Position numbers and translations under genes: made by a program | Part shown: positions 1 to 64,000 of the stretch, piece after piece | Position numbering within the stretch: position 1 is the stretch's first letter | How the letters are laid out: each line of letters opens with the position of its first letter | Notes under the pieces: generated by a model | Database searches by the model: none | Told to the model about the DNA's origin: nothing | Seen by the model: the letters and a program-made list of their open reading frames with translations, nothing else | DNA from: Mycobacterium sp. | GTDB lineage: Bacteria > Actinomycetota > Actinomycetes > Mycobacteriales > Mycobacteriaceae | Assembly (NCBI GenBank): GCA_020438845.1 | Contig: JAGQTV010000046.1 | Coordinates: 1-64,000, forward strand | Direction of reading: 5' to 3' | DNA length: 64,000 nucleotides

Positions 1-1218
1 ATCAGCGGCCACCACCACCGCACCCTTGGACGTCGCCGCCGAACCCGAATAACTCAGCGAATCACCATCACCATCGCTACCCAGAACACCACCCACCACC
101 ACCCCCGTCACCGCATCCGGGGCCCCGACCGTCGCAGTCCCGGTCGGCGCGTGGTTCACGGGCGTGACACGAACCGTCACGGTGCTGGTGCTGGTGTGGT
201 CGTTCTTCCCGATCAAGCCGAAGGTCAACAGGCTCAGCAACCCGCCGTGTACGTGGAAGCCGCTGGCCGCATCGCTGACGGTCACCTGGAACGTGTCGGT
301 AACGCCGTTGTGGGCAGTGCCGGCTGCGGGTGTGTAGACGAACTTGCCCGTCGAATCCACCGTGACCGAGCCGCTGGTGGGCGCAGCTGAAACGGCGAAG
401 GTGAAGACCGAACTATCTGGGTCGACGACGTTGAGATTCCCGGTGACGACGCCCGCTGCGCTCTGACCGTCCAGGGTCGGGCTCATGGTCGGGGCCTGGT
501 TGTTGAGCAACGCCGCAAGCCGGTTGCCTGCCCTCGCCTTCGCTGCCACCGCTCTGGCGGAAACGGATTGGCCCGCCGTCATCGAGGAAGCCGCCGCCGG
601 TTCTGCGCGAGCCGGTCGCCGCGCCGCCGCGAGCACCATCCATCCCGCGTACTGCGCCGAGAAGTCGCGGCCGGATGGCCCCGATGAGGGAGCCAACCCC
701 GACAAGATCCCGCCGGGTACCGCCGTCATGCGCGCAGCGACCGCCGCGGGACCGGCGTGGACCGCGGCGACCATGCCGATGACTGCCCCGATGCCAGCCG
801 CCGGTTCAGCGTTGGCCATCCCCGGCGATGCGGTCGCCGAAGCCGAAGCTGTGGCGGCGGAACCGGCCGACGGCACGGCGATCCGCGCAACGGGTCTTTG
901 CGCGCCCGCCGTAAGCGTCGCCCCGAGCGCAGCTGCCCGGCCCGCCGCCTGCCCTGGTACGGCGTGGTCGCTTTTACGGGCCGCGGGAACCCTGGAAGTT
1001 GGGGTTCGCTGCGGCTGCATACCAGCCCGGCGGCCCGGATTCGACGACACGGGTTGGCCGGCCGACGAGGGATTCCGCGCTGCCGCGCCGACGTTTGCCG
1101 GCGAGCCGTCACCCGAATCGGCGTTGGCCGATCCGGTGCCGCCGGTGGCGATCGCCGCCCCGACTCCGAGTGCGACCGCCAGAACTCCAACTCGGCCGAC
1201 GCAAGCACTAGCCCGCAT
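1..1218 (-). CDS. Exported Ig/cadherin-like (VCBS-type) repeat protein, C-terminus beyond window
   Basis: The frame is open from the ATG at 1218 to the left edge (406 codons) with no stop. Residues 1-33 form a signal peptide: basic start, hydrophobic core (VGVLAVALGVGAAIATGG) and an AxA-like end at SANA. A low-complexity Ala/Pro/Gly-rich stretch follows. From about residue 245 there are bacterial cadherin/VCBS-type repeats: GNLNVVDPDSSVFTF, KFVYTPAAG, DTFQVTVSDA, then VTPVNHAPTGTATVG and SDGDGDSLSYS starting the next unit. Such units occur in very large mycobacterial surface proteins, often with beta-propellers, so the rest of the gene is probably long. Family membership is read from motifs; adhesion or matrix function is inference. 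No clear ribosome binding site precedes the ATG. Confidence 0.8.
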   Translation of the reverse strand, partial: MRASACVGRVGVLAVALGVGAAIATGGTGSANADSGDGSPANVGAAARNPSSAGQPVSSNPGRRAGMQPQRTPTSRVPAARKSDHAVPGQAAGRAAALGATLTAGAQRPVARIAVPSAGSAATASASATASPGMANAEPAAGIGAVIGMVAAVHAGPAAVAARMTAVPGGILSGLAPSSGPSGRDFSAQYAGWMVLAAARRPARAEPAAASSMTAGQSVSARAVAAKARAGNRLAALLNNQAPTMSPTLDGQSAAGVVTGNLNVVDPDSSVFTFAVSAAPTSGSVTVDSTGKFVYTPAAGTAHNGVTDTFQVTVSDAASGFHVHGGLLSLLTFGLIGKNDHTSTSTVTVRVTPVNHAPTGTATVGAPDAVTGVVVGGVLGSDGDGDSLSYSGSAATSKGAVVVAAD

Positions 1219-1253
1219 GATCAGCAAATGCTAACCGAGGAGCCAGGCCGGCC

Positions 1254-1273
1254 GGATGCCTTTGCTGGCATCC
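1254..1273. promoter_or_regulatory. Perfect inverted repeat between divergent genes
   Basis: GGATGCC, six bases, GGCATCC. It lies in the 148-bp divergent region between the exported repeat protein and the crotonase gene. It could be an operator or a short hairpin; nothing here decides which. Confidence 0.3.
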
Positions 1274-1366
1274 CCACCGAGGCGGTCGACCACCGCCGAG
1301 CAGGCCTCGGTACGGTCATCGGTGACACCACAAGCCCTAGGACACGAAACACCTAAAGGAGCAGCC

Positions 1367-2065
1367 ATGAGCGGTCCGGTCAGCTACCACCGGGACGAGT
1401 CGATCGCGGTCATCATCATGGACGACGGCAAGGTCAACGCGCTCGGGCCGGGAATGCTGGCCGAGATCGGCCAGGCGTTCGACCAGGCCGAGGCCGACGG
1501 CGCAGGGGCGGTTGTCATCGCGGGCAACCACCGGGTGTTCAGCGGCGGATTCGACCTGAAGGTGTTCCGCTCCGGTGACGCGCAAGCGTCCATCGACATG
1601 CTCAAGGCCGGCTTCGAACTGTCCCACCGCCTGCTGTCGTTTCCCAAACCAGTGGTATCGGCCATCACCGGCCATGCAATCGCCATGGGGTCATTCCTGG
1701 CTTGCAGCACAGATCATCGAATTGCCGCCCCGGGCTACAACTTTCAGGCCAACGAGGTCGCGATCGGCATGGTGCTGCCGTGGCCGGCATTGGAGGTTCT
1801 GAAGTTGCGGCTGACCCGGTCGGCCTACCAGCAGGCGACTGGACTGGCGAAGACTTTCCTCAGTGACACCGCGTTGGCCGGCGGCTGGGTGGACGAACTC
1901 GTCATGGCCGATCGCGTTCTCGAGCGTGCACTTGAGGCCGCGAAGGATTTCGCCTCAACCCTGAACGCCAACGCCCACCGTGCGTGCAAGTTACGTGCGC
2001 GTCAGGAGACGCTCGATGCCATGCGGCACGGCATCGACAACATGCACAAGGAACTCGGCCTTTGA
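1367..2065 (+). CDS. Crotonase / enoyl-CoA hydratase family protein
   Basis: 232 residues. The ATG at 1367 follows an AAAGGAG ribosome binding site about 5 bases upstream; the frame is open further upstream but without family-like sequence. Crotonase features: DGKVNALGPGM near residue 20, the oxyanion-hole segment FSGGFDLKVF near 60, and the second oxyanion strand ITGHAIAMGSFLACSTDHRIA near 100. The protein is short for the family (usually about 260). It should act on a CoA thioester in the cytosol; the exact reaction cannot be read, because the two glutamates of classical hydratases are not evident. The next gene starts inside its stop codon, so the pair is probably an operon. Confidence 0.88.
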   Translation: MSGPVSYHRDESIAVIIMDDGKVNALGPGMLAEIGQAFDQAEADGAGAVVIAGNHRVFSGGFDLKVFRSGDAQASIDMLKAGFELSHRLLSFPKPVVSAITGHAIAMGSFLACSTDHRIAAPGYNFQANEVAIGMVLPWPALEVLKLRLTRSAYQQATGLAKTFLSDTALAGGWVDELVMADRVLERALEAAKDFASTLNANAHRACKLRARQETLDAMRHGIDNMHKELGL

Positions 2066-2832
2066 ACCGCTTCGCGGACCGGGTGGCGATCGTCACCGGG
2101 GCCGGTGCACCGCACGGTATCGGCAATGCCGTGGCCCGCGCGCTTGTCGACGAAGGCGCCCGGGTGGTGCTCGGCGCAACCTCTGACCGCGTGCACGAGC
2201 GGGCCTCCGAACTGGGTGACGCAGCGGTGGGCGCCGTGGCCGATCTGACCGTCGACGGTGCCGCCGAGCACCTGGTTCGCACGGCGTTGGACCGGTGGGG
2301 CCGACTGGACGTCCTGGTGAACAACGCCGGGATGACGTCTGTGGCGTCGGGTTGGGACGCCGATGCCGACGTTGCCCAGCTATCGCTTGCGGAGTGGGAC
2401 ACCGCGATCGCCCGAAACCTGACCACTGCGTTTCTCATGTGCAGGGCCGCAGTTCCGGTGATGACGGCCGCCGGATACGGACGGATCGTCTCGGTCGGGT
2501 CGACGACCGGAACCGTCAGCGCGATGCCGGGGCAGTCCACCTACACGACGGCAAAGGCAGGTCTGGTGGGACTGTCCCGCGCGCTGGCTCTTGAGGTCGT
2601 CGGCCAAGGGGTGACGGTCAACGTCGTCGCGCCCGGTTACGTAGCGACCGGATCGCAGCTAGATTTCGAGGCAGCCGCGGCTCAAGCGGGCCCGATAGGT
2701 CGCAGTGGCAGCCCGGCCGAAATCGCCGCCTGCGTGGCGTTCCTGGCGCACGAGTCGGCGTCATTCGTCACCGGCGCGTTGTTGGTGGCCGACGGTGGGC
2801 ATAGCCTGCCGGAAACCTGGCCGCGGCCCTAG
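2062..2832 (+). CDS. SDR-family oxidoreductase
   Basis: 256 residues from a TTG at 2062 that overlaps the crotonase TGA by 4 bases, which suggests translational coupling. Short-chain dehydrogenase motifs: cofactor loop TGAGAPHGIG (about residues 13-22), NNAG near 88, a serine in SVGSTTG, and YTTAKAG giving the YxxxK pair. The C-terminal FVTGALLVADGGHS segment is typical of classical SDRs. Substrate unknown; coupling to a crotonase suggests a beta-hydroxyacyl or other CoA-linked step (inference). A longer frame from 1984 exists, but it would overlap the crotonase by 80 bases without homologous sequence. Confidence 0.88.
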   Translation: MNRFADRVAIVTGAGAPHGIGNAVARALVDEGARVVLGATSDRVHERASELGDAAVGAVADLTVDGAAEHLVRTALDRWGRLDVLVNNAGMTSVASGWDADADVAQLSLAEWDTAIARNLTTAFLMCRAAVPVMTAAGYGRIVSVGSTTGTVSAMPGQSTYTTAKAGLVGLSRALALEVVGQGVTVNVVAPGYVATGSQLDFEAAAAQAGPIGRSGSPAEIAACVAFLAHESASFVTGALLVADGGHSLPETWPRP

Positions 2833-2861
2833 TTCCCCTGGGAAATCAGCCCCAAGGGAAC
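2832..2861. terminator. Hairpin between convergent genes, probable bidirectional terminator
   Basis: GTTCCCCTGGG, 8-base loop, CCCAAGGGAAC: an 11-bp stem with one mismatch, directly at the SDR stop and 8 bases from the convergent gene's stop. A wider competing stem (CTAGTTC / GAACTAG) encloses it. There is no U-tract, as is common in mycobacteria. Confidence 0.55.
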
Positions 2862-2868
2862 GGCCGAA

Positions 2869-3240
2869 CTAGGCCGATTTGCCCTCGATCCAGGCCCGGG
2901 CAGCATCAGTGTCGCCAGCCGGGAAGTGCTTGATCTCGGCAGCAACAAAGTGCGAGGCGATGTGTTCGGCGGCGTCGCCGAAGGGCGAATCGGTGACCAC
3001 TGCAACCTTCTTGATGTGCTTGTGGTGGTCGCGCAGGAATCGAAGGTGGGTCACCAGCGCGCTGAAGCTGTCCCAGCCCGGGAAGTGCGGCGCGTCGATA
3101 ATCAGCCCGGCTAGGTCGCCGTGCGCCTCGATCTCGGGGTCGACCGCCTTGGCCAGCCCGACGAAGTCGTCCTTGTCCAGGGCGGACTCGGGTCGGACGG
3201 TGAGTATTGCGCTCTTAGGATCCAGATTGAAATCGATCAC
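2869..3240 (-). CDS. SpoIIAA-like (STAS/CRAL-TRIO-type) protein
   Basis: 123 residues, starting MIDFNLDPKSAILTV. Length and pattern fit the SpoIIAA-like family (Pfam DUF3478/SpoIIAA-like): an N-terminal strand, then KDDFVGLAKAVDPEIE, a helix-strand core with GLIIDAPHFPGWDSFSAL, RFLRDHHKHIKKVAVVTDS, and a C-terminal FPAGDTDAARAWIEG. These are small cytosolic proteins of unknown role, sometimes proposed to bind lipids. It is convergent with the SDR gene and lies 9 bases upstream of the stop end of the dehalogenase gene on the same strand, so it may be co-transcribed or read through from it. Confidence 0.8.
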   Translation of the reverse strand: MIDFNLDPKSAILTVRPESALDKDDFVGLAKAVDPEIEAHGDLAGLIIDAPHFPGWDSFSALVTHLRFLRDHHKHIKKVAVVTDSPFGDAAEHIASHFVAAEIKHFPAGDTDAARAWIEGKSA

Positions 3241-3249
3241 GCCTCCATC

Positions 3250-4146
3250 CTAGGCGTCCCATTCCACCAGTCGGCGGGCCAATTCCGGCCCGGCGTCCTC
3301 CTGAATGAAATGACTGGCCTCGATCCGGGCGTGAGGTTGGCCCGCGGCTCCCGGAATATGCCTGATGAGGGGGGCGTCCGCCTTGCCGAGGATCGGATCG
3401 CGAGTGCCGAAGACGCACAACACTGGCTTGTGCCAGTTCCTCAACACCTCCCAGGCTGCCCGGTTGGCCGGTACCGCTGGATCGGACGGCGAGGTGGGAA
3501 CCAGTTGCGGAAAGATTCGAGCACCAGCCTGATAGCGCCGGTCGGGAAACGGCGCGTCGTAGCCCGCGCGCACCGCGGCCGACAACTTCTTGACAGTGCC
3601 CAGGTCGACCAGTCGGCCTGCGTTGAACCAGGGGCTGTACTTGGCGAAGGCGCGCCAGATTCGGAAGGCGGCCGGCATCGGCTGCTGCGCGGTGGGGAGA
3701 AAACCGTTGGCGATGAACAGCTTTGCGAAACGGTCACCGTTCTCAGCAGCCACTCGCAGCCCGATCAGCGAGCCCCAGTCCTGAACGACGGCAGTCACGT
3801 CGCGCAAGTCCAAAGCCGTCAGCCACGACGTCACCCACTCGACGTGGCGCTGGTAGGTGTAGTCCTCGACGCGGGTGGGTTTGTCGGAGCGGCCGAAGCC
3901 GATCAGATCAGGCGCGAGAACTCGGTGCCCGGCGTCGGCGAGCGGGCCGATCATCGTGCGGTAGAGATAACTCCAGGTCGGCTCGCCGTGGAGTAGCACC
4001 ACCGGGATGCCGTCGCGAGGTCCCTCATCGAGGTAATGCATGCGCAGCGGCGGCGTCCCGCTCGCGGTGACCTCCAGGTAGTGCGGCGCGAACGGATAGC
4101 CCTCGAGGTCGGCGAATCGGGCATCCGGCGTGCGCATTATCTCCAC
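3250..4146 (-). CDS. dhmA: Haloalkane dehalogenase (alpha/beta hydrolase)
   Basis: 298 residues, the usual length. HLD-I subfamily pattern: [11 protein letters not shown] at 53-63 (Glu55 and Trp58 of the oxyanion/halide site), nucleophile Asp123 and halide-binding Trp124 in VQDWGS, acid Asp250 in FGTRDPIL, and base His279 in ASHFIQED. The protein closely resembles mycobacterial DhmA (Rv2296) from memory, including the N-terminus (MxxxRTPDxRF); this supports the GTG at 4146 over an in-frame ATG at 4137. It should hydrolyse carbon-halogen bonds in the cytosol to an alcohol and halide; the natural substrate in mycobacteria is unknown. Immediately upstream is a broken gene. Confidence 0.92.
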
Positions 4147-4155
4147 GCCGGTTAT

Positions 4156-4430
4156 TCAAGCAGTGCCCTCGGTCCCCGGCCTCGGACGGCTCCAGATATC
4201 GCCCGGCAAGGCTTTGGGCGGGCCGGCTTCCGGGGCGACGAATGTCGGGTCGCGGCGATCGGCCGCCTGGCGGTGATAGTCGTCAAGGGCAGCCAGAGCC
4301 CAACGTGCTCGAGACTGCCGCCTGCGTCAGCGAGGCACCGGCCACCTTGGCGGGGGCGTGCGGATCGTAGACCTCCGGGCCGGACACCAGGACGATGAAG
4401 GCCGTCGCGGTTGGCCTGAATGAAGTCCAT
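4156..4430 (-). pseudogene. Remnant of a small gene with two frameshifts
   Basis: A strong ribosome binding site (GAGGTGAG) stands 7 bases before the ATG at 4430, starting MDFIQA. The coding-like sequence then moves through three frames. A second frame reads FIVLVSGPEVYDPHAPAKV. A third reads LAALDDYHRQAADRRDPTF and ends in a TGA at 4156-4158. No single frame gives a plausible product; the frame opened by the ATG becomes Arg/Pro-rich, as expected for out-of-frame GC-rich DNA. The original product, about 90 residues, probably had a hydrophobic N-terminal segment. I do not recognise the family. Sequencing error would be the alternative explanation. Confidence 0.6.
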
Positions 4431-4496
4431 AGCTCACCTCCCGTTCGCGATCAGCGCATCTTCGCACTTACCGGCACGGTCAGTCGGGCCCACCCT

Positions 4497-5339
4497 TCAG
4501 AGATCAGCTTGACCGGCGAGCACGGTCAGCGTGCCGCCTCCAACCCAGGTGGTACCACCGTCCAACTCGACCGACACTCGGCCATCCCTGCCCAGCGCGG
4601 TCCCTTGTCGCGCGACGTAGCGCAGCGGCATCCGGCCGTTCGGGATGAGCCACTGACCCAACGCGGCGTTCAGCGAGCCGGTCACCGGATCCTCGGCGAC
4701 CGCGCCGCCATTACCGGTGAAGAAAGCCCGCACCTCAAGATCCGCCGGGCCGTCAACACCATGCGGGCCGGCGATCCCGACGTCGAGTCCGGCCATCAAC
4801 TCAGCCTTTGGACGAACCCTCAGCACTGCGTCCGCAGACTCCATTAACACCGCACACCAGGCTGGTCCGTTATCGCACCACTGATGGTCGACGACGGCCG
4901 CGGGCTCTATCTGGAGCGCCATGACCAGCCGGTCAACGAGATCCGGCGACAGCGGTCCGCTGCGCCGCCGCTCGGGTGCGGCAAACGCCAGGGCGTCGGT
5001 GTCACGGCGAATCTGAACCAGGCCGGCTCCGCACTCCTGAATGATCACGTCGTCGGCAATGGGACTACCCCCCGCTTCGAGCCAGGCATGACAGGTGCCG
5101 AGGGTGGGGTGGCCCGCGAAAGGCAACTCCCGACCCGGGCTGAAAATCCGCACACCATAGTCGGCAGCCGGATCCCTGGCCGGCACCAGGAACGTCACTT
5201 CACTGAGGTTCGTCCAGTCGCAGAAGGCCTGCATCTGAGCAGTGCTGAGCCCCTCGGCGTCGAGTACGACAGCCACTGGGTTGCCCCGCAACGCGACATC
5301 GGTGAAGACGTCGACCTGGACGAACGCACGGGCAGACAT
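4497..5339 (-). CDS. PhzF-family isomerase/epimerase
   Basis: 280 residues with the standard PhzF fold signals: FVQVDVFTD at the start, GNPVAVV (19-25), LSEVTF with catalytic Glu47, FSPGRELPFAGHPTLG (66-81), and the pseudo-symmetric second half with EDPVTGSLN near 218 followed by a Gly-rich loop. PhzF enzymes catalyse acid-base isomerisation of small cyclic substrates; many bacterial members have no known substrate, and no phenazine genes lie nearby. The ATG at 5339 is the natural family start. It lies 30 bases downstream of the metallophosphoesterase gene on the same strand, so the two may share a transcript. Confidence 0.9.
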   Translation of the reverse strand: MSARAFVQVDVFTDVALRGNPVAVVLDAEGLSTAQMQAFCDWTNLSEVTFLVPARDPAADYGVRIFSPGRELPFAGHPTLGTCHAWLEAGGSPIADDVIIQECGAGLVQIRRDTDALAFAAPERRRSGPLSPDLVDRLVMALQIEPAAVVDHQWCDNGPAWCAVLMESADAVLRVRPKAELMAGLDVGIAGPHGVDGPADLEVRAFFTGNGGAVAEDPVTGSLNAALGQWLIPNGRMPLRYVARQGTALGRDGRVSVELDGGTTWVGGGTLTVLAGQADL

Positions 5340-5369
5340 CGTCCCAACCTAATGCACCGGCTGGCGGAC

Positions 5370-6338
5370 TCAGACGGTTCGATCCGCCGGTGTCGGCGAG
5401 ACGATCGACGGATCGTGCGGAATGTAGTTCTCCCACTTGATTTCCGGCTCACCGTTCCACCGGTACGCAACCAGCGTGCCGCCCTTGACCGCACTGAAGT
5501 CGACACACGCCGTGTAGGTGGTCCAGTCATCGCGGTGAACCGGTTCCCACTGCCGCCAGTAGTGGCCGTAGAACAGTGGAACTTTGTCGGTGTAGACGTA
5601 GCTGCGGTCAACGGGCGAATCAATCGCACGGTCAGCCAGTTCAGGATAGGGCAGCCCGTTTTCGGTGAGCGCGCCGCGGGTCTCGGCAAGGTCACGCAAG
5701 GTCGACGCGTCGTGGTCCCACCATCGAATGCGGGCGTAGGTGCGCATGTGATGGTCCTTGTCCCAGTAGGGATCCGCCCCGTACTTCGTCAGGCTGATCT
5801 CCGGGCCTTTGAGCAGCGTCTCGACGGCGGCATAGAGCGGGGATCCTTCCGTCGTCGCATCAACGTAATGCTGTTCATCCGTCAGCCGGTCCGAACCGCA
5901 TTCCTCGACAACAGCTTTCATCGAGTCCTTGTGCCAGCAGGCGTGAACCACCCGGATGCCACCCAGGTCCAGCCACAGCGGCAGCGTGGTGAACCACTCC
6001 ACGAAGTACCGCTGCTCTGCGGGCGTCAACTGGTCCAGAAAAGCCTTGTGCTGCTTGGTGTTCTTGGCACTGTGCTCACGCAGTCCCTTCGCGTAGGCGA
6101 TCGCGTTGAACTCGTGATTGCCCATCACGATCTTTGCGCTGCCGGCATCGACCATCGCCTTGACGATCTGCAGCACCTCGAGTTGGTGGGCGCCGCGGTC
6201 GATGAGGTCACCGACGAACACCACCGTGCGCTCCGGGTGGCGATAGACCCCGTCCTCGTCGTGTCGGTAGCCGAGCTGATTCAACTGGTCCTTCAACTGC
6301 GGGGCGCAGCCGTGAATGTCACCAATGATGTCGTACAT
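5370..6338 (-). CDS. Calcineurin-like metallophosphoesterase
   Basis: 322 residues. Dimetal phosphoesterase motifs: GDIHG at 6-10 (Asp7, His9), GDLIDRG at 43-49, GNHEFNA near 74, and a later His in VVHACWHKDS. This is the PPP/ApaH-like layout with a helical cap. The ATG at 6338 is preferred because GGAGG lies 5 bases upstream; the GTG at 6344 would sit on that site. Likely substrates are phosphoproteins or nucleotide phosphoesters such as Ap4A; the sequence does not say which. PhzF follows on the same strand. Confidence 0.88.
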   Translation of the reverse strand: MYDIIGDIHGCAPQLKDQLNQLGYRHDEDGVYRHPERTVVFVGDLIDRGAHQLEVLQIVKAMVDAGSAKIVMGNHEFNAIAYAKGLREHSAKNTKQHKAFLDQLTPAEQRYFVEWFTTLPLWLDLGGIRVVHACWHKDSMKAVVEECGSDRLTDEQHYVDATTEGSPLYAAVETLLKGPEISLTKYGADPYWDKDHHMRTYARIRWWDHDASTLRDLAETRGALTENGLPYPELADRAIDSPVDRSYVYTDKVPLFYGHYWRQWEPVHRDDWTTYTACVDFSAVKGGTLVAYRWNGEPEIKWENYIPHDPSIVSPTPADRTV

Positions 6339-6489
6339 ACCCACCTCCCTGCTGGATTCCCGTTTGGCCCTGCTGGGCCAGATCCCCTACGCGGCAGAAC
6401 AACTCACAGGAGGCCCTGCACCATCAGGCTATCGATGGCCACCGACAACTCCGGCAGCCATCCTCAGTCAAGAAAGTGATGCGGCAGGG

Positions 6490-7806
6490 TCAGTTGCCGG
6501 ACGCCGACAGCGCCGCCGGGGCAGGCGATGCCGGCGGCGGGGGCGCCTTCGGCGTGAGGGCACTGCCCTTCACCCAGTCTTCCCAGGGGATGGTCCAGTC
6601 GCCGTTCTGTGCCAACGTCAATGGCGGGCCGCCCGTGAAGCGCACCTCGACAACGTCGCCGGGTTGGGCGAAATCGAAGAACCACTTGGCGTTCTCGCCG
6701 TTGAGGTTCAGGCAGCCGTGCGAGAGGTTGGTGTTGCCCTGCGCCCAGACGGTTTCGTCAAGCTGATGCATGTAGATGCCGTCCAGGCTGATCCGGGTGG
6801 CATAAGGGATCTTGAGCTTGTATCCCCACGCGGAATTGTTGGGCAGACCGTAGCTGGCCGAGTCCATGGTGACGGTCTCGCCCTTATCGATCACCGTGTA
6901 GACCCCAGGCGGCGTCCACCACGAGAACGTCTGCCCGGCGACGAACGCGGTCCCACCGCGGCCCATCGAGGTGGGCATGGTGCGCACCAGGCGGCCGTTG
7001 TTGAAAACGCTGATCTGTTTGGTGATGTCGTTGGCGACGGCGACGTGCGCATCGCCGATCGTGAAGTTGGCCTTGGCGTCGGCCTGGCCGTAGAGGCCCT
7101 CGCCCAACTTCAGACCGAACAGCTTGACATCGACCGACACCCTGGTGCCGGGGGTGTAGTAATGCTGGGGCCGCCAGTGGGCCACCTGGTCGTTGACCCA
7201 GAACCAGCTGCCCGCCACCGGCGGCTCGGTCTTGACGACCATGTGCTTTTCGGCCAGTGCCTTGTCGGCGATCGGCTCATCGAAGTGAGCCGTGATCACC
7301 GTACCGATGCCGTACCGCTGTTCCTCGTGGATCGCCAACCCGCCAGCAACCTCGAGGTAGGGGTGGGCGTAGTTATTTGGCACCAAGGTCGAGAAGGAAC
7401 TGGTGCGGGTCAGGGGGACGCCGCTGGCGCCTTTGCTGTTCACCGTCATCGAGTAGCTGCGGGCGAAGTTCAGCCGATCGGCCGGATGCCAGGACCGGCG
7501 ATCCGGCGACAGCGTGCCCGGCAGTTCGTTGCCCCAGTCGTCCACCAGCGAGACACTGGAAATCGTGCCGTCCAAGACATCGACGGCAACCGGTGCCAGC
7601 GGGTTGACGCCCTCGTCATTGTTAAATGGCGAAACACCCACGACCGGCGGTTTTGGCGGTGCGGGCGGCAACGGAGCGGCAGCGGTCGCGGTGGCCGTCT
7701 TGCAGCCGTCCCTGCACCCGGGAAGTCCCGCGACGTCACTGCCCAGGACGCCGAGCAGCAAGGCGCCGACGACAGCGCTCGCGGTGCGGGCACGGCTGGA
7801 AGGCAT
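6490..7806 (-). CDS. L,D-transpeptidase with Ig-like domains (Ldt paralog)
   Basis: 438 residues from the ATG at 7806 (GGAG 10 bases upstream). The N-terminus MPSSRARTASAVVGALLLG is followed by GLPGC at about residues 27-31, a possible but atypical lipobox. A Pro-rich linker leads to two bacterial Ig-like domains (about 55-260) and a YkuD catalytic domain with IYMHQLDETVWAQGNTN and SHGCLNL (catalytic Cys near 365), then the NGDWTIPWEDW C-terminal cap seen in LdtMt2-type enzymes. It should form 3-3 peptidoglycan cross-links in the periplasm. The layout resembles LdtMt2/LdtMt4-type proteins; the exact ortholog is not certain. A short Pro-rich tail ends the protein. Confidence 0.9.
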   Translation of the reverse strand: MPSSRARTASAVVGALLLGVLGSDVAGLPGCRDGCKTATATAAAPLPPAPPKPPVVGVSPFNNDEGVNPLAPVAVDVLDGTISSVSLVDDWGNELPGTLSPDRRSWHPADRLNFARSYSMTVNSKGASGVPLTRTSSFSTLVPNNYAHPYLEVAGGLAIHEEQRYGIGTVITAHFDEPIADKALAEKHMVVKTEPPVAGSWFWVNDQVAHWRPQHYYTPGTRVSVDVKLFGLKLGEGLYGQADAKANFTIGDAHVAVANDITKQISVFNNGRLVRTMPTSMGRGGTAFVAGQTFSWWTPPGVYTVIDKGETVTMDSASYGLPNNSAWGYKLKIPYATRISLDGIYMHQLDETVWAQGNTNLSHGCLNLNGENAKWFFDFAQPGDVVEVRFTGGPPLTLAQNGDWTIPWEDWVKGSALTPKAPPPPASPAPAALSASGN

Positions 7807-8241
7807 CAGCGAACTACTCCAGGCAGGTTGGGCGAAACGGGGGGTCACCGTTGACGAGTCAAATCATAATCACAGTGGCAGCCAACCCGGAACCAGACGA
7901 CAGCACCCCGGCGCGGCCGGGCGCAGCAAACAAATGTGACCCTCGGCACAGCCGCGCCGGGTAAGCACTGGCAGCGCCCGCGACGGCCCTCCGGAAGCCC
8001 CGGTCAGAAGATTTCTCGAGCAGATCGGCGTTGCGCTGTTAGACTGATGCCAACGTCGGCCTCATCCCTGAGCTGCCGACGGCGTCGTGGAACATCGTGA
8101 ATCCACCGCCCTAACCGGGCCCTTTGTCTCGCGGCGATTCGATTTTGCCCACCGGCAATCTCGCCACCCCTGTGCTGAGAAGTGCGTTGACCACCACGTG
8201 GCCCGCACCGGCACACCCGATGCCGGAAAGGCACACTCAAG
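7807..8241. other. 435-bp divergent intergenic region, no gene seen
   Basis: It lies between the divergent L,D-transpeptidase and RNA helicase genes. No coding-like frame is visible on either strand. A TAGACT at 8040-8045 could be a -10 element for the helicase; this would leave a 5' leader of nearly 200 bases, which is common for cold-shock RNA helicases, but no clear -35 is seen. The last 20 bases contain GGAAAGG as ribosome binding site. Confidence 0.4.
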
Positions 8242-9591
8242 ATGACCAACCAGAACACCTTCGCGGACCTCGGCGTGCCCGCGCCCCTAGTGCGGGCGCT
8301 CAATGCCGACGGCCTGACCCACCCCACCCCGATCCAAGCGGCAACCCTGCCGGACACCCTGGCCGGACGCGATGTCCTCGGCCGCGGCAAGACCGGCAGT
8401 GGCAAAACCCTCGCCTTCTCGATCCCGCTGGTCGAACGTCTGGCGCAGAGCAAGCGTCAACCTTCCCGCCCGACGGGCCTGGTCCTGGCTCCGACCCGTG
8501 AACTGGCTACTCAGATCACCGCGGCGCTGCAGCCTCTGGCCGAGGCCTATGGGCTGCGCATCACCACAATCTTCGGCGGTGTGCCTCAGGGGCGTCAGGA
8601 ACGCGCTCTGCAGGCCGGCGTCGACATCGTCGTCGCCTGCCCCGGCCGGCTCGAGGACTTGATGGGCCAGAAGGTGGTCAGCCTGGACGCTGTCAGGGTG
8701 ACCGTGATCGATGAGGCCGATCACATGGCCGACCTCGGGTTCCTGCCCGGAGTCACCCGGATTCTGGCCGCCACCCCGGCCGGTGGGCAGCGGCTGCTCT
8801 TCTCGGCAACGCTGGACAACGGTGTCGACACGCTCGTCAAGCGCTTCCTGCGTAATGAGGTGTCGCATTCGGTCGACAGCGACACCTCACCGGTGGCGGA
8901 CATGACCCATCATGTCTTCCACGTCGCCGGCATGGAGGCCAAGAAGCAACTGGTGCACACCCTGGCATCGGGTACCGGCAGGCGGATCCTTTTCCTGCGC
9001 ACCAAACATCAGGCCCGCAAGCTGGCCAAACAGCTGACCGCTGCGGGCATTCCGTCGGTGGACTTGCACGGCAACCTGTCCCAGCCGGCCCGTGACCGCA
9101 ATCTTGCCGCGTTCACCGACGGCACCGCACGCGTGCTGGTGGCCACCGACATTGCCGCGCGCGGGGTTCACGTCGACGACGTCGAGCTGGTGGTTCACTG
9201 TGACCCGCCCGCCGAGCACAAGGCATACCTACACCGATCCGGGCGCACCGCCAGAGCCGGTCGGTCCGGGGATGTGGTGACCGTGGTGCTGCCTGAGCAG
9301 CGCAAGGACACCCAGGCATTGCTACGCAAGGCCGGCATCCGGGTCAGCCCGCAGCAGGTTGACGCCGACTCCGCATCGGTCAAGGACCTTGTCGGCGAGG
9401 TCGCGCCGTACCAAGCGCCGCCGCCACCGCAGCAGGCCGCTCCGGCCAACAGCGCCCGTCCGCGCCGCTCCGGCGGTGCGGCACAACGACGCGGGCGGCC
9501 TACCCCAACCGGGCAACAGCAATCGGCTTCGCGGTCCCGATCGGCCCAGCGCCGCCGTGCTTCGCGTCCGGTCGGTGCCTCTACGGTCTGA
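8242..9591 (+). CDS. DEAD-box ATP-dependent RNA helicase
   Basis: 449 residues, ATG at 8242. Motifs in order: Q motif region FADLGVPAPLV...HPTPIQ, motif I GRGKTGSGKT (48-56), PTRELA, motif II DEAD in VIDEADHMAD near 157, motif III SAT, and in RecA2 ATDIAARGVHVDDVELVVH and HRSGRTARAG. Residues from about 385 form a Pro/Ala then Arg/Ser-rich basic tail that ends the protein, likely an RNA-binding extension. It resembles RhlE/DeaD-type helicases, which unwind short RNA duplexes in ribosome assembly and mRNA decay. It is convergent with the NERD helicase gene, with only 20 bases between the stops. Confidence 0.93.
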   Translation: MTNQNTFADLGVPAPLVRALNADGLTHPTPIQAATLPDTLAGRDVLGRGKTGSGKTLAFSIPLVERLAQSKRQPSRPTGLVLAPTRELATQITAALQPLAEAYGLRITTIFGGVPQGRQERALQAGVDIVVACPGRLEDLMGQKVVSLDAVRVTVIDEADHMADLGFLPGVTRILAATPAGGQRLLFSATLDNGVDTLVKRFLRNEVSHSVDSDTSPVADMTHHVFHVAGMEAKKQLVHTLASGTGRRILFLRTKHQARKLAKQLTAAGIPSVDLHGNLSQPARDRNLAAFTDGTARVLVATDIAARGVHVDDVELVVHCDPPAEHKAYLHRSGRTARAGRSGDVVTVVLPEQRKDTQALLRKAGIRVSPQQVDADSASVKDLVGEVAPYQAPPPPQQAAPANSARPRRSGGAAQRRGRPTPTGQQQSASRSRSAQRRRASRPVGASTV

Positions 9592-9611
9592 CCCCGCAGG
9601 TAGGCCCGCCG

Positions 9612-11282
9612 TCATCCCCCGCTGACGGCGATCCCCAGCCGCCGGGCCACCTCCGGCCCGCCGTATTCGCGGATGAACGCCGGATCCCCGCATACCACCA
9701 ATTGGTCACGGGCCCGGGAAAGACCGACATACAGCCGTTCCCGCGCGCGGTCCAGGGAGCGACGGTCGTTGACCACCAGGACGACTGCACGCCGCTCAAG
9801 GCCTTTGAAGCCCAGTACGTGGCCGTAGAAGACCTGGTCGGCGTCCCAGAAACTGTCCCAGTAAGCGTCGATTCCCTCTGCCTGTCGTGCGATTTGTTCG
9901 GGATGGCGGCTACCGGTGGTCAGCAGTGCGACATCCTCGGGCCGCCAGCCCTCGTCGAGCAGCCGGTCTACCTCGTCGTCACCGACGTCGAAGGCGTCCT
10001 CTACCGACGCTGGCACAAATCGAGCCTGCGGACCGTCACCACCCAGGAACCGCATCTGGTGACCGACCAACGGCTGGAATGTGCTCGCGATCTGGCGGGT
10101 GTTGCGGATGTTCTGGTCGAGGATCAGCGGCACCAGGGGCACTGGTGGGGTGCCCTGGCGGTCGAACACCCGCTGCCCCTCGTCGCTGAACACGTACAAC
10201 CCGCCGGCGTCCGGGTCGCGCAGCGCGATCAGGATGGGTTCCCACCAGCTGTCCGCGAAGTCCTGCGCCTCGTCGACGACGACGGCGTCGAAGCGCTTTC
10301 CGTCCGGAAGGTTCGCGGCCAACTCCTCCATCTGCTTGGGAAGTTCGTGTTCGAAGTACTCGACGGCCTCCTTGGTGCGCTCCGTCTCCTCTGGACCACT
10401 GCCGGCACCCCACTCGATCCCGAGCATGTGGAACTCCCCGACGTAGTCGGGTCGCTGGCGATGCGACCAGGTGGAGGTGATCCGTTTGAGGTAGGACGCC
10501 AGGCCGTGGGAGTAACAAACCAATGCCACCCGCTGGCCGTCCGCGGCCAGACGACGTGCTTGTTCGGTGGCCATGAACGTCTTGCCGCTACCGGCCCCGC
10601 CCCGCACATCCACGCGCCTGAGCAACCGGATGGCATCGAGGATCATGGCCTGGCGGTCGGTGAGGATGTCGGCGGCGTCCTCGTTCTCCATTGCCCGGGC
10701 GACAACGTCGCGCTGCGGCAGACCGCGGCCGCCGAGCGCGGTCTGCAGCTGCTCGACGCCGGTCTCGGAGAGCAGGGGGCGGGCCAACTCCTGTTGGCTG
10801 ACAACTCGTTTCAGTCGGGCCACCAGCTCGGACATTTCGTCGCGGTCCACGACCTTCCAGCGTGGGCAGTCGGGCAGCGCGAAATCCTGCGGCAGTTGAC
10901 TGTTGGGCAGGACCACGACGTAGTCCCAGCGCAGCCGACCCTGGGTCCAGCGGGGATCGGCCTCGATGAAATTGCGCAGCGCGTAACAGGCTTCGCGGGC
11001 CTGGCGAACCGGCTCGATCACACGAGTGTTGCCATCGCGACGACTCCGCTGCAGCCAGTTGGCTCCGTCGTGCCAGACCTCGCCGCCCTTGACCTCGAGA
11101 CAGACGATCCCCCCACCTTCGACGGCCACCAGGAAGTCGATTTCGTGGTCTTTGAGGTGGTCGGTGACACGCTTACCGGCCACGAGGAGGTCGCGCTCGC
11201 CGAGTTGATCGATCAGGGCGCGCCACACCTTGCGCTCGGTATCGTTGGCCAGCCGCGGGCTCTCGGGCAGCAAGATGGTCAT
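9612..11282 (-). CDS. NERD-domain SF1 helicase-like protein
   Basis: 556 residues. The N-terminal nuclease-related domain (about 12-130) shows IDFLVAVEGGGIVCLEVKGG with Asp49, Glu63 and Lys65, the D-ExK metal-nuclease arrangement. A UvrD/DUF2075-like SF1 ATPase follows: Walker A GGAGSGKT (228-235), VVDEAQDF (336-342), LDQNIRNTRQIA, FKGLERRAVVLV, and YVGLSRARDQL near 515. The combination suggests a DNA- or RNA-processing motor with its own nuclease; such proteins are widespread in actinobacteria, with unknown function and sometimes in defence contexts. The gene appears to be single. A 16-bp palindrome ends 3 bases before its ATG and no ribosome binding site is visible, so leaderless expression is likely. 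Confidence 0.85.
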   Translation of the reverse strand: MTILLPESPRLANDTERKVWRALIDQLGERDLLVAGKRVTDHLKDHEIDFLVAVEGGGIVCLEVKGGEVWHDGANWLQRSRRDGNTRVIEPVRQAREACYALRNFIEADPRWTQGRLRWDYVVVLPNSQLPQDFALPDCPRWKVVDRDEMSELVARLKRVVSQQELARPLLSETGVEQLQTALGGRGLPQRDVVARAMENEDAADILTDRQAMILDAIRLLRRVDVRGGAGSGKTFMATEQARRLAADGQRVALVCYSHGLASYLKRITSTWSHRQRPDYVGEFHMLGIEWGAGSGPEETERTKEAVEYFEHELPKQMEELAANLPDGKRFDAVVVDEAQDFADSWWEPILIALRDPDAGGLYVFSDEGQRVFDRQGTPPVPLVPLILDQNIRNTRQIASTFQPLVGHQMRFLGGDGPQARFVPASVEDAFDVGDDEVDRLLDEGWRPEDVALLTTGSRHPEQIARQAEGIDAYWDSFWDADQVFYGHVLGFKGLERRAVVLVVNDRRSLDRARERLYVGLSRARDQLVVCGDPAFIREYGGPEVARRLGIAVSGG

Positions 11283-11284
11283 GG

Positions 11285-11300
11285 CTGTGATGTATCACAG
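11285..11300. promoter_or_regulatory. 16-bp perfect palindrome at the NERD-helicase start codon
   Basis: CTGTGATGTATCACAG: two 7-base arms around GT. It occupies positions -3 to -18 relative to the ATG at 11282, where a ribosome binding site or leaderless promoter would be. Its arms resemble CRP/GntR-type half sites (TGTGA), but the spacing is 4, not the 6 of CRP sites. Probable operator for the helicase gene; the binding factor is unknown. Confidence 0.5.
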
Positions 11301-11429
11301 GCGCGACGGCCGAGTGGCGGCAACAGCCCAGTGTGGCACCTGGCGAGAGCGAGCAGCGGAACGGCGTAACCACGCAAGGCCACACCCACTTCTTTGAGCG
11401 TTCCAATAAACCGCTGTAACCATCGCGCT

Positions 11430-12008
11430 ATGAACTCGCCGCGTTCGGGATTCCGTCGTACTGCTCTCGCGTCCTGGGCGCTGGCCGGTGCCGGGATCGC
11501 CGGGGTGGCGGGCGCTTCCGAATTGGCTTATGCCAGCACCCTCGGGCCCGCGCCCTCCGACGAGTCGATGGTGCAGGCCGTACTGCCCGATCCCGCCCTG
11601 CCCGGTCCCCCCCTGGCCGATCCCGCCCTGCCCGATCCCGCCCTGCCCGATCCCGCGACGGTCTCCCCGCAAGCGCCGGTCCCCGGCCCCTCCCTGCCGA
11701 CGGAACACCCGGTCGCACCGGTGGTCCAGCAGGCGCCAGCCCAGGCGGCCGCCCCTGTTCCCGCTCCCCCACCGACCTACACCCAGACCTACGCGCCGCA
11801 GCCCGCCTACACGGCGCCATTGACACCGATACGGCCGGGAACCATCGGGTCTCAAACATCGGGGTCGAGCGGAAGCAGGTCCACTTCTTCTTCCGGTTCT
11901 TCCGGTTCTTCCGGATCGTCATTCGGAAGCTCCACGAAACACATTCCGATGGGTAGCGGTTCCGGCCCCAACAAGGCCGTGCCCCATACCGTTGCCAAAG
12001 GTTCGTAG
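11430..12008 (+). CDS. Exported Pro/Ser-rich protein of a redox operon
   Basis: 192 residues from the ATG at 11430; an upstream start at 11394 lacks support. Residues 5-40 look like a signal sequence or membrane anchor (RRTALASWALAGAGIAGVAGASELAYA; it begins with twin arginines after MNSPRSGF, but lacks a full Tat motif). The rest is low complexity: four or five LPDPA-type units (about 52-75), a Pro/Ala/Gln stretch, then Ser/Gly repeats and a short basic end. There is no FMN-binding or Fe-S motif. It is followed at 15 bases by a ferric-reductase-like membrane protein, so it probably serves as the extracytoplasmic partner or anchor (inference). Confidence 0.65.
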   Translation: MNSPRSGFRRTALASWALAGAGIAGVAGASELAYASTLGPAPSDESMVQAVLPDPALPGPPLADPALPDPALPDPATVSPQAPVPGPSLPTEHPVAPVVQQAPAQAAAPVPAPPPTYTQTYAPQPAYTAPLTPIRPGTIGSQTSGSSGSRSTSSSGSSGSSGSSFGSSTKHIPMGSGSGPNKAVPHTVAKGS

Positions 12009-12023
12009 AGGACGTCGCGACTA

Positions 12024-12578
12024 ATGGACCTTCCGTTGAGCAGCGAAGCGCTCTGGGCTCTGGGGCGGGGCAACGGCATTGTCGCCCTGGCCTTCATGAC
12101 GCTGTCGGTCGTGTTGGGAATTGCGGGCCGCTCTGCGCGGCCGCTGTTCGCATTGCCACGGTTCGGAATCGCCGACATCCATCGCTTCGTCGCCTTGTCC
12201 GCAGCGATTCTCGTCGCACTGCACATCGGCCTGCTGTTCCTCGACCCCTACGCGAAACTGCGGCTGATCGACCTCGCCGTGCCCTTCATTGGCGCCTACC
12301 GGCCTGTGTGGCAAGGCCTGGGTACGGTGGCCGTCGAGCTAATCCTGGTGGTGCTCGTCTCCAGCCTGCTGCGTCAGCGGATCGGGTTGCGGGCTTTTCG
12401 TGCGGTGCACTGGATGACATATCTGCTGTGGCCGATTGCATTGGCGCATTCGCTGGGGAATGGCACCGACACGAATAGGGTCTGGTTCCTGACGTTCGCC
12501 GGAACCTGCACTGTGATGGTGGCAGCCGCACTGATCTGGCGACTGCGCGCCGACTTCGACGAATACTCCCCCGCGTGA
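12024..12578 (+). CDS. Ferric-reductase-like transmembrane protein
   Basis: 184 residues with five or six membrane helices (about 17-36, 52-71, 82-96, 101-118, 125-143, 152-172). Two histidine pairs lie in helices: His53/His67 and His129/His142, spaced 14 and 13, the bis-heme ligand pattern of ferric reductase and NADPH-oxidase-like membrane domains. The C-terminal flavin/NADPH reductase domain of true ferric reductases is absent, so an electron donor is needed. The next gene, overlapping by 4 bases, encodes a NuoF-like flavo-Fe-S protein that could supply it. It would carry electrons across the membrane; the direction and final acceptor are unknown. Confidence 0.82.
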   Translation: MDLPLSSEALWALGRGNGIVALAFMTLSVVLGIAGRSARPLFALPRFGIADIHRFVALSAAILVALHIGLLFLDPYAKLRLIDLAVPFIGAYRPVWQGLGTVAVELILVVLVSSLLRQRIGLRAFRAVHWMTYLLWPIALAHSLGNGTDTNRVWFLTFAGTCTVMVAAALIWRLRADFDEYSPA

Positions 12579-13828
12579 ACGCCCCAGCGGCGGCGCCAAC
12601 AACTCCGCGCCTATTCGCTGCGCACGGGACCACCCTCGCTGCACACCAGAAGAGCTACGGCCCACTTCCCTCCATCGGCGCTGAGTTGATCCCCATGCTC
12701 ACTGAGGCCGGATTATCGGGGCGCGGCGGCGCCGGCTTTCCCTCCGCGCGCAAGTTCGCAGCCGTCCGCGGACGCAAGCCGGTCGTGGCGGGTAACGGCG
12801 CCGAAGGCGAACCGCTGAGCCGCAAGGACACTCAACTCGTGAAACGGGCACCGCATTTGGTGCTCGACGGCCTCGCCGCGGCAGCAGCGGCGATCGGCGC
12901 CGACGCGGTCTATCTGTATCTGCACGCGGACGCCGTCCCAACCGTGAACAAGGCACTCGCCGAACGAAGGTCGGTGGGCTTGGATCGGCACCGGGTGGCC
13001 GTCATCGAAGCCCCCGACCGGTTCGTCGCCGGTGAGGAGTCCGCGGTCACCCGGTACCTTGAAGGCGGCCCTCCCTTGCCGCGGGACCGCACCGTGCTCA
13101 CCGCGGTCTCCGGAGTTCGTGGTCGCCCGACACTGGTCAACAACGTCGAGACCCTGGCCCACATCGCATTGATCGCCCGATTCGGGCCGCAGTGGTTCCG
13201 TTCGGTGGGCGATGACGACGATCCGGGAACGATGCTCGTCACACTCTCCGGGGCGTTGAACCACCACGGTGTGGTCGAAGTCCCTACCGGAATTCCCCTC
13301 ACCGATCTGTTAGCCGGCGCGGGTGGCACCGAGCTCAGCAACCTGCAAGCCGTCCTCATTGGCGGCTACCACGGAAGTTGGATTGCGGCAGCCGAATTCG
13401 GTGGCGCGCACTTGTCCCGGTCAGCACTGAAACGGTTCGGGGCGACACCCGGCGCAGGAATCATCCACGGTCTGGGCACCCGTGATTGCGGCCTGGAGGC
13501 CACCGCCGAGATCACCGCCTACCTCGCCGAGCAGAGCGCCCGCCAGTGCGGACCGTGCCTGCGGGGACTGCCCCAGCTTGCCGAGTTGGTCGGCAAGCTT
13601 GCCCAGGGACGGGCCAATGATCATCTGATCAAGGAGATTCGGCGGATGACCGGACTGGTCGAGGGCCGGGGAGCATGCCGGCATCCCGACGGCACCGCTC
13701 GGATGGTCCGCAGCGCACTGACGGCATTCGCGGGGGACATCGACCGGCACCGCAGACGGCAGTGCGTGGCAGCGGAGTTCTCCTGCGACGCGAATGCGAT
13801 TCAGGCAGGGGTCTTTTCGAACAAATAG
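12575..13828 (+). CDS. NuoF-like FMN/Fe-S protein paired with ferric-reductase-like protein
   Basis: 417 residues from a GTG inside the upstream stop (GTGA). It shows the NuoF FMN/NADH fold: GLSGRGGAGFPSARK (46-60), GNGAEGEPLSRKD, AGEESAVTRYLEGG and RPTLVNNVETLAHI, then an SLBB-like segment. In the N3 iron-sulfur region ARQCGPCLRGL keeps Cys325 and Cys328, GACRHPDG gives Cys368, but the position of the first NuoF cysteine is Ala322. Thus three of the four usual ligands are present. It is not part of a complex I operon. Likely role: NAD(P)H oxidation feeding the membrane heme protein upstream (inference). Its 3' end overlaps the convergent methyltransferase by 28 bases. Confidence 0.85.
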   Translation: MNAPAAAPTTPRLFAAHGTTLAAHQKSYGPLPSIGAELIPMLTEAGLSGRGGAGFPSARKFAAVRGRKPVVAGNGAEGEPLSRKDTQLVKRAPHLVLDGLAAAAAAIGADAVYLYLHADAVPTVNKALAERRSVGLDRHRVAVIEAPDRFVAGEESAVTRYLEGGPPLPRDRTVLTAVSGVRGRPTLVNNVETLAHIALIARFGPQWFRSVGDDDDPGTMLVTLSGALNHHGVVEVPTGIPLTDLLAGAGGTELSNLQAVLIGGYHGSWIAAAEFGGAHLSRSALKRFGATPGAGIIHGLGTRDCGLEATAEITAYLAEQSARQCGPCLRGLPQLAELVGKLAQGRANDHLIKEIRRMTGLVEGRGACRHPDGTARMVRSALTAFAGDIDRHRRRQCVAAEFSCDANAIQAGVFSNK

Positions 13829-14868
13829 TGGAACACCATCCATTCGTTTCCGCCGCCGTAGGCGAAGACCTCGGAGCAGAACAGAAGGAACATCCGCCAC
13901 CGCGCCAGGGCGATTGCCGGCGGAGTCGGCCCATCCGACAAGATGTTCATGCATTCGGCAGAGTTCGCGTCCAGACGCGCCAGCCAGGCTTCGAGCGTCC
14001 GGCTGTACTGCTTCCCATTGACGTCCCACACCTGCTTCAGTGCGAGGTCGGGGGGCAGGAAGTATTCGAACAGATCGCGGCTGGGCATCGTGCCTCCGGC
14101 GAAAAAGTACTTGCCCATCCAGTCCGTGGTCTTGAAGTCATATGCGAAGCGTCGATTTCCCAGGATCTGCACCATCATTCGACCGTCCGGCTTCAGCCAT
14201 GAACTCACTTTCGCCAGCACCATGTCGTAGTTCTTCATGTGCTCAAGCATTTCGCAGGACACGATCACATCGAATGCTCCGTGGAACTCGGGGTCATCGA
14301 AGACGCTCGCATCGGCTTTGACGTTGGCGAATCTGCCGTCATGCTTCTGGTTTCGCGACTTGATGTAGTCCTGCTGGGTGGCGCTGTTGGACAGGAACGT
14401 GACGTGGACGTCGTCGTAATTGTCCAGCACATAGGTTCCGTGTGAACCCCAACCGCAACCGAGGTCGAGCAGCCGGACCGACCCCCGTTCCTCGACCAAC
14501 GCGGCGAGGTCGAGGCGCTCTTCCAGGAAGGTGCGCAGCATGGCGGTCTCAGCTTCTTCCAAATTCGCCGAGGGCCGCTCAAACAGGCAGCAGGAGTACT
14601 TCAGATGCGGCCCCAGCATGAGGTGAAAGAACCGAGTGGGCACCTCGTAGTGCTGAATGTTGGCGTCGTCCTGATGGGTGGCTCCTGCGCTCGCGCGCAG
14701 TTTCGCGAAGTACTTCTTCTTATGGAAGTCCTGCTTCTCGGTGTCACCGCCGCATTCGAACGTCGTGACCCACGAAGCGCACATGAAGCGCACCAACCGC
14801 CGCAGCACCGCGTCGGGCAGCACACCTCTCTCCTTCAGGGAAAGCACGGCGTTAAACAGGCGTTCCAT
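13801..14868 (-). CDS. Cyclopropane-fatty-acid-synthase-like SAM methyltransferase
   Basis: 355 residues. The HYEVPTRFFHLMLGPHLKYSCC segment (73-94) matches the HYDLS..FF...L.P.M.YSCA signature of CFA/mycolic acid methyltransferases. SAM motif I is LLDLGCGWGSHG (133-144), and SCEMLEHM near 205 is motif III-like. FNAVLSLKERGVLPD at the start and the long C-terminal part with PDGRMMVQILGNRRFAYDF are atypical of mycolate enzymes, so the substrate may be a different lipid. The ATG at 14868 is only 35 bases from the divergent membrane-protein gene. The 3' end overlaps the NuoF-like gene. Confidence 0.85.
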   Translation of the reverse strand: MERLFNAVLSLKERGVLPDAVLRRLVRFMCASWVTTFECGGDTEKQDFHKKKYFAKLRASAGATHQDDANIQHYEVPTRFFHLMLGPHLKYSCCLFERPSANLEEAETAMLRTFLEERLDLAALVEERGSVRLLDLGCGWGSHGTYVLDNYDDVHVTFLSNSATQQDYIKSRNQKHDGRFANVKADASVFDDPEFHGAFDVIVSCEMLEHMKNYDMVLAKVSSWLKPDGRMMVQILGNRRFAYDFKTTDWMGKYFFAGGTMPSRDLFEYFLPPDLALKQVWDVNGKQYSRTLEAWLARLDANSAECMNILSDGPTPPAIALARWRMFLLFCSEVFAYGGGNEWMVFHYLFEKTPA

Positions 14869-14903
14869 GCCAAATATCCAAACACACCGCTTACGCTGCT
14901 GCC

Positions 14904-15773
14904 GTGACTCAGGCGACGGCTCCCACGACCGGCCGGCAGTCCAACTGGCCGGCGATGACGGCGGTGCTGCTCCTGGTGATCGGCTTCACCTACAGCGACG
15001 ACATTGTCGAGTTCGCCTTGGATCTCTCCGGCCGGACGTTCGCCGACGCCGGGCCGTGGCTTGTCTTCGCTCTGGACAGCCTGCTGGTGGTCGGAACCCT
15101 GGCGTTGAAGTGGCGGATCACCGGCCAGGACAGCCCCCCGGGCACGTTCCTGCGACGCCAGTTGACTGGCCTGTGGGGTCTGGGCGCAGCACTCGTACTG
15201 GTGTCCCACCTGGTTCTCATCGCCACCGCGGCCCCCCGGGCACGGTTGGGGGTGTCGACTTCGGTGTGGGTGAGCCTGCTCTCCACGCTGGTCTTCGTCA
15301 CCGCGATGGCGTTGATGTTGATATCCGCGCTCAGCGAGGGAAGCACAACGGCATCACGGGGCTGGGTGGTTCCGCTCGTGCTGGGAACTCTTGCCGCGCA
15401 GTTCGCCTCGGCACTGTGGTACCCGGCGATCGACGTCGAAGAAGGCTGCTCAGACGTGGCCTCCTGGTACTTCTCCGACATGGCCCACATCACTCCGGTG
15501 ATACTTCTGACCTTGGGCCTGGAGTTGAACTATCTGCGCCGCAACACGGCAGCCCAAGACGCCGGCATGCGGGTGGCACCGGTTCTGACCGTCATGATGC
15601 TCGGCGTCAGCGAGGTGTTCGCGTTATCGATGATGGTGAAGGCCGACATGCCCAAATGCGGCATGGCAGCGGTGTGGCACGAATACATCGCGTTCGTCTT
15701 CACCGCCCAATCGATGACCACTGGTTTGGCCACGCTGATGTGGCTGTTGGTGAAGGACTCGGTCCAGGAGTAG
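14904..15773 (+). CDS. Polytopic membrane protein of unknown function
   Basis: 289 residues from a GTG at 14904. Eight or so hydrophobic segments are visible (about 15-32, 48-64, 85-104, 115-137, 149-167, 186-205, 217-240, 255-283). Conserved-looking features are the acidic FTYSDDIVEFALDL segment in the first loop, VEEGCSDVASWYFSDMAHITP near 180 with one Cys, and KADMPKCGMAAVWHEYIAF near 245 with Cys and His, which might bind metal. I do not recognise the family. The gene is divergent from the methyltransferase gene with almost no 5' leader, suggesting a leaderless transcript. Confidence 0.7.
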   Translation: MTQATAPTTGRQSNWPAMTAVLLLVIGFTYSDDIVEFALDLSGRTFADAGPWLVFALDSLLVVGTLALKWRITGQDSPPGTFLRRQLTGLWGLGAALVLVSHLVLIATAAPRARLGVSTSVWVSLLSTLVFVTAMALMLISALSEGSTTASRGWVVPLVLGTLAAQFASALWYPAIDVEEGCSDVASWYFSDMAHITPVILLTLGLELNYLRRNTAAQDAGMRVAPVLTVMMLGVSEVFALSMMVKADMPKCGMAAVWHEYIAFVFTAQSMTTGLATLMWLLVKDSVQE

Positions 15774-15841
15774 CGCCCTCCCCCAGCAGACTGCCAGCGG
15801 CTCGCAAGCCGGAGTCAAGCTGGAGCAGCTTGACTGGACGA

Positions 15842-16117
15842 GTGAACACAGACGACACCGTGCGACTCGGCGGCATAGGTCAGCGACCCAAGTTACTTGC
15901 TGGCGCTTTCGGCGTTGGAGCACTGATCGTCCTGTCCGCCACGGCCATCCACGAGGGCATGGCCCCGGGCATTACGCACAGTGTTCAGGCCGGCGGCCGC
16001 GGAAACCCGACCGGGAACGCGACGGCCCCGGCTAAGCCACCCAAGATGCTGCTCGGAGAGACCGCCGGCGAAGGGCCGACGACCACCACTCTTCCGTCTG
16101 CGGCACCGCTCCACTAA
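15842..16117 (+). CDS. Small single-span membrane/exported protein
   Basis: 91 residues from a GTG at 15842 (another GTG at 15860 is possible). Residues about 18-36 are hydrophobic (LLAGAFGVGALIVLSATAI), followed by a short polar exterior part with Gly, Pro and a Thr run (GPTTTTLPSAAPLH) as in many small mycobacterial exported proteins. No catalytic motif. It begins 68 bases after the preceding membrane-protein gene, so co-transcription is plausible. Its stop overlaps the stop of the convergent C39-like gene by two bases. Coding status rests on the membrane pattern and the tight packing. Confidence 0.55.
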   Translation: MNTDDTVRLGGIGQRPKLLAGAFGVGALIVLSATAIHEGMAPGITHSVQAGGRGNPTGNATAPAKPPKMLLGETAGEGPTTTTLPSAAPLH

Positions 16118-16770
16118 CCAGCGACCACGATGGCGTGATCGCTGGTCAGCCAGGCCGCCTCGAACGTGTCGATGCTGACCTGCGAGTCGGGGTGCGGGCT
16201 GGCGCTGTCGTTGAGGTGCACTATCCCAGCTTCAGGGTCGATGCCGGTGACAACCAGGGCGTGGTTGTGGACGCTACGGTCCCCCGGGGTATCCCAGATC
16301 GTCTCGCCGTTGACCGAGGCAATCACCTTCTTGCCCACGGCGAGGTCCTCTTCCAAAGCGGGGATTCCTGTGGGCAGCCCACCGTCGGCGGCGACAGCGT
16401 CATTGGTGTAAACCGAACCGATGCCGTAACGCTCCAACAGAACCGGAAGATCGCGAATATTGGGCAGTTGCAACTTGCGGGCCGCAGTCCCCTCCGCTTC
16501 GTCTGTCGGCAGGGAGTAGATCGGCCCCGAACCCTCCCCGTTTGGAGTCGCAGCCGCCAGGGCGATCAACTCGTCTTCAGTGGGCTTGGCACCGGTGATC
16601 TGACCGACGACGTCGGCCACCGCCATCATCGTGCAGTCGTCGTAGTGCTGCCGTCCCCAATACTGCGCGGCGGCCTCCGGGTCGCCGACTAGTTCCGCGT
16701 AGGCAAGACCGGGCGCGCTGACCAGCGCAGCGGCCACCAGCAACAAGGCAGAGGCACGGGAGCGAAGCAC
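16114..16770 (-). CDS. Exported papain-like (C39-type) peptidase domain protein
   Basis: 218 residues from a GTG at 16770; the frame extends to 16812, but the extra residues (MCPPGHPP...) precede the natural signal peptide LRSRASALLLVAAALVSAPGLAYA. The mature domain has the C39-like triad order: Cys in QHYDDCTMMAVADVVGQITG, His in HNHALVVTGID, and Asp in VHLNDSA. Similar exported C39-like proteins occur across mycobacteria and have no established substrates. They act outside the membrane, on peptides or wall-linked proteins by analogy. Downstream it converges with the small membrane protein gene. Confidence 0.75.
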   Translation of the reverse strand: MLRSRASALLLVAAALVSAPGLAYAELVGDPEAAAQYWGRQHYDDCTMMAVADVVGQITGAKPTEDELIALAAATPNGEGSGPIYSLPTDEAEGTAARKLQLPNIRDLPVLLERYGIGSVYTNDAVAADGGLPTGIPALEEDLAVGKKVIASVNGETIWDTPGDRSVHNHALVVTGIDPEAGIVHLNDSASPHPDSQVSIDTFEAAWLTSDHAIVVAG

Positions 16771-16845
16771 CCTGCCGAATGTACCCGTCGGAGGATGGCC
16801 GGGCGGGCACAAAGTCCAGCACGGCCGATGGCGAAACCGTGCACC

Positions 16846-18279
16846 CTATCGGCGCGGGGGACGCTCCAACGTCCGGCGCCGCGGCAGAAACTCCAGCGTC
16901 AGAAGAACGATCAGAGCCAGCGGAATGTCCCGCAGCGACACCAGCACGTAGCGCCGCGTTCCCAGTGCGTGAAACTTCTGCAGATACCGGTACAGCGACT
17001 CGAGCCGAATCAACGGGCCGCCCAAGGTGATGAGGCGATAGTAGAAACGCTCGACCCGGTTCCGGTCGGGGTTGTCGAAGAGGTCAGGAAATGCGGCGAA
17101 CGCCAGGGAAAGCCGTCGAGTCCCGCTGAGTTTGCACCAGCCGATCATGTCGACGGCCAGCCGTTCGTCGAGACCGTTCGGCGCACCTGGCCGGCGCCAC
17201 GGCACATCGAGGGTCACATCGGTGCCCTCCCCCGCGACCAGATAACGGTGGAAACCCTGAACGACGCCGTCGGCGTCGCGTCCGACCATGAGAGCGACGC
17301 CGGGATAGCGACCTTCCAGGGCCCCATCGAGGATCATCGAAAACCCACGTTCCAGGCGCGCTCCGTGGCGGGAGGAGTAGACCACCTCGGCCAGTTCGGT
17401 GGTCAGAGCTTCGCCCAGGTCCTGCTCGCCGATCAACTGCGTGGTGATCCCGCGATTGTGGGAGCGCGAAACCGCCTGCCGCAGGTTGCGGAAACGGCGA
17501 CCGACCATGGCGAAGCCCGGCACGTCGACCTCGACATCACAGCCGATCGGCACCGCCCGCAGTGAGGACATGCCGGCGCGCCACGAGGCGATTCGTTCGT
17601 CACGACAACCAAGCACCACAACGCGCCAGCCGCGGCTTCGGCACATCAACAGAAAATCGGCCGCCAGGTCGGCGAAGGCATCCGACCGTCCCACCGGGTC
17701 ACCGCTCACCACCGCCAAGCCAAGCAGGGTGCGATAGGCCACCGCGGCGGAGCCGTCCGCGTTGAAGTAGTGGCTCTTACGGGAATGCATCGCGAACGGG
17801 GCCAGCGGGTCGTCATGGGTCTGACACACGAGCGGCCAGATACGCGGTACGGAAGCCGGATCAGGTCGCGAGGCCATCGGCGCCACCACAACCGCCGCGG
17901 CGACGATCACCAGTGCGTCCCCGATCAATGACCACGACAGCAAACGCATCCCCAGCCCCACGATGAGGAGAGCTGCAGCCAGCGTCGCGTGCGCGGCGGT
18001 GATCGGGCGCCCCAGGTAGATTCCGCGCGTCACCAGAACAAGCACCAAAGTCAATGTGATCGACCATTCGGCCAGGCCGTCAACGAGGCGGCCCGGAAGG
18101 CGGCCCTGTCCCTGGGAGAGCAGCAGAACAAGCCAGCACAGGCCCGCAAAGAACGTCAGCGCCGCAAGCCGCTGAAGCCGCCGCGAGGTGAGAGTGAGCA
18201 CCACCCGCTCGCGGTTACGGACACCGGCGGCGTTGACTGCCGGGCCGACCGGTGACCGGTGGTTGGTGGGCACATCCAC
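16846..18279 (-). CDS. DUF2156 (MprF-like) aminoacyl-transferase-type membrane protein
   Basis: About 477 residues from the GTG at 18279; a further GTG lies at 18273, and upstream residues would run into the preceding gene. The N-terminal third has four hydrophobic segments (AALTFFAGLCWLVLLL, ITLTLVLVLVTRGIYL, ATLAAALLIVGLGMRL and DALVIVAAAVVVAPMA). The C-terminal DUF2156/GNAT-like part includes FAMHSRKSHYFNADGSAAVAY, SGDPVGRSDAF, FRNLRQAVSRSHNRG and FHRYLVAGEGTDVTLD. This is the catalytic domain of phosphatidylglycerol lysyl/alanyl transferases, which transfer amino acids from aminoacyl-tRNA to lipids. The full flippase part and LysRS domain are absent. It lies 71 bases downstream of a rhomboid-like gene. 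Confidence 0.8.
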   Translation of the reverse strand: MDVPTNHRSPVGPAVNAAGVRNRERVVLTLTSRRLQRLAALTFFAGLCWLVLLLSQGQGRLPGRLVDGLAEWSITLTLVLVLVTRGIYLGRPITAAHATLAAALLIVGLGMRLLSWSLIGDALVIVAAAVVVAPMASRPDPASVPRIWPLVCQTHDDPLAPFAMHSRKSHYFNADGSAAVAYRTLLGLAVVSGDPVGRSDAFADLAADFLLMCRSRGWRVVVLGCRDERIASWRAGMSSLRAVPIGCDVEVDVPGFAMVGRRFRNLRQAVSRSHNRGITTQLIGEQDLGEALTTELAEVVYSSRHGARLERGFSMILDGALEGRYPGVALMVGRDADGVVQGFHRYLVAGEGTDVTLDVPWRRPGAPNGLDERLAVDMIGWCKLSGTRRLSLAFAAFPDLFDNPDRNRVERFYYRLITLGGPLIRLESLYRYLQKFHALGTRRYVLVSLRDIPLALIVLLTLEFLPRRRTLERPPRR

Positions 18280-18350
18280 CAGTATCCCCGCGGGGGATCG
18301 TCGATCCTCCCGCGACGCGGGATGAGAGAGCGAGATCCACCGCTCTGCGG

Positions 18351-19130
18351 TCAGGACTGAGCTGGCCGGGCCGAGCGCAGGCGACCGACCAATGACGCCC
18401 CGCCCCACGCCATCAGCGCGCCCAGGACGCCGTAGGCGGAGATCGTGGGAAGCGCCATTTCGTTATAGGCAACCACCAGATATCCGAAGGCACCGGCGAC
18501 GGCCAGGAGTGCCCATCGAGTGGCAGTCCAACCCTCGGGCTGACCGAATCGGGTGCCCACCAGCATGCCGAGAATCAGCGCGATCGCATGCCCGGCGTTA
18601 GTGAAGTAGCCCCCACTGACGACGGCGGCACCGACCGCGAGAGAGAGCCACCACCCGATCCAGGCAGCCCGCCAGCGGTGTGGGATAGCGGCCGTGAAGG
18701 TACCCAAGACACCGACGGCGCCGTAACTCATGCCGACGTCGGCGGCATTGGCGATCGATTTCGAGAGCAAGCCGGCGGCAATTGCCGCCGCCAGGCCAGC
18801 CGCCACGATCAAGGTCGCGCCGACGTGGCCGACCGCGAACGCCACGGCCAGCCGGCCACTGCGCCATAACAACTCGCCCAGCGCCAACATCGCGACAAGA
18901 CCGGGTAGCCACACGTAGATGGGTCCGTCAGCGGTGACGAACGCGCTGGCGACCAGGGTGCCGATGCGACCGTCGCCCAGGTTGTGCAGGTTCGTGCTCA
19001 CGTCGCGGATCACCTCGCCGTGCACCCGCGGACCCAGGTAGAGCAGCAACTCCGCAATCACCGCCAGGGCAGCGCTGTAGAGCAGGGTCAGCCGAACCCT
19101 GCCAAGCCCAGACCAAACGGCGGTGAACAT
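18351..19130 (-). CDS. Rhomboid-like membrane protein, putative intramembrane protease
   Basis: 259 residues from the ATG at 19130; the frame is open further upstream but loses membrane-protein character. Six to eight hydrophobic segments. Rhomboid-like signatures: GHVGATLIVA (helix 2-like), GMSYGAVGVLGTF (the GxSxG-type serine helix), and YFTNAGHAIALILGMLVGTR (the AHxxGxxxG-type histidine helix). The Ser and His of the catalytic pair are therefore present, although the spacing GMSYG differs from GxSG. The preceding loop VHGEVIRDVSTNLHNL may stand for the L1 region. It could also be a non-proteolytic rhomboid relative. The DUF2156 gene follows on the same strand. Confidence 0.68.
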   Translation of the reverse strand: MFTAVWSGLGRVRLTLLYSAALAVIAELLLYLGPRVHGEVIRDVSTNLHNLGDGRIGTLVASAFVTADGPIYVWLPGLVAMLALGELLWRSGRLAVAFAVGHVGATLIVAAGLAAAIAAGLLSKSIANAADVGMSYGAVGVLGTFTAAIPHRWRAAWIGWWLSLAVGAAVVSGGYFTNAGHAIALILGMLVGTRFGQPEGWTATRWALLAVAGAFGYLVVAYNEMALPTISAYGVLGALMAWGGASLVGRLRSARPAQS

Positions 19131-19246
19131 AACCTTTATTATGACGCCTCGCTGAGGCATCCGGCCAGTGAGTCTCACCACGTTCCGCCGCTGGCCAGGG
19201 CAGCAAAACCCTGCACCCGGTCGGATTCCGTGGTCCACTGTGGCCG

Positions 19247-19666
19247 GTGAGCATACGAGCGTCTGTCGCCAGGCTACTTTGGGCCGCTGTGCTGGGGATG
19301 TCCATCCTCGGCAGCGCAGCTCGGGCCTACGCCGACCCACCGCCGGAGCCGACTCCCCCAGCCCAGAGCGATGCCCCGCCGCCCCCGCCGCAGTGGCCGC
19401 CGTGCGGGCTCGGGGGCGCGTGTTCACCGCCGTGCTACCCCCCCTGGGTTCCCCCGGCGGCGCCGGGAGAACCCGAGCCGACCTTCCCGGACCCATGGCC
19501 GCCGTTCGGGCTCGGCGGCACCCGGTTCGCACCCTGCCCCGCACCCGATCCGCTACCACCGGGACCGCCGTATCCGCCGCCTCCGCCGGCTCCCCAGCCT
19601 TGGCCACCGTGCGGAGTGGGTGGGGAATGCTGGCCGGGCGGGCAGCTACCGCCGGGCTGGTACTGA
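19247..19666 (+). CDS. Secreted Pro-rich protein with Cys-containing repeats
   Basis: 139 residues from the GTG at 19247. Signal peptide about 1-29 (VARLLWAAVLGMSILGSAARAYA, then DPPPEP). The mature chain is over a third proline and contains three spaced units built on W-P-P-[CF]-G-[LV]-G-G: QWPPCGLGGACSPPCYPPW, DPWPPFGLGGTRFAPC and QPWPPCGVGGECWPGG. Seven cysteines in the mature part suggest disulfides after export. No known domain is recognised. It is divergent from the rhomboid-like gene with 116 bp between the starts. Confidence 0.68.
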   Translation: MSIRASVARLLWAAVLGMSILGSAARAYADPPPEPTPPAQSDAPPPPPQWPPCGLGGACSPPCYPPWVPPAAPGEPEPTFPDPWPPFGLGGTRFAPCPAPDPLPPGPPYPPPPPAPQPWPPCGVGGECWPGGQLPPGWY

Positions 19667-19717
19667 CCGGAGGACAGCCAGCCAGTCGGGCGTGATTGAC
19701 CCGCGCCTACCGCCGGT

Positions 19718-20032
19718 TCACCGAATCGGGGCGATCATCGCCTCGATGAGGTGCGGGCCTGGCTCGAGGTAGGCGCGGCGCAGTGCGTCGGCCAGACCGT
19801 CTGCTGTGCTCACCGCTCGGCGGCCTGGCACCGCAGCCGGTTCGCCGGCGATTCGGGCGTAGCCATCGGCTGCGCCGGTCGCCCCACCTTCGAACAATCC
19901 CACAACCCCGCGCATCTCCGGAACGTCGTCGAGAGCGCTGACGAAGTGCATTTCCGAGGTGCCGGGGTTCATGGGGCAGATGTCCACTCCAGCGGCAAGT
20001 AGGCTTCGGATCAGGGACTGAGAACCGTTCAC
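19718..20032 (-). pseudogene. Acetolactate-synthase-type (TPP enzyme) gene with large internal deletion
   Basis: A GTG at 20032 follows GGAGGAAACC. The 104-codon frame begins [18 protein letters not shown], then [16 protein letters not shown] and [19 protein letters not shown], the N-terminal PYR domain of the IlvB/IlvX-type thiamine-diphosphate enzymes. At about residue 73 the sequence jumps to [29 protein letters not shown], which matches the extreme C-terminus of the same family. About 400 residues, including the whole TPP-binding domain, are missing, though the frame is kept. The product cannot be an active enzyme. M. tuberculosis has the full-length family member ilvX (about 515 residues). 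Confidence 0.8.
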
Positions 20033-20266
20033 GGTTTCCTCCGTGGTGTAGGGAGATTCGCAGCGAACCCAGGCACGTGGCCCGCCCATGGGCGTCTGCC
20101 TCCGGGTGGGCAAAGCTATTACCCGTCCTTATGCTGTGACGGTTGTGGCGTCAGCCCACCACCGGTGCTGATTTTCGGGTAAACCACCCGATCGAGCGGG
20201 ACAATGCGAAGGCCAACTGACCCAGCCCGACACAACTGTCGTCGACGTCGATCCGTGGGAGTAGCA

Positions 20267-21532
20267 GTGACCGACAGCAGCCGCGTGCTGATCAAGAACG
20301 TGCAAATCTTCGACGGTCTGACCGACCATCTCGTAGCCGGGCACGTCCTCATCGAGGGGACCAAGGTCACGGCCGTCGACAGCTCCCCCATCTCTGAATC
20401 CGATTCAGCGGTCGTCATCGACGGCGCGGGGCGAGTTTTGATGCCCGGCATGATCGACGCCCACGCCCACTTGGTCGGGATGGCCAACACGATGGTGGAT
20501 CTGATGACGGCCTCCCAGACCCAGCTCGCCGCAGCCACCCTGGCTCGCGCCAAGGACACACTGTTGCGCGGGTTCACCACCGTCCGCGACGTGGCCGGAG
20601 ACACCGTGGGGATCAAAAAGGTGATCGACGCCGAACCCGCCCTCGGCCCGCGCATCTACCCCAGCCAGGCCGCGATCTCCCAAACTGCCGGACATGGCGA
20701 TTTCGGGTTCATCTACGAACGCCCAACCGCTCTGGGCGGCAATGAATCTCGCGGCGAAGCCATCGGCTTCATGCGAGTGGCCGACGGTCCCGACCGCGTC
20801 ACTGCTGCGGTCCGCGAACAACTCAAACTCGGCGCCTCTCAGATCAAACTGATGGCCGGCGGCGGGGTGGCGTCGCTCTACGACCCTCTCTCCTCGATCC
20901 AGTTCACTCCTGAAGAACTGCGGGCCGCGGTGCAGGCGGCTGCCGACTACGGAACTTACGTGGCCACCCACGTGTACAACGTGATAGGAATCCGCCGTGC
21001 CGTCGAGGCGGGCGTGAAGTGCATCGAGCACGGCCATCTCGCCGATGAGCCCACGGTTGCCCTGCTCGCCGAACGCGGGGTGTGGCTGTCGACCCAGCCA
21101 TTCGCCGAGCACGACCACGTTTTCCTCAACGCGGACAGCACAGCGAAGAACCACGAAGTGTGCGAGGGCACCGCGCGGGTGTATGGGTGGGCCAAACAGC
21201 ACGGGGTCAACCTGGGCTGGGGCACCGATTTACTCTTCCAGCCCGACAAGAATGAACTCCAGAGCGAGATGGTGGCCAGGCTCGGCGAGTACTTCAGCAA
21301 CGTCGAGGCCCTGAAAATGGTCACATCGGGCAACGCCGAACTGTTGCGCCTGGCCGGCGAGCGCGATCCCTACCGGTCGGCCCGACTGGGCCAGATCACC
21401 GCCGGGGCGTGGGCCGACGTGCTGGTGATCGACGGAGATCCCACTGCGGACCTTGGCGTCCTGTCTGACGCCGACTCGGGCATCGTCACGATCATCAAGG
21501 ACGGTGTGGTGGTCAAGAACACCCTCGGCTAA
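20267..21532 (+). CDS. Metal-dependent amidohydrolase (imidazolonepropionase/prolidase-like)
   Basis: 421 residues from the GTG at 20267, chosen because GGGAG lies 5 bases upstream. Amidohydrolase superfamily layout: small beta domain, then MPGMIDAHAHLVG with the HxH metal pair, a Lys in GASQIKLMAGGG that could be carbamylated, THVYN and IEHGHLAD giving two further His ligands, and GWGTDLLF with the metal Asp. C-terminal LGQITAGAWADVLVIDGDP is a family signature. The pattern is that of imidazolonepropionase-like and Xaa-Pro/Xaa-Arg dipeptidase-like members; the substrate is unknown. It is divergent from the deleted acetolactate-synthase-type gene. Confidence 0.9.
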   Translation: MTDSSRVLIKNVQIFDGLTDHLVAGHVLIEGTKVTAVDSSPISESDSAVVIDGAGRVLMPGMIDAHAHLVGMANTMVDLMTASQTQLAAATLARAKDTLLRGFTTVRDVAGDTVGIKKVIDAEPALGPRIYPSQAAISQTAGHGDFGFIYERPTALGGNESRGEAIGFMRVADGPDRVTAAVREQLKLGASQIKLMAGGGVASLYDPLSSIQFTPEELRAAVQAAADYGTYVATHVYNVIGIRRAVEAGVKCIEHGHLADEPTVALLAERGVWLSTQPFAEHDHVFLNADSTAKNHEVCEGTARVYGWAKQHGVNLGWGTDLLFQPDKNELQSEMVARLGEYFSNVEALKMVTSGNAELLRLAGERDPYRSARLGQITAGAWADVLVIDGDPTADLGVLSDADSGIVTIIKDGVVVKNTLG

Positions 21533-21594
21533 GGGCGGCTAAGGGTGTAATTGCACAGTCTTGACCGGATAACCTGATCCTGAATGCAGGTTTC

Positions 21595-21683
21595 CGCTGC
21601 GGGAGTCCGGGCAACCGGTCTGAGAAGGTGACATATGGCGTCGCCGACCGCATGACCGTCCGGGTAATGCCGGGCAGGGAGCG
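21595..21683 (+). ncRNA. TPP (thiamine pyrophosphate) riboswitch
   Basis: Conserved THI-element blocks appear in order. The 5' GCGGGAGTCC is followed by a CCGG-GCAA-CCGG hairpin. Next is the pyrimidine-sensing CTGAGA at 21620-21625, then a variable stem. The pyrophosphate-side block ACCGTCCGGGTAATGCCGG ends in CAGGGA. P1 can form from CGCT (21595-21598) and AGCG (21680-21683). The purine-rich AGGGAG at the 3' end is also the best ribosome binding site for the ATG at 21692, so ligand binding would block translation directly. Call made by eye from the consensus; a covariance search would settle it. Confidence 0.85.
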
Positions 21684-21691
21684 AATCGTTG

Positions 21692-22300
21692 ATGAGCGTG
21701 CTGTTCACACTGTGGGGTTACGACGTCACGGTGATCGAATTTCTCTCGGTGATCTTGGCCTTCATCGCCATCGGTCTGGGTATTAGGGGGACTCGTTGGA
21801 CCTGGCCCTTCTACTTCCTGTCCAGCCTGCTCTACGGCTGGCTGTTCTTGCAGGTCCATCTTTTCGCCTCGGCCGCCATGCAGCTGATCTTCATGGTCGC
21901 GGCGATCTGGGGCTGGTTCTCCTGGGGTGATGAAGGAGTCCGGGTGCCCGGACGGCTCACCGTCACCCAGCGTGCCGGTGGCGCTGCCGGGGTGCTGATC
22001 TTGTGGGCAATGGTGGCGCCCCTGCTCCGCAGCATTGGCGGGGCGGCCAGCTGGGGTGACGCCTTCATGGTGGTGGGGTCGCTTGCGGCTCAGCTTCTGA
22101 TGGTGCGGCAGAAGGTCGAGACCTGGCCGACTTGGGTCGCGGTGAACACCGTCGGCACCGTGCTCTACGCCACCCAGGGCCTGTATTTCACGTCCATGTT
22201 CTACGCGGTCTTGATAATCATGGCGGTGACCGGTTGGCGGGCATGGCAATCACGTGCCATAAGCCATCCGGCCGAGGCACCGGCGGCTGCCCATGGCTGA
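21692..22300 (+). CDS. PnuC-family transporter, probably thiamine (PnuT-like)
   Basis: 202 residues, a good PnuC length, with seven or so membrane helices. PnuC features: the aromatic WGWFSWG in helix 3, YGWLFLQVHLFASAAMQLIFM before it, and the C-terminal [35 protein letters not shown] arranged as in PnuC. These facilitators import a vitamin that is trapped by phosphorylation. PnuC proper takes nicotinamide riboside; PnuT takes thiamine. The TPP riboswitch immediately upstream argues for thiamine. A kinase gene overlaps the 3' end by 8 bases, matching the trap mechanism. Start: ATG at 21692, with TTG at 21689 as an alternative. Confidence 0.85.
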   Translation: MSVLFTLWGYDVTVIEFLSVILAFIAIGLGIRGTRWTWPFYFLSSLLYGWLFLQVHLFASAAMQLIFMVAAIWGWFSWGDEGVRVPGRLTVTQRAGGAAGVLILWAMVAPLLRSIGGAASWGDAFMVVGSLAAQLLMVRQKVETWPTWVAVNTVGTVLYATQGLYFTSMFYAVLIIMAVTGWRAWQSRAISHPAEAPAAAHG

Positions 22301-22853
22301 AGCGGCGCGCTCGGGCTTGATCTCGGTGGTGGGCGGCGAATCGACCGGGAAGTCCACCTTGGCCACCGCACTCGGAGCCCGCTTGCCAGCAGTTGTGGTT
22401 GCCGAAGTGCTCCGCACCTGGGTGGACCAGCACCACGGACGAGTCCCGCTGCCACACGAACAAGCGTCGGTAATGGCCACTCAACACGAATCCGAACTCG
22501 CTGCGCTACAGCAGGCGGATCGCGACGGATGCCCCTGGGTCATCTCCGACAGTGGTCCGCTCATGACGGCCGTCTACAGCCTGCAGTACTACGACGACGC
22601 CAGTCTGTTGCCGCTGGCTTTGGAATGGACGGTGAGCAGCCAGGCGGTGGTGTGGTGCCAGGACGACTTCCCTTGGCAGCCCGACCCGCAACGCGACGGC
22701 GCACACGCCCGGACCACCTCGCAGGAGATCCTCGCTGGAGTCTTTACTGATCACCCTTCTTTGCCGCTGCTGGTGGTCCAGGGCTCACTCGATGAGCGGC
22801 TGGCAACAGTGCTGAACCAGATCACCGAAGGAAACCTCGACCCGCTCGCTTAG
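22293..22853 (+). CDS. NadR-type P-loop kinase, probable vitamin-trapping kinase
   Basis: 186 residues. Walker [12 protein letters not shown] (12-22) opens a NadR ribosylnicotinamide-kinase-like AAA domain; [31 protein letters not shown] and [20 protein letters not shown] follow the NadR C-domain pattern (arginine/aspartate substrate region). The nucleotidyltransferase domain of full-length NadR is absent. The start overlaps the transporter stop by 8 bases, so both are one translational unit under the TPP riboswitch. The likely role is to phosphorylate the imported molecule, thiamine if the riboswitch is taken as the guide (inference); nicotinamide riboside kinase is the family default. Confidence 0.8.
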
Positions 22854-24304
22854 CCTCCGTTGCCGCGAAGAATCTCCGCCGCGCACCGCAAGCGGGTGTG
22901 CCCCGTTTCCTGCATGCAGATCCGCACCGGCGACTCGTCCTCCATCGGCGGAAGAGTGGCCGGCGAAGTGGTCAGTACCGGGTTGGGAATCAGGTCCTGA
23001 TGGGCCGACCACAAGTACCGATTGGTGTACTGCAACTGGGTGCAATACACGGTGGTGCCTTCAGGGGTGGTGCCGGTGGCACCGGGGTCGCTACACCGGG
23101 CTCCCACCACGACGGGTACGGCGGCGGTCTGGGCGGCGACGGTGCTGGTGGCCGTCGGGGTTGTCGTGCTGGTCGTCGTGACCGACGTAGTGGTCGGTGT
23201 GGCCGTCGTCGTGGTGGCCGCCCTGCTCGTTGTTTCGGTCGTGGAGTCATGTTGCTTCGCGCTCATGACGTCCTCACCCCGAAAGCGGCCCGCGACGAAG
23301 GCGACGGCAACCAGGAGAAGCAGCACCGCCAACACTGGGATCACCACTTTCGGCCGCAGCCATGACCCGCTCGCGGTCGATGCAGGCGCACCGCCGATCG
23401 GAGCCGTGTCGGCGGCCGGGGTCATCCGCGTTTCGTCGGGCCCGACGGGAAACTCACCGGACAGCGGCTTGGTGATGTGGTGGCTCAGGGCGCGGGCGAA
23501 ATCCACGCACCGCGCATATCGATCAGCGGGATCCTTCGCCATCGCCTTGCGCAGGGCTGGGTCGAGGTTCGCCAGCTCAGGGCGCCGGTCGGCCAGGCTG
23601 GGCGGTGCGGTGGTCAAGCGCTGGCTGATCACCACCGCAGGGTTGGAGTGCTGGAACGGAGGGGAACCTGTCAAAAGGTGATAGGCCGTCGCCGCGAGGG
23701 CGTACTGGTCGGCGCGCCCGTCCAGGTCGCGGCCCATCAACTGCTCGGGAGCGGCGTACAGAACCGTGCCCACCGTCATGTTTGTCTGCGTCAGACCGCT
23801 GGATTCGTTCTGCCAGCGGGCAATTCCGAAGTCGGCCAACATGATTCGCTGCTCTCCCGACTCCAGCCGGGAGAGCAGTATGTTGGCCGGCTTGACGTCG
23901 CGGTGCAGCAGTTGCCGTTGATGTGCATAGTCGAGCGCCTCGGCAACGGCGGTGACGATGTTGAGGACCTCACGTTGCGGCAGACCGTTCGGGTAACTGC
24001 CCAACAGCTTGGAGGCATCGGTTCCGTCGACGTAGTCCATCGCGATCCACAACTGGCCATCGACCTGGCCACGGTCGTGCACCGCGACGATGTTCGGATG
24101 CCACAAAGTGGCGGCAATGTCGGCCTCACGCTCGAAACGGGCGCGGTACTCGGGGTCGTTACTGACAGAGGCCGGCAATATCTTCAGTGCGTCACGGCGC
24201 GGTAGCCGCGGATGCTGGGCGAGGTACACCTCACCCATGCCCCCCGCGCCGAGCAACCGCAGGATGGTGTACCCGGCGAACGTCGTACCCTCAGCCAACG
24301 GCAT
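22850..24304 (-). CDS. Transmembrane Ser/Thr protein kinase (Pkn type)
   Basis: 484 residues from the ATG at 24304. Kinase domain 1-280: [13 protein letters not shown] glycine loop, invariant Lys41 in [18 protein letters not shown] (catalytic Asp near 138), LADFGIARW and a [13 protein letters not shown] activation segment end. Membrane helix about 322-345 ([19 protein letters not shown]). The extracellular part starts with a Thr-rich stalk and ends in a small domain with five cysteines (ARCSDPG, VYCTQLQ, RICMQET, LRCAAE). The layout recalls PknF/PknI/PknJ-type mycobacterial kinases; the ectodomain would sense an envelope signal. Ends 4 bases into the convergent NadR-type gene. Confidence 0.93.
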
Positions 24305-24388
24305 GGGAACGATCCTACAAATCGGACCGACCAGACGGTTCCGCACCGGCGGTGAGGCCGGGATCGGGGCGACGTGCCTGAGGCCTGA

Positions 24389-24664
24389 TCAGTTGTAGTA
24401 CTCGCAGGCGAGCCCGTCGCCGTCCCTGTCCTGCTTGGAGCAATAGTGATCGCTGCCCTGGGGAATGTTCCCTTCACCGTTCTGGTGGGCCTGGGTGCAG
24501 TTTTTCCAGTAGCAGCCATTGCCTGCCAGGGGAATCGGGGCTGCCACATCCGCAGCCACCGTTGGCGCGGGCGTCGCCGCGGAGGCCACCGCCCCCAAAT
24601 GGGCCATGGGCGCGATCAGCACGCCGACCGCAAACAAGCCAGAGAGGAAGATTCCCCGAAGCAC
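24389..24664 (-). CDS. Secreted Excalibur-domain protein
   Basis: 91 residues from a GTG at 24664 with GGGGAGG 7 bases upstream. Signal peptide about 1-30 (LRGIFLSGLFAVGVLIAPM, VASAA). The mature part is a single Excalibur domain: NCTQAHQNGEGNI then DRDGDGLACE with a calcium-loop-like DxDxDG. These short domains occur in exported actinobacterial proteins and are thought to bind calcium. It sits just upstream of the kinase gene on the same strand (84 bases apart); a functional link is not shown. Confidence 0.85.
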   Translation of the reverse strand: MLRGIFLSGLFAVGVLIAPMAHLGAVASAATPAPTVAADVAAPIPLAGNGCYWKNCTQAHQNGEGNIPQGSDHYCSKQDRDGDGLACEYYN

Positions 24665-24826
24665 GTTCTTACCTCCCCTTGCGAGTGCGATCCAGCATCC
24701 GAACCTGCCCAGTCAGTACTTTAAGTCGCTACACCGATGGCGTACAGCGAAGTAGTCAGCCGCCGGCGTCGGCGGGCAGGGGCTTGTTCCAAACTCTTTG
24801 GCTTGAATGGTGTCGACGCCTTCTGG

Positions 24827-25216
24827 TCAGGTTCCATCACGCAGGGGGCGCCCCGCCGGGTCGCGCACCTTGTCAGTGAGAATCAGGACCGCATCGACGA
24901 TGCCCCAGATGACCGCGCCGATACCGCAGGTGGCTAAGCCGACAATCAACTGCGCGACACCCAACCCGGTGTAGCCGAGATAAATTCGGCCTATTCCGGT
25001 GATCCCGAGAAGACCGAGCAGTTGCAGCAACCCGGCCATCACCTTGGACTTGTCGGACAGCGGCTCTCCGGTCAGCGGATGCCGACCGTAAGGTGCCGCG
25101 GAATCGAGGTAGTAGCCAGGCGGGGGGTACGGCCCAGGCGGTGGATAGAGCCCCGGCGGCGGGTAGTACGGCGGCGGCATGCCGTCTTCGATGCCTCCGA
25201 ACTGCGGCTCGGTCAT
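24827..25216 (-). CDS. TM2-domain membrane protein with Pro/Tyr-rich N-terminus
   Basis: 129 residues from the ATG at 25216. Residues 12-45 are Pro/Tyr/Gly-rich (PPPYYPPPGLYPPPG). The TM2 domain follows: SKVMAGLLQLLGLLGITGIGRIYLGYTGLGVAQL and GLATCGIGAVIWGIVDAVLIL, two helices joined by the typical GRIYLG turn. TM2 proteins are small membrane proteins of unclear function. An Arg/Asp-rich tail ends it. The gene begins 67 bases downstream of tRNA-Tyr on the same strand. Confidence 0.85.
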   Translation of the reverse strand: MTEPQFGGIEDGMPPPYYPPPGLYPPPGPYPPPGYYLDSAAPYGRHPLTGEPLSDKSKVMAGLLQLLGLLGITGIGRIYLGYTGLGVAQLIVGLATCGIGAVIWGIVDAVLILTDKVRDPAGRPLRDGT

Positions 25217-25283
25217 GCCTTGAGCATGCCAGAGTTCGGCGGCGGGGCAAGACTGCGGCGCCAACTGCGGACCGCAACAACGC

Positions 25284-25369
25284 TGGTGGCAGGTACAGGA
25301 TTCGAACCTGTGTAGGCTTCCGCCGACGGATTTACAGTCCGCTCCCATTGGCCGCTCGGGCAACCTGCC
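25284..25369 (-). tRNA. tRNA-Tyr (anticodon GTA)
   Basis: Reading the minus strand, GGCAGGT at the 5' end pairs with ACCTGCC before ACCA. GGACTGTAAATCC is the anticodon arm with GTA. A long variable arm (class II) and the T-loop GGTTCGAATCC follow. The CCA is encoded. Length is about 86 bases. Confidence 0.96.
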
Positions 25370-25482
25370 TGGGACACTAGAGCCAGGGAACATCCCCGCC
25401 TCTGTGCGACTAGCAGGGTACAACGAGGATGTACCCCGGACACAAACCGGCCCGATGCAGAACCCAACCCGAGGAGGCGCCC

Positions 25483-25974
25483 GTGGCTGATTCAAGCTTC
25501 GACATCGTCAGCAAGGTCGACCGCCAGGAGGTCGACAACGCCCTGAACCAGGCCGCCAAGGAGCTGAGCACCCGATTCGATTTTCGCGGCACCGACACCT
25601 CGATCACCTGGAAGGGCGACGAGGTGATCGAGATCGTTTCCTCCACTGAGGAACGCGCGAAGGCCGCCGTCGATGTATTCAAGGAAAAACTGATCCGCCG
25701 CGACATTTCGATGAAGGCGTTCGATGCCGGTGAGCCGCAGCCATCGGGCAAGACCTACAAGGTGAGTGGCACCCTGAAGCAGGGCATCAGCAGCGAGAAC
25801 GCCAAAAAAGTCACCAAGCTGATCCGCGACGAGGGCCCCAAGGGCGTCAAGACCCAGATCCAGGGCGAGGAGATCCGGGTGACCTCCAAGAGCCGTAATG
25901 ACCTGCAGTCCGTCATCGCCCTGCTCAAGGGTGCCGATCTGGAGGTCGCGCTGCAGTTCGTCAACTATCGGTGA
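25483..25974 (+). CDS. yajQ: YajQ-family protein
   Basis: 163 residues from the GTG at 25483, preceded by GAGGAGG 6 bases upstream. The whole chain fits Yaj[21 protein letters not shown] at the start, [11 protein letters not shown], then a second RRM-like ferredoxin fold with [15 protein letters not shown] and [35 protein letters not shown]. YajQ proteins bind nucleotides or RNA; in Xanthomonas a member binds cyclic di-GMP. Ortholog of Rv0566c by context. It is the first gene of the block that keeps M. tuberculosis order. Confidence 0.95.
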
Positions 25975-26030
25975 CTCTCTCGGCAGCAGCGTCCTAATCT
26001 GGTGGTGAGCCCGCACACCGGAGGACCGCG

Positions 26031-27542
26031 ATGACCATCACGCCGCAGACCGCCGACATCCCTGCCGAGCAAGACGGCGGCTCCTATGACGTCGTCATCA
26101 TCGGCGCCGGGATCTCCGGGATCGGCGCGGCCTACCGCCTCGCCGAGTCCGACAACTCCACGCGCTACGTAATTCTGGAACGACGAGAGCGCGTTGGCGG
26201 CACCTGGGACCTGTTCCGCTATCCCGGAGTGCGGTCGGACTCCTCCATCTTCACTTTGAGTTGGCCGTGGGCGCCATGGACGGGTAAGGAGTACGTGGCC
26301 GACGGTGACATCATCCGCGATTACATCGAGGACACCGCCCGCAAGCACGGTATCGACCAACACATCCGGTTCCGCACCACCGTCGTATCGGCTGACTGGG
26401 ACTCGACCACCGACACATGGACCATCCACGTCACCGAGAACGGCAGCCCAAAGACCTACCGTGGCCGCTTCGTGTTCTTCGGATCCGGCTATTACAACTA
26501 CGACCAGCCCTACGACCCGGACTTCCCGGGTCTCGAGTCGTTCGGGGGCACCGTCGTGCACGCCCAGCACTGGCCCGAAGATCTGGACTACACCGGCAAA
26601 AGGATCGTGGTGATCGGCTCGGGCGCCACCGCCGTCTCACTGGTGCCGGCGCTGGCCCGCAAGGCCGCCCACGTCACCATGCTGCAGCGCTCACCGGGCT
26701 ACCTGTTCTCCTTTCCACGTATCAACCCGGTGCTGGAACCCATCCGGAAGCGGTTGCCGCGCAACATCTCCTACCGGATCATCCGCGCCTACGCACTGTC
26801 GCTGGAGAAGTTGATCTGGGTGTTCGCCCGTCGCGCGCCGACCAGGATGAAGAAACTGGTGCGCTGGCAGAACACAAGAGAGCTCCCGCCCGGCTATCCG
26901 GTCGAGCGGGACTTCAAGCCGCGCTACAACCCGTGGGACCAACGCCTTTGCGTGGTGGCCGACGGTGACGTGTTCACCGCGATCAGGGAGGGCAGCCTGG
27001 AAGTGGTGACCGACCACATCGACCATGTCGACGCCACCGGCGTGGCGTTGAAGTCGGGTCGACATCTTGCGGCCGACATCATCGTCAAGGCCACCGGGTT
27101 GAACCTGCTGGCCCTGGGCGGGGTGCGGATCAGTGTCGACGGTACCGAGGTCAAGCCGCAGGAGCGCTTCTCCTACAAGGCGCACATGCTGGAGGACGTG
27201 CCCAATCTCATCTGGTGCATCGGCTACACCAACGCCTCCTGGACCTTGCGCGCCGACATGACCGCGCGCTCCGCCGCCCGCCTCATCGAGTACATGAAGG
27301 CCCACGGCTACACGCACGCCTACCCGCATTTGCCCGCCGGGCCGATGCCGGAGAAGCCGACGTGGGATCTGCAGTCCGGCTACGTGATGCGCAACGCGCA
27401 CGCCTTGCCGCGGTCGGGCACCAAGCGGCCGTGGGTGGTGCGACAGGACTTTGTCGCCGACGCCATCGACCACCGGTTCATGGACAAGATCGACGAGAAC
27501 ATGGTGTTCGGACGGACGGCTCAGCCGGCGCTCGTCGGGTAG
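26031..27542 (+). CDS. Flavin monooxygenase, Baeyer-Villiger type
   Basis: 503 residues, ATG after GGAGGACC. FAD fingerprint VVIIGAGISGIGAAYRL (25-41), Baeyer-Villiger/FMO signature SFGGTVVHAQHW (F-x-G-x3-H-x3-W) near 175, and NADPH fingerprint IVVIGSGATAVSL after it. Position and sequence match the Rv0565c class, related to EthA, which oxidises ketones or thioamide drugs. Reaction: NADPH- and O2-dependent oxygen insertion; the natural substrate is unknown. It lies between yajQ and gpsA on the same strand, probably with its own promoter. Confidence 0.92.
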   Translation: MTITPQTADIPAEQDGGSYDVVIIGAGISGIGAAYRLAESDNSTRYVILERRERVGGTWDLFRYPGVRSDSSIFTLSWPWAPWTGKEYVADGDIIRDYIEDTARKHGIDQHIRFRTTVVSADWDSTTDTWTIHVTENGSPKTYRGRFVFFGSGYYNYDQPYDPDFPGLESFGGTVVHAQHWPEDLDYTGKRIVVIGSGATAVSLVPALARKAAHVTMLQRSPGYLFSFPRINPVLEPIRKRLPRNISYRIIRAYALSLEKLIWVFARRAPTRMKKLVRWQNTRELPPGYPVERDFKPRYNPWDQRLCVVADGDVFTAIREGSLEVVTDHIDHVDATGVALKSGRHLAADIIVKATGLNLLALGGVRISVDGTEVKPQERFSYKAHMLEDVPNLIWCIGYTNASWTLRADMTARSAARLIEYMKAHGYTHAYPHLPAGPMPEKPTWDLQSGYVMRNAHALPRSGTKRPWVVRQDFVADAIDHRFMDKIDENMVFGRTAQPALVG

Positions 27543-27615
27543 CCGGGGTGGCCTCCGGCCGCCAACGTGACGGAACTAGCCATGAACCCCAGCCCCCCGT
27601 ACTACGTTGACAGCC

Positions 27616-28641
27616 ATGACAGCTGATCGTCGCCAACCACAGGTCGTCGTACTGGGCGGAGGGTCCTGGGGCACCACCGTCGCATCAATCTGTGCGCGCC
27701 GGGGGCCGACCTTGCAATGGGTGCGCTCGGTGGAGACGGCGGAGGACATCAACAAGAACCACCGGAATTCCGAATACCTCGGAGACGAAGTCAAGCTGCC
27801 CGAAAGCCTGAGAGCAACAAACGATTTCAATGAGGCCGCCAACTGCGCCGATGTGATCGTGATGGGTGTCCCATCCCATGGGTTTCGCAGCGTCCTCAAC
27901 GAGTTGGCCAAGGAACTGCGCCCCTGGGTACCGGTTGTCAGCCTGGTCAAGGGGCTCGAGCAGGGCACCAACATGCGGATGAGCCAGATCGTCGAAGAGG
28001 TGCTGCCTGGCCATCCGGCGGGCATTCTGGCCGGGCCGAACATCGCCAAGGAGGTCGCAGAAGGCTACGCGGCCGCCGCAGTATTGGCGATGCCGGACCG
28101 CAACCTTGCCGCAAACCTGGCAAGCATGTTCCGCACCAGCCGGTTCCGGACTTACACCAGTGACGACGTCGTAGGGGTTGAGATCGCCGGCGCGCTGAAG
28201 AACGTCTACGCCATCTCCGTCGGCATGGGCTATGCGCTGGGCATCGGCGAGAACACCCGCGCCATGGTCATGAGCCGCGCAGTGCGCGAGATGTCCAAGC
28301 TCGGCGAGGCCATGGGGGGTCAGCGCGACACCTTCTCCGGACTTGCCGGCATGGGTGACCTGATCGTGACCTGCACTTCCAAGCGCAGCCGTAACCGCCA
28401 CGTCGGCGAGGAGTTGGGTTCGGGCAAGACCGTCCAGGAGATCATCGCCGGCATGAACCAGGTGGCCGAAGGCGTCAAGGCCGCCAGCGTCATCATGGAG
28501 TTCGCCGACAAGTACGGCATCACCATGCCGATCGCCCACGAGGTGGACGCCGTGGTCAACCACGGTTCAACCGTGGAGCAGGCCTACCGCGGGTTGATGG
28601 CGCGGACGCCCGGGCACGAGGTCGACGGCACGCCGTTCTGA
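27616..28641 (+). CDS. gpsA: Glycerol-3-phosphate dehydrogenase [NAD(P)+]
   Basis: 341 residues from the ATG at 27616 (TTG at 27607 is possible). Motifs: VVVLGGGSWGTTVAS dinucleotide fold (about 10-24), VMGVPSHGFRSV, SLVKGLEQGT, GPNIAKEVAEG, the catalytic lysine in EIAGALKNVYAI, and GENTRAMVMSRAVREM then GMGDLIVTCTSKRSRNR. It reduces dihydroxyacetone phosphate to sn-glycerol-3-phosphate for phospholipid synthesis. Ortholog of Rv0564c by order (monooxygenase before, htpX further on). A hairpin follows the stop. Confidence 0.96.
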   Translation: MTADRRQPQVVVLGGGSWGTTVASICARRGPTLQWVRSVETAEDINKNHRNSEYLGDEVKLPESLRATNDFNEAANCADVIVMGVPSHGFRSVLNELAKELRPWVPVVSLVKGLEQGTNMRMSQIVEEVLPGHPAGILAGPNIAKEVAEGYAAAAVLAMPDRNLAANLASMFRTSRFRTYTSDDVVGVEIAGALKNVYAISVGMGYALGIGENTRAMVMSRAVREMSKLGEAMGGQRDTFSGLAGMGDLIVTCTSKRSRNRHVGEELGSGKTVQEIIAGMNQVAEGVKAASVIMEFADKYGITMPIAHEVDAVVNHGSTVEQAYRGLMARTPGHEVDGTPF

Positions 28642-28660
28642 CCCGGAACTACACCTCAGA

Positions 28661-28680
28661 GCCCGGACTCCTATCCGGGC
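28661..28680. terminator. Hairpin between convergent genes
   Basis: GCCCGGA, 6-base loop, TCCGGGC: a perfect 7-bp GC-rich stem 20 bases after the gpsA stop. It overlaps the stop codon of the convergent exported protein gene, so it may end transcripts in both directions. No U-tract. Confidence 0.5.
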
Positions 28681-29231
28681 ATGCCGTTGTTGAACGGACT
28701 GGTGCCCTGCGGTCGGTCCAGGAGCGGCACGACATCGTTGATGTAGCTGCCCGCCGGCCCGACGACGAAGCCGACCTGGTCGCGGCTGTTTACGCACGCC
28801 ATCGACCCGGTGCCGTCCACCCCGCAGCTGATCTCGCGGAAGCTCAACCGGGTATTGGGTGGCAACGCCTTGGCCCCGTCGGCACCGAACACGGGGCGGG
28901 CAGTGGTGCTGAATCCCGGTGACCCCGCAGGTCCACCGCTCACCAGGTTCGCCCCGCCGGGGGCGCCCGGAAGCGTACCGCTACAGCCGTAACCACCGGT
29001 TTGCCGGTTGATCGCGCACGTCACTCCGGCCGGTCCGGCGAAGAGGTACATGGTGCCGTCCATCACCGAATAGGGCACCGGACTGATCGGCGTGTAGGCG
29101 TTCACATCGGGCAATGGTTGGGCCGGCGGCGGGTCGACACTCGGGGTTGGATCGGCCCAAGCTGCCGGAGGCGCGGATAACAGCGCGGCCACACCGACTC
29201 CGATCACGGCCAGCAGACTCCGATTCACCAT
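28671..29231 (-). CDS. Exported protein of unknown function
   Basis: 186 residues from the ATG at 29231. Signal peptide 1-26 (VNRSLLAVIGVGVAALLSAPPAAWA, then DPTPS). The mature region has a short Pro-rich segment, then a compact domain with four cysteines: GVTCAINRQTGGYGCSG and REISCGVDGTGSMACVNS, which could form two disulfides, and a C-terminal VGFVVGPAGSYINDV. Similar Cys-pair exported proteins are common in mycobacteria; I cannot assign a function. It converges on gpsA and diverges from the repeat-bearing gene. Confidence 0.75.
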   Translation of the reverse strand: MVNRSLLAVIGVGVAALLSAPPAAWADPTPSVDPPPAQPLPDVNAYTPISPVPYSVMDGTMYLFAGPAGVTCAINRQTGGYGCSGTLPGAPGGANLVSGGPAGSPGFSTTARPVFGADGAKALPPNTRLSFREISCGVDGTGSMACVNSRDQVGFVVGPAGSYINDVVPLLDRPQGTSPFNNGMPG

Positions 29232-29272
29232 GAATCTCACCGTACCGAAGCCGGCCCGCAACAAACTAACCC

Positions 29273-29300
29273 TTGCAACCCCGCTGGTAGGCTTTAAACT
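29273..29300 (+). promoter_or_regulatory. Putative sigma-A-type promoter
   Basis: TTGCAA (29273-29278), 16-base spacer, TAAACT (29295-29300). It points toward the gene starting at 29325 or 29358; the expected transcription start is near 29307. The local AT content is unusual for this window. Confidence 0.4.
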
Positions 29301-29357
29301 TAAGGGCACGTAGACGAGATTTAGATGGACCCTGAGAAGTTCGGAAAGGCTGTTGGC

Positions 29358-30404
29358 GTGAACCGGCACCTCAAAGACACGCTGCGCGCTAGCGCAACGG
29401 TGGTTGGTGCTGCCGCAGGCCTCATGGTTCTGGGCTACTCGGTGCAGTCCACCGACGGATTCGTACACACTGATTTGACAGGCCCCTTGGGCTTGTTCGG
29501 ACCGGGCGCCCTGGAGAACGAGACCGACATCCTCGCGATCGGCAACGGTCCCAGCGATGCCGCCGCGCTGGCCTCGCTCCTGAAGGTCGCGTCCCCCAAC
29601 ACGAAGGCCGGCAATACGTTCGCCGCCAGTTCGACCCCGACCATCAGCCAATTGCCCCCGGCCCCGCTGCCTGCGCCCGTTGCCGCCGGCCCCGTCGCGC
29701 AGCAGGCGGCTCCGATGGAGACCACCCCGGTGGTCGACGCAGACGGCAAAGTGGACTGCACCGGCGCGGTGAGTTGCCTGCTTGACCCACGGACCAACAT
29801 CACGACGGTTACCTACGCCGACGGCACGATGGCAATGGTTCAGATGATCAACGGCATGACGCTGGTCACCTACCAGAACGTCAACGACAAGAACCAGCCC
29901 AAGACGCAGGTGCCGTCGACCAATACGGCTCCCCTGCCGGTGGCCGCCTCCCCGGCCAAACCGGTGCCATCCCCGCTGGCGTCAGTGTCGGTTCCCGCAA
30001 CGACCGACGCCTCGGCCGACCCCCCTGACGTCGACTCAGTTCCTGCAGTCAACCCAGGACCACCCGCCACGGTTTCGCCCTCACCGCCGGCAGTAGCAAC
30101 CGGCCCGAGCGCCACCCGGCCACGGGTCACCATCACGAAGCCTCCGCAGGACTACAACCCTCCGCGGCCGCGGCAGCCTTCATATAACGGATCCAGCGCC
30201 CTCGACACTGTCAGGGAGGCTTTGAAGTCCGTTGTTGACGCAGTCGGAAAAGCGGTCAATCCGGGCGCCTCCACCGCGGTCAACCCGGGTAACTCCACCG
30301 CGGTCAACCCGGGTAACTCCACCGCGGTCAACCCGGGTAACTCCACCGCGGGCAACCCGGGTAACTCCACCGGGAGCAAGCGCGGAACCAACACCCCGGG
30401 CTGA
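29358..30404 (+). CDS. Membrane-anchored or exported protein with C-terminal octapeptide repeats
   Basis: 348 residues from the GTG at 29358, which has GGAAAGG 8 bases upstream; an ATG at 29325 would add 11 residues. The N-terminus (NRHLKDTLRASATVVGAAAGLMVLGYS) acts as signal or anchor. Residues about 120-190 form a small domain with CTGAVSCLLDPRTNITTVTYADGTMAMVQ, a beta-rich hairpin pattern. A long Pro/Ala/Ser linker follows. The C-terminus carries five AVNPGNST-type units and a basic tail. No family is recognised. Probably wall-associated, because of the extended linker and repeats (inference). Confidence 0.7.
   Translation: MNRHLKDTLRASATVVGAAAGLMVLGYSVQSTDGFVHTDLTGPLGLFGPGALENETDILAIGNGPSDAAALASLLKVASPNTKAGNTFAASSTPTISQLPPAPLPAPVAAGPVAQQAAPMETTPVVDADGKVDCTGAVSCLLDPRTNITTVTYADGTMAMVQMINGMTLVTYQNVNDKNQPKTQVPSTNTAPLPVAASPAKPVPSPLASVSVPATTDASADPPDVDSVPAVNPGPPATVSPSPPAVATGPSATRPRVTITKPPQDYNPPRPRQPSYNGSSALDTVREALKSVVDAVGKAVNPGASTAVNPGNSTAVNPGNSTAVNPGNSTAGNPGNSTGSKRGTNTPG
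30252..30371 (+). repeat. Five 24-bp tandem repeats coding AVNPGNST
   Basis: Units start at 30252, 30276, 30300, 30324 and 30348. The first is degenerate (AVNPGAST); units 2-4 are identical in protein, and the last reads AGNPGNST. In-frame, so copy-number change would only lengthen or shorten the protein. Slippage-prone. Confidence 0.95.
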
Positions 30405-30431
30405 TCGACCCGAACCGCTTGGGCCAACCGG

Positions 30432-31301
30432 TTAGCCGCCGGCCATCTTCTCCAGACGCGCGATCCGTTCGTCGATCGGAGGGTGGGTGGAGAACAGCCT
30501 GCCCATGCGGTCCCCGGAGCGGAACGGGTTCGCGATCATCAGGTGCGCCTGGTCGGCCAGCCGAGGCTGGTCCGGCAGCGGAGCCATCTCAACGCCGCCG
30601 CTGATCTTCCGCAGCGCGGAGGCCAATGCCAGCGGATCACCGGACAATTCAGCTCCGGACTCATCGGCCTGATACTCCCGTGACCGCGAGACAGCCATCT
30701 TGATTAAGGTGGCAGCGAACGGCCCGAGCAACGAAACCAGAAGCAGAGCAATCGGATTCGGGCCGTTGCCCTGCCGGTTGCCACCGCCGGAATAGGAGGC
30801 GAACATCGCCATCTGGGCAAGGCCGGTGATGATCGACGCCATCGCGCCGGCCACGCACGAGATCAGGATGTCGCGGTTGTAGACGTGCGATAGCTCATGG
30901 CCTAACACCGCCCGCAGCTCACGCTCGTTGAGGATGTCGAGAATGCCGGTGGTGCAACACACCGCGGCGTTGCGGGGATTGCGGCCGGTGGCAAAGGCAT
31001 TGGGGTTGTTGGTCTGCGCGATGTAGAGCCTGGGCATCGGCTGGTGAGCGGTGGTGGCCAACTCTTTCACGATCGCGTAGATCTGTGGCGCCTGCACCTC
31101 GGTGATCGGCTGGGCGTTCATGGCTCGCAGCGCCAGTTTGTCGCTGTTGAAGTAGACGTAGAGGTTCATGCCGACCGCCATGAGGATCGACAGGTACAAC
31201 ACGTTGCGGCCGAACAGTCCACCGATGAAGACGATCAGCGCCGACATGCCGACAAGCAGAAAGAACGTCTTCATTCGGTTCGCAGTCGGATGCCACGTCA
31301 T
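30432..31301 (-). CDS. htpX: Membrane zinc metalloprotease HtpX
   Basis: 289 residues, the normal length. Two N-terminal membrane segments (about 11-30, 34-52), zinc motif HELSH at 135-139 with Glu136 as the base, two more hydrophobic segments (about 146-170, 186-205), and [11 protein letters not shown] giving the third zinc ligand Glu. HtpX degrades misfolded membrane proteins. Almost identical in layout to M. tuberculosis Rv0563. It lies downstream of grcC1 on the same strand, 68 bases away. Confidence 0.97.
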
Positions 31302-31369
31302 CGAGATCCTCCTAGAACGGGTCTTCGGCAGACTAACGTCTGGACGGGGTTCGCGGGTTCCGGATTCGC

Positions 31370-32377
31370 TTAACCGTGGCGGTTGACGGTGTAGTCCACC
31401 AACGAAGCCAGGGCCTGGCGTCCCGGGCCGTCGGGAAGCCCATCAAGCTCGTCGCGGGCCTGCTCCGCGTACTGCAGCACGGTCTTCTTCGCCGCGGCGA
31501 TACCACCCGAGGCCCGCAGCAGCATCAGCGCCTCGGCCAGCGTGTCATCGTCAGCGATCGGGGCTTTGAGCAGGTCACGCAGCCGGTCGGCGTGGGGGCC
31601 GGCCTCCTGCAGCGCGAACAGAACGGGAAGGGTGTGGACCCCCTCGCGCAGGTCGGTGCCGGGCAGCTTTCCGGATTCGTCGGGGTCGGCCTCGATATCG
31701 ATGATGTCGTCGGAGATTTGGAACACCGTGCCGACGATTCCGCCGAGCCGGCCCAGCCGCTCGATCTGGTCGTCGGTGGCGCCGGAGAATGTCCCGCCGA
31801 AACGGCCCGATGCAGCAATCAAACAGGCCGTCTTCTCCGAGATGACCCTGAGGTAGTGCGAGACGTCGTCATCGCCTTGCGCGGGACCCTTGGTTTCGCG
31901 CATTTGGCCGGTGACCAACAGGGCGAAGGTCTCGGCCACGATGCGCACCGCATCCGGCCCCAGGCTCGCGACCAGCCGCGAGGCCGTTGCGAACAGGTAG
32001 TCACCCGCCAGGATCGCGATGTTGTTGCCCCATCGGGCGTTGGCGCTCGGCGCACCGCGGCGAACCTGTGCCTCGTCCATGACATCGTCGTGGTACAGCG
32101 TGGCCAGGTGGACCAGTTCGATCACCGCGCCGGCAACGGTGACCTCCCAGGTCTCCGGGTTGGGCCCGCAGTGCGCGGACAACACGGTGAACAACGGGCG
32201 GAAGCGTTTGCCGCCGGCCTCGAACAAGTGCAGCGCGACCTCGGTCATCAGGGTGTCGCCGCCACTCAACTCGGCGGCGATCAGATCCTCGACGCGGGCC
32301 ACGCCGTCACGCACACTCTGCGCAAAGTCCGGGTCACCGAAGTCCACCCCTGCGACCACGCTCGCTGGTGTCCTCAC
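31370..32377 (-). CDS. grcC1: Polyprenyl diphosphate synthase
   Basis: 335 residues from a GTG at 32377. First Asp-rich motif DDVMDEA (97-103) and second DDIIDIEAD near 223, GGKRFRP near 55-61, and KTACLIAAS. The long-chain E-type prenyltransferase condenses isopentenyl diphosphates; the residue range before the first motif favours long products. In this position it probably makes the side-chain precursor for menaquinone or a related prenyl lipid, with menJ and menG next to it. Ortholog of Rv0562. It is divergent from menJ. Confidence 0.94.
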
Positions 32378-32419
32378 CCTGCCAACATACTGGGAGGCGT
32401 GGATGGGCTGTCAGGTGAG

Positions 32420-33661
32420 GTGGACCAGCGGACAGGGGCGCAGCGCCTGAAGGCCGAACTGGTCGTGGTTGGGGCTGGACCGGCGGGAGCGTCGACCGCC
32501 GCGTGGGCGGCGCGCGCCGGTCGAGAGGTGCTGCTGGTCGACTCCCGCGAATTTCCTAGGGACAAGCCCTGCGGCGACGGGCTGACCCCACGCGCCGTTT
32601 CCGAATTGCAGCGCTTAGGACTCGGAGACTGGCTCGACGGGCACATCCGCCACCACGGGCTTCGGCTGACCGGATTCGGCTCCTCGATGGAGGTGCCCTG
32701 GCCGGGCCCCTCGTTCCCGGCGTGGAGTTCAGCGGTGCCGCGCACCGAACTCGACGACAGGGTGCGCAGAGCCGCCGGGGATGCCGGGGCAGGCATGCTG
32801 CTGGGCTGCAAGTGCGTTGACGTGATTCGGGATTCGGCCGGTCGGGTCACCACGGTGGTGCTGGCCGACGGCCGGGCGATCGATTGCCGATGGCTGGTGG
32901 TCGCCGACGGAGCCCGTTCGACGCTGGGTCGGGTACTGGGTCGACAGTGGCATCAGGAAACGGTGTACGGGGTGGCAGCGCGGGGCTACCTTGCCTCGCC
33001 GCGCGCTGACGAGCCGTGGATCTCCTCGGACCTGGAACTGCGCTCGGCGGAGGGGCAGGTGCTGCCCGGGTACGGCTGGATCTTCCCGTTGGGCAACGGC
33101 GAGGTGAACATCGGAGTCGGGGCCTTGGCCACGCTCAAGCGTCCTGCGAACGTTGCGCTGCGGCCGCTGATGGCCCACTACACATCGCTCAAAGCTGACT
33201 CGTGGGGTTTCTCCGGGCCACCGCGGGCCATGGCTTCGGCACTATTGCCGATGGGCGGGGCAGTCTCCGGAGTGGCCGGGCCGAACTGGATGCTGGTGGG
33301 CGACGCCGCGGCATGCGTCAACCCCTTGAACGGCGAGGGCATCGACTACGGCCTGGAAACCGGGCGCCTGGCCGCCTCGATGCTGGGCACTCCCGGGTTG
33401 GCCCTGGCCTGGCCGGCACTGCTGCAATCGCACTACGCACGCGGATTCTCGGTGGCCCGCCGCCTCGGGCTCCTGCTGACCTTGCCGAGGTTCTTGCCGA
33501 TCGCAGGTCCGCCGGGGATGCGCTCGACCCGGGTGATGGATATCGCGGTACGGGTGATGGGCAACCTGGTGACCGACGATGACGCCGACTGGGTGGCGCG
33601 GGCGTGGCGGCTCTCCGGCGCGTTTTCGCGGCTATTCGACCGGCGAAAGCCGTTCAGCTAG
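32420..33661 (+). CDS. menJ: Menaquinone isoprenyl reductase (FAD-dependent geranylgeranyl-reductase family)
   Basis: 413 residues from the GTG at 32420; a GTG at 32399 would add seven residues and lies against GGGAGG. FAD fold ELVVVGAGPAGASTAAWAA, conserved FPRDKPCGDGLTPRAV, and the family segments GYGWIFPLGNGEVNIGVG and GDAAACVNPLNGEGIDYGLETG. Nearly colinear with M. tuberculosis MenJ (Rv0561c), which saturates the beta-isoprene unit of menaquinone-9 to MK-9(II-H2). The long frame that begins far upstream is only the complement of grcC1. Its stop overlaps a convergent small membrane-protein gene by 8 bases. Confidence 0.95.
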   Translation: MDQRTGAQRLKAELVVVGAGPAGASTAAWAARAGREVLLVDSREFPRDKPCGDGLTPRAVSELQRLGLGDWLDGHIRHHGLRLTGFGSSMEVPWPGPSFPAWSSAVPRTELDDRVRRAAGDAGAGMLLGCKCVDVIRDSAGRVTTVVLADGRAIDCRWLVVADGARSTLGRVLGRQWHQETVYGVAARGYLASPRADEPWISSDLELRSAEGQVLPGYGWIFPLGNGEVNIGVGALATLKRPANVALRPLMAHYTSLKADSWGFSGPPRAMASALLPMGGAVSGVAGPNWMLVGDAAACVNPLNGEGIDYGLETGRLAASMLGTPGLALAWPALLQSHYARGFSVARRLGLLLTLPRFLPIAGPPGMRSTRVMDIAVRVMGNLVTDDDADWVARAWRLSGAFSRLFDRRKPFS

Positions 33662-33977
33662 TTGCTTTCCGAACCACCTTGGTGGCGAGGAACACACCCA
33701 GGCCGTATCCGAGGGCGATCACCGCGAGTCCCGCCGCGGGCCAGGGCCACATGGTGGCATGGTGCCGGGCTGCTTCGATGATGCCGACGATGGCACCGAT
33801 GAGGCCGAGTGCCACGGCAGTTCCGATGACCGCGTATGCCCACCACAGCGCAGACAGCCGGGGCTTCTCGCCGGCCGAATCAGTGGCCATCAGCAGAAAA
33901 GGCGAACTGAACACTGCGGCACCGGCAGCAAGCAGAGCCAGGATGGACAGCGCGGCGGTGGCCAGGACGTCAATCAC
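33654..33977 (-). CDS. Small membrane protein coupled to menG
   Basis: 107 residues from a GTG at 33977, which overlaps the end of menG by 8 bases. Three hydrophobic segments ([70 protein letters not shown]). No known catalytic motif. The earlier part of the open frame lies inside menG and is not family-like. Translational coupling suggests expression with menG; function unknown. Confidence 0.7.
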
Positions 33978-34656
33978 GGACGGCGGCGTGTAACGCGACA
34001 ATTCCGCCGGTGAGGTTGCGCCACCGCACCTGCGACCAGCCGGCGTCCTCGATGCGACAGGCCAACGCCCGCTGATCCGGCCAGGCCCGGATGGACTCGG
34101 CAAGGTAGACGTAGGCCTCGGGGTTGCTCGACACGGCGCTGGCCACTCGCGGTAGCGCCCGCATGAGGTACTCCTTGTAGACGGTCGAGAACACCGGCAC
34201 GGTCGGGGTGGAGAACTCGCACACCACGAGCCGACCGCCCGATCGGGTGACCCGGGCCATTTCGCGCAAGCCCGCTACGTGGTCGACGACGTTGCGCAGG
34301 CCGAAGCTGATGGTGACCGCATCGAAGGTCGAGTCGGCGAACGGGAGCCTGGTGGCGTCAGCGGCGACCTTGGGCACCGCCCGATGCGCACCCGCGTGCA
34401 GCATCCCGACCGAGAAGTCGGCGGCCACGCACCACGCACCGGATTTCGCGAGCTCGACGGTGGACACCGCGGTCCCGGCGGCCAGGTCGAGCACGGTATC
34501 GCCGGGGTTGAGTTGCAGCGCCTCCCGGGTGGCCCGTCGCCAGTACCGATCCTGCCCCCCGGAGAGCACCGTGTTGGTGATGTCGTAGCGCCGCGCCACC
34601 CCGTCGAACATCGACGCGACGTCGCGGGGATCCTTCTCCAGGGACGCACGGCTCAC
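33970..34656 (-). CDS. menG: Demethylmenaquinone methyltransferase
   Basis: 228 residues. UbiE/COQ5 family: [26 protein letters not shown] at 16-41, SAM motif [39 protein letters not shown], and [12 protein letters not shown] with the family C-terminal GGIVALHAA. It methylates demethylmenaquinone, the last ring step of menaquinone synthesis. Ortholog of Rv0558. In M. tuberculosis the glycosyltransferase gene mgtA precedes it; here a 53-codon gene stands in that place. Confidence 0.96.
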
Positions 34657-34766
34657 GGGGATGACGGTACCGGCGCCAGCAGGGCTGCGGCACCTCCCGG
34701 GGTCACAATCGCGCCGGATTTCCCGACCACCCCGTGAATCGAGGGGGGTCGCTCAAACGTGCACGG

Positions 34767-34928
34767 TTATGCAGTGCTGGCTCGCCGTGAGCGCCGCAAT
34801 GACTGTTCGACCATTCTGTCGCTGAGATGAATCAACCGATCCTCATGCCCAGCCGGCATGGTGTATGCCAATTTGCGCAACTCGATGGCGAAGCCGTGCA
34901 GATCCCGGCGAACCGACTCATCGCTCAT
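34767..34928 (-). CDS. 53-residue helical protein coupled to the menD operon
   Basis: ATG at 34928 overlaps the TGA of the preceding DUF3592 gene (ATGA), so it is probably translated by coupling. The product begins [19 protein letters not shown] and ends LRRSRRASTA; it is charged, likely alpha-helical, without a membrane segment. Codon third positions are mostly G/C. No family recognised. It replaces mgtA in the order known from M. tuberculosis. Short length keeps confidence moderate. Confidence 0.6.
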   Translation of the reverse strand: MSDESVRRDLHGFAIELRKLAYTMPAGHEDRLIHLSDRMVEQSLRRSRRASTA

Positions 34929-35488
34929 GCTTTCCAGGATGCCCCGGGTTCCTCTGACTGAAACCCCGTGTCAGGGACATCACAGGCACCATTCAGGTGA
35001 TGCTCCAGCCGCACCAGCCCGGCCAGCAGCAGGGCACCTATCGCCCAGGCCGTCACCGCGGTCGAACCGGCCGGGATGATCGCCAGCGAGGCGTTGCGGT
35101 CCTTGACTCGGACCAGGTTGGGGCTGTTCCTGTCGTATTCGACATAGATTCTCATGCCCTTGGCAAGCTCCGAGGGATACAACACCCCCAACTCCGGCCG
35201 GTAGGTGACCCGGTCGGGCGTGACGAACTCGATCGTCGAGCGCCGCGGCCCGGCCGAGAGCACTTCGGCCTCGGCGGTGCCCATGTTCCGCTCGATCTGC
35301 CTGTCGTTCCGCCACGCCCCCGCCACCAGCAAAACCGCTTGCAGGGTGACGATTCCCATCAGAATCCAGACCGCGGTCTTGGCCCAGCGCAACGCTTTTC
35401 GCTGCCCCGTGTCCTTCAGGTCGGGATTCCGCCGGGGCAGCGCCGACTCGACGACAGGGCCCAGCCAATCTCCCGGCCGCTTGATCAC
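34925..35488 (-). CDS. DUF3592-like membrane protein (Rv0556-type)
   Basis: 187 residues from a GTG that overlaps the menD TGA (GTGA). One strong helix near 40-58 ([20 protein letters not shown]), a soluble beta-rich domain about 60-130 ([59 protein letters not shown]), and a second helix about 142-158. The two-helix, beta-domain layout is that of DUF3592. Ortholog of Rv0556 by position. Function unknown; coupling to menD suggests co-expression only. Confidence 0.82.
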
Positions 35489-37146
35489 AGGGCCGCTCGG
35501 ATAGAGGCGTGCAGCTGGCGCAGTGTCGAACGGTCCGCTTTGACCTCCAGAACCCGGATGCCGTCGTGCGGCTCGGCGAGCACGTCAGCCAAGCCCGTAC
35601 CGACATCGCTGGAGAGCTCGACCTGCCGCGCTTCCACGTGGTAGGCCCGGCACAGCGCACCGACGTCGACGTCGTGCGGGGTGCCGAAGATCCGCGACGA
35701 CACGTCGGAGAAACGGGGGTCGCCCTGCTCGAGGAGTTCGAAGATGCCACCGCCGTTGTCGTTGGACACCACGATGGTGAGGTTTCGCGGACTGGGCTCG
35801 GTCGGGCCGATCAGCAGGCCGGAGGCGTCGTGGACGAAGGTCAGATCGCCCAGAAGTGCGATGGTCCGCTGGCCGTACGCGAGAGCCGCCCCAATAGCAG
35901 TCGACACGGTGCCGTCGATCCCGGCCGCACCACGGTTGGACCGCACCGCCACTCCGTTGGCATTCAGCCCGACCAGCGCGGCGTCGCGCACCGGGTTCGA
36001 TGCGCCCAGCACCAGCTGGTCGCCCGGCTTGAGAGCGTCGACGACGGCCGCAGCGACGTGCAGGCCGGTGGCCAGCGGGTGGGCCTTGAGTTGCTGACGC
36101 ACGACTTTGTTGGCGTGGGCGTTGGCCTCGGCGCATCGCCGCAGCCATTCCGGGTCGGGTGTGCCGGTGGTTTCGGCACGCGTGCCGGTCGCCGTCGAGT
36201 TGCCCGAAACGTCCGGCCAGCGCGGTCCGGTGGTCAACGCGAACACCGCGATTTCCGGGTCGGCCAGCAGTGCCGACACCGGCCGGTGCAGGGTCGGACG
36301 GCCCAGCATGATCACCTGCTTGGGCCGCATCGCGATGAGGGCCAGCGGATGCAGCGGGTTAGCCGCGTACGGTGCGGTGGGCTCAGCGACGGTGGGCAGG
36401 TGCGCCAGGTTGGGGTGTGCACCTGCCCCGTGGCCGGCGACGACGACGGTGTCGGGGGTGAGGTCGATGGGCAGGGGCTGGTCGAATGTCACCGGCGGGG
36501 TGTAGGTCCAGGACTTCCCGTCGGGCCTTCCGTGTGGAATATCAACCGAATCCTGATCCGGCACAAGAGGTTCCCGCAAGGGGATGTCGAATTGCACGGG
36601 TCCGGCGTTGGCCGTGCGCGCACCGGTGGCTGCCGTAAGCACCCGGCAGGTGGCTGAGCGCCACTGCGCATTTTGCGCATCGAATCGAAGCGGCGCATTT
36701 TGCGCATCGAGCACCTCCGGTTGGTCTTCAGCCAGACCCAGGCTGACCGCGGTGCGCAACTGGGTGCCGAAGTAGCCGAGCTGCTCGATGGTCTGATTGG
36801 CCCCGGTCCCCAGCAGTTCGTAGGGCCGGTTGGCGCTCAAGAGGATCAACGGAACGCGCGCGTAGTTCGCCTCGACCACGGCAGGGCCCAAGTTGGCCAC
36901 GGCGGTGCCGGAGGTCATCGCGATGGGCACCGGCCGGCCACTACCCAGCGCCAGGCCGATAGCCAGGTAGCCGGCGGTGCGTTCGTCGATGCGGACGTGC
37001 AGTCTCAGCCGTCCTGTGCGGTCGGCGTCGGCCAGCGCGAAGGCCAGTGGAGCGTTGCGGCTGCCCGGGCACAGCACGACGTCGCGCACCCCGCCGCGAA
37101 TGAGTTCGTCGACGACTATTCGCGCCTGCGCCGTCGAGGGATTCAC
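35485..37146 (-). CDS. menD: SEPHCHC synthase (menaquinone step 2)
   Basis: 553 residues, family length. TPP-enzyme layout: PYR domain with [14 protein letters not shown] (25-38) and [14 protein letters not shown], catalytic-glutamate region, PP domain with [20 protein letters not shown] and [12 protein letters not shown]. It condenses isochorismate with 2-oxoglutarate. ATG at 37146. It carries a local in-frame duplication near residue 150 ([18 protein letters not shown]). Ortholog of Rv0555. The next gene starts within its stop. Confidence 0.95.
36666..36710 (-). repeat. In-frame 27-bp period duplication inside menD
   Basis: GCGCATTTTGCGCATCGA occurs at 36666-36683 and again at 36693-36710, period 27. 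Each copy also contains GCGCA twice around TTT. It encodes DAQNA twice. Nine residues are thereby inserted into the linker after the PYR domain, presumably a surface loop. Confidence 0.8.
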
Positions 37147-37184
37147 CCCTACAGCGTGTCACAGCCTTCGGGTGGAGCATCCGT

Positions 37185-37250
37185 CACCCAAACCGACAAA
37201 CGGGCGCGGAAATGCGAGTAGATCGCACCAAAACGTCGAGTTCGACGTGC
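37185..37250 (+). repeat. Dispersed repeat copy A (between menD and bpoC)
   Basis: Starts with CCCAAACCGACAAACGGGCG (37187-37206) and runs to about 37250. It matches copy B on the opposite strand over about 64 bases with roughly 80% identity by eye. It fills most of the 107-bp menD-bpoC gap. Confidence 0.8.
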
Positions 37251-37253
37251 GGG

Positions 37254-38039
37254 TCAGATGAGCGTGCCTGCGAAAAACTGCAGCATGGCCGAGTTGACCG
37301 CCTCCGGACGCTCCAAGAACCCGAGGTGGCCGGCGTTAGCAATCTGGACATAGCGACCCTTGGGAATGGCGTCACCGACCTCCTTGCCGAGGGCGGCCGG
37401 GGTGATCAGATCGTCGGCGAAACCGATCACCAGCACCTCGCTGCGGATCGAGCGGTAGGCGGGCAGCCGGTTCTCCCGGGGGGCAACGCCGATCTGCGCC
37501 CGCCAACCCGGGGTGCGCTTCATCGGGAAGGCCATGAACATTTCCAACCACTCCTCGATCGCCGGGGAGTTGATGGTCCTGGGCGAAAAGTTCTCCAGGA
37601 TACGGACTTTCGCGGCGTAAGCGGCCGGTAACTCGATGCCGGCGTCGTCCAGCTCGAGGTCGGCTGTGCGGAACGCGATACGGGTGGTGTCGATTCGACC
37701 GCGAGTGCCCATCAGCACGGCCTGGGTCACCAGGTCGGGGCGGGCGAGCATGAGTTCCTGGGCGATGAACGCGCCCATCGACATCGCCACCACGCGGGTC
37801 GGGCCGCCAATCACCGATTCGATCAGTTCGGCGGTGTCGCCCACCACCTGCTCGGTGGTGAACCCGTCGGCGTTCTCAGTGGCGCCGACACCGCGGTTGT
37901 CGAAGGTGACGCAGCGGTACCCAGCTGCCACGAAGGCCGGGACCTGATAGATGTGCCAGGTGCGGCCAGCTCCGCCGGTGCCGGCGATGAAGAGCACTGG
38001 GTCCCCGGAGCCCTTGTCGTCGTAGGCCAGGTTGGTCAC
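37254..38039 (-). CDS. bpoC: Alpha/beta hydrolase (BpoC-type)
   Basis: 261 residues from the GTG at 38039. Closely matches M. tuberculosis BpoC (Rv0554) in length and pattern: LAYDDKGSGDPVLFIAGTGGAG, CVTFDNRGVGATE, nucleophile elbow AMSMGAFIAQEL (Ser in SMG), acid in GFADDLITP, base His in ANAGHLGFLERPE. BpoC resembles cofactor-free haloperoxidases but its true activity is unclear; the place between menD and menC has suggested a MenH-like role (SHCHC synthase), which is inference. Upstream in-frame sequence runs into the menC complement and is not coding. Confidence 0.92.
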   Translation of the reverse strand: MTNLAYDDKGSGDPVLFIAGTGGAGRTWHIYQVPAFVAAGYRCVTFDNRGVGATENADGFTTEQVVGDTAELIESVIGGPTRVVAMSMGAFIAQELMLARPDLVTQAVLMGTRGRIDTTRIAFRTADLELDDAGIELPAAYAAKVRILENFSPRTINSPAIEEWLEMFMAFPMKRTPGWRAQIGVAPRENRLPAYRSIRSEVLVIGFADDLITPAALGKEVGDAIPKGRYVQIANAGHLGFLERPEAVNSAMLQFFAGTLI

Positions 38040-38067
38040 TCGCGCGAGGCTACACTGCCCACTTTCC

Positions 38068-38132
38068 GACGCCGAGTTCGACGATTTGGTGGGTTTCACT
38101 CGACTTTCTTCGCCCGTTTGTCGGTTTGGGCG
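38068..38132 (-). repeat. Dispersed repeat copy B (bpoC-menC gap and 3' end of menC)
   Basis: On the minus strand it shows the same 20-base core as copy A, followed by CGAGT, CACCAAA and CGTCGA blocks at equal spacing. It supplies the last codons of menC (QTDKRAKKVE and stop), so the repeat seems to have been incorporated into the gene end. Confidence 0.8.
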
Positions 38133-39085
38133 AGGAGGGGGAGGAGGGGGAAGCACTCCCGGACGCGGGTGATCCACCAGTCGCGGCGGTCGGGGGCAGC
38201 AGCCAGGGCCGCCAGCCGGGCTGGGTCGGGGACGACGTCGACGACGGGCAGGTGACCGTCGACGACGTTCAGTTCGGCTACGTCCTCGATGAACAGCCCG
38301 CCGGTGCCCAGACCGCAGGCGTGCTCCAACCGGGGCAGGGCGGCCGCGGCGGCCAGGCCGGTGCCGATGCCCACAGCCGAATCCAACGCACTGGAGACCA
38401 CCACCGGGATGTCGATCTGTTCGGCGATGTCGAGCATCGGACGTACGCCGCCGAGTGGCGCGACTTTGAGCACCGCGATATCGGCGGCATGCGCGCGCAC
38501 CACGGCCAGTGGGTCGGAAGCCTTGCGGATGCTCTCGTCGGCGGCCACCTTGACCTGCACCCGTCGACGCACCTCGGCCAGTTCGGCCACGCTGCGGCAG
38601 GGCTGTTCGATGTACTCCAGCGGACCGCCGACGGTCAGCGCATGGGCCGCTGCAACCGCCTGGTCCACCGTCCATCCGCCGTTGGCGTCCACCCGCACGG
38701 TCGGGACCGCGCGGCGGACGGCCTCGACCCGGGCGACGTCGTCAGCCAGCGTCTGCCCCGGTTCGGCGACCTTCACTTTGGCCGTCCTCGCCCCCGGAAA
38801 CCGGGCCAGCACCTCCGGAACCTGCCCGGCGGGCACGGCGGGAACGGTGGCGTTGACCGGGATCCGCTTCCGCAGTGCGGGAGTCGCTGTCCCGTAAGCG
38901 GACTCGATCCCCGCGGCCAGCCAGTGTGCAGCTTCAGCCGGCCCGTATTCCGGGAACGCGGAGAATTCACCCCAGCCGGACGGACCGTCGAGGAGCGCGA
39001 CCTCACGCACCGTGATGCCGCGGAACCGAACCCGCATCGGCAGGGAAACGACGTGCAGCCGATCGAGCAGGTCGTCCAGGAACAT
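38096..39085 (-). CDS. menC: o-Succinylbenzoate synthase
   Basis: 329 residues from an ATG at 39085 overlapping the upstream ligase stop (ATGA). Enolase-superfamily residues: catalytic Lys in KVKVAEPG, metal ligands Asp in RVDANGGW, Glu in EYIEQP, Asp in VAADESI, and second Lys in AVLKVAPLGG. Dehydrates SHCHC to OSB. Ortholog of Rv0553. The last dozen residues (AQTDKRAKKVE) come from a dispersed repeat and are therefore unlikely to be part of the conserved fold. Confidence 0.95.
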   Translation of the reverse strand: MFLDDLLDRLHVVSLPMRVRFRGITVREVALLDGPSGWGEFSAFPEYGPAEAAHWLAAGIESAYGTATPALRKRIPVNATVPAVPAGQVPEVLARFPGARTAKVKVAEPGQTLADDVARVEAVRRAVPTVRVDANGGWTVDQAVAAAHALTVGGPLEYIEQPCRSVAELAEVRRRVQVKVAADESIRKASDPLAVVRAHAADIAVLKVAPLGGVRPMLDIAEQIDIPVVVSSALDSAVGIGTGLAAAAALPRLEHACGLGTGGLFIEDVAELNVVDGHLPVVDVVPDPARLAALAAAPDRRDWWITRVRECFPLLPLLAQTDKRAKKVE

Positions 39086-40653
39086 CAGATCGCGCGGTCT
39101 TGGTTCTCCCAGTAGGGCTTTCGCAGATCCTTCTTGAGCAGCTTGCCGGTGGGGTTGCGCGGCAGGGCGTCCATGATCTCGATGCTCTTGGGGCACTTGT
39201 AGCGGGCCAGCCGCTCCCGGCACCACTCCAGCAATTCGGCCTCGCTGGTGCTGGCCCCTGCGCTCAGTTCGACCACGGCCTTGACCGATTCGCCCCACTT
39301 GGGGTCGGGGATGCCGAACACGGCGGCGTCGAGCACCGCGGGATTGTCGGTCAACGCCCGCTCGACCTCGACGGAGTAGATGTTCTCGCCGCCGGAGATG
39401 ATCATGTCCTTGAGCCGGTCCTCGACGAAGACGAACCCGTCGGGGTCGACTCGGCCGATATCACCGGTCCGGAACCACCGATCCTCGGTGATCGCCTCGG
39501 CGGTGGCCTCCGGCTTGTTGTGGTAGCCCCTCATCAATTGCGGCGTGCGGAACCACAATTCTCCCGCGGTTCCAGGCTCGACGTCCTCCAACGAACCGGG
39601 ATCGACTACGCGCACCTCCACCTGGTTCATCGGCTGACCGGCGCTGACCAGCCGTTCCGGATGGGCCGCATCGCGGTGCGCCTCGGGGCTGAGCTGGGTG
39701 ACTGCGCCGCAGACCTCGGTCAGCCCGTACACCTGGACGAAGTCGGTGTCCGGCAACGCCTTCAACGCATCCTTGAGCAGTGCGTGCGGCATCGGGGAGG
39801 CGCCGTAGACGAAGGTTCGCAGGCGGCCGAACAGTTTGACCGCGTCCGGGCCCGACTCCAGGACCTTCCCCAGCACGGCCGGCACCAGGAAGGTGCGGGT
39901 GGCCCCTTGCATGATCCCGGCCATCAACGTCATCCCGTCGGCCTCGCGGGTCATGATCGTGGTCACGCCGGCGTAGAGGGTGAACTGCACGAACGAGGTC
40001 CCGCCGACATGGAACAGCGGCATCGCCACCAGAGTCTTGTCGTCCTCCTCGAATTCGAAGGTGGCGGAGTTCAGGGTGTGGGCGATGAGGTTCGCCTGGG
40101 TGAGTTCGATGCCCTTCGGCTTACCGGTGGTGCCCGAGGAGTACATGATCACGCAGACGTCGTCGGGGCTGACCTCAGGTCCCTGGGCGTGCGGGGCGGA
40201 CGCGGCCAGGATGGCCTCGTACTCGTCGCCCTCTCCCCCCTCCGGCGTGACGTTGATGATGTGCTCGACCCCGGTCAGGTCACCACGGATCTTGTCGATC
40301 GACCCGCGCAGGTCCTCGCCGACGACGAGCAACTTCGCGCCACAGTCGTTGATGACGTAGTCCATCTCAGCCCCGGCCAACCGGAAGTTGATGATCGCGG
40401 TGGCTGCCCCCAACGACGCAGCGGCCATGGTCAACTCGATGCAGGCAGGGTGATTCTTGTCCAGGAACGCCACCACGTCACCGCGGCCGACGCCGCGCTC
40501 GACCAGCGCACCCGCCAGTCGGCGGACGCGATCGTTCAACTGCCCCCAGGTGAAGCTGCGGCCCAGGTAGGACATTGCCTCGGCATCGGGCTTGACCTCA
40601 GCCCAGTGCGTCAGCGGGTCGTCAAGAAAGCGGGGTACGTAAGTCTGCTGCAT
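39085..40653 (-). CDS. Acyl-CoA/AMP ligase (FadD type)
   Basis: 522 residues. ANL superfamily: P-loop YSSGTTGKPKGIEL (near 170), VYGLTEVCG (A5), WFRTGDIGRVDPDGFVFVEDR (A7/A8), catalytic Lys in PTGKLLKKDLR. PKGIE and length resemble FadD13-type long-chain acyl-CoA synthetases. It sits between an MFS gene (18 bases upstream) and menC (coupled), an arrangement not in M. tuberculosis as I remember it. Substrate not predictable. It may activate an acid handled by the MFS protein (inference). Confidence 0.9.
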   Translation of the reverse strand: MQQTYVPRFLDDPLTHWAEVKPDAEAMSYLGRSFTWGQLNDRVRRLAGALVERGVGRGDVVAFLDKNHPACIELTMAAASLGAATAIINFRLAGAEMDYVINDCGAKLLVVGEDLRGSIDKIRGDLTGVEHIINVTPEGGEGDEYEAILAASAPHAQGPEVSPDDVCVIMYSSGTTGKPKGIELTQANLIAHTLNSATFEFEEDDKTLVAMPLFHVGGTSFVQFTLYAGVTTIMTREADGMTLMAGIMQGATRTFLVPAVLGKVLESGPDAVKLFGRLRTFVYGASPMPHALLKDALKALPDTDFVQVYGLTEVCGAVTQLSPEAHRDAAHPERLVSAGQPMNQVEVRVVDPGSLEDVEPGTAGELWFRTPQLMRGYHNKPEATAEAITEDRWFRTGDIGRVDPDGFVFVEDRLKDMIISGGENIYSVEVERALTDNPAVLDAAVFGIPDPKWGESVKAVVELSAGASTSEAELLEWCRERLARYKCPKSIEIMDALPRNPTGKLLKKDLRKPYWENQDRAI

Positions 40654-40671
40654 ACCCGACAGGGTGCCATG

Positions 40672-42201
40672 TCAGGTCGCTCCAGCACTGCGCTTCGGGC
40701 GGAGTAACACCATCGCGACGACAATCGCCGCCACCGGCACGGCCGTCATGATGAGGCTGACGTCGTGGATGGCCGCCAGCCAGCTCTGGGAAGCCTCGGA
40801 CACCACCCAGCGAGCCTGTTCGGGATCGAGCAGCTCGCTGCCGGCCACCGGGTTGGGGGCGCCGCCGTGGGCGACGCGCAGCGCTTCGCGCGCCTGCTCC
40901 TCGCTGATGCCTGAGCCTTCGAGCTTGCGTCGGCCGTCACGGAGAAACAGCGTGGTGCCGACGAGTGCGAACAACGCCGGTCCCAACGAATAGGCGGCCT
41001 GCCCGACGGCAGGCTTGACCGCCGACACCACCCCACCGAGCTCGGGTGGCGCGCTGGACATCATGATCGTCGACTGCGGGGTCTGGACCACCGCTCCCCC
41101 GACCGCGTTGAGCGCCACCGCCGCGCCCAGCACCGCGATCGCGGTGTGTTCGTCGAACAGCACCGGAATCGCCATGCTGACCGCCAGGATCCCCAGCCCT
41201 GTCACCAGCACCGCACGCTCGCCGAAGCGAGCGGTGGCCTTTCCGGCGGCGACAGCGGCCACCGAAGCGATGAGCATGGCCGGGACGAGAAGCACGCCGA
41301 GCACCTCCGGCGACTTACCCCTTATCGTCACCAGGTAGTAAGCGAACAGGATGGTGCCGCCACCGCCGAGGAAGTTGAAGGTCGCGCCGGCGATCAGCGC
41401 GGCGTCGAAGCGGCCGGATCGGAAGATGCGCATATCCAGGGCGGGAGTACTGGTGTGCAGTTCCCACCGCACGAACGCCACCCCCAGTGCCAATCCCAAA
41501 CCAATCAGGCCCAGCGCTCCCACGTTGAGACCGCCTTGCAGTTCGGTCAATCCGTAGATGGTGGTTACCAGCGCCGCAGCGATCAGCAGGATGCCGATGA
41601 TGTCCAGCTTGCGCTGGTCCCGAACAGTTTCCGGCACGAATTTCAGAGTGATCACCAGGGTGAGCGCGGCCAGCACCGGAGTAACCAGGAAGCAGGTTCG
41701 CCAACCGTAGTGAGTCGCCAGCCAACTTCCCAACGCGGGCTGGAAGACCGTCAGAGCATGTCCGGCACCGAGGTAGGCCGCGATGGCGGCGGCTCGACCC
41801 GCCGGCGCGAACACCGCGTTGATAATCGCCAGGGAGAGCCCGAGGACGAACGCGAAGGCGATCCCGAGACCTGCACGGGCGATGAGCAACACGCTCACAT
41901 GCTGTGCGACCGCGCCGAGCAGACCGAAGGCAATCGAACCGTAGATCCCGATGACGAACATCCGCTTCATGCCGGCCAGGTCGCCGAGCGCTCCGGCACC
42001 GAGCACCGCGGCAGCCAGGGTCAGCGTGCACAGGCTGGCCAGAAAACTGGCCATGCTGGGGGTGAAGTGGAGCCCCTTCTGCACCGCGGCGAGGTTGGTC
42101 GACAGGATGGTCGGGTCGGCGGCGGTGATGCTGTACCCGAGCCCCATGGCCAGGATCGTCATCGTTGCGGCCAGACCGGTGACGTGTTCCTGCTCAGCCA
42201 T
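40672..42201 (-). CDS. MFS transporter, DHA2-type multidrug/solute exporter
   Basis: 509 residues with about 14 hydrophobic helices, the DHA2 layout. Landmarks: LGAGALGDLAGMKRMFVIGI (motif A-like loop 2-3), LGAGHALTVFQPALGSWLATHYGWRTCFLV (motif C-like region), and a long soluble segment near 440-475 (LRDGRRKLEGSGISEEQAREAL) between late helices. Proton-driven export of drugs or metabolites is the family role. It is divergent from fadD8 with 40 bases between and followed by the ligase gene. Confidence 0.9.
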   Translation of the reverse strand: MAEQEHVTGLAATMTILAMGLGYSITAADPTILSTNLAAVQKGLHFTPSMASFLASLCTLTLAAAVLGAGALGDLAGMKRMFVIGIYGSIAFGLLGAVAQHVSVLLIARAGLGIAFAFVLGLSLAIINAVFAPAGRAAAIAAYLGAGHALTVFQPALGSWLATHYGWRTCFLVTPVLAALTLVITLKFVPETVRDQRKLDIIGILLIAAALVTTIYGLTELQGGLNVGALGLIGLGLALGVAFVRWELHTSTPALDMRIFRSGRFDAALIAGATFNFLGGGGTILFAYYLVTIRGKSPEVLGVLLVPAMLIASVAAVAAGKATARFGERAVLVTGLGILAVSMAIPVLFDEHTAIAVLGAAVALNAVGGAVVQTPQSTIMMSSAPPELGGVVSAVKPAVGQAAYSLGPALFALVGTTLFLRDGRRKLEGSGISEEQAREALRVAHGGAPNPVAGSELLDPEQARWVVSEASQSWLAAIHDVSLIMTAVPVAAIVVAMVLLRPKRSAGAT

Positions 42202-42241
42202 CAGGCGATGTTAACGCCGGGAAGCCTCCTAATCTGGTGTC

Positions 42242-43843
42242 ATGCCCAAGGATCTCCTGCGCCATCCTTTGCACGCCGGCCATCTCACCGTCGGGGCGCT
42301 CGGCAGGCACCGGGACTCGCCGGTGCTGTTTCTCGGCGACACCACCCTTACCGGAGGTGAGCTCGCCGACCGGATCAGCCAGTACATCCAGGCGTTCGAG
42401 GCGCTCGGAGCAGGTACCGGCAGTTGCGTCGGCCTGCTGTCGCTGAACCGCCCCGAGGTTCTGATGGTCATCGGCGCCGGACAGACCCAGGGCTACCGGC
42501 GAACGGCACTGCATCCGCTGGGCTCACTGGACGACCACGCCTACGTACTGACCGACGCGGAGGCGACGTCGTTGATCATCGACCCGAACCCGATGTTCGT
42601 CGAACGAGCGCTGCGCCTCCTCGCGAAGGTGCCGTCGCTGGCGCAGGTGCTGACGCTGGGGCCGGTGCCCGCCGAATTGGCGCACGTCGGCGTCGATCTA
42701 GTCGCCGAGGCAGCCAGATACGAACCGAAACCGTTGGCGGCCAAAGACTTACCCCCTGAACACATCGGGGGCTTGACCTATACCGGGGGAACCACCGGCA
42801 AACCCAAGGGTGTCATCGGCACGGTCGGCTCGATCTTGGCGATGACAACGATCCAGCTGGCCGAGTGGGAGTGGCCGGAGCAGCCGCGGTTCCTGATGTG
42901 CACGCCGCTCTCACACGCCGGGGCGGCGTTCTTCACTCCGACGATCGTGAAGGGCGGCCAAATGATCGTGCTGCCCAAGTTCGACCCGGCCGAGGTATTG
43001 GCCACCATCGAAGCGCGGCAGATCACGGCGACCATGCTGGTTCCGTCGATGATTTACGCACTGCTGGATCATCCCGACTCGCACACCCGTGACCTGTCGT
43101 CTCTGGAGACTGTCTACTACGGCGCATCGGCGATGAACCCGGTCCGGCTGGCTGAGGCGATCGACAGGTTCGGCCCGATCTTCGCGCAGTACTACGGGCA
43201 GTCCGAGGCGCCGATGGCGATCACCTACCTTGCCAAGACCGACCATGACGCGAAGCGGCTGACGTCCTGCGGCCGACCCACCCTCTTCGCCCGCACCGCG
43301 TTGCTGGACGGTGACGGCAAGCCGGTTCCACGGGGCGAGGTGGGTGAGATCTGTGTGTCCGGGCCGCTGCTGTGTGGCGGGTACTGGAAACTGCCCGACG
43401 CCACAGCGGAAACCTTCCGGGACGGCTGGATGCACACCGGTGACATGGCACGGGAAGACGAGGACGGTTTCTGGTACATCGTTGACCGGGTCAAGGACAT
43501 GATCGTCACGGGCGGATTCAACGTGTTCCCCCGCGAGGTGGAGGACGTCGTCGCCGAGCACCCGGCCGTCGCGCAAGTGTGTGTCATCGGCGCTCCCGAC
43601 GAGAAGTGGGGCGAAGCGGTGACCGCGGTGATCGTGTTGCGACCCGATCACCCCTCCGACCCCGAGGCGGTGGCGGCGGTGACTGCGGAGATCCAGGCGG
43701 CGGTCAAAGAACGGAAGGGCTCGGTGCACTCACCCAAACAGGTGATCGTGGTGGACTCGGTGCCGGTCACGGCGCTGGGGAAACCGGACAAGAAGGCCGT
43801 GCGGGCACGGTTCTGGGAAGGGGTTGGCCGTGCAATCGGTTAA
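42242..43843 (+). CDS. fadD8: Fatty-acyl-CoA ligase FadD8
   Basis: 533 residues. ANL features: TYTGGTTGKPKGVIG P-loop (near 180), YYGQSEAPM (A5), GWMHTGDMAREDEDGFWYIVDR, and the lysine in TALGKPDKKAVRARFWEG. N-terminus HPLHAGHLTVGALGRHRDSPVLFLGD matches M. tuberculosis FadD8 (Rv0551c) from memory. It activates a carboxylic acid with CoA and ATP; the physiological acid is unknown. The next gene overlaps its 3' end. Confidence 0.94.
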   Translation: MPKDLLRHPLHAGHLTVGALGRHRDSPVLFLGDTTLTGGELADRISQYIQAFEALGAGTGSCVGLLSLNRPEVLMVIGAGQTQGYRRTALHPLGSLDDHAYVLTDAEATSLIIDPNPMFVERALRLLAKVPSLAQVLTLGPVPAELAHVGVDLVAEAARYEPKPLAAKDLPPEHIGGLTYTGGTTGKPKGVIGTVGSILAMTTIQLAEWEWPEQPRFLMCTPLSHAGAAFFTPTIVKGGQMIVLPKFDPAEVLATIEARQITATMLVPSMIYALLDHPDSHTRDLSSLETVYYGASAMNPVRLAEAIDRFGPIFAQYYGQSEAPMAITYLAKTDHDAKRLTSCGRPTLFARTALLDGDGKPVPRGEVGEICVSGPLLCGGYWKLPDATAETFRDGWMHTGDMAREDEDGFWYIVDRVKDMIVTGGFNVFPREVEDVVAEHPAVAQVCVIGAPDEKWGEAVTAVIVLRPDHPSDPEAVAAVTAEIQAAVKERKGSVHSPKQVIVVDSVPVTALGKPDKKAVRARFWEGVGRAIG

Positions 43844-44498
43844 GGCGGTTTTGTTCGACTATTCGGGAACGCTGTTCCGACTCGACGAGGACGACAGCTG
43901 GTTCGAGGGAATCCCCGGTGTCGACGACGTGGTTCGGGCCGAGCTGATGGACCGACTGACTCACCCGACCGGCAGCGGGGTGGACATGCCGCCCGAGGTC
44001 TACCGGGCATGGCTGCACCGCGACCTGGAGCCGGCGCTGCACCGGGAGGCCTACCTGCATGTGCTGCAGACTTCGGGCCTTGACGACCCGCACGCCGCCG
44101 AACTCTACCGCCGGGTGATCGACCCGACCTCGTGGACCCCGTATCCCGACACCGCAGATGTGCTGAATTCCCTTCGCAGCCAAGGTGTTCGGACTGCGGT
44201 GGTATCCAACATCCCGTGGGACATCCGCTCGACGTTCACACCAATCGGGGCCACCACCGACGAGTTCGTCCTGTCGTTCGAAGTCGGTGTGGTCAAGCCA
44301 GACCGGCGGATCTTCGAGATCGCTTTGTCGCGGCTGGGTGTCGACCCGGCTGATGCCCTAATGGTCGGCGACAGCGAGGAGAACGACGGGGGCGCGCGGG
44401 CCGTGGGGTGCCGGTTCGTGCTGTTGGACCCGCTGCCGACCGATGAGCGGCCCACTGGCCTGACCGACGCGCTGCGCAGCGAGGGCATCTCCCTCTGA
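43830..44498 (+). CDS. HAD-superfamily hydrolase
   Basis: 222 residues from the GTG at 43830 (GGAAGGGG 6 bases upstream), overlapping fadD8 by 14 bases. HAD motif I is AVLFDYSGTLF; the second Asp of DxD is replaced by Ser (DYS), a known variant but often linked to altered activity. Motif II is VVSNIP, motif III Lys in VVKPDRRIFE, motif IV VGDSEENDGGAR. It may hydrolyse a phosphate ester or be a non-phosphatase HAD. Two palindromes follow the stop before menB. Confidence 0.88.
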   Translation: MQSVKAVLFDYSGTLFRLDEDDSWFEGIPGVDDVVRAELMDRLTHPTGSGVDMPPEVYRAWLHRDLEPALHREAYLHVLQTSGLDDPHAAELYRRVIDPTSWTPYPDTADVLNSLRSQGVRTAVVSNIPWDIRSTFTPIGATTDEFVLSFEVGVVKPDRRIFEIALSRLGVDPADALMVGDSEENDGGARAVGCRFVLLDPLPTDERPTGLTDALRSEGISL

Positions 44499-44512
44499 GG
44501 GCCGCGTCGCGG

Positions 44513-44528
44513 GTGAAGCTATCTTCAC
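44513..44528. promoter_or_regulatory. Operator candidate O1 upstream of menB
   Basis: GTGAAGCTATCTTCAC: perfect 6-bp arms around CTAT. It lies 107 bases before the menB start and 15 bases after the HAD stop. Confidence 0.65.
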
Positions 44529-44543
44529 GCATGCCGACCGCTG

Positions 44544-44559
44544 GTGACGATAGCTTCAC
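44544..44559. promoter_or_regulatory. Operator candidate O2 upstream of menB
   Basis: On the minus strand GTGAAGCTATCGTCAC, differing from O1 at one base. Centres of O1 and O2 are 31 bp apart, three helical turns, so two dimers could bind on one face. It ends 76 bases before the menB GTG. Confidence 0.65.
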
Positions 44560-44635
44560 TGGCGGCGGCGAAGGACGGGCGCAGCCCGGGGTATCGCGAT
44601 CCGGGGGCGCAGCCACGCGGGAGTACGGTCATGCC

Positions 44636-45580
44636 GTGAGTGACTACCCGTTGAATCCGGCTCCGTTCCATCCGGCTCCGTTCAATCCGGCGCTGTGGCA
44701 GCAGGTCGCGGGCTTCGAGGACCTGACCGACATCACCTACCACCGCCACGTCCGCGACGGCGTCGCGCAGCCGACCGTGCGGGTGGCGTTCAACCGCCCC
44801 GAGGTGCGCAACGCATTCCGGCCGCACACCGTCGACGAGCTCTACCGCGCCCTGGACCACGCCCGGATGTCACCCGACGTCGGCGTGGTCCTGCTGACCG
44901 GCAACGGGCCCTCGCCCAAGGACGGCGGCTGGGCGTTCTGCTCAGGAGGAGATCAGCGGATCCGCGGGCGCAGCGGCTACCAGTACGCCTCCGGCGACAC
45001 CGCCGACACCGTCGATCAGGCCCGCGCGGGACGGCTGCACATCCTGGAGGTGCAGCGGCTGATCAGGTTCATGCCCAAGCCGGTGATCTGCCTGGTCAAC
45101 GGTTGGGCTGCTGGCGGGGGTCACAGCCTGCACGTGGTGTGCGACCTGACCTTGGCCAGCCGTGAGCACGCCCGGTTCAAGCAGACCGACGCCGACGTGG
45201 GCAGCTTCGACGGGGGCTACGGCAGCGCCTATCTGGCCCGACAGGTGGGCCAGAAGTTCGCCCGGGAGATCTTCTTCCTGGGCCGCACCTACACCGCCGA
45301 ACAGATGCACCACATGGGAGCGGTCAACGAGGTGGTCGACCACGCCGACCTGGAGACCGTCGCCCTGGACTGGGCCGGCGAGATCAACGGCAAATCACCG
45401 CAGGCACAGCGGATGCTGAAATTCGCATTCAACCTGCTCGACGACGGCCTGGTCGGCCAGCAGTTGTTCGCCGGCGAGGCGACGCGCCTGGCCTACATGA
45501 CCGACGAAGCCGTCGAAGGCCGCGACGCCTTCCTGGAGAAGCGCGCCCCCGACTGGAGCCCCTTCCCCCGTTACTTCTGA
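44636..45580 (+). CDS. menB: 1,4-Dihydroxy-2-naphthoyl-CoA synthase
   Basis: 314 residues from the GTG at 44636, the same length as M. tuberculosis MenB. Crotonase fold with MenB signatures: RPEVRNAFRPHTVDEL, FCSGGDQRIRG oxyanion loop, VNGWAAGGGHSLHVVCDLTLAS, the catalytic Asp segment DADVGSFDGGYGSAYLARQVG, and a C-terminal tail with FLEKRAPDWSPFPRYF. It closes the naphthalene ring from OSB-CoA. It follows the two operator-like palindromes and precedes an SDR and a VOC gene in the same direction. Confidence 0.97.
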   Translation: MSDYPLNPAPFHPAPFNPALWQQVAGFEDLTDITYHRHVRDGVAQPTVRVAFNRPEVRNAFRPHTVDELYRALDHARMSPDVGVVLLTGNGPSPKDGGWAFCSGGDQRIRGRSGYQYASGDTADTVDQARAGRLHILEVQRLIRFMPKPVICLVNGWAAGGGHSLHVVCDLTLASREHARFKQTDADVGSFDGGYGSAYLARQVGQKFAREIFFLGRTYTAEQMHHMGAVNEVVDHADLETVALDWAGEINGKSPQAQRMLKFAFNLLDDGLVGQQLFAGEATRLAYMTDEAVEGRDAFLEKRAPDWSPFPRYF

Positions 45581-45599
45581 TCTCCATAGACTCGCTCTT

Positions 45600-46460
45600 G
45601 TGAACCCGTTGAGCCGACGCCTGACCGAAGCGATCGCCATGGCCGGTTTGCGCCCGCCGCTGAGCGTGCCGAGCAGAACCCGGATTCGGCTGCGCGGCAA
45701 GCGGGTCATGATCACCGGCGCCTCGTCGGGAATCGGGGAGGCCGGTGCCGAACAGTTCGCCGCCGCGGGCGCGGAGGTGATTGTCGTCGCTCGGCGTGCC
45801 GAACTTCTGGAAGAACTGACCGAGCGCATCGCCGAGGCAGGCGGTACGGCCACCGCCATCCCCTGCGATCTGTCCGACCTCGAGGCCGTCGATGCCCTCG
45901 CCGATACCGTCGAGCAACGCTTCGGCGGAGTGGACATCCTCGTGAACAACGCCGGACGTTCGATCCGCAGACCATTGGCAGAGTCACTGGATCGTTGGCA
46001 CGACGTCGAGCGGACGATGGTGCTCAACTACTACTCACCCCTGCGGCTGATCCGCGGTCTCGCACCCGGCATGATCGAACGCGGCGACGGCCACATCATC
46101 AACGTCGCCACCTGGGGTGTGCTCGCCGAAGCCTCGCCGCTGTTCAGCGTGTACAACGCCTCCAAGGCCGCACTCTCGACGGTCAGTCGGACCATCGAAA
46201 CCGAGTGGGCCCGCAACGGTGTGCACTCGACCACGCTGTACTACCCCCTGGTGGCCACCCCGATGATCGCTCCGACCAGGGAGTATGACGGAATGCCCGC
46301 GCTCAGCCCGACCGAGGCCGGTCGGTGGATGATCGACGCGGCCCGCCACCGCCCGGTGCGCATCGCTCCACGGTTCGGCGTGACTGCCCGCGCGATCGAC
46401 GTGATCGCACCGGGTGTCCTCAACGGGATTCTGAAACGTCAGCGGATGCAACCGAACTAG
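45600..46460 (+). CDS. SDR-family oxidoreductase (Rv0547c-type)
   Basis: 286 residues from a GTG 19 bases after menB. NAD(P) loop MITGASSGIGEAG (about 37-49), ARRAELLEEL, NNAGRSIRRPL, serine/tyrosine region FSVYNASKAALSTVSR with YxxxK. N-terminal leader of about 33 residues and the extended C-terminus fit the acyl-reductase-like SDRs with membrane association. Substrate unknown. It is in the Rv0547c place and probably shares the menB transcript. Confidence 0.88.
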   Translation: MNPLSRRLTEAIAMAGLRPPLSVPSRTRIRLRGKRVMITGASSGIGEAGAEQFAAAGAEVIVVARRAELLEELTERIAEAGGTATAIPCDLSDLEAVDALADTVEQRFGGVDILVNNAGRSIRRPLAESLDRWHDVERTMVLNYYSPLRLIRGLAPGMIERGDGHIINVATWGVLAEASPLFSVYNASKAALSTVSRTIETEWARNGVHSTTLYYPLVATPMIAPTREYDGMPALSPTEAGRWMIDAARHRPVRIAPRFGVTARAIDVIAPGVLNGILKRQRMQPN

Positions 46461-46467
46461 GACGGAC

Positions 46468-46854
46468 ATGGAGATACTCGCCAGCCGGATTCTGCTGCGC
46501 CCCAAGGATTACCAACACTCACTGGTCTTCTATCGCGACGTCCTGGGTCTGGCAATCGCCCGCGAATATCCAGGCGGCACAGTCTTTTTCGCCGGGCAGT
46601 CGCTGATCGAGCTGGCCGCGCACGGCAGGCCTGCCGACGCCGAAGGCCGGTTTCCGGGTGCGCTGTGGCTGCAGGTCCGCGACGTTTACGCAACCCAGGA
46701 GGAACTACGCGGGCGCGGAGTGGAGATCGCGCGCGAAGCCCGTCAGGAACCGTGGACCCTGCATGAGATGCACGTCAGCGACCCGGATGGGACGACTCTG
46801 ATTTTCGTCCAGGTTCCCGAGAACCATCCGCTGCGGCGCGACAATCGCGGCTAA
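46468..46854 (+). CDS. VOC/glyoxalase-fold protein
   Basis: 128 residues. Two beta-alpha-beta-beta-beta modules: ILLRPKDYQHSLVFYRDVLGLAIAREYPGGTVFFAG and ALWLQVRDVYATQEELRGRGVEIAR, ending DPDGTTLIFVQV. The metal-ligand glutamate appears in QSLIELAAHG. It could be a lyase, dioxygenase or resistance protein. Matches Rv0546c by order, seven bases after the SDR gene. Its stop overlaps that of the convergent DUF3349 gene by 4 bases. Confidence 0.85.
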   Translation: MEILASRILLRPKDYQHSLVFYRDVLGLAIAREYPGGTVFFAGQSLIELAAHGRPADAEGRFPGALWLQVRDVYATQEELRGRGVEIAREARQEPWTLHEMHVSDPDGTTLIFVQVPENHPLRRDNRG

Positions 46855-47174
46855 GTGCCAGTAACGAAATCTTCGACCGGCCAGCCCACCGAGGCCAACC
46901 GGGTGGCGACCTGGTTCATCTCTTGCGGATTGGGCTCCTTCTGGATGACCTTCTTGATCGATTGCCGAATCTGCTCCTCGGTGACCGGCGTGTCATAGTC
47001 ACCGTTTCTGAGGATGCTTCTGGTTGCTTCCACTAATTCCTCCTCGGTCAACACCCTCAACAGGAGCGCGAGCAGGGGAAAGTAGTCGGTCGGGGGCACC
47101 CCTTGCGGATATCCCTCGTGCAACCAGTCCAGCAGGTTGTCCGGGAAATTGGGGGGCTGTTCTTCGACGCTCAT
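46851..47174 (-). CDS. DUF3349 protein
   Basis: 107 residues from the ATG at 47174. Two helical repeats of the DUF3349 family: DNLLDWLHEGYPQGVPPTDYFPLLALLLRVLTEEEL and IRQSIKKVIQKEPNPQEMNQVATRLASVGWPVEDF. Such proteins are cytosolic and mycobacteria-enriched, of unknown function. Corresponds to Rv0543c by place. It follows the small membrane protein and pitA on the same strand (stop-to-start gap 7 bases). Confidence 0.85.
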   Translation of the reverse strand: MSVEEQPPNFPDNLLDWLHEGYPQGVPPTDYFPLLALLLRVLTEEELVEATRSILRNGDYDTPVTEEQIRQSIKKVIQKEPNPQEMNQVATRLASVGWPVEDFVTGT

Positions 47175-47181
47175 CGCAGGC

Positions 47182-47466
47182 TCACTTCCTCGGCAACATC
47201 GGGAACAAGTCAACACCAAAGTGGTGAATGATCGTGGGCCTGGTGATCCAGGCGACAGCCGCGAGGACCACCAGCGTCACGAGGACGAACAGCAGGATGC
47301 CGAGATATTTCAACGGTGGATTGGCCTTGTGGATCTGACGGTCGGCCTCCTCCCCACCGGCTCCAAAGGAGTAGGCCAGCATGCCCACGGCGAACACGGC
47401 GGGCAGGCCGGCGCCGAGCACGAGCCCGACAATCAGCACCCGCAAGATGCTCTCGAAATAGTTCAT
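47182..47466 (-). CDS. Small two-helix membrane protein (Rv0544c-type)
   Basis: 94 residues from the ATG at 47466. Helices about 7-33 (ILRVLIVGLVLGAGLPAVFAVGMLAYSF) and 54-74 (YLGILLFVLVTLVVLAAVAWI), with a charged loop (GGEEADRQIHKANPP). It lies 23 bases after the pitA stop and is probably co-transcribed with it. It could modulate PitA or be a small envelope protein; no direct evidence. Confidence 0.78.
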   Translation of the reverse strand: MNYFESILRVLIVGLVLGAGLPAVFAVGMLAYSFGAGGEEADRQIHKANPPLKYLGILLFVLVTLVVLAAVAWITRPTIIHHFGVDLFPMLPRK

Positions 47467-47489
47467 CGCTGTTCCTCTTTCCGAACCGG

Positions 47490-48782
47490 CTAGACCGAGG
47501 TCTTGTTGTTCGTGGTCTTGGGCGGCGAAGCGGCTCGCGGCGGTTTCGCCGCCCCGGCGGCACTTCGGACATCGGCCGGTACCACCGAGTTGGTGGAGGC
47601 GTCCCAATCGGCGTTGACGTTGGTGTGGTCCACCTTCTGTTGGCGGGCGCGCCACCACATGTAGCCCGAAGCCGCCACCAGGATCACGAAGATGAGTCCG
47701 TCGCCTGCGAGTGCCGTACCCGTCAGCGCCTTCACCCCGTTGGAAAGCCAGTAGGCGAGCGCACCGACCAGAGCCGCAGCGGGCAGCGTCACCAGCCAGG
47801 CTGTGGCCATCCGGCCGGCCACCGCCCACCGCACCTGCGCCCCCGGCTTACCGACACCGCTGCCCAGGATTGAACCGGTGGCGACGTGGGTGGTGGACAG
47901 TGCCATCCCGGCCGCGCTGGAGCTGAGGATGATGGCCGCCGACGATGCCTCAGCGGCAAGGCCCTGCGGCGCCTCGATTTCCACCAGACCCTTGCCCAGG
48001 GTGCGGATGACGCGCCACCCGCCGAGGTAGGTCCCCAGGCCGATGGCCAATGCGCAGCTGAAGATGATCCAGAACGGGAGGCCCTGCTCTTTGACGTCAC
48101 CGGTCAGATGACCTGTGGTGATCAGAGCCAATGCGATCACGCCCATAGTCTTCTGAGCGTCGTTGGTGCCGTGCGACAGCGCGACGAGGCTGGCGGTCGC
48201 GATCTGGCCCCACCGGAACCCGTCCTCGCGGCGCTTCGCGAGAACCTTCCGGGTGATCCGGTAGACCAGCCAGGTTCCGCAGGCTGCGACGACACCGGCG
48301 ATCACGGGTGCGGCCAAGGCCGGGATGAGCACCTTCTGGGTGACGCCGGGCCAGTTGACGCCCTTGAGTCCGAGTGCAGCCAGGGCGGCCCCGATCAGAC
48401 CGCCGAACAATGCATGCGAGGAACTCGAGGGAATGCCGAAGAGCCAGGTGAGCAGGTTCCACAAGATGCCTCCGATGAGGCCCGCGAAGATGATGGTCAA
48501 GCCCATGGAGGCATCGATGCCGGGCAGCAGGTGGCCGGTCTTGGAGTCCTGCACCTTGAGGACCGCCGTCGTGACCGTGACGGCGACTTCGACGGAAAGG
48601 AAGGCGCCGACGAGGTTCAGGACACCCGCGAGCAGAACTGCGGTCTTCGGCTTGAGGGCACCGGTCGCGATCGATGTGGCCATGGCGTTGCCGGTGTCGT
48701 GGAACCCGTTGGTGAAGTCGAAAGCCAAGGCCGTAGCGATCAGCAATATCAGGATGATCATCTGTGCGCCCATAACCGTCAT
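47490..48782 (-). CDS. pitA: Low-affinity phosphate transporter PitA
   Basis: 430 residues, about 10-11 helices. PiT signatures in both halves: ALAFDFTNGFHDTGNAMATSIATGAL (N-terminal) and ATASLVALSHGTNDAQKTMGVIAL (second). GIPSSSSHALFGGLIGAAL and STTHVATGSILG are further family segments. A soluble C-terminal tail of about 60 residues is Lys/Pro/Ala-rich. It couples metal-phosphate or phosphate uptake to protons or sodium. Ortholog of Rv0545c. Possible PHO-type direct repeats stand upstream. Confidence 0.95.
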   Translation of the reverse strand: MTVMGAQMIILILLIATALAFDFTNGFHDTGNAMATSIATGALKPKTAVLLAGVLNLVGAFLSVEVAVTVTTAVLKVQDSKTGHLLPGIDASMGLTIIFAGLIGGILWNLLTWLFGIPSSSSHALFGGLIGAALAALGLKGVNWPGVTQKVLIPALAAPVIAGVVAACGTWLVYRITRKVLAKRREDGFRWGQIATASLVALSHGTNDAQKTMGVIALALITTGHLTGDVKEQGLPFWIIFSCALAIGLGTYLGGWRVIRTLGKGLVEIEAPQGLAAEASSAAIILSSSAAGMALSTTHVATGSILGSGVGKPGAQVRWAVAGRMATAWLVTLPAAALVGALAYWLSNGVKALTGTALAGDGLIFVILVAASGYMWWRARQQKVDHTNVNADWDASTNSVVPADVRSAAGAAKPPRAASPPKTTNNKTSV

Positions 48783-48858
48783 TCTGATGGTCCGGCGCCG
48801 ATTTTGGCGAGTTCCCGGGATTTCGGTAGAGCCGCCCCACCACGGGGTTTGCTGATTA

Positions 48859-48884
48859 TTCAGCGGTTTTCATCACCAGTTCAC
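48859..48884. promoter_or_regulatory. PHO-box-like direct repeats between pitA and menE
   Basis: TTCA occurs at 48859, 48869 and 48880, spaced 10 and 11 bp, the last within GTTCAC. Direct repeats of GTTCA-type units every 11 bp are the binding pattern of PhoP/RegX3-type response regulators in actinobacteria. It stands about 80-100 bases upstream of pitA. Confidence 0.4.
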
Positions 48885-48943
48885 TATCCGTACGCTCAGG
48901 GTTCATGCGCTGGAGGTGATGTGGAAGAACCGAGCAAGGACCC

Positions 48944-50122
48944 GTGATTACGAACCGACCCCGACTCCGACCGCTAGCCGTTCCGTCCGGCGCCGCGGCC
49001 CTGTCGATTATGACGGTGTTGCAGCGCGCGCTGGAGGGCCCGGGCGAGCCCGTCCTCCCCGTTCCGGCCGGCGACCTCCGCGAGGCCGAACTGCTGACGA
49101 CATCGCTGAGGGCTGACGAGGAGATCGCCGACGATGTCGCCCTCGTCATCGCCACCTCCGGCACCACCGGAAAGCCGAAAGGCGCCATGCTGACCTCGGG
49201 GGCATTGATCGCGAGCGCCTCGGCAACCCATCAACGACTCGGCGGCCCCGGGGCCTGGCTGCTCGCTCTGCCGGCCCACCATATCGCCGGCATCCAGGTG
49301 CTCGTGCGAAGCCTGCTGGTCGGGACGACGCCGGTGGCTTTGGACGTGTCGAAGGGATTCGACCCGGACCAGTTGCCGGCCGCGGTGAGCTCCTTGGCCC
49401 CCGGACGGCGCTACACCTCACTGGTGGCGAATCAATTGGCCAAGGCCCTTGACGACCCGGCCGCCGCCACCGCTCTGGGTGAACTCGATGCGGTGCTGCT
49501 CGGCGGCGGCCCGGCGCCGAGGCCTGTTCTGGACCGGGCAGCGCGGGCCGGGATCAGGGTGGTGCGCACGTACGGATCCAGCGAGACCGCCGGCGGTTGC
49601 GTGTATGACGGGCTGCCCCTGGACGGGGTGCGGGTACGCATCGACGCCATTGGCGGTGCGGCGGGCCGCATCTCGATCGGAGGAGCCACGCTGGCAAAGG
49701 GATACCGCAACCCGCCCAAACCCGACCCGTTTGGCGAGCCAGGCTGGTTCCATACCGACGACGTCGGAGCGCTCGACGAATCGAACCACCTGACGGTGCT
49801 AGGGCGGGCCGACGAGGCGATCAGCACCGGCGGCCTGACGGTGTTGCCGGCTCCCGTCGAGGCCGCACTCTCCGGACACCCGGCGATTGCCGAATGTGCG
49901 GTCTTCGGCGTGGCCGACGACCGACTGGGCCAACGGGTGACAGCGGCGGTGGTCCTCTCCCCCGGGTTCACGGTCCCGGTACTGGAGGAGCTGAGGGATC
50001 TGGTGGCTGAGTCGCTGGACCGCACCGCCGCACCACGCGAGGTCCACGTCGTCGACGCGTTACCCCGCCGCGGGATCGGCAAGCTGGATCGTCGCGCTTT
50101 GGCGAAACGTTTCGGCCACTAG
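48944..50122 (+). CDS. menE: o-Succinylbenzoate-CoA ligase
   Basis: 392 residues, short as usual for MenE, from a GTG at 48944 with AAGGA 3-4 bases upstream. ANL motifs: P-loop IATSGTTGKPKGAML (near 70), TYGSSETAGG (A5), GWFHTDDVGALDESNHLTVLGR (A7/A8), catalytic Lys in RRGIGKLDRRALAK. The N-terminal part of the ANL fold is reduced. It makes OSB-CoA for MenB. Ortholog of Rv0542c. It is divergent from pitA, and its last 63 bases overlap the convergent COG0523 gene. Confidence 0.94.
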   Translation: MITNRPRLRPLAVPSGAAALSIMTVLQRALEGPGEPVLPVPAGDLREAELLTTSLRADEEIADDVALVIATSGTTGKPKGAMLTSGALIASASATHQRLGGPGAWLLALPAHHIAGIQVLVRSLLVGTTPVALDVSKGFDPDQLPAAVSSLAPGRRYTSLVANQLAKALDDPAAATALGELDAVLLGGGPAPRPVLDRAARAGIRVVRTYGSSETAGGCVYDGLPLDGVRVRIDAIGGAAGRISIGGATLAKGYRNPPKPDPFGEPGWFHTDDVGALDESNHLTVLGRADEAISTGGLTVLPAPVEAALSGHPAIAECAVFGVADDRLGQRVTAAVVLSPGFTVPVLEELRDLVAESLDRTAAPREVHVVDALPRRGIGKLDRRALAKRFGH

Positions 50123-51016
50123 GCTGCCTGCCAAGGCGATGACTACCAGTCGGCCCGGTTCTCCTGCCCGCCAGTGTCCTTCGGTGGTGATGGCCCGCCG
50201 GCTCGCAACTCGGTGCACGACGGTTCGTTCGCCGGCCGCCTCGACGAGGCGCAGGATTCCTTTGACCCGGAGCACACCTGCCGGAAGGCTGTCGAGGAAG
50301 GCCTCGAGCCGTTCACGGACCACCGGCCGGTCCAGGGTGATACTTAGGCTGACGTAGTCGCCCGCATGGCCCATTTCGGTGACCGGCAGCGTTTCACCGT
50401 GGCCGAACCCGACCAGCGCCGCCACGGGAACCTCCCCGCCTCGGGCGTGGATCACCGGGACGGCGGGGGCCGCGTCGGCAAGCCATCGGTCAAGATCGGC
50501 GAGCTCACCGTCGCTGACGAGGTCGATCTTGTTGACCACCAGGACATCGGCGGCGGCTAACTGACGTCGGATGGTCCGCCCGACGACCGGATGGCGCTCC
50601 CTGCGACGGACCGTTTCGGCGTCGAGCAACACGACTACACCGTCAAGGTCAAAACCAGGGGTCAGCGCGTGGTGGGCGATCGCCGCCGGATCAGCGATCC
50701 CACTGGCCTCGATGATCACCTGGGCGGGGGGAGGCTCACGGTCGCGGACCGACCACAGCGCTGCCATAAGATCGCTGCCGACCATGCAGCAGACGCAGCC
50801 GTTGGTCAGCGTGATGGTGTCGCCTTCCGCCGAGGCGATCAGGTCGCCGTCGATACCGATGTCGCCGAAGTCGTTGACCAACACTGCGATCCGTCGATTC
50901 TGTCCCGACGAGGACGACTGCCGCAGCAGGGTGTTGACCAAGGTGGTCTTGCCCGAACCCAGGTAGCCCCCGATGACCGTGACCGGGATCGGGGGCCGGG
51001 TCATCCCAGGGCTCAC
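50060..51016 (-). CDS. COG0523 (CobW/ZNG1-like) metal GTPase
   Basis: 318 residues. G1 VIGGYLGSGKTTLVNTLL (14-31), metal-site LTNGCVCCM (CxCC, near 73), Walker B-like VIIEASGIADP, NKID specificity motif in VVNKIDLVSD, and the CobW C-terminal domain. COG0523 proteins deliver Zn, Co or Fe to client enzymes. Its start overlaps the stop of an amidohydrolase gene (ATGA), making that metalloenzyme a likely client (inference). The 3' end overlaps menE. Confidence 0.9.
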   Translation of the reverse strand: MSPGMTRPPIPVTVIGGYLGSGKTTLVNTLLRQSSSSGQNRRIAVLVNDFGDIGIDGDLIASAEGDTITLTNGCVCCMVGSDLMAALWSVRDREPPPAQVIIEASGIADPAAIAHHALTPGFDLDGVVVLLDAETVRRRERHPVVGRTIRRQLAAADVLVVNKIDLVSDGELADLDRWLADAAPAVPVIHARGGEVPVAALVGFGHGETLPVTEMGHAGDYVSLSITLDRPVVRERLEAFLDSLPAGVLRVKGILRLVEAAGERTVVHRVASRRAITTEGHWRAGEPGRLVVIALAGSLVAETFRQSATIQLADPAAG

Positions 51017-52671
51017 CCGTGCGCGGCCTCGAACACCTCACCGCCGACGACCGTGCCCCAGATGCCGATGTCGCGGATGGCGAGCGGGTCCACGTCGAGC
51101 GGCGAATCTTCCAGCACGGCGAAGTCGGCGAATTTGCCGGCCTCGATGGAGCCGATCTCGTGGTCCATGTGCAACTGGAACGCCGCACCGAGCGTGGCGG
51201 CCTGCAACGCCTCGTAGGGAGTGATCTTCTCGTACTCGCCGAGCACGCGACCGCTGGGCGTCAGCCGGTTGACCGCACACCACATCGTCATCAGGTGGCC
51301 GATGGGTGTGACCCCGGAATCGGTGTGGAACGACAGCGGCACCCGGTTCTCCAAGGCCGTTCGGCAGGCCCACATTCCGCGGGTGCGTTCGGGGCCCATC
51401 GTCTGTTCGTAGTGTTGGTCGCCCCAGTACCAGATGTGGTTGGTGAAAACGTTTGCGCAGATCCCGAGCCGGCCCATGCGGCGGTACTGGGCCGCGGTCG
51501 TGGTCTGCGAGTGCTGTAGGACATGGCGGTGATCGAGCCAGGCGTCGGTACGCAGCGCCTCCTCGACAGCGTCGATGAACATCTGACCGGCACCGTTTCC
51601 GTTGCAGTGGCAGTGCACGTTCAGCTTGCGGTGGTGGAAGGCCTTGACCGCAGCCAGCATGTCCTCCGGGGCGAACATCGGAAGCCCGTGGTCTTCGCCG
51701 GTGTAGTAGCCAGGCTCCATGACGACCGCAGTCCAGCCCTGGATCGAGCCGTCGGCGACGAGCTTGATCCCTGAGGCCCGGAGTTTGTCGGACTCGATGT
51801 CGCGAAGTTTCACCGCCGCGTCGGCGACCGCTCCGTAGTCGGCGGTGCTGCCCGGCATCGCGGGCAGGTTGTAGAGCACCATCCGAACCGGGAATCGGGC
51901 ATCGTTGACGGTGTCCTGCCAGGTCTTGACCTCGTCCGGCGCTATCAGCAGCATGGCGGCCAATTCGGTGGCGGTCGTCACCCCCGCGTTGCGGCACATC
52001 GCCGCATGAATCTGAATCGGCTTGGCGCCCTTGCCCGCTTCCATCAGTTTCGCGAAAGCCGACTTGGCCAAGGTCATCGCCGGCGCTTCCTGGAGCTCGC
52101 CGCTGGGCTGGCCGTCGGGATCGCGCCCGACGCCCGGAGTCGGACAGTCGCTGGTGATGCCCTCGGCCTCCAGCAGGGCGGTGTTGACCGTGGCCAGATG
52201 ACCGCTGGCATGCCGCACGAACACCGGTCGGGTGGTCGATACCTGGTCAAGTTCGCGCTTGGACAACCGCGGCAGGTCCGGGAAGTAGATGGGATCAAAA
52301 CCATTGGCCAGCAGTATCTCTCCAGCCGGAAGCCGAGCGTCCTCAGCCTTCAGTAGGGCGATGAGATCGTCATAGCTACGGATCGGCGGGGTCGACCGGC
52401 CGTCGGACAGCGGGTACGGGTAATAGCCGACGAACGGCATCATCTCGGCCAGTGAGTCGAACGTGTGGCCGTGCGCCTCCACGAACCCGGGTACCAGAAC
52501 ATGGTCGCCGAACCGCTCGTCCACCGTGGCCTCGCCCCAGCTCTGACACTCCTCCAGGCTGCCGGCGCAGATGATCCTGCCGTCCCGCACCGCCACAGCC
52601 CGAACCTCGGGATTGGCCGGGTTCATCGTGACGATCTTGCGCGCGGTGAAAATGGTTGTCACGGAATGCAA
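51013..52671 (-). CDS. YtcJ-like amidohydrolase
   Basis: 552 residues. Amidohydrolase-3 family: PGFVEAHGHTFDS with the HxH metal pair, VHCHCNGNGAGQMFIDAVEEAL, HRHVLQHSQTTT, SFHTDSGVTP with the metal Asp, and the terminal GSIEAGKFADFAVLEDSPL. Such enzymes hydrolyse amides or formamides and need two metals. Matches Rv0552 in length and order. It is coupled to a metal GTPase gene downstream. An ATG at 52671 is used. Confidence 0.9.
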   Translation of the reverse strand: MHSVTTIFTARKIVTMNPANPEVRAVAVRDGRIICAGSLEECQSWGEATVDERFGDHVLVPGFVEAHGHTFDSLAEMMPFVGYYPYPLSDGRSTPPIRSYDDLIALLKAEDARLPAGEILLANGFDPIYFPDLPRLSKRELDQVSTTRPVFVRHASGHLATVNTALLEAEGITSDCPTPGVGRDPDGQPSGELQEAPAMTLAKSAFAKLMEAGKGAKPIQIHAAMCRNAGVTTATELAAMLLIAPDEVKTWQDTVNDARFPVRMVLYNLPAMPGSTADYGAVADAAVKLRDIESDKLRASGIKLVADGSIQGWTAVVMEPGYYTGEDHGLPMFAPEDMLAAVKAFHHRKLNVHCHCNGNGAGQMFIDAVEEALRTDAWLDHRHVLQHSQTTTAAQYRRMGRLGICANVFTNHIWYWGDQHYEQTMGPERTRGMWACRTALENRVPLSFHTDSGVTPIGHLMTMWCAVNRLTPSGRVLGEYEKITPYEALQAATLGAAFQLHMDHEIGSIEAGKFADFAVLEDSPLDVDPLAIRDIGIWGTVVGGEVFEAAHG

Positions 52672-52678
52672 TCAGCTC

Positions 52679-52909
52679 TTAGGTACTGAGGTACAGGTAG
52701 TACAACCCGTCTTCGCCCTGCTCACAACTCCAGTGCGAGTATGCGCCGTTGTCCTCGGTGATCTGTACATGCGGGCCGTCGGCCTGACAGGCGGCCAGCG
52801 TCGCGTAATTACCCTCGACCTGGGTGACATCGGCACTCGCAGTACCTGTTCCCAGGCTCGTCCCCAGGACCGTGCCCACAAACGCGGCACCGAAAATCAT
52901 TCTCTTCAT
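52679..52909 (-). CDS. Small exported protein
   Basis: 76 residues from the ATG at 52909. Signal peptide 1-27 (MKRMIFGAAFVGTVLGTSL, ASA|DV). The mature part, VTQVEGNYATLAACQADGPHVQI ending HWSCEQGEDGLYYLYL, has two cysteines that could pair. No known domain. It follows the acyltransferase gene at 34 bases and precedes the amidohydrolase at 7 bases, so all may be one transcript. Confidence 0.7.
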   Translation of the reverse strand: MKRMIFGAAFVGTVLGTSLGTGTASADVTQVEGNYATLAACQADGPHVQITEDNGAYSHWSCEQGEDGLYYLYLST

Positions 52910-52943
52910 TGCAGAACCATAACGGCCGTTGGCGATCGATGTC

Positions 52944-54344
52944 TTACTTTCGTCCCCGCCGCCGGGGCTCACGACTTAGCGCAGCCTCCAGTTCAGCAAG
53001 CGCCGGTTCGATGCCGTCGGCGAGTTCATGGATGTCGTCGGCGATTTCGGGAGTGGTAATGAACCCGAAGTCCATCCAGTCACGGTAACTGAAGCACGTG
53101 ACATTGAGGCCGACGTCCATCACCAGGGGCCCGATCGGAGTGAAGTCCTCGACGATCGCTCCGTCGGCGTACAGCGGTACCGGCGGCCCGGGAACATTGG
53201 AGACCACCAGGTTGATCGGCGGGACGTTCTGGCCCAGCCTGCTGCCGATGAAAGCCCTGGCGGCCAATCGGAAGAGCCCGGGCGGTGTGGTCTCGGTCAG
53301 CCCCATGATCTGATGCGCCGTCAACGCCTCGCTCATCTGTTTGGCGGCCTGTGACACTCGAAAGATTGCTCGGATTCGTCGGGCCGGATCTTTCATCTCC
53401 GTGGGCAGGCTGACCGTCATGGAGCTGATTGCGTTGCCGCTGTCGGTCTCCTCGGTACGCGTGGACACTGGGACCTGCGCGATCAAGGGACGGTCCGGAA
53501 GTTCGCCCCGCGCAAGGAGATAGGAGCGCAAGGCACCGGCGACCAGCGCCAACACCACGTCGTTGACCTTGACCCGGTACGCCGTCTTGACTGCTTTGAC
53601 CCGCTGCAACGACACCCGGGCCGAACTGAACCGGCGGTGCTGGGAAACTGCCGCGTTGAAGCGCGTTGGCGGCGCTTCGAAGTATCCCGGGGGTTTCTCC
53701 GCGATGGACCGCACGGCCAGCCGTTGACGCAACGTCTGATCGGCAAGTCGCATCAAGCGGTACGGAGTCATGACCCCGACATTGACCAACTCGCTGAGCA
53801 TCCGGAGTTCGGGCCGCGGAATCTGGGCCAGCGCCCGCGGCTCGGCGGGATCGACAGCCGGGGGCCGTGGTTCGGGTGTGAGGTCGAACAGGATCTCACT
53901 GACCCCCGCGCCGGAAACCCCGTCGACGAGGCAGTGGTGGATCTTGGTCAGAAGGGCGACCCGGCCGCCTTCGAGGCCTTCGATGAACCACATCTCCCAC
54001 AGCGGTTTGGAGCGGTCCAGCGGGTAGGACCACAGGCGGGAGATGAGATCTTCGAGTTCTTTGCGACCACCGGGAGTGGGCAGCGCACTGTGCCGGATGT
54101 GGAAGTCCAGATCGGGTTCGTCCTCGGCGTACCAAGGCCGGTCCAGACCCAGCGGGGTCCCCACGACGCGGTACCGCAACTGCGGGAGTTCCGGAAGCCT
54201 CTCGGCAACCAGATCGCGGACGCTCTCGAAGCTGAAGCCGGGGGCATCGCTGGGGTTGCACACGGCCAGCGCCCCGATGTGCATGTGCCAACCCGGCATC
54301 TCCGCGAACCAGAATGCCGAGTCCACGCTGGACATGCGAGGCAT
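52944..54344 (-). CDS. Wax ester synthase/diacylglycerol acyltransferase (WS/DGAT)
   Basis: 466 residues, normal length. N-terminal [24 protein letters not shown], active-site [12 protein letters not shown] (HHxxxDG near 135-141), [40 protein letters not shown] and the C-terminal [16 protein letters not shown]. These enzymes make triacylglycerol or wax esters from acyl-CoA at the membrane or lipid droplet. Mycobacteria carry many paralogs; which one this is cannot be told. Downstream are two small genes on the same strand. Confidence 0.92.
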
Positions 54345-54449
54345 GTCAGAAAGCGTAGATCCGTCGGGGCTTCACTGGCGAGGTTTTCTCAGCAGCCAGG
54401 GCGGGCGGCGCAACGGCGGGTGCCAGTGTGCAGAATCAGGTGCGGAGGG

Positions 54450-54746
54450 TCACGACGGATTCGACGGGCAGGTGATGGTGACGTAGGCGACCATGTCCGA
54501 ACCCGCCGAGCCGACGGTGTTGATGTCGGTGACGTCGCACTGATCCAGGTCGACGACCGGGATACCGTTCTCGAACTGCGTCCGGACGTCGTATCCCGCC
54601 GCCTGTAGATCGCTGATGGTGGCGGCCGCCGACTCCGAACCGGCCTCCGGAATGACGGGGTCGTCGGCGAGGGCGACGGGTCCGGAAAAGACCAGCCCAA
54701 GCCCGATCAGCCCGGCTCCCGCTGCGATCTTTGCCAGCTTCGGCAT
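54450..54746 (-). CDS. Small exported protein
   Basis: 98 residues from the ATG at 54746. Signal peptide about 1-27 (KLAKIAAGAGLIGLGLVFSGPVALA|DD). Mature sequence ISDLQAAGYDVRTQFENGIPVVDLDQCDVTDIN and VAYVTITCPSNPS, two Cys that may pair; the AAGYDVRTQ...GxP pattern recurs in small mycobacterial exported proteins of unknown function. It begins 10 bases after the upstream nitronate-monooxygenase-like gene and may be co-transcribed. Confidence 0.75.
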   Translation of the reverse strand: MPKLAKIAAGAGLIGLGLVFSGPVALADDPVIPEAGSESAAATISDLQAAGYDVRTQFENGIPVVDLDQCDVTDINTVGSAGSDMVAYVTITCPSNPS

Positions 54747-54756
54747 CTGCCCTCCC

Positions 54757-55887
54757 TCAGTCTTCGAGGGTCCGGGAGAGTCGCTCCGCGGCATTGACGT
54801 AATCCTCGATGAACTCAAGCACCACCTCTCGGGCCGGCTTGATCTTGTTCATCAGGCCCACACCCTGGCCTACCCAGTAGGTCGCCAGAGCCTGCGCCCC
54901 GGGATGCCCGCCTTGAGCCAGTTTGTCGATGCGGCGCAACGCCGGTTCGGCGATCATCGCCTGCAGTGGCAGCGGCAGCGGTGACCGTCCGCCGGGATTC
55001 GGCGCCCAGGCATCGGTCCAGTCCGAGCGAAGCTGACGCGAGGGCTTGCCGGTGCGCCCCGCTGAGCGGACGGTGTCGCGGGACGATGCCGCCAGCATCT
55101 TCTGCTTGGTATACGGAGCGGTTTCGGCCTCCTCCGTGGTCAACCACACCGAGCCCGTCCATGCACCGGCGGCACCCATCGCCACACATGCGGCCATCTG
55201 CCGACCGGTGACGATCCCACCGGCCGCCAGCACCGGAATGTCCTTGCCGCCGGGAACCTGGGAAATCGCCTCCAGCACTTCGGGAATCAGAACCAAGGTG
55301 GTGACCTCCCCGCAGTGTCCACCGGCCTCGGTTCCCTGGGCGACGATCAGGTCGACGCCGGCCCGAACCTGCTTGATGGCGTGCTCTTTCGCCCCGACCA
55401 GGGCAGCGACCGGGATGCCACGCTCTTTGCCTGCATCGATCATGTAGTCCGGCGGCACCCCGAGCGCGTTGGCCATCAGCTTGATCGGATGATTCAGCGC
55501 AACATCGAGGAGACCCTTGCCGGTGTCACCGCCGAGTGCCGACGAACCCACCCGAACCTCCTCGACGTCGATGTCGTGCTCATGGAGGAGTTCGTTGATG
55601 AATTCCCGATACTCGGCCGGAATACGTTGGGCGAGTTGGTCCCTGGTGAGACTCTCGCCTTTACCCTCGTATTTGGCCGGGACGATGATGTCCACGCCAT
55701 AGGGCTTGCCGCCAACGTGATCATCGATCCAGCACAACTCCTGTTCGAGTTGGTCGGGGCGAAACGCGACACCCCCCAGCACCCCGAATCCGCCGGCGTT
55801 GGTCACCGCGGCCACAACGTCGCGACAATGACTGAAGGCGAACAGCGGGAATTCGATGCCTAACCGGTCACAGATCTCAGTCTTCAC
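54757..55887 (-). CDS. Nitronate monooxygenase-like FMN enzyme
   Basis: 376 residues. TIM-barrel 2-nitropropane dioxygenase family: [26 protein letters not shown] near 30-41, [33 protein letters not shown] with the catalytic-type His, [30 protein letters not shown] for FMN phosphate, ending with a C-terminal helix. The long insert [17 protein letters not shown] differs from the classical nitronate enzyme and resembles mycobacterial members used in steroid or fatty acid metabolism. Reaction unproven. It is divergent from menA. Confidence 0.88.
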
Positions 55888-55989
55888 CAGCCCAGTATGC
55901 GCGGACCACCGGAAGTGGTTGACTCTGGCTGTGCAGCCGAGCCGGACGGTGAACGGGCTGGCCGGCTGAACCCGTGCGACGATTGCCGG

Positions 55990-56862
55990 ATGGCCAGCGT
56001 CGCGCAGTGGATCGAGGGTGCCCGACCACGAACTCTGCCGAATGCCGTCGCCCCCGTCATAGCGGGGACAGCAGCGGCCGCCTGGCTGGGTTCGGCCGTC
56101 TGGTGGAAGGCCCTGCTCGCGTTGACGGTGTCACTGGCACTGATCGTCGGGGTGAACTACGCCAACGACTACTCCGACGGAATCCGCGGCACCGACGACG
56201 AACGCGCGGGACCGCTGCGCCTGGTGGGCTCCAAGCTCGCCGCGCCCCGGGCTGTACTCACCGCGGCCGTACTGTCCTTGAGCGTCGCTGCGGTGGCAGG
56301 GGTGATTCTGGCGCTGGTGAGCGCACCGTGGCTGATCGCAGTCGGTGCGGCGTGCATCGCGGGTGCCTGGCTCTACACCGGCGGATCACGACCGTACGGG
56401 TATGCGGGGTTCGGCGAGGTTGCGGTGTTCGTGTTCTTCGGCCTGGTAGCCGTCCTGGGCACGCAGTTCACCCAGGCACTGCGGGTGGACTGGGTCGGTC
56501 TGGTGCTTGCAGTCGCCGTCGGCGGGCTGTCATCGGCGGTGCTGGTGGCGAACAATCTCCGCGACATCCCGACCGACCGCGTAGCGGGGAAGATCACGCT
56601 GGCGGTACGACTCGGTGACGGCCGAACCCGAGTGCTGTATCAAACGCTGCTGGCGATGGCCGGCGTCTGGACCGCGGTCTTGATGGCGGCTACCCCGTGG
56701 TGCGGAGTAGGTTTCGTCGCCGTTCCGCTGGCGGTGCGCGCAGCGGGGCCGGTTCGCAAAGGGCTCGGCGGGCGGGCGTTGATCCCGGTGCTGCGCGACA
56801 CCGGCCTGACCATGTTCGTGTGGTCGGTGGCAGTGGGGGCGGCACTGACGTTCACCCGCTGA
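55990..56862 (+). CDS. menA: 1,4-Dihydroxy-2-naphthoate prenyltransferase
   Basis: 290 residues from the ATG at 55990. UbiA family: first Asp-rich motif [15 protein letters not shown] (NDxxD near 60), second [14 protein letters not shown] (DxxxD near 195), and eight to nine helices. N-terminal [22 protein letters not shown] and the whole chain match M. tuberculosis MenA (Rv0534c). It attaches the polyprenyl chain (from a GrcC1-type synthase) to DHNA in the membrane, giving demethylmenaquinone for MenG. Confidence 0.96.
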
Positions 56863-56872
56863 GGGTGCGGAC

Positions 56873-57178
56873 TTAGTTGCCGTCCCCACGCAGTCGGGCC
56901 TGCAGTTCTGCGCGCTCACTGCGACGTCGCTCGTCGACTTTGGCAATGCCTGCGGTCGCTCGCCGACGCAGTGGCGCGAGCAACCAGATGCCCAACGGCA
57001 GCGCGACGATGATCGCGAACAACATGGACACCGCCAGCGGGATCTGGACGGGGATCAACCGCGCGCCGAAGAAGATCGCAGCTGTCAGCGCCGCTACCAG
57101 AACCAGCCTGGCCAGCGTATAGGCGACGACATCGCGCACCAAGCGGCCGGTGGTGCCGGAGTCTGGACTACTTGTCAC
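56873..57178 (-). CDS. DUF4229 membrane protein (Rv0531-type)
   Basis: 101 residues from a GTG at 57178. Two helices (about 17-41 and 46-71: YTLARLVLVAALTAAIFFGARLI; PLAVSMLFAIIVALPLGIWLL), then a basic, charged helical tail (RRRATAGIAKVDERRRSERAEL). DUF4229 members are small actinobacterial membrane proteins of unknown function. It is convergent with menA, 10 bases between stops. Confidence 0.85.
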   Translation of the reverse strand: MTSSPDSGTTGRLVRDVVAYTLARLVLVAALTAAIFFGARLIPVQIPLAVSMLFAIIVALPLGIWLLAPLRRRATAGIAKVDERRRSERAELQARLRGDGN

Positions 57179-57229
57179 GACGCCGAGCCTACCGACGGGC
57201 GTATATTCGCAACCGAGGAGGTTTCTAGA

Positions 57230-57391
57230 GTGCTGTACCTGCTGCTCATCCTGGCTGCCGCCACGACCGTCTACGTCGCGCTGCGGGTGATGCGCGCCCA
57301 GACCCAACGGTCGGCCACTCGCGTGATCGGCCCGGACGACGATCCGGAGTTCCTCCGCCGCCTGGACCAGGGAGACAACAACCCGCGCTGA
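57230..57391 (+). CDS. 53-residue single-span membrane protein (Rv0530A-type)
   Basis: GTG at 57230 preceded by GAGGAGG at 8 bases spacing. One N-terminal helix (LYLLLILAAATTVYVALRV), then a polar tail with Gln/Arg and RVIGPDDDPEFLRRLDQGD. The stop is 12 bases from the convergent ccsB stop. The position and length match the annotated small gene Rv0530A of M. tuberculosis (from memory). Function unknown; a neighbour of cytochrome c maturation genes. Confidence 0.78.
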   Translation: MLYLLLILAAATTVYVALRVMRAQTQRSATRVIGPDDDPEFLRRLDQGDNNPR

Positions 57392-57403
57392 TTACGCGAG
57401 GTT

Positions 57404-58378
57404 TCAGTTGACTCCTGCATAGGAGTGCAGACCCACCGTCACCAGGTTGATGAAGAACAGGTTGAACACCATCGCGACGAAGCCGACGACGTTGATCCAC
57501 GCCGCCTTCTTGTCGCGCCAACCCGCCGTCGACCGTGCGTGCAGATAAGCGGCGTAGACCACCCAGGCGATGAACGACACCGTTTCCTTAGGGTCCCAGC
57601 CCCAGTAGCGACCCCACGCCTCCTCGGCCCAGATGGCGCCGAAGATTACGCCGAAACCGAACACCGGGAACCCGAAAATGGTCGTGCGGTATGCGATGCG
57701 ATCCAGAGTCTGGGCGTCGGGAAGCTTCGCGACGATGCGGGCCAAAGTGCCGGTCTTGCCGGGTTCGCCATACTTCGACATCTTCAACAGAAACAAGATG
57801 CTCGCCACGCCGGCGACCAGGAACACCCCCGAGCCCAGGCTGACCACTGAGACGTGGATGGGCAGCCAGTAAGACTGCAAAGCGGGCATGACCGGTGCGG
57901 CATTGGTGTAGAGCCATTTGCCCGACACCGTCAGCAGGATCAGAACCGGCACCAGAACGAATACCCACAGCGCCCGGTACTGCGGCTTGCGCAACACCAC
58001 TGACCCGGCGACCAGACCACAGAAGCTGGTCAGGTTGATGAATTCGTACATGTTGCCCCAGGGCACCCGGCCGGTCGCCAGGCCGCGAAGCACGATGCAG
58101 CCGAAGAGCAGTGCGATGCCGAGGTACACCAGCGACAGTCCGGCCTGGCCGAACCGTTCCGCCAACGGCCGCGCCGGTGCGTCGACCACCACACCAGGGC
58201 CGTCGGCGCTTCCGGTCACACCCCCGGCATAGGCCAGTTCACGCTGCTCGACCCGCGCGCCGCGGCTGGACGCCAGCTCGACGGCAAGCAGCATCAGCGC
58301 CAGGACCAGGACGACGACGGACCCGGTGAATGCCCAGTCCGAATAACGGGCCAAGCCGATGTCGATGTGGGTGTTCAC
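57404..58378 (-). CDS. ccsB: Cytochrome c maturation protein CcsB/CcsA (heme handling)
   Basis: 324 residues from a GTG overlapping the resB stop (GTGA). Eight helices with the WWD-type heme segment WGRYWGWDPKETVSFIAWVVYAAYLHA near 250-275, and conserved His residues in PIHVSVVSLGSGVF (near 180) and near the C-terminus (HARSTAGW). N-terminal RYSDWAFTGSVVVLVLALMLLAVEL is the first helix. With ResB it forms the system II synthase that attaches heme to apocytochrome c. Ortholog of Rv0529 (annotated ccsA). Sequence further upstream in frame belongs to the repeats of resB. Confidence 0.94.
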   Translation of the reverse strand: MNTHIDIGLARYSDWAFTGSVVVLVLALMLLAVELASSRGARVEQRELAYAGGVTGSADGPGVVVDAPARPLAERFGQAGLSLVYLGIALLFGCIVLRGLATGRVPWGNMYEFINLTSFCGLVAGSVVLRKPQYRALWVFVLVPVLILLTVSGKWLYTNAAPVMPALQSYWLPIHVSVVSLGSGVFLVAGVASILFLLKMSKYGEPGKTGTLARIVAKLPDAQTLDRIAYRTTIFGFPVFGFGVIFGAIWAEEAWGRYWGWDPKETVSFIAWVVYAAYLHARSTAGWRDKKAAWINVVGFVAMVFNLFFINLVTVGLHSYAGVN

Positions 58379-60057
58379 ACGCCCTCCGCTACTCGCTCTA
58401 TCGATGCGCGATCCGCACCCGCTACTCGGTGGCTGAGCTTCTCGAACTCCCCGCCCCAACCGGAATTGTCGGTGCGGGCGAGCCCGCCCAACTCGACGTT
58501 CACCGTACCGCTGCCGGAACTTATCCCCGAGTCGCTGCGCTCCTGCCCGCCGGACCTCATCCCCGAGTCGCTGCGCTCCTGCCCGCCGGACCTCATCCCC
58601 GAGTCGCTGCGCTCCTGCCCGCCGGAGGCAGGCGTGAAGCGTGCCCATACGCGACGCCTGCGGACCAGCAGCGACACCATCAGTCCGGTCATCATGGTCA
58701 AAGCGGATACCAGCACCCAGATCTGGCCGGGGTCATGGGAGACCTGCAGGTTGACGAACGGGGTGGCGCCGTCGAAACGCACCACGGTTCCGTCGTCAAG
58801 GCGAACGTCCTGCCCCAGGGTGAGGTTGACGCGTTTTGCCTTGGTCAGCCGCTTGGCCTCGATGAGCGTCGGGTCGAGGCTGAACAGCGACTGCGGCTTG
58901 CCGGTATCCAGACCGGCGTCCCCGCGGTAGACGTCGATGGCGACGGCGGGGTCGTTCATCGCCGGGAAACTCGAGGACAACAACTTGCCGTCCATCTGCT
59001 GTGTCGGGGCGAATAACCCGGTGATGGCGATCTGGTGCTTACGGCGCTGGTCGGCGGGATACAGACCGGCCGGCGGATCGAAGCGAACCGTGCCCGACGA
59101 CAGCAGCGTCGTCGCGTTGTCCGGCCGGAACTGCACGGTCTGAGTCCGCTTCTGGCCGCCGGGAAAAGTGACGGTGAACGTCGGGGCGTAGCCGTGGCCC
59201 TGGAGGTAGATCCGGTCACCGCCGACCCGCAGCGGATGGTTGACCTCCAGCCGGTAGGGACGCCAGGTGCCGTCGCCGAGATCGGCTCCGGCCTGGTAGT
59301 CGATGTTCGAGGCGAACGACGTGGCCTGGCCGGTGGGCAGGTAACTCGCCTGGAAGTCGTTGACTCGCACGCACACCGGATACAGCGAGGTGCCGTCGAC
59401 CTTGTTGCCGGCACGGAACGAGTCGAACGCCGCGGGTGAGGCCGAGCAGAATCCGGGGCCGCCATTGGCGATGACGATGACGTTGCCCTCGTAGCCGAAG
59501 AGCTTGCCGACCGCGATCGCCGCCAGCAGGCCGAGCAGCGAGAAATGAAAGATGATGTTGCCGAACTCTCGCAGGTAACCCTTCTCGGCTGAGACTTCGA
59601 TGCCGTCACCGGTGTCCCGGGTGACCTGACGCCAGCCTTTCAGCCTTGCGGAGATGCCGGCGGCCACCGACTCCGGAGTACCGGGCACCACGGTGGCGGC
59701 GTACTTGGGCAACCTGGACAGATTCCGGGGTGCCGGCACCGGGGTGGCCCGCAGGGAGCGGATGTGCTCGATGGTGCGCGGGGTCAGACAGCCGACCAAC
59801 GAGACGAACAAGAGCACGTAGATGGCGGTGAACCAAGAGCTGGAGAAGACGTCGAACATCTGCAGCCGGTCGAGCCACGGTCCGATCGTCGGATGCTGGC
59901 CCAGGTATTGGTCCACCTTGGATGCGTTCAGGCTGCGCTGCGGCAGCAACGCGCCGGGAACGGCACCGAGTGCCAGTAGGAACAGCAGCACCAGGGCGGT
60001 GCCCATCGAGGTCAGCGCCCGCCAGCCTTTCTGGGCGAGCAGACGAAGGGAGGTCAT
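58375..60057 (-). CDS. resB: Cytochrome c biogenesis protein ResB
   Basis: 560 residues from an ATG overlapping the ccdA stop. Helices near 15-38, 75-95 and 155-180, the family segment EKGYLREFGNIIFHFSLLGLL, a large extracytoplasmic domain to about 465, and a final helix (LVSALTMMTGLMVSLLV). It binds apocytochrome or heme with CcsB. Compared with Rv0528 (about 529 residues) it is longer at the C-terminus, where ERSDSGMRSGGQ-type repeats and a Gly/Ser tail occur before GTGA. The tail is likely cytosolic. Confidence 0.94.
   Translation of the reverse strand: MTSLRLLAQKGWRALTSMGTALVLLFLLALGAVPGALLPQRSLNASKVDQYLGQHPTIGPWLDRLQMFDVFSSSWFTAIYVLLFVSLVGCLTPRTIEHIRSLRATPVPAPRNLSRLPKYAATVVPGTPESVAAGISARLKGWRQVTRDTGDGIEVSAEKGYLREFGNIIFHFSLLGLLAAIAVGKLFGYEGNVIVIANGGPGFCSASPAAFDSFRAGNKVDGTSLYPVCVRVNDFQASYLPTGQATSFASNIDYQAGADLGDGTWRPYRLEVNHPLRVGGDRIYLQGHGYAPTFTVTFPGGQKRTQTVQFRPDNATTLLSSGTVRFDPPAGLYPADQRRKHQIAITGLFAPTQQMDGKLLSSSFPAMNDPAVAIDVYRGDAGLDTGKPQSLFSLDPTLIEAKRLTKAKRVNLTLGQDVRLDDGTVVRFDGATPFVNLQVSHDPGQIWVLVSALTMMTGLMVSLLVRRRRVWARFTPASGGQERSDSGMRSGGQERSDSGMRSGGQERSDSGISSGSGTVNVELGGLARTDNSGWGGEFEKLSHRVAGADRASIERVAEGV
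58523..58626 (-). repeat. 36-bp tandem repeats in the resB 3' end
   Basis: Nearly three identical units starting at 58523, 58559 and 58595; the protein unit is GGQERSDSGMRS. Identity between units is close to perfect, suggesting recent slippage. The block is in frame. Confidence 0.95.
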
Positions 60058-60827
60058 CAGATCGGCAGCCTCACGTCGCTCACGAAGGCGTCCCGCACCC
60101 AGGAGATGAGGTGGTTCCACATGCCGGTCAGCAGGGCTATGCCGACGACGATCAACAGCGCACCGCCGAACACCTGGATGGCGCGGGTGTGACGACGCAG
60201 CCACCCGAACGCGCCGACCGCCCAACCCGATCCGAGTGCCAGCAGGATGAACGGGATTCCAAGGCCCAGGCAGTAGGCGATCACCATGGCCACCCCGCGG
60301 GCCACACTGGCACCATCGGTAGCCGAGGCGACCGCGATAACCCCGGTCAGGGTGGGTCCCAGACACGGCGTCCAGCCCAGGGCGAATACCGCGCCTAGCA
60401 GTGGAGCGCCGGCCAGGCCGGCCAATTGGCGCGGGGCGAATCGGGCCTGCCGCTGCAGCGCCGGGATGAAACCGATGAAGACCAATCCCATCACGATGGT
60501 CACGATCCCGCCGATACGTTGCAGCGCAACCTGATTGGCGATCAGCGAGCTGGTCATCCCCAGAACGGCGACGGTGCCCAGGATGAAGACCGCGGTGAAG
60601 CCCGCGACGAACAACAGTGCCGATCCTGCCACCCGCCAGCGGCGGCGCGCCTCGACGTCGACACCGCCGTCATCGGGACTGCCGACCACCGCGGCCAGAT
60701 AGGACAGATAACCGGGCACCAGCGGAACCACGCAGGGCGAGGCGAACGACACCAGACCGGCCAGCATGCACAGACCGAGCGCGACCACCAGCGGGCCGGC
60801 CGCCGCCGTCTCGGTCAGACCGGTCAT
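60057..60827 (-). CDS. ccdA: Thiol-disulfide membrane transporter CcdA
   Basis: 256 residues, six helices. CcdA/DsbD-beta cysteines in SFASPCVVPLVPGYLSYLAAV (near 33) and GWTPCLGPTLTGV (near 155), both in PC motifs. It passes electrons from cytosolic thioredoxin to the exported TlpA-like thioredoxin encoded just upstream. Start overlaps that gene's stop by 4 bases; stop overlaps the resB ATG by one base. Ortholog of Rv0527. Confidence 0.95.
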   Translation of the reverse strand: MTGLTETAAAGPLVVALGLCMLAGLVSFASPCVVPLVPGYLSYLAAVVGSPDDGGVDVEARRRWRVAGSALLFVAGFTAVFILGTVAVLGMTSSLIANQVALQRIGGIVTIVMGLVFIGFIPALQRQARFAPRQLAGLAGAPLLGAVFALGWTPCLGPTLTGVIAVASATDGASVARGVAMVIAYCLGLGIPFILLALGSGWAVGAFGWLRRHTRAIQVFGGALLIVVGIALLTGMWNHLISWVRDAFVSDVRLPI

Positions 60828-61432
60828 TGGGGATCTTTCTTGGCTACCGGCTTGGGTTCGGCGGCCAAACGCTGCACCACCGGCAGCAGATCAGCGGCCA
60901 GCAGTTCACGCAGGAACACCGCGGCAACCCGGTGCTCGCGGTCCAGCACCACCGTCGACGGGATAACCGTCGTCGGATACTTGCCACCGAAGGCGATCAT
61001 GGTGCGCATGGCCGGGTCATAGATGGACGGGAACGTGACATGGCGGTCGGCCACGAAGTCACGCGGCGCGTCGATGTCGTTGTCGCGGACGTCGATTCCC
61101 AGAAACGCCACCCCCTCGTCACGGGTGGCGTCGTAAACCTTCTGCAGCTGGGTGATCTCCGCACGGCACGGGCCGCACCATTGCCCCCAGATGTTGATGA
61201 CAACCACCTTGCCTGCGAAGTCGTCCAGCGAGATGGTCTTCGACAGGTCGGTCAGGGACGGTCCGGAAATCACCCCGGGCTTCCCCCGGCTGGCCGGCGG
61301 ATCGTAGGTGATATCGGTCTTGCCGCCCGGGGCAACGAACTCGAAGGTTCCGCCCTGGGCCACAGCATCATCACCGGTGGAGCAACCAGCCAGCAGGGCG
61401 GCCGCCAGGATCGGGACCAGCAGCCGCCTCAC
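60824..61432 (-). CDS. TlpA/ResA-like lipoprotein thioredoxin
   Basis: 202 residues. Lipoprotein signal LLAAALLAGC with the Cys at 17, a short linker, then a thioredoxin fold: VVVINIWGQWCGPCRAEI (WCGPC near 88), a cis-Pro in YPTTVIPST. It keeps apocytochrome cysteines reduced for heme attachment, receiving electrons from CcdA. Starts inside the stop of the phosphatase gene (ATGA). Ortholog of Rv0526. Confidence 0.94.
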   Translation of the reverse strand: MRRLLVPILAAALLAGCSTGDDAVAQGGTFEFVAPGGKTDITYDPPASRGKPGVISGPSLTDLSKTISLDDFAGKVVVINIWGQWCGPCRAEITQLQKVYDATRDEGVAFLGIDVRDNDIDAPRDFVADRHVTFPSIYDPAMRTMIAFGGKYPTTVIPSTVVLDREHRVAAVFLRELLAADLLPVVQRLAAEPKPVAKKDPQ

Positions 61433-62034
61433 CGTCCGCCGAGCTCCGAGTATCCCCAGCCAACATAGGTGTCGTCATCGAAGTAAAACGACGTCACCGA
61501 CGCCAGTCCGCACATCCGCCGCGTCGGGAAGTGATGCAACGGTTGGTCGTTCATCGCTCTACGCAATGTCTCGACCGGCAGTTGGTGGCTGACGCAGACC
61601 GCCTCATGCCCCACGGCGGCGCTGCGGGCCCGCTCCAGCGCATCCATCATCCGTTCGGCGATCTCACGGTAGGGCTCGCCCCACGACGGAGTGCGCGGGT
61701 TGCGCAGGTGCCACCAATTGCGCGGATCACGCAGGGCGCCGTCGCCCGGGGAAACCCGCTGCCCCTGAAAGACGTTGCGCGACTCGATAAGCGACTCGTC
61801 GACGGCGATCGGGAGGTCGTGCTCAGCGGCGATCGGGGCGGCGGTCTCCTGCGCCCGTTCCAACGGTGAGGCCACCACGTAGACGATGTCGCGGGTGGCC
61901 ATCCAGCCCGCGACCGCTGCGGCCTGACCGCGACCACGCTCGGAGAGGTGGTAGTCCGGCAGGCGACCGTAGAGGATCTGCGCCGGATTGTGCACCTCGC
62001 CGTGGCGCATGACGTGGACGATCGTCCTGCTCAT
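61429..62034 (-). CDS. Histidine phosphatase (phosphoglycerate mutase-like)
   Basis: 201 residues. RHGE motif VMRHGEVHNP (9-18) with the phospho-His, ASPLERAQETA, and the second catalytic His in VCVSHQLPVETLRRA. Branch-1 histidine acid phosphatase fold. Substrate unknown; its place between hemL and the thioredoxin gene is conserved (Rv0525). Start shares one base with the hemL stop. Confidence 0.93.
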   Translation of the reverse strand: MSRTIVHVMRHGEVHNPAQILYGRLPDYHLSERGRGQAAAVAGWMATRDIVYVVASPLERAQETAAPIAAEHDLPIAVDESLIESRNVFQGQRVSPGDGALRDPRNWWHLRNPRTPSWGEPYREIAERMMDALERARSAAVGHEAVCVSHQLPVETLRRAMNDQPLHHFPTRRMCGLASVTSFYFDDDTYVGWGYSELGGR

Positions 62035-63353
62035 CAGGGCCTCGCCTCCGCCGCGGCCCGAGCGGCTGCCGGCAGCGCCTCGGCGATGCGGTCAAAGGCG
62101 TCGTCATCGAGGGATGCGGAAACGAACCAGGTTTCGAACGCGCTGGGCGGCGCATACACACCGGCGTCGAGCAGGGCATGGAAGAACGGCGGAAACCTGA
62201 AGGTCTCGCTGGCCCGGGCGGCCGCGAAGTCGTTCACCGGTTCGTCGGTGAAGAACACCGACAGGAAATTTCCTGCCCGGGCGACCTGGTGAACCACCCC
62301 GGCGGCCGTGAGCGCCTCACCCAGCAACCCCGCCAGTCTGTCGGCGTTGGCATCCAATGCCGCATACACCGCGTCATCGGCGTTGCGCAGCGTGGCCAGG
62401 CCGGCAGCCACCGCAACGGGATTGCCGGACAGCGTGCCGGCTTGATACACGGGGCCGAGCGGGGCGAGTCGTTCCATCACGTCGGTGCGTCCACCGAATG
62501 CCGCCGCCGGCAGCCCACCGCTCATCACCTTGCCGAAGGTGAATAAGTCGGCATCGACAGGATCGACGCCGTACCACCCGGATCGGCTGATCCGGAAGCC
62601 GGTCATCACCTCGTCGACGATCAGCAACGCGCCATGCTCTGCGGTGATGCGGCGCAGCGCCGCGTTGAAGCCGGGCAGCGGCGCTACGGCACCCATGTTG
62701 CCGGGGCAGGCCTCGGTGATGACCGCGGCGATCGCGTCGCCGTGCGCTGCGAAGGTCTCATCGACTGCGGCTATGTCGTTGTAGCCCAACACGATCGTGT
62801 CAGCGGCAGTGGCACCGGTGACCCCAGGCGAGGAGGGCAGTCCCAACGTGGCGACGCCGGAGCCGGCGTCGGCCAGCAGCGCATCGACGTGCCCGTGGTA
62901 GCAGCCGGAGAACTTGATGATTTTGGACCGGCCGGTGTACCCGCGGGCCAGGCGCACTGCGCTCATGGTTGCCTCGGTGCCGGAGTTGACCAGCCGCACC
63001 CGTTGAACGGGCGCCATCCGGGCAATGATCTCGGCAGCCAGTTCGGTCTCGCCCGCGGTGGGCGCACCGAAGGACAGACCGTCGGCCGCTGCTCGCTGCA
63101 CCGCCTCGACGACGGCCGGGTGGGCGTGGCCGAGGATCATCGGCCCCCATGAGCACACCAGGTCCACGTAGCGATTGCCGTCCGCGTCGGTCAGCCAGCA
63201 CCCCTTCGCCGAGGTGATGTAGCGCGGCGTTCCACCGACCGCATTGAAGGCTCGCACCGGCGAATTCACCCCGCCGGGGATCACCGCGCAGGCCTCGGAG
63301 AACAGCTTCGCGGAGGCGGCGACAGACGCTCGGTGAGTCTCCGTGCTGCTCAT
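62034..63353 (-). CDS. hemL: Glutamate-1-semialdehyde 2,1-aminomutase
   Basis: 439 residues. Class III aminotransferase: [54 protein letters not shown], and the PLP lysine in [19 protein letters not shown]. It converts GSA to 5-aminolevulinate, the first committed porphyrin precursor. Head of the operon with phosphatase, thioredoxin, ccdA, resB and ccsB, which couples heme synthesis with cytochrome c assembly. Ortholog of Rv0524. Divergent from feoA with 57 bases between. Confidence 0.97.
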
Positions 63354-63391
63354 GGCCAGTAGTCTCCCCCGAGGACGCTTTCAGCGCCTAG

Positions 63392-63410
63392 TTAGTGTAC
63401 CCTTACTTGG
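63392..63410. promoter_or_regulatory. Weak IdeR/DtxR-like site abutting the feoA start
   Basis: TTAGTGTACCCTTACTTGG matches the IdeR consensus TTAGGTTAGGCTAACCTAA at 11 of 19 positions, mainly TTAG--TA and CT-AC. It also contains TAGTGT, a possible -10 for a leaderless feoA mRNA. The match is weak. Confidence 0.3.
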
Positions 63411-63737
63411 ATGTCCTCCGTGTCCGATCGTATGCGCCTACGCCAACTGGCGCCCGCCATCGAATCGCACAGCGAAGCCCGGGTCGGAATCACCCGGGCG
63501 GAATCAACACTGGCGAACCTGTCGCCCGGCCAGCGCGCCACTGTCATCGGCTACGGCAACGAGGTGGAGGCCAGCACCGCCCGTCGACTCTTCGACCTCG
63601 GCCTCGTCCCCGGAGCAGAGGTGACGATGGTGCGTCGAGCCCCGTTGCGCGACCCGGTGATCTTCCACGTCGGGGATTTCGAGATCGCGCTGCGCGGCGC
63701 CCAGTCACGGTGCATCTACGTGGAGGCGGTGCAGTGA
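63411..63737 (+). CDS. feoA: FeoA-family ferrous iron transport accessory protein
   Basis: 108 residues. SH3-like FeoA core: LANLSPGQRATVIGYGNEVEASTARRLFDLGLVPGAEVTMVRRAPLRDPVIFHVGDFEIALRGAQSRCIYV, the usual LG.PG and A.RR positions. An N-terminal extension of about 35 residues precedes it. FeoA supports FeoB GTP-driven Fe(II) uptake. Its stop overlaps the feoB start (GTGA). Confidence 0.93.
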   Translation: MSSVSDRMRLRQLAPAIESHSEARVGITRAESTLANLSPGQRATVIGYGNEVEASTARRLFDLGLVPGAEVTMVRRAPLRDPVIFHVGDFEIALRGAQSRCIYVEAVQ

Positions 63738-64000
63738 ACGACAACCATGGTGGCCACTGCGCCGCCGGCGGTTCGGTTGCCGTGGAGGCCGGGCTGCCCC
63801 GCTTCGCCGTCGTCGGCAGCCCCAACTCCGGTAAGACCACCCTGTTCAACGCGCTGACCGGCCTGCATGCCAAGACCGGCAACTATCCCGGCGTCACCGT
63901 CGCCCGGTTCGAAGGCCAGATGCGACTGGGCGACCACCACTCCGTCGTCCTGGAAGACCTTCCAGGTACTTACAGCCTGGACCCGATCAGTCCGGACGAG
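63734..64000 (+). CDS. feoB: Ferrous iron transporter FeoB, N-terminal part (runs off window)
   Basis: Open from the GTG at 63734 to the right edge, 89 codons. G1 VVGSPNSGKTTLFNALTG, G2-region NYPGVTVARFEG, and G3 DLPGTYSL are the FeoB G-domain signatures. The first 14 residues (NDNHGGHCAAGG) are His/Cys-bearing and could touch metal. Translational coupling with feoA. The membrane part lies outside the window. Confidence 0.95.
   Translation, partial: MNDNHGGHCAAGGSVAVEAGLPRFAVVGSPNSGKTTLFNALTGLHAKTGNYPGVTVARFEGQMRLGDHHSVVLEDLPGTYSLDPISPDE

Follow-up and report, generated by a model that had tools for sequence, protein, structure and literature searches.

The TPP riboswitch (RF00059) is the closest described relative of the RNA element presented here. 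In the accessible portions of PMC3764141 and PMC7824784, U59, A80, G60, C77 and G78 are given as highly conserved, with G60, C77 and G78 binding the pyrophosphate or the metal ions attached to it and with the pyrimidine bound by the CUGAGA region. Likewise, the available part of PMC4112796 reports that switching of E. coli thiM requires the pyrophosphate group, and that canonical switches have an affinity for thiamine (50 µM) some 1000-fold lower than for TPP (50 nM). A compound of the thiamine pathway other than TPP is sensed by the HMP-PP (thiS motif) riboswitch, which is, in the accessible text of PMC6478431, a separate, small, terminator-embedded aptamer. At the level of operons, PnuT with a THI element before pnuC has already been proposed or found in acI actinobacteria (PMC5301498, in the part available), while in the Bacteroides pnuT-tnr3 pair a TPP-riboswitch-linked PnuT is followed by a thiamine-phosphorylating enzyme, termed thiamine pyrophosphorylase in the accessible text of PMC5613172. 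The main text of the RNA-regulon survey PMC3766115 contains no occurrence of PnuT, PnuC or NadR.

Here we describe a related unit in the window, a 64,000-nucleotide stretch of a Mycobacterium sp. genome (G000; 4.5 Mb, 99.8% complete). A THI-like aptamer of the TPP type (21589..21696, plus strand) precedes a pnuT-type transporter gene of the PnuC family (21692..22300, plus strand; 202 aa from ATG) and the gene of a stand-alone NadR-type, RNK-like P-loop kinase, a candidate thiamine kinase (22293..22853, plus strand; 186 aa). The two genes overlap by eight bases (22293-22300), and the compact riboswitch-transporter-kinase arrangement proposed in an earlier sequence-only reading is thus borne out. 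A TTG lies one codon 5' of the pnuT ATG at 21692. The unit is flanked upstream by an amidohydrolase gene (20204-21532) and downstream by a convergent Ser/Thr kinase gene (22850-24346, minus strand); a promoter scan of the locus gave no sigma-70-type match, and a terminator scan gave a single terminator-like site, within chance.

This layout recalls the Bacteroides pair, with a NadR-type kinase in the place of tnr3. It also recalls the THI-pnuT units of an order that we presume to be acI (acI-type hereafter), whose transporters are 45-51% identical to that of the window and whose elements share its remodelled P4/P5; unlike the window, however, none of the nine acI-type loci checked has an adjoining NadR-type kinase, element and PnuT being present in all nine. 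In our view the unit is probably an operon for thiamine salvage, made up of a THI-like RNA, PnuT and a thiamine-kinase candidate, with thiamine the presumptive substrate of both proteins. The aptamer, a newly described variant of the TPP aptamer, may no longer sense pyrophosphate and perhaps reads thiamine or TMP. Neither THI elements with a remodelled pyrophosphate sensor nor a thiamine kinase of the NadR family came up in the literature searched, with subscription papers mostly beyond reach, and the accessible part of PMC5301498 yielded no mention of a loop change in the acI elements. Natural, covarying TPP-type aptamers without the pyrophosphate site would be a chance to watch a riboswitch change what it reads, and the operon supplies a candidate for the thiamine kinase that is missing where bacteria possess ThiL but lack a thiamine pyrophosphokinase.

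A THI-like element with a remodelled P4/P5

The RF00059 covariance search, which the sequence-only reading had named as the check on its "TPP riboswitch", came out in two ways. A whole-window Rfam scan at gathering thresholds returned no TPP match, and a relaxed scan of the stretch matched 21589-21696 over all 105 model positions at 34.5 bits (E 1.8e-5, or 8.9e-5 over the whole genome; gathering score 54.3). The score falls short because a continuous helix stands in place of the internal pyrophosphate-sensing loop, and scans at the gathering score skip remodelled elements, since those scanned fall below it. The claim therefore holds for a THI-like element and fails for TPP identity, as the element is below gathering and the nucleotides to which pyrophosphate binding is ascribed are absent from it; the remodelled sensor had been missed. 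The same kind of element lies directly 5' of pnuC in a further 16 loci with PnuC proteins 63-79% identical to that of the window, and so the element is more than a chance match. Relatives that gave a match score 29.7 to 34.7 bits. At E 0.1, nine of 12 pnuT loci reach the threshold, and L007, L008 and L009 stay below it though their elements align; in a second scan all five pnuT loci matched, L030 being the same contig as L010.

The blocks pointed out in the sequence-only reading are present: CTGAGA at 21620-21625, GTAATGCC at 21664-21671 and AGGGAG at 21676-21681. P2 pairs GCGG (21599-21602) with CCGC (21648-21651), as pair counts also indicate, and encloses P3 and P3a (21599..21651, plus strand). 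The CUGAGA T-loop (21620..21625, plus strand), the pyrimidine-binding pocket according to the accessible portions of PMC3764141 and PMC7824784, is retained. By its sequence and spacing, AGGGAG (21676..21681, plus strand), ten bases before the ATG, is the likely ribosome binding site, placed within the 3' part of the aptamer as had been proposed. The P1 pairing claimed alongside it exists in the window, yet it is short (CGCU with AGCG) and poorly kept in relatives. The folding energy of the element is not special (z -0.22), and its core is near-invariant across 16 Mycobacterium-type and g138 sequences.

The departure from the canonical plan lies in P4/P5 (21656..21678, plus strand), which reads CC-GUCCGG-GUAAUG-CCGGGC-A-GG and in which base pairs replace the UGAU/CGUA internal loop. 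In the alignment, canonical ACC-UGAU-CCGG ... CCGG-CGUA-GGGA becomes ACC-GU-CCGG ... CCGG-GCA-GGGA in the window and its relatives. With neither CCUG nor CG after P5, the window lacks the sensor residues U59-A80, G60, C77 and G78, and the same double absence holds for 15 of 15 Mycobacterium-type elements. The altered residues are those listed as pyrophosphate or metal contacts in the parts of PMC3764141 and PMC7824784 available. Thus, the variant shares with the TPP riboswitch its P2/P3/P3a/P4/P5 plan, CUGAGA pocket, UAAUG loop (L5), GGGA and position before thiamine genes, and differs from it in having a continuous helix for a pyrophosphate sensor. The L037 element is intermediate between the two loop forms.

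A tally by fixed patterns counted 15 Mycobacterium-type, two f35 g138, four f35 g49 and 76 acI-type remodelled pnuT-linked elements, and the canonical loop (5' CCUG and 3' CG together) occurs in none of these 97; partial remnants are CCUG in the four g49 elements and CG in three of the 76 acI-type ones. In the acI-type group P4 and P5 form one hairpin, most often CCAGUUCG-GUAAUG-CGAAUUGG, with an unbroken 8-pair helix in 35 of 76; the arms CCAGUUCG/CGAAUUGG are common to 32 of 92 remodelled elements. Among 27 distinct hairpins drawn from those 92 elements (f35 g49 and L094 hairpins excluded), the six inner pairs are 95.7% paired, and the helix holds 35 double-changed cells, against a shuffled mean of 8.4 with none of 500 shuffles as high, and at most 7 in slid controls. 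L5 is GUAAUG in 93 of the 97 and CUGAGA is present in all 97, a constancy that is partly built in because the script pattern used to find elements required CTGAG[AG] and a UAAU-like loop. The P3 arm has 12 bases or fewer in 72 of 76 acI-type elements, between 13 and 16 in the remaining 21 remodelled elements and 14 to 16 in 77 of 92 non-pnuT elements (among the matches listed), so both arms are shortened in the acI-type group only, a further difference from RF00059. Pairing alone cannot separate the two forms, since the six-pair helix is also possible in two of 81 canonical non-pnuT elements, and five of its six pairs in eight of them. The remodelled element is a conserved, covarying group and more than one genome's slip.

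The transporter and the kinase

The transporter matches the Pnu family (PF04973) at 137.7 bits (cut-off 27.3), and PnuC (4qtn) is the sole match of its profile to solved structures. In a maximum-likelihood tree of 68 transporters, for which every second acI-type row was left out and which includes no experimentally tested PnuT or PnuC, 51 PnuT-group rows split from 17 NR-type PnuC rows with 100/100 support, and the transporter of the window falls in the PnuT group. Two of the 51, L097 and L133, lack a visible element, and that of L143 is cut by a contig end. Sites fixed differently in the two groups include W38, A70 and V138. The 14 other PnuC loci in the genus are 26-31% identical to the PnuC of the window, and none gives an Rfam match at E 0.1; a NadR-like kinase adjoins ten of them, and nine of these ten neighbours match the NadR model over both domains. 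The tree split, the THI-like elements and the lack of a full NadR partner argue for PnuT over an NR-type PnuC, as the sequence-only reading had suggested.

All 17 Mycobacterium-type and g138 loci combine element, pnuC and kinase, as do ten of ten f37 loci and seven of eight f35 loci, two of the latter being the g138 loci already counted; in the 17 loci, and likewise in f35 and f37, the kinase gene is directly 3' of pnuT. At L097 a PnuT-kinase pair has no THI-like element directly upstream. Within the genus, a close PnuC copy is found in seven of 118 genomes: G000 and six more, whose copies are 72-77% identical. Metagenome bins are the source of all 13 named loci with a relative, and seven of these are titled Mycobacterium, Mycobacteriaceae or Mycolicibacterium. 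L028 and L035 come from bins titled Bifidobacterium breve and carry a Mycobacterium-clade operon nonetheless, so these names look wrong. The window's genome has a second PnuC (L023; G000:C91:7527-8120), of the NR-type group and with no NadR-like kinase in the fetched stretch.

The kinase matches AAA_28 at 77.6 bits, with AAA_16 below its cut-off, and matches NadR TIGR01526 weakly (32.2 bits, cut-off 341.15) over profile positions 164-302 only. Against solved structures at E 0.01 its profile finds NadR entries only, with 1lw7 at E 1.2e-6, which places it with RNK-like domains. It is thus related by sequence profile to the ribosylnicotinamide kinase domain of NadR (1lw7, 8x7f, 9x6f), and unlike NadR it stands alone: neither an NMN adenylyltransferase domain nor a DNA-binding domain was found in its 186 residues by the Pfam and TIGR01526 searches. 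Compared with the NadR set (12 rows), the kinase has Q57, M91, Y95 and C122 where NadR has, or mostly has, F, A, W and T, and L40 and V44 are further sites fixed differently between the two kinase groups; E16, E38, D86, Y99, D131, R134 and G136 are common to both (residue numbers are those of the alignment script plus 7). In the NadR-type kinase domains themselves (12 rows; L011-L024, L089, L092), 11 of 12 have T at the expected P-loop lysine.

Across the class, 25 of 394 genomes have a match to the kinase profile, none of them in f28, and a search for viral relatives found none. Besides that of the window, 24 loci match the profile, of which five have PnuT and four a PnuC of the NR type; the fetched stretch of the other 15 contains no PnuC. 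An exclusive link between element and kinase is ruled out by these 15 and by the acI-type elements without the kinase. The 15 relatives are L070-L072, L074, L078-L087 and L090, and by eye some of them lie near a protein-kinase or PASTA-like gene.

Distribution of the remodelled form

The remodelled group is commonest here in the acI-type freshwater order, where 185 of 201 genomes have a match to the transporter profile, which in six cases reaches only E 8.4e-16 to 3.1e-26. Reading 78 acI-type loci gave the 76 elements, 75 of them in f28 and one (L118) in family f41. In f37, where PnuT was found in ten of 85 genomes, and in G500, all 11 pnuT-linked elements keep the canonical loop. Two of these canonical elements were scanned and exceed the RF00059 gathering score at 58.0 and 56.4 bits, and nine remodelled ones scanned alongside score 31.0 to 51.9. 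A single loss of the canonical loop is not borne out, as the tree sets canonical f37 and G500 between remodelled groups, and parsimony by eye would permit either a regain or three losses. The f35 g49 hairpins look like a separate origin. At L029:45-145 a long inverted repeat scores as MIR9657 (45.5 bits), under its gathering score.

Among the matches listed, 81 of 92 non-pnuT thiamine elements have the canonical loop, in a non-random sample of 29 loci besides that of the window, 59 hand-chosen places, two of G000 and two of G227. The 59 were taken among the matches listed, ranked by likeness to the variant model; genes at reference loci were named by tblastn with one or two reference proteins apiece, which left six of 59 nameless, and an NCBIfam check of the reference proteins placed ThiO, ThiD and ThiC above their cut-offs and CytX below its own. 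The 11 non-canonical elements among these matches precede cytX-like transporters in six cases, thiO in three and, in the genus of the window, thiC in two. In the six (L045, L046, L048, L051, L060, L066) P4/P5 is remodelled or altered, and the thiC-linked L229 and L231 have CCGG-CAA-GGGAG where the canonical form has CCGG-CGUA-GGGA. The thiO- and thiD-linked elements of G000 itself keep the canonical loop. L049 and L050 (genus g63) follow the hairpin plan of the window's element and precede thiO, which rules out a transporter-only rule; the form is therefore not limited to uptake genes, and these elements warn against linking it to transport alone.

Function of the operon and ligand of the aptamer

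Thiamine pyrophosphokinase (PF04263) was above cut-off in none of 30 genomes searched, with one weak partial match in G044, and a search of the window's genome did not find it; the same model is above cut-off in six of 14 control genomes. ThiL was matched in all 30 genomes, in 29 above cut-off (completeness is 90% or more and contamination 5% or less in 23 of the 30). Because no thiamine pyrophosphokinase is above cut-off and ThiL is in 30 of 30, imported thiamine would need a thiamine kinase before ThiL, and genomic context supports the NadR-type kinase of the operon as the best candidate for this thiamine-trapping role. We propose that PnuT would admit thiamine to the cell, that the stand-alone kinase would convert it to TMP and so trap the vitamin, and that ThiL would then make TPP from TMP. 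Since the aptamer contains the ribosome binding site AGGGAG, ligand should lower translation of both genes, presumably by hiding AGGGAG, as its position suggests. Two observations count against this reading: no PnuC lies near the kinase gene at 15 of the 24 other loci of the class, and the nine acI-type PnuT loci have no such kinase adjoining. Ordinary nicotinamide riboside salvage by PnuC and a ribosylnicotinamide kinase, with the TPP-like sequence due to chance or decay, is the default annotation of both protein families and agrees with NadR being the kinase's only solved-structure relatives by profile. We regard it as very unlikely: the transporter sits in the separate PnuT group, the kinase lacks the NMN adenylyltransferase part that nine of ten pnuC-adjoining NadR-like proteins of the genus have along with the kinase domain, certain sites are fixed differently between the two kinase groups, and the THI-like element is conserved.

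As for the ligand, thiamine or TMP is our first choice, albeit a tentative one: the variant aptamer might recognise the vitamin by its pyrimidine end and have no need of a pyrophosphate. A thiamine sensor would need further adaptation, because canonical switches bind thiamine so much more weakly. The main rival keeps the same salvage operon and supposes that TPP remains the ligand of the aptamer, its pyrophosphate being held by another arrangement of P4/P5 and metal ions. To our mind this is a serious contender, not far from an even call, as L5 and CUGAGA are among the parts kept, related f37 and G500 operons retain a canonical aptamer before the same genes, the remodelled form also precedes the normally TPP-controlled thiO (L049, L050) and cytX-like genes (L045, L046, L048), and CG persists at the 3' position in the three acI-type elements. 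Against this, the pyrophosphate contacts, as described in the accessible literature, are absent or free to vary as long as they are paired, and the unbroken helix of the 35 acI-type elements has no loop or bulge to hold pyrophosphate. A decaying riboswitch that binds nothing any more would account for the low Rfam score, weak P1 and ordinary fold energy, but it is most improbable given the compensatory changes in the new helix, CUGAGA in all 97 elements (the pattern itself asking for CTGAG[AG]) and the near-invariant core of the 16 Mycobacterium-type and g138 sequences. Returning to thiamine or TMP as ligand, it is possible, though we would not call it probable, that a widespread actinobacterial group derived from the TPP aptamer gave up pyrophosphate recognition and senses one of these compounds itself, and that in Mycobacterium and relatives it controls PnuT and a new NadR-family thiamine kinase.

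Elsewhere in the window, a short ORF at 19718-20113 (minus strand) has an N-terminal TPP_enzyme_N domain (PF02776) and runs, by eye, into an apparent C-terminal tail of a TPP enzyme; it is perhaps an internally shortened gene.
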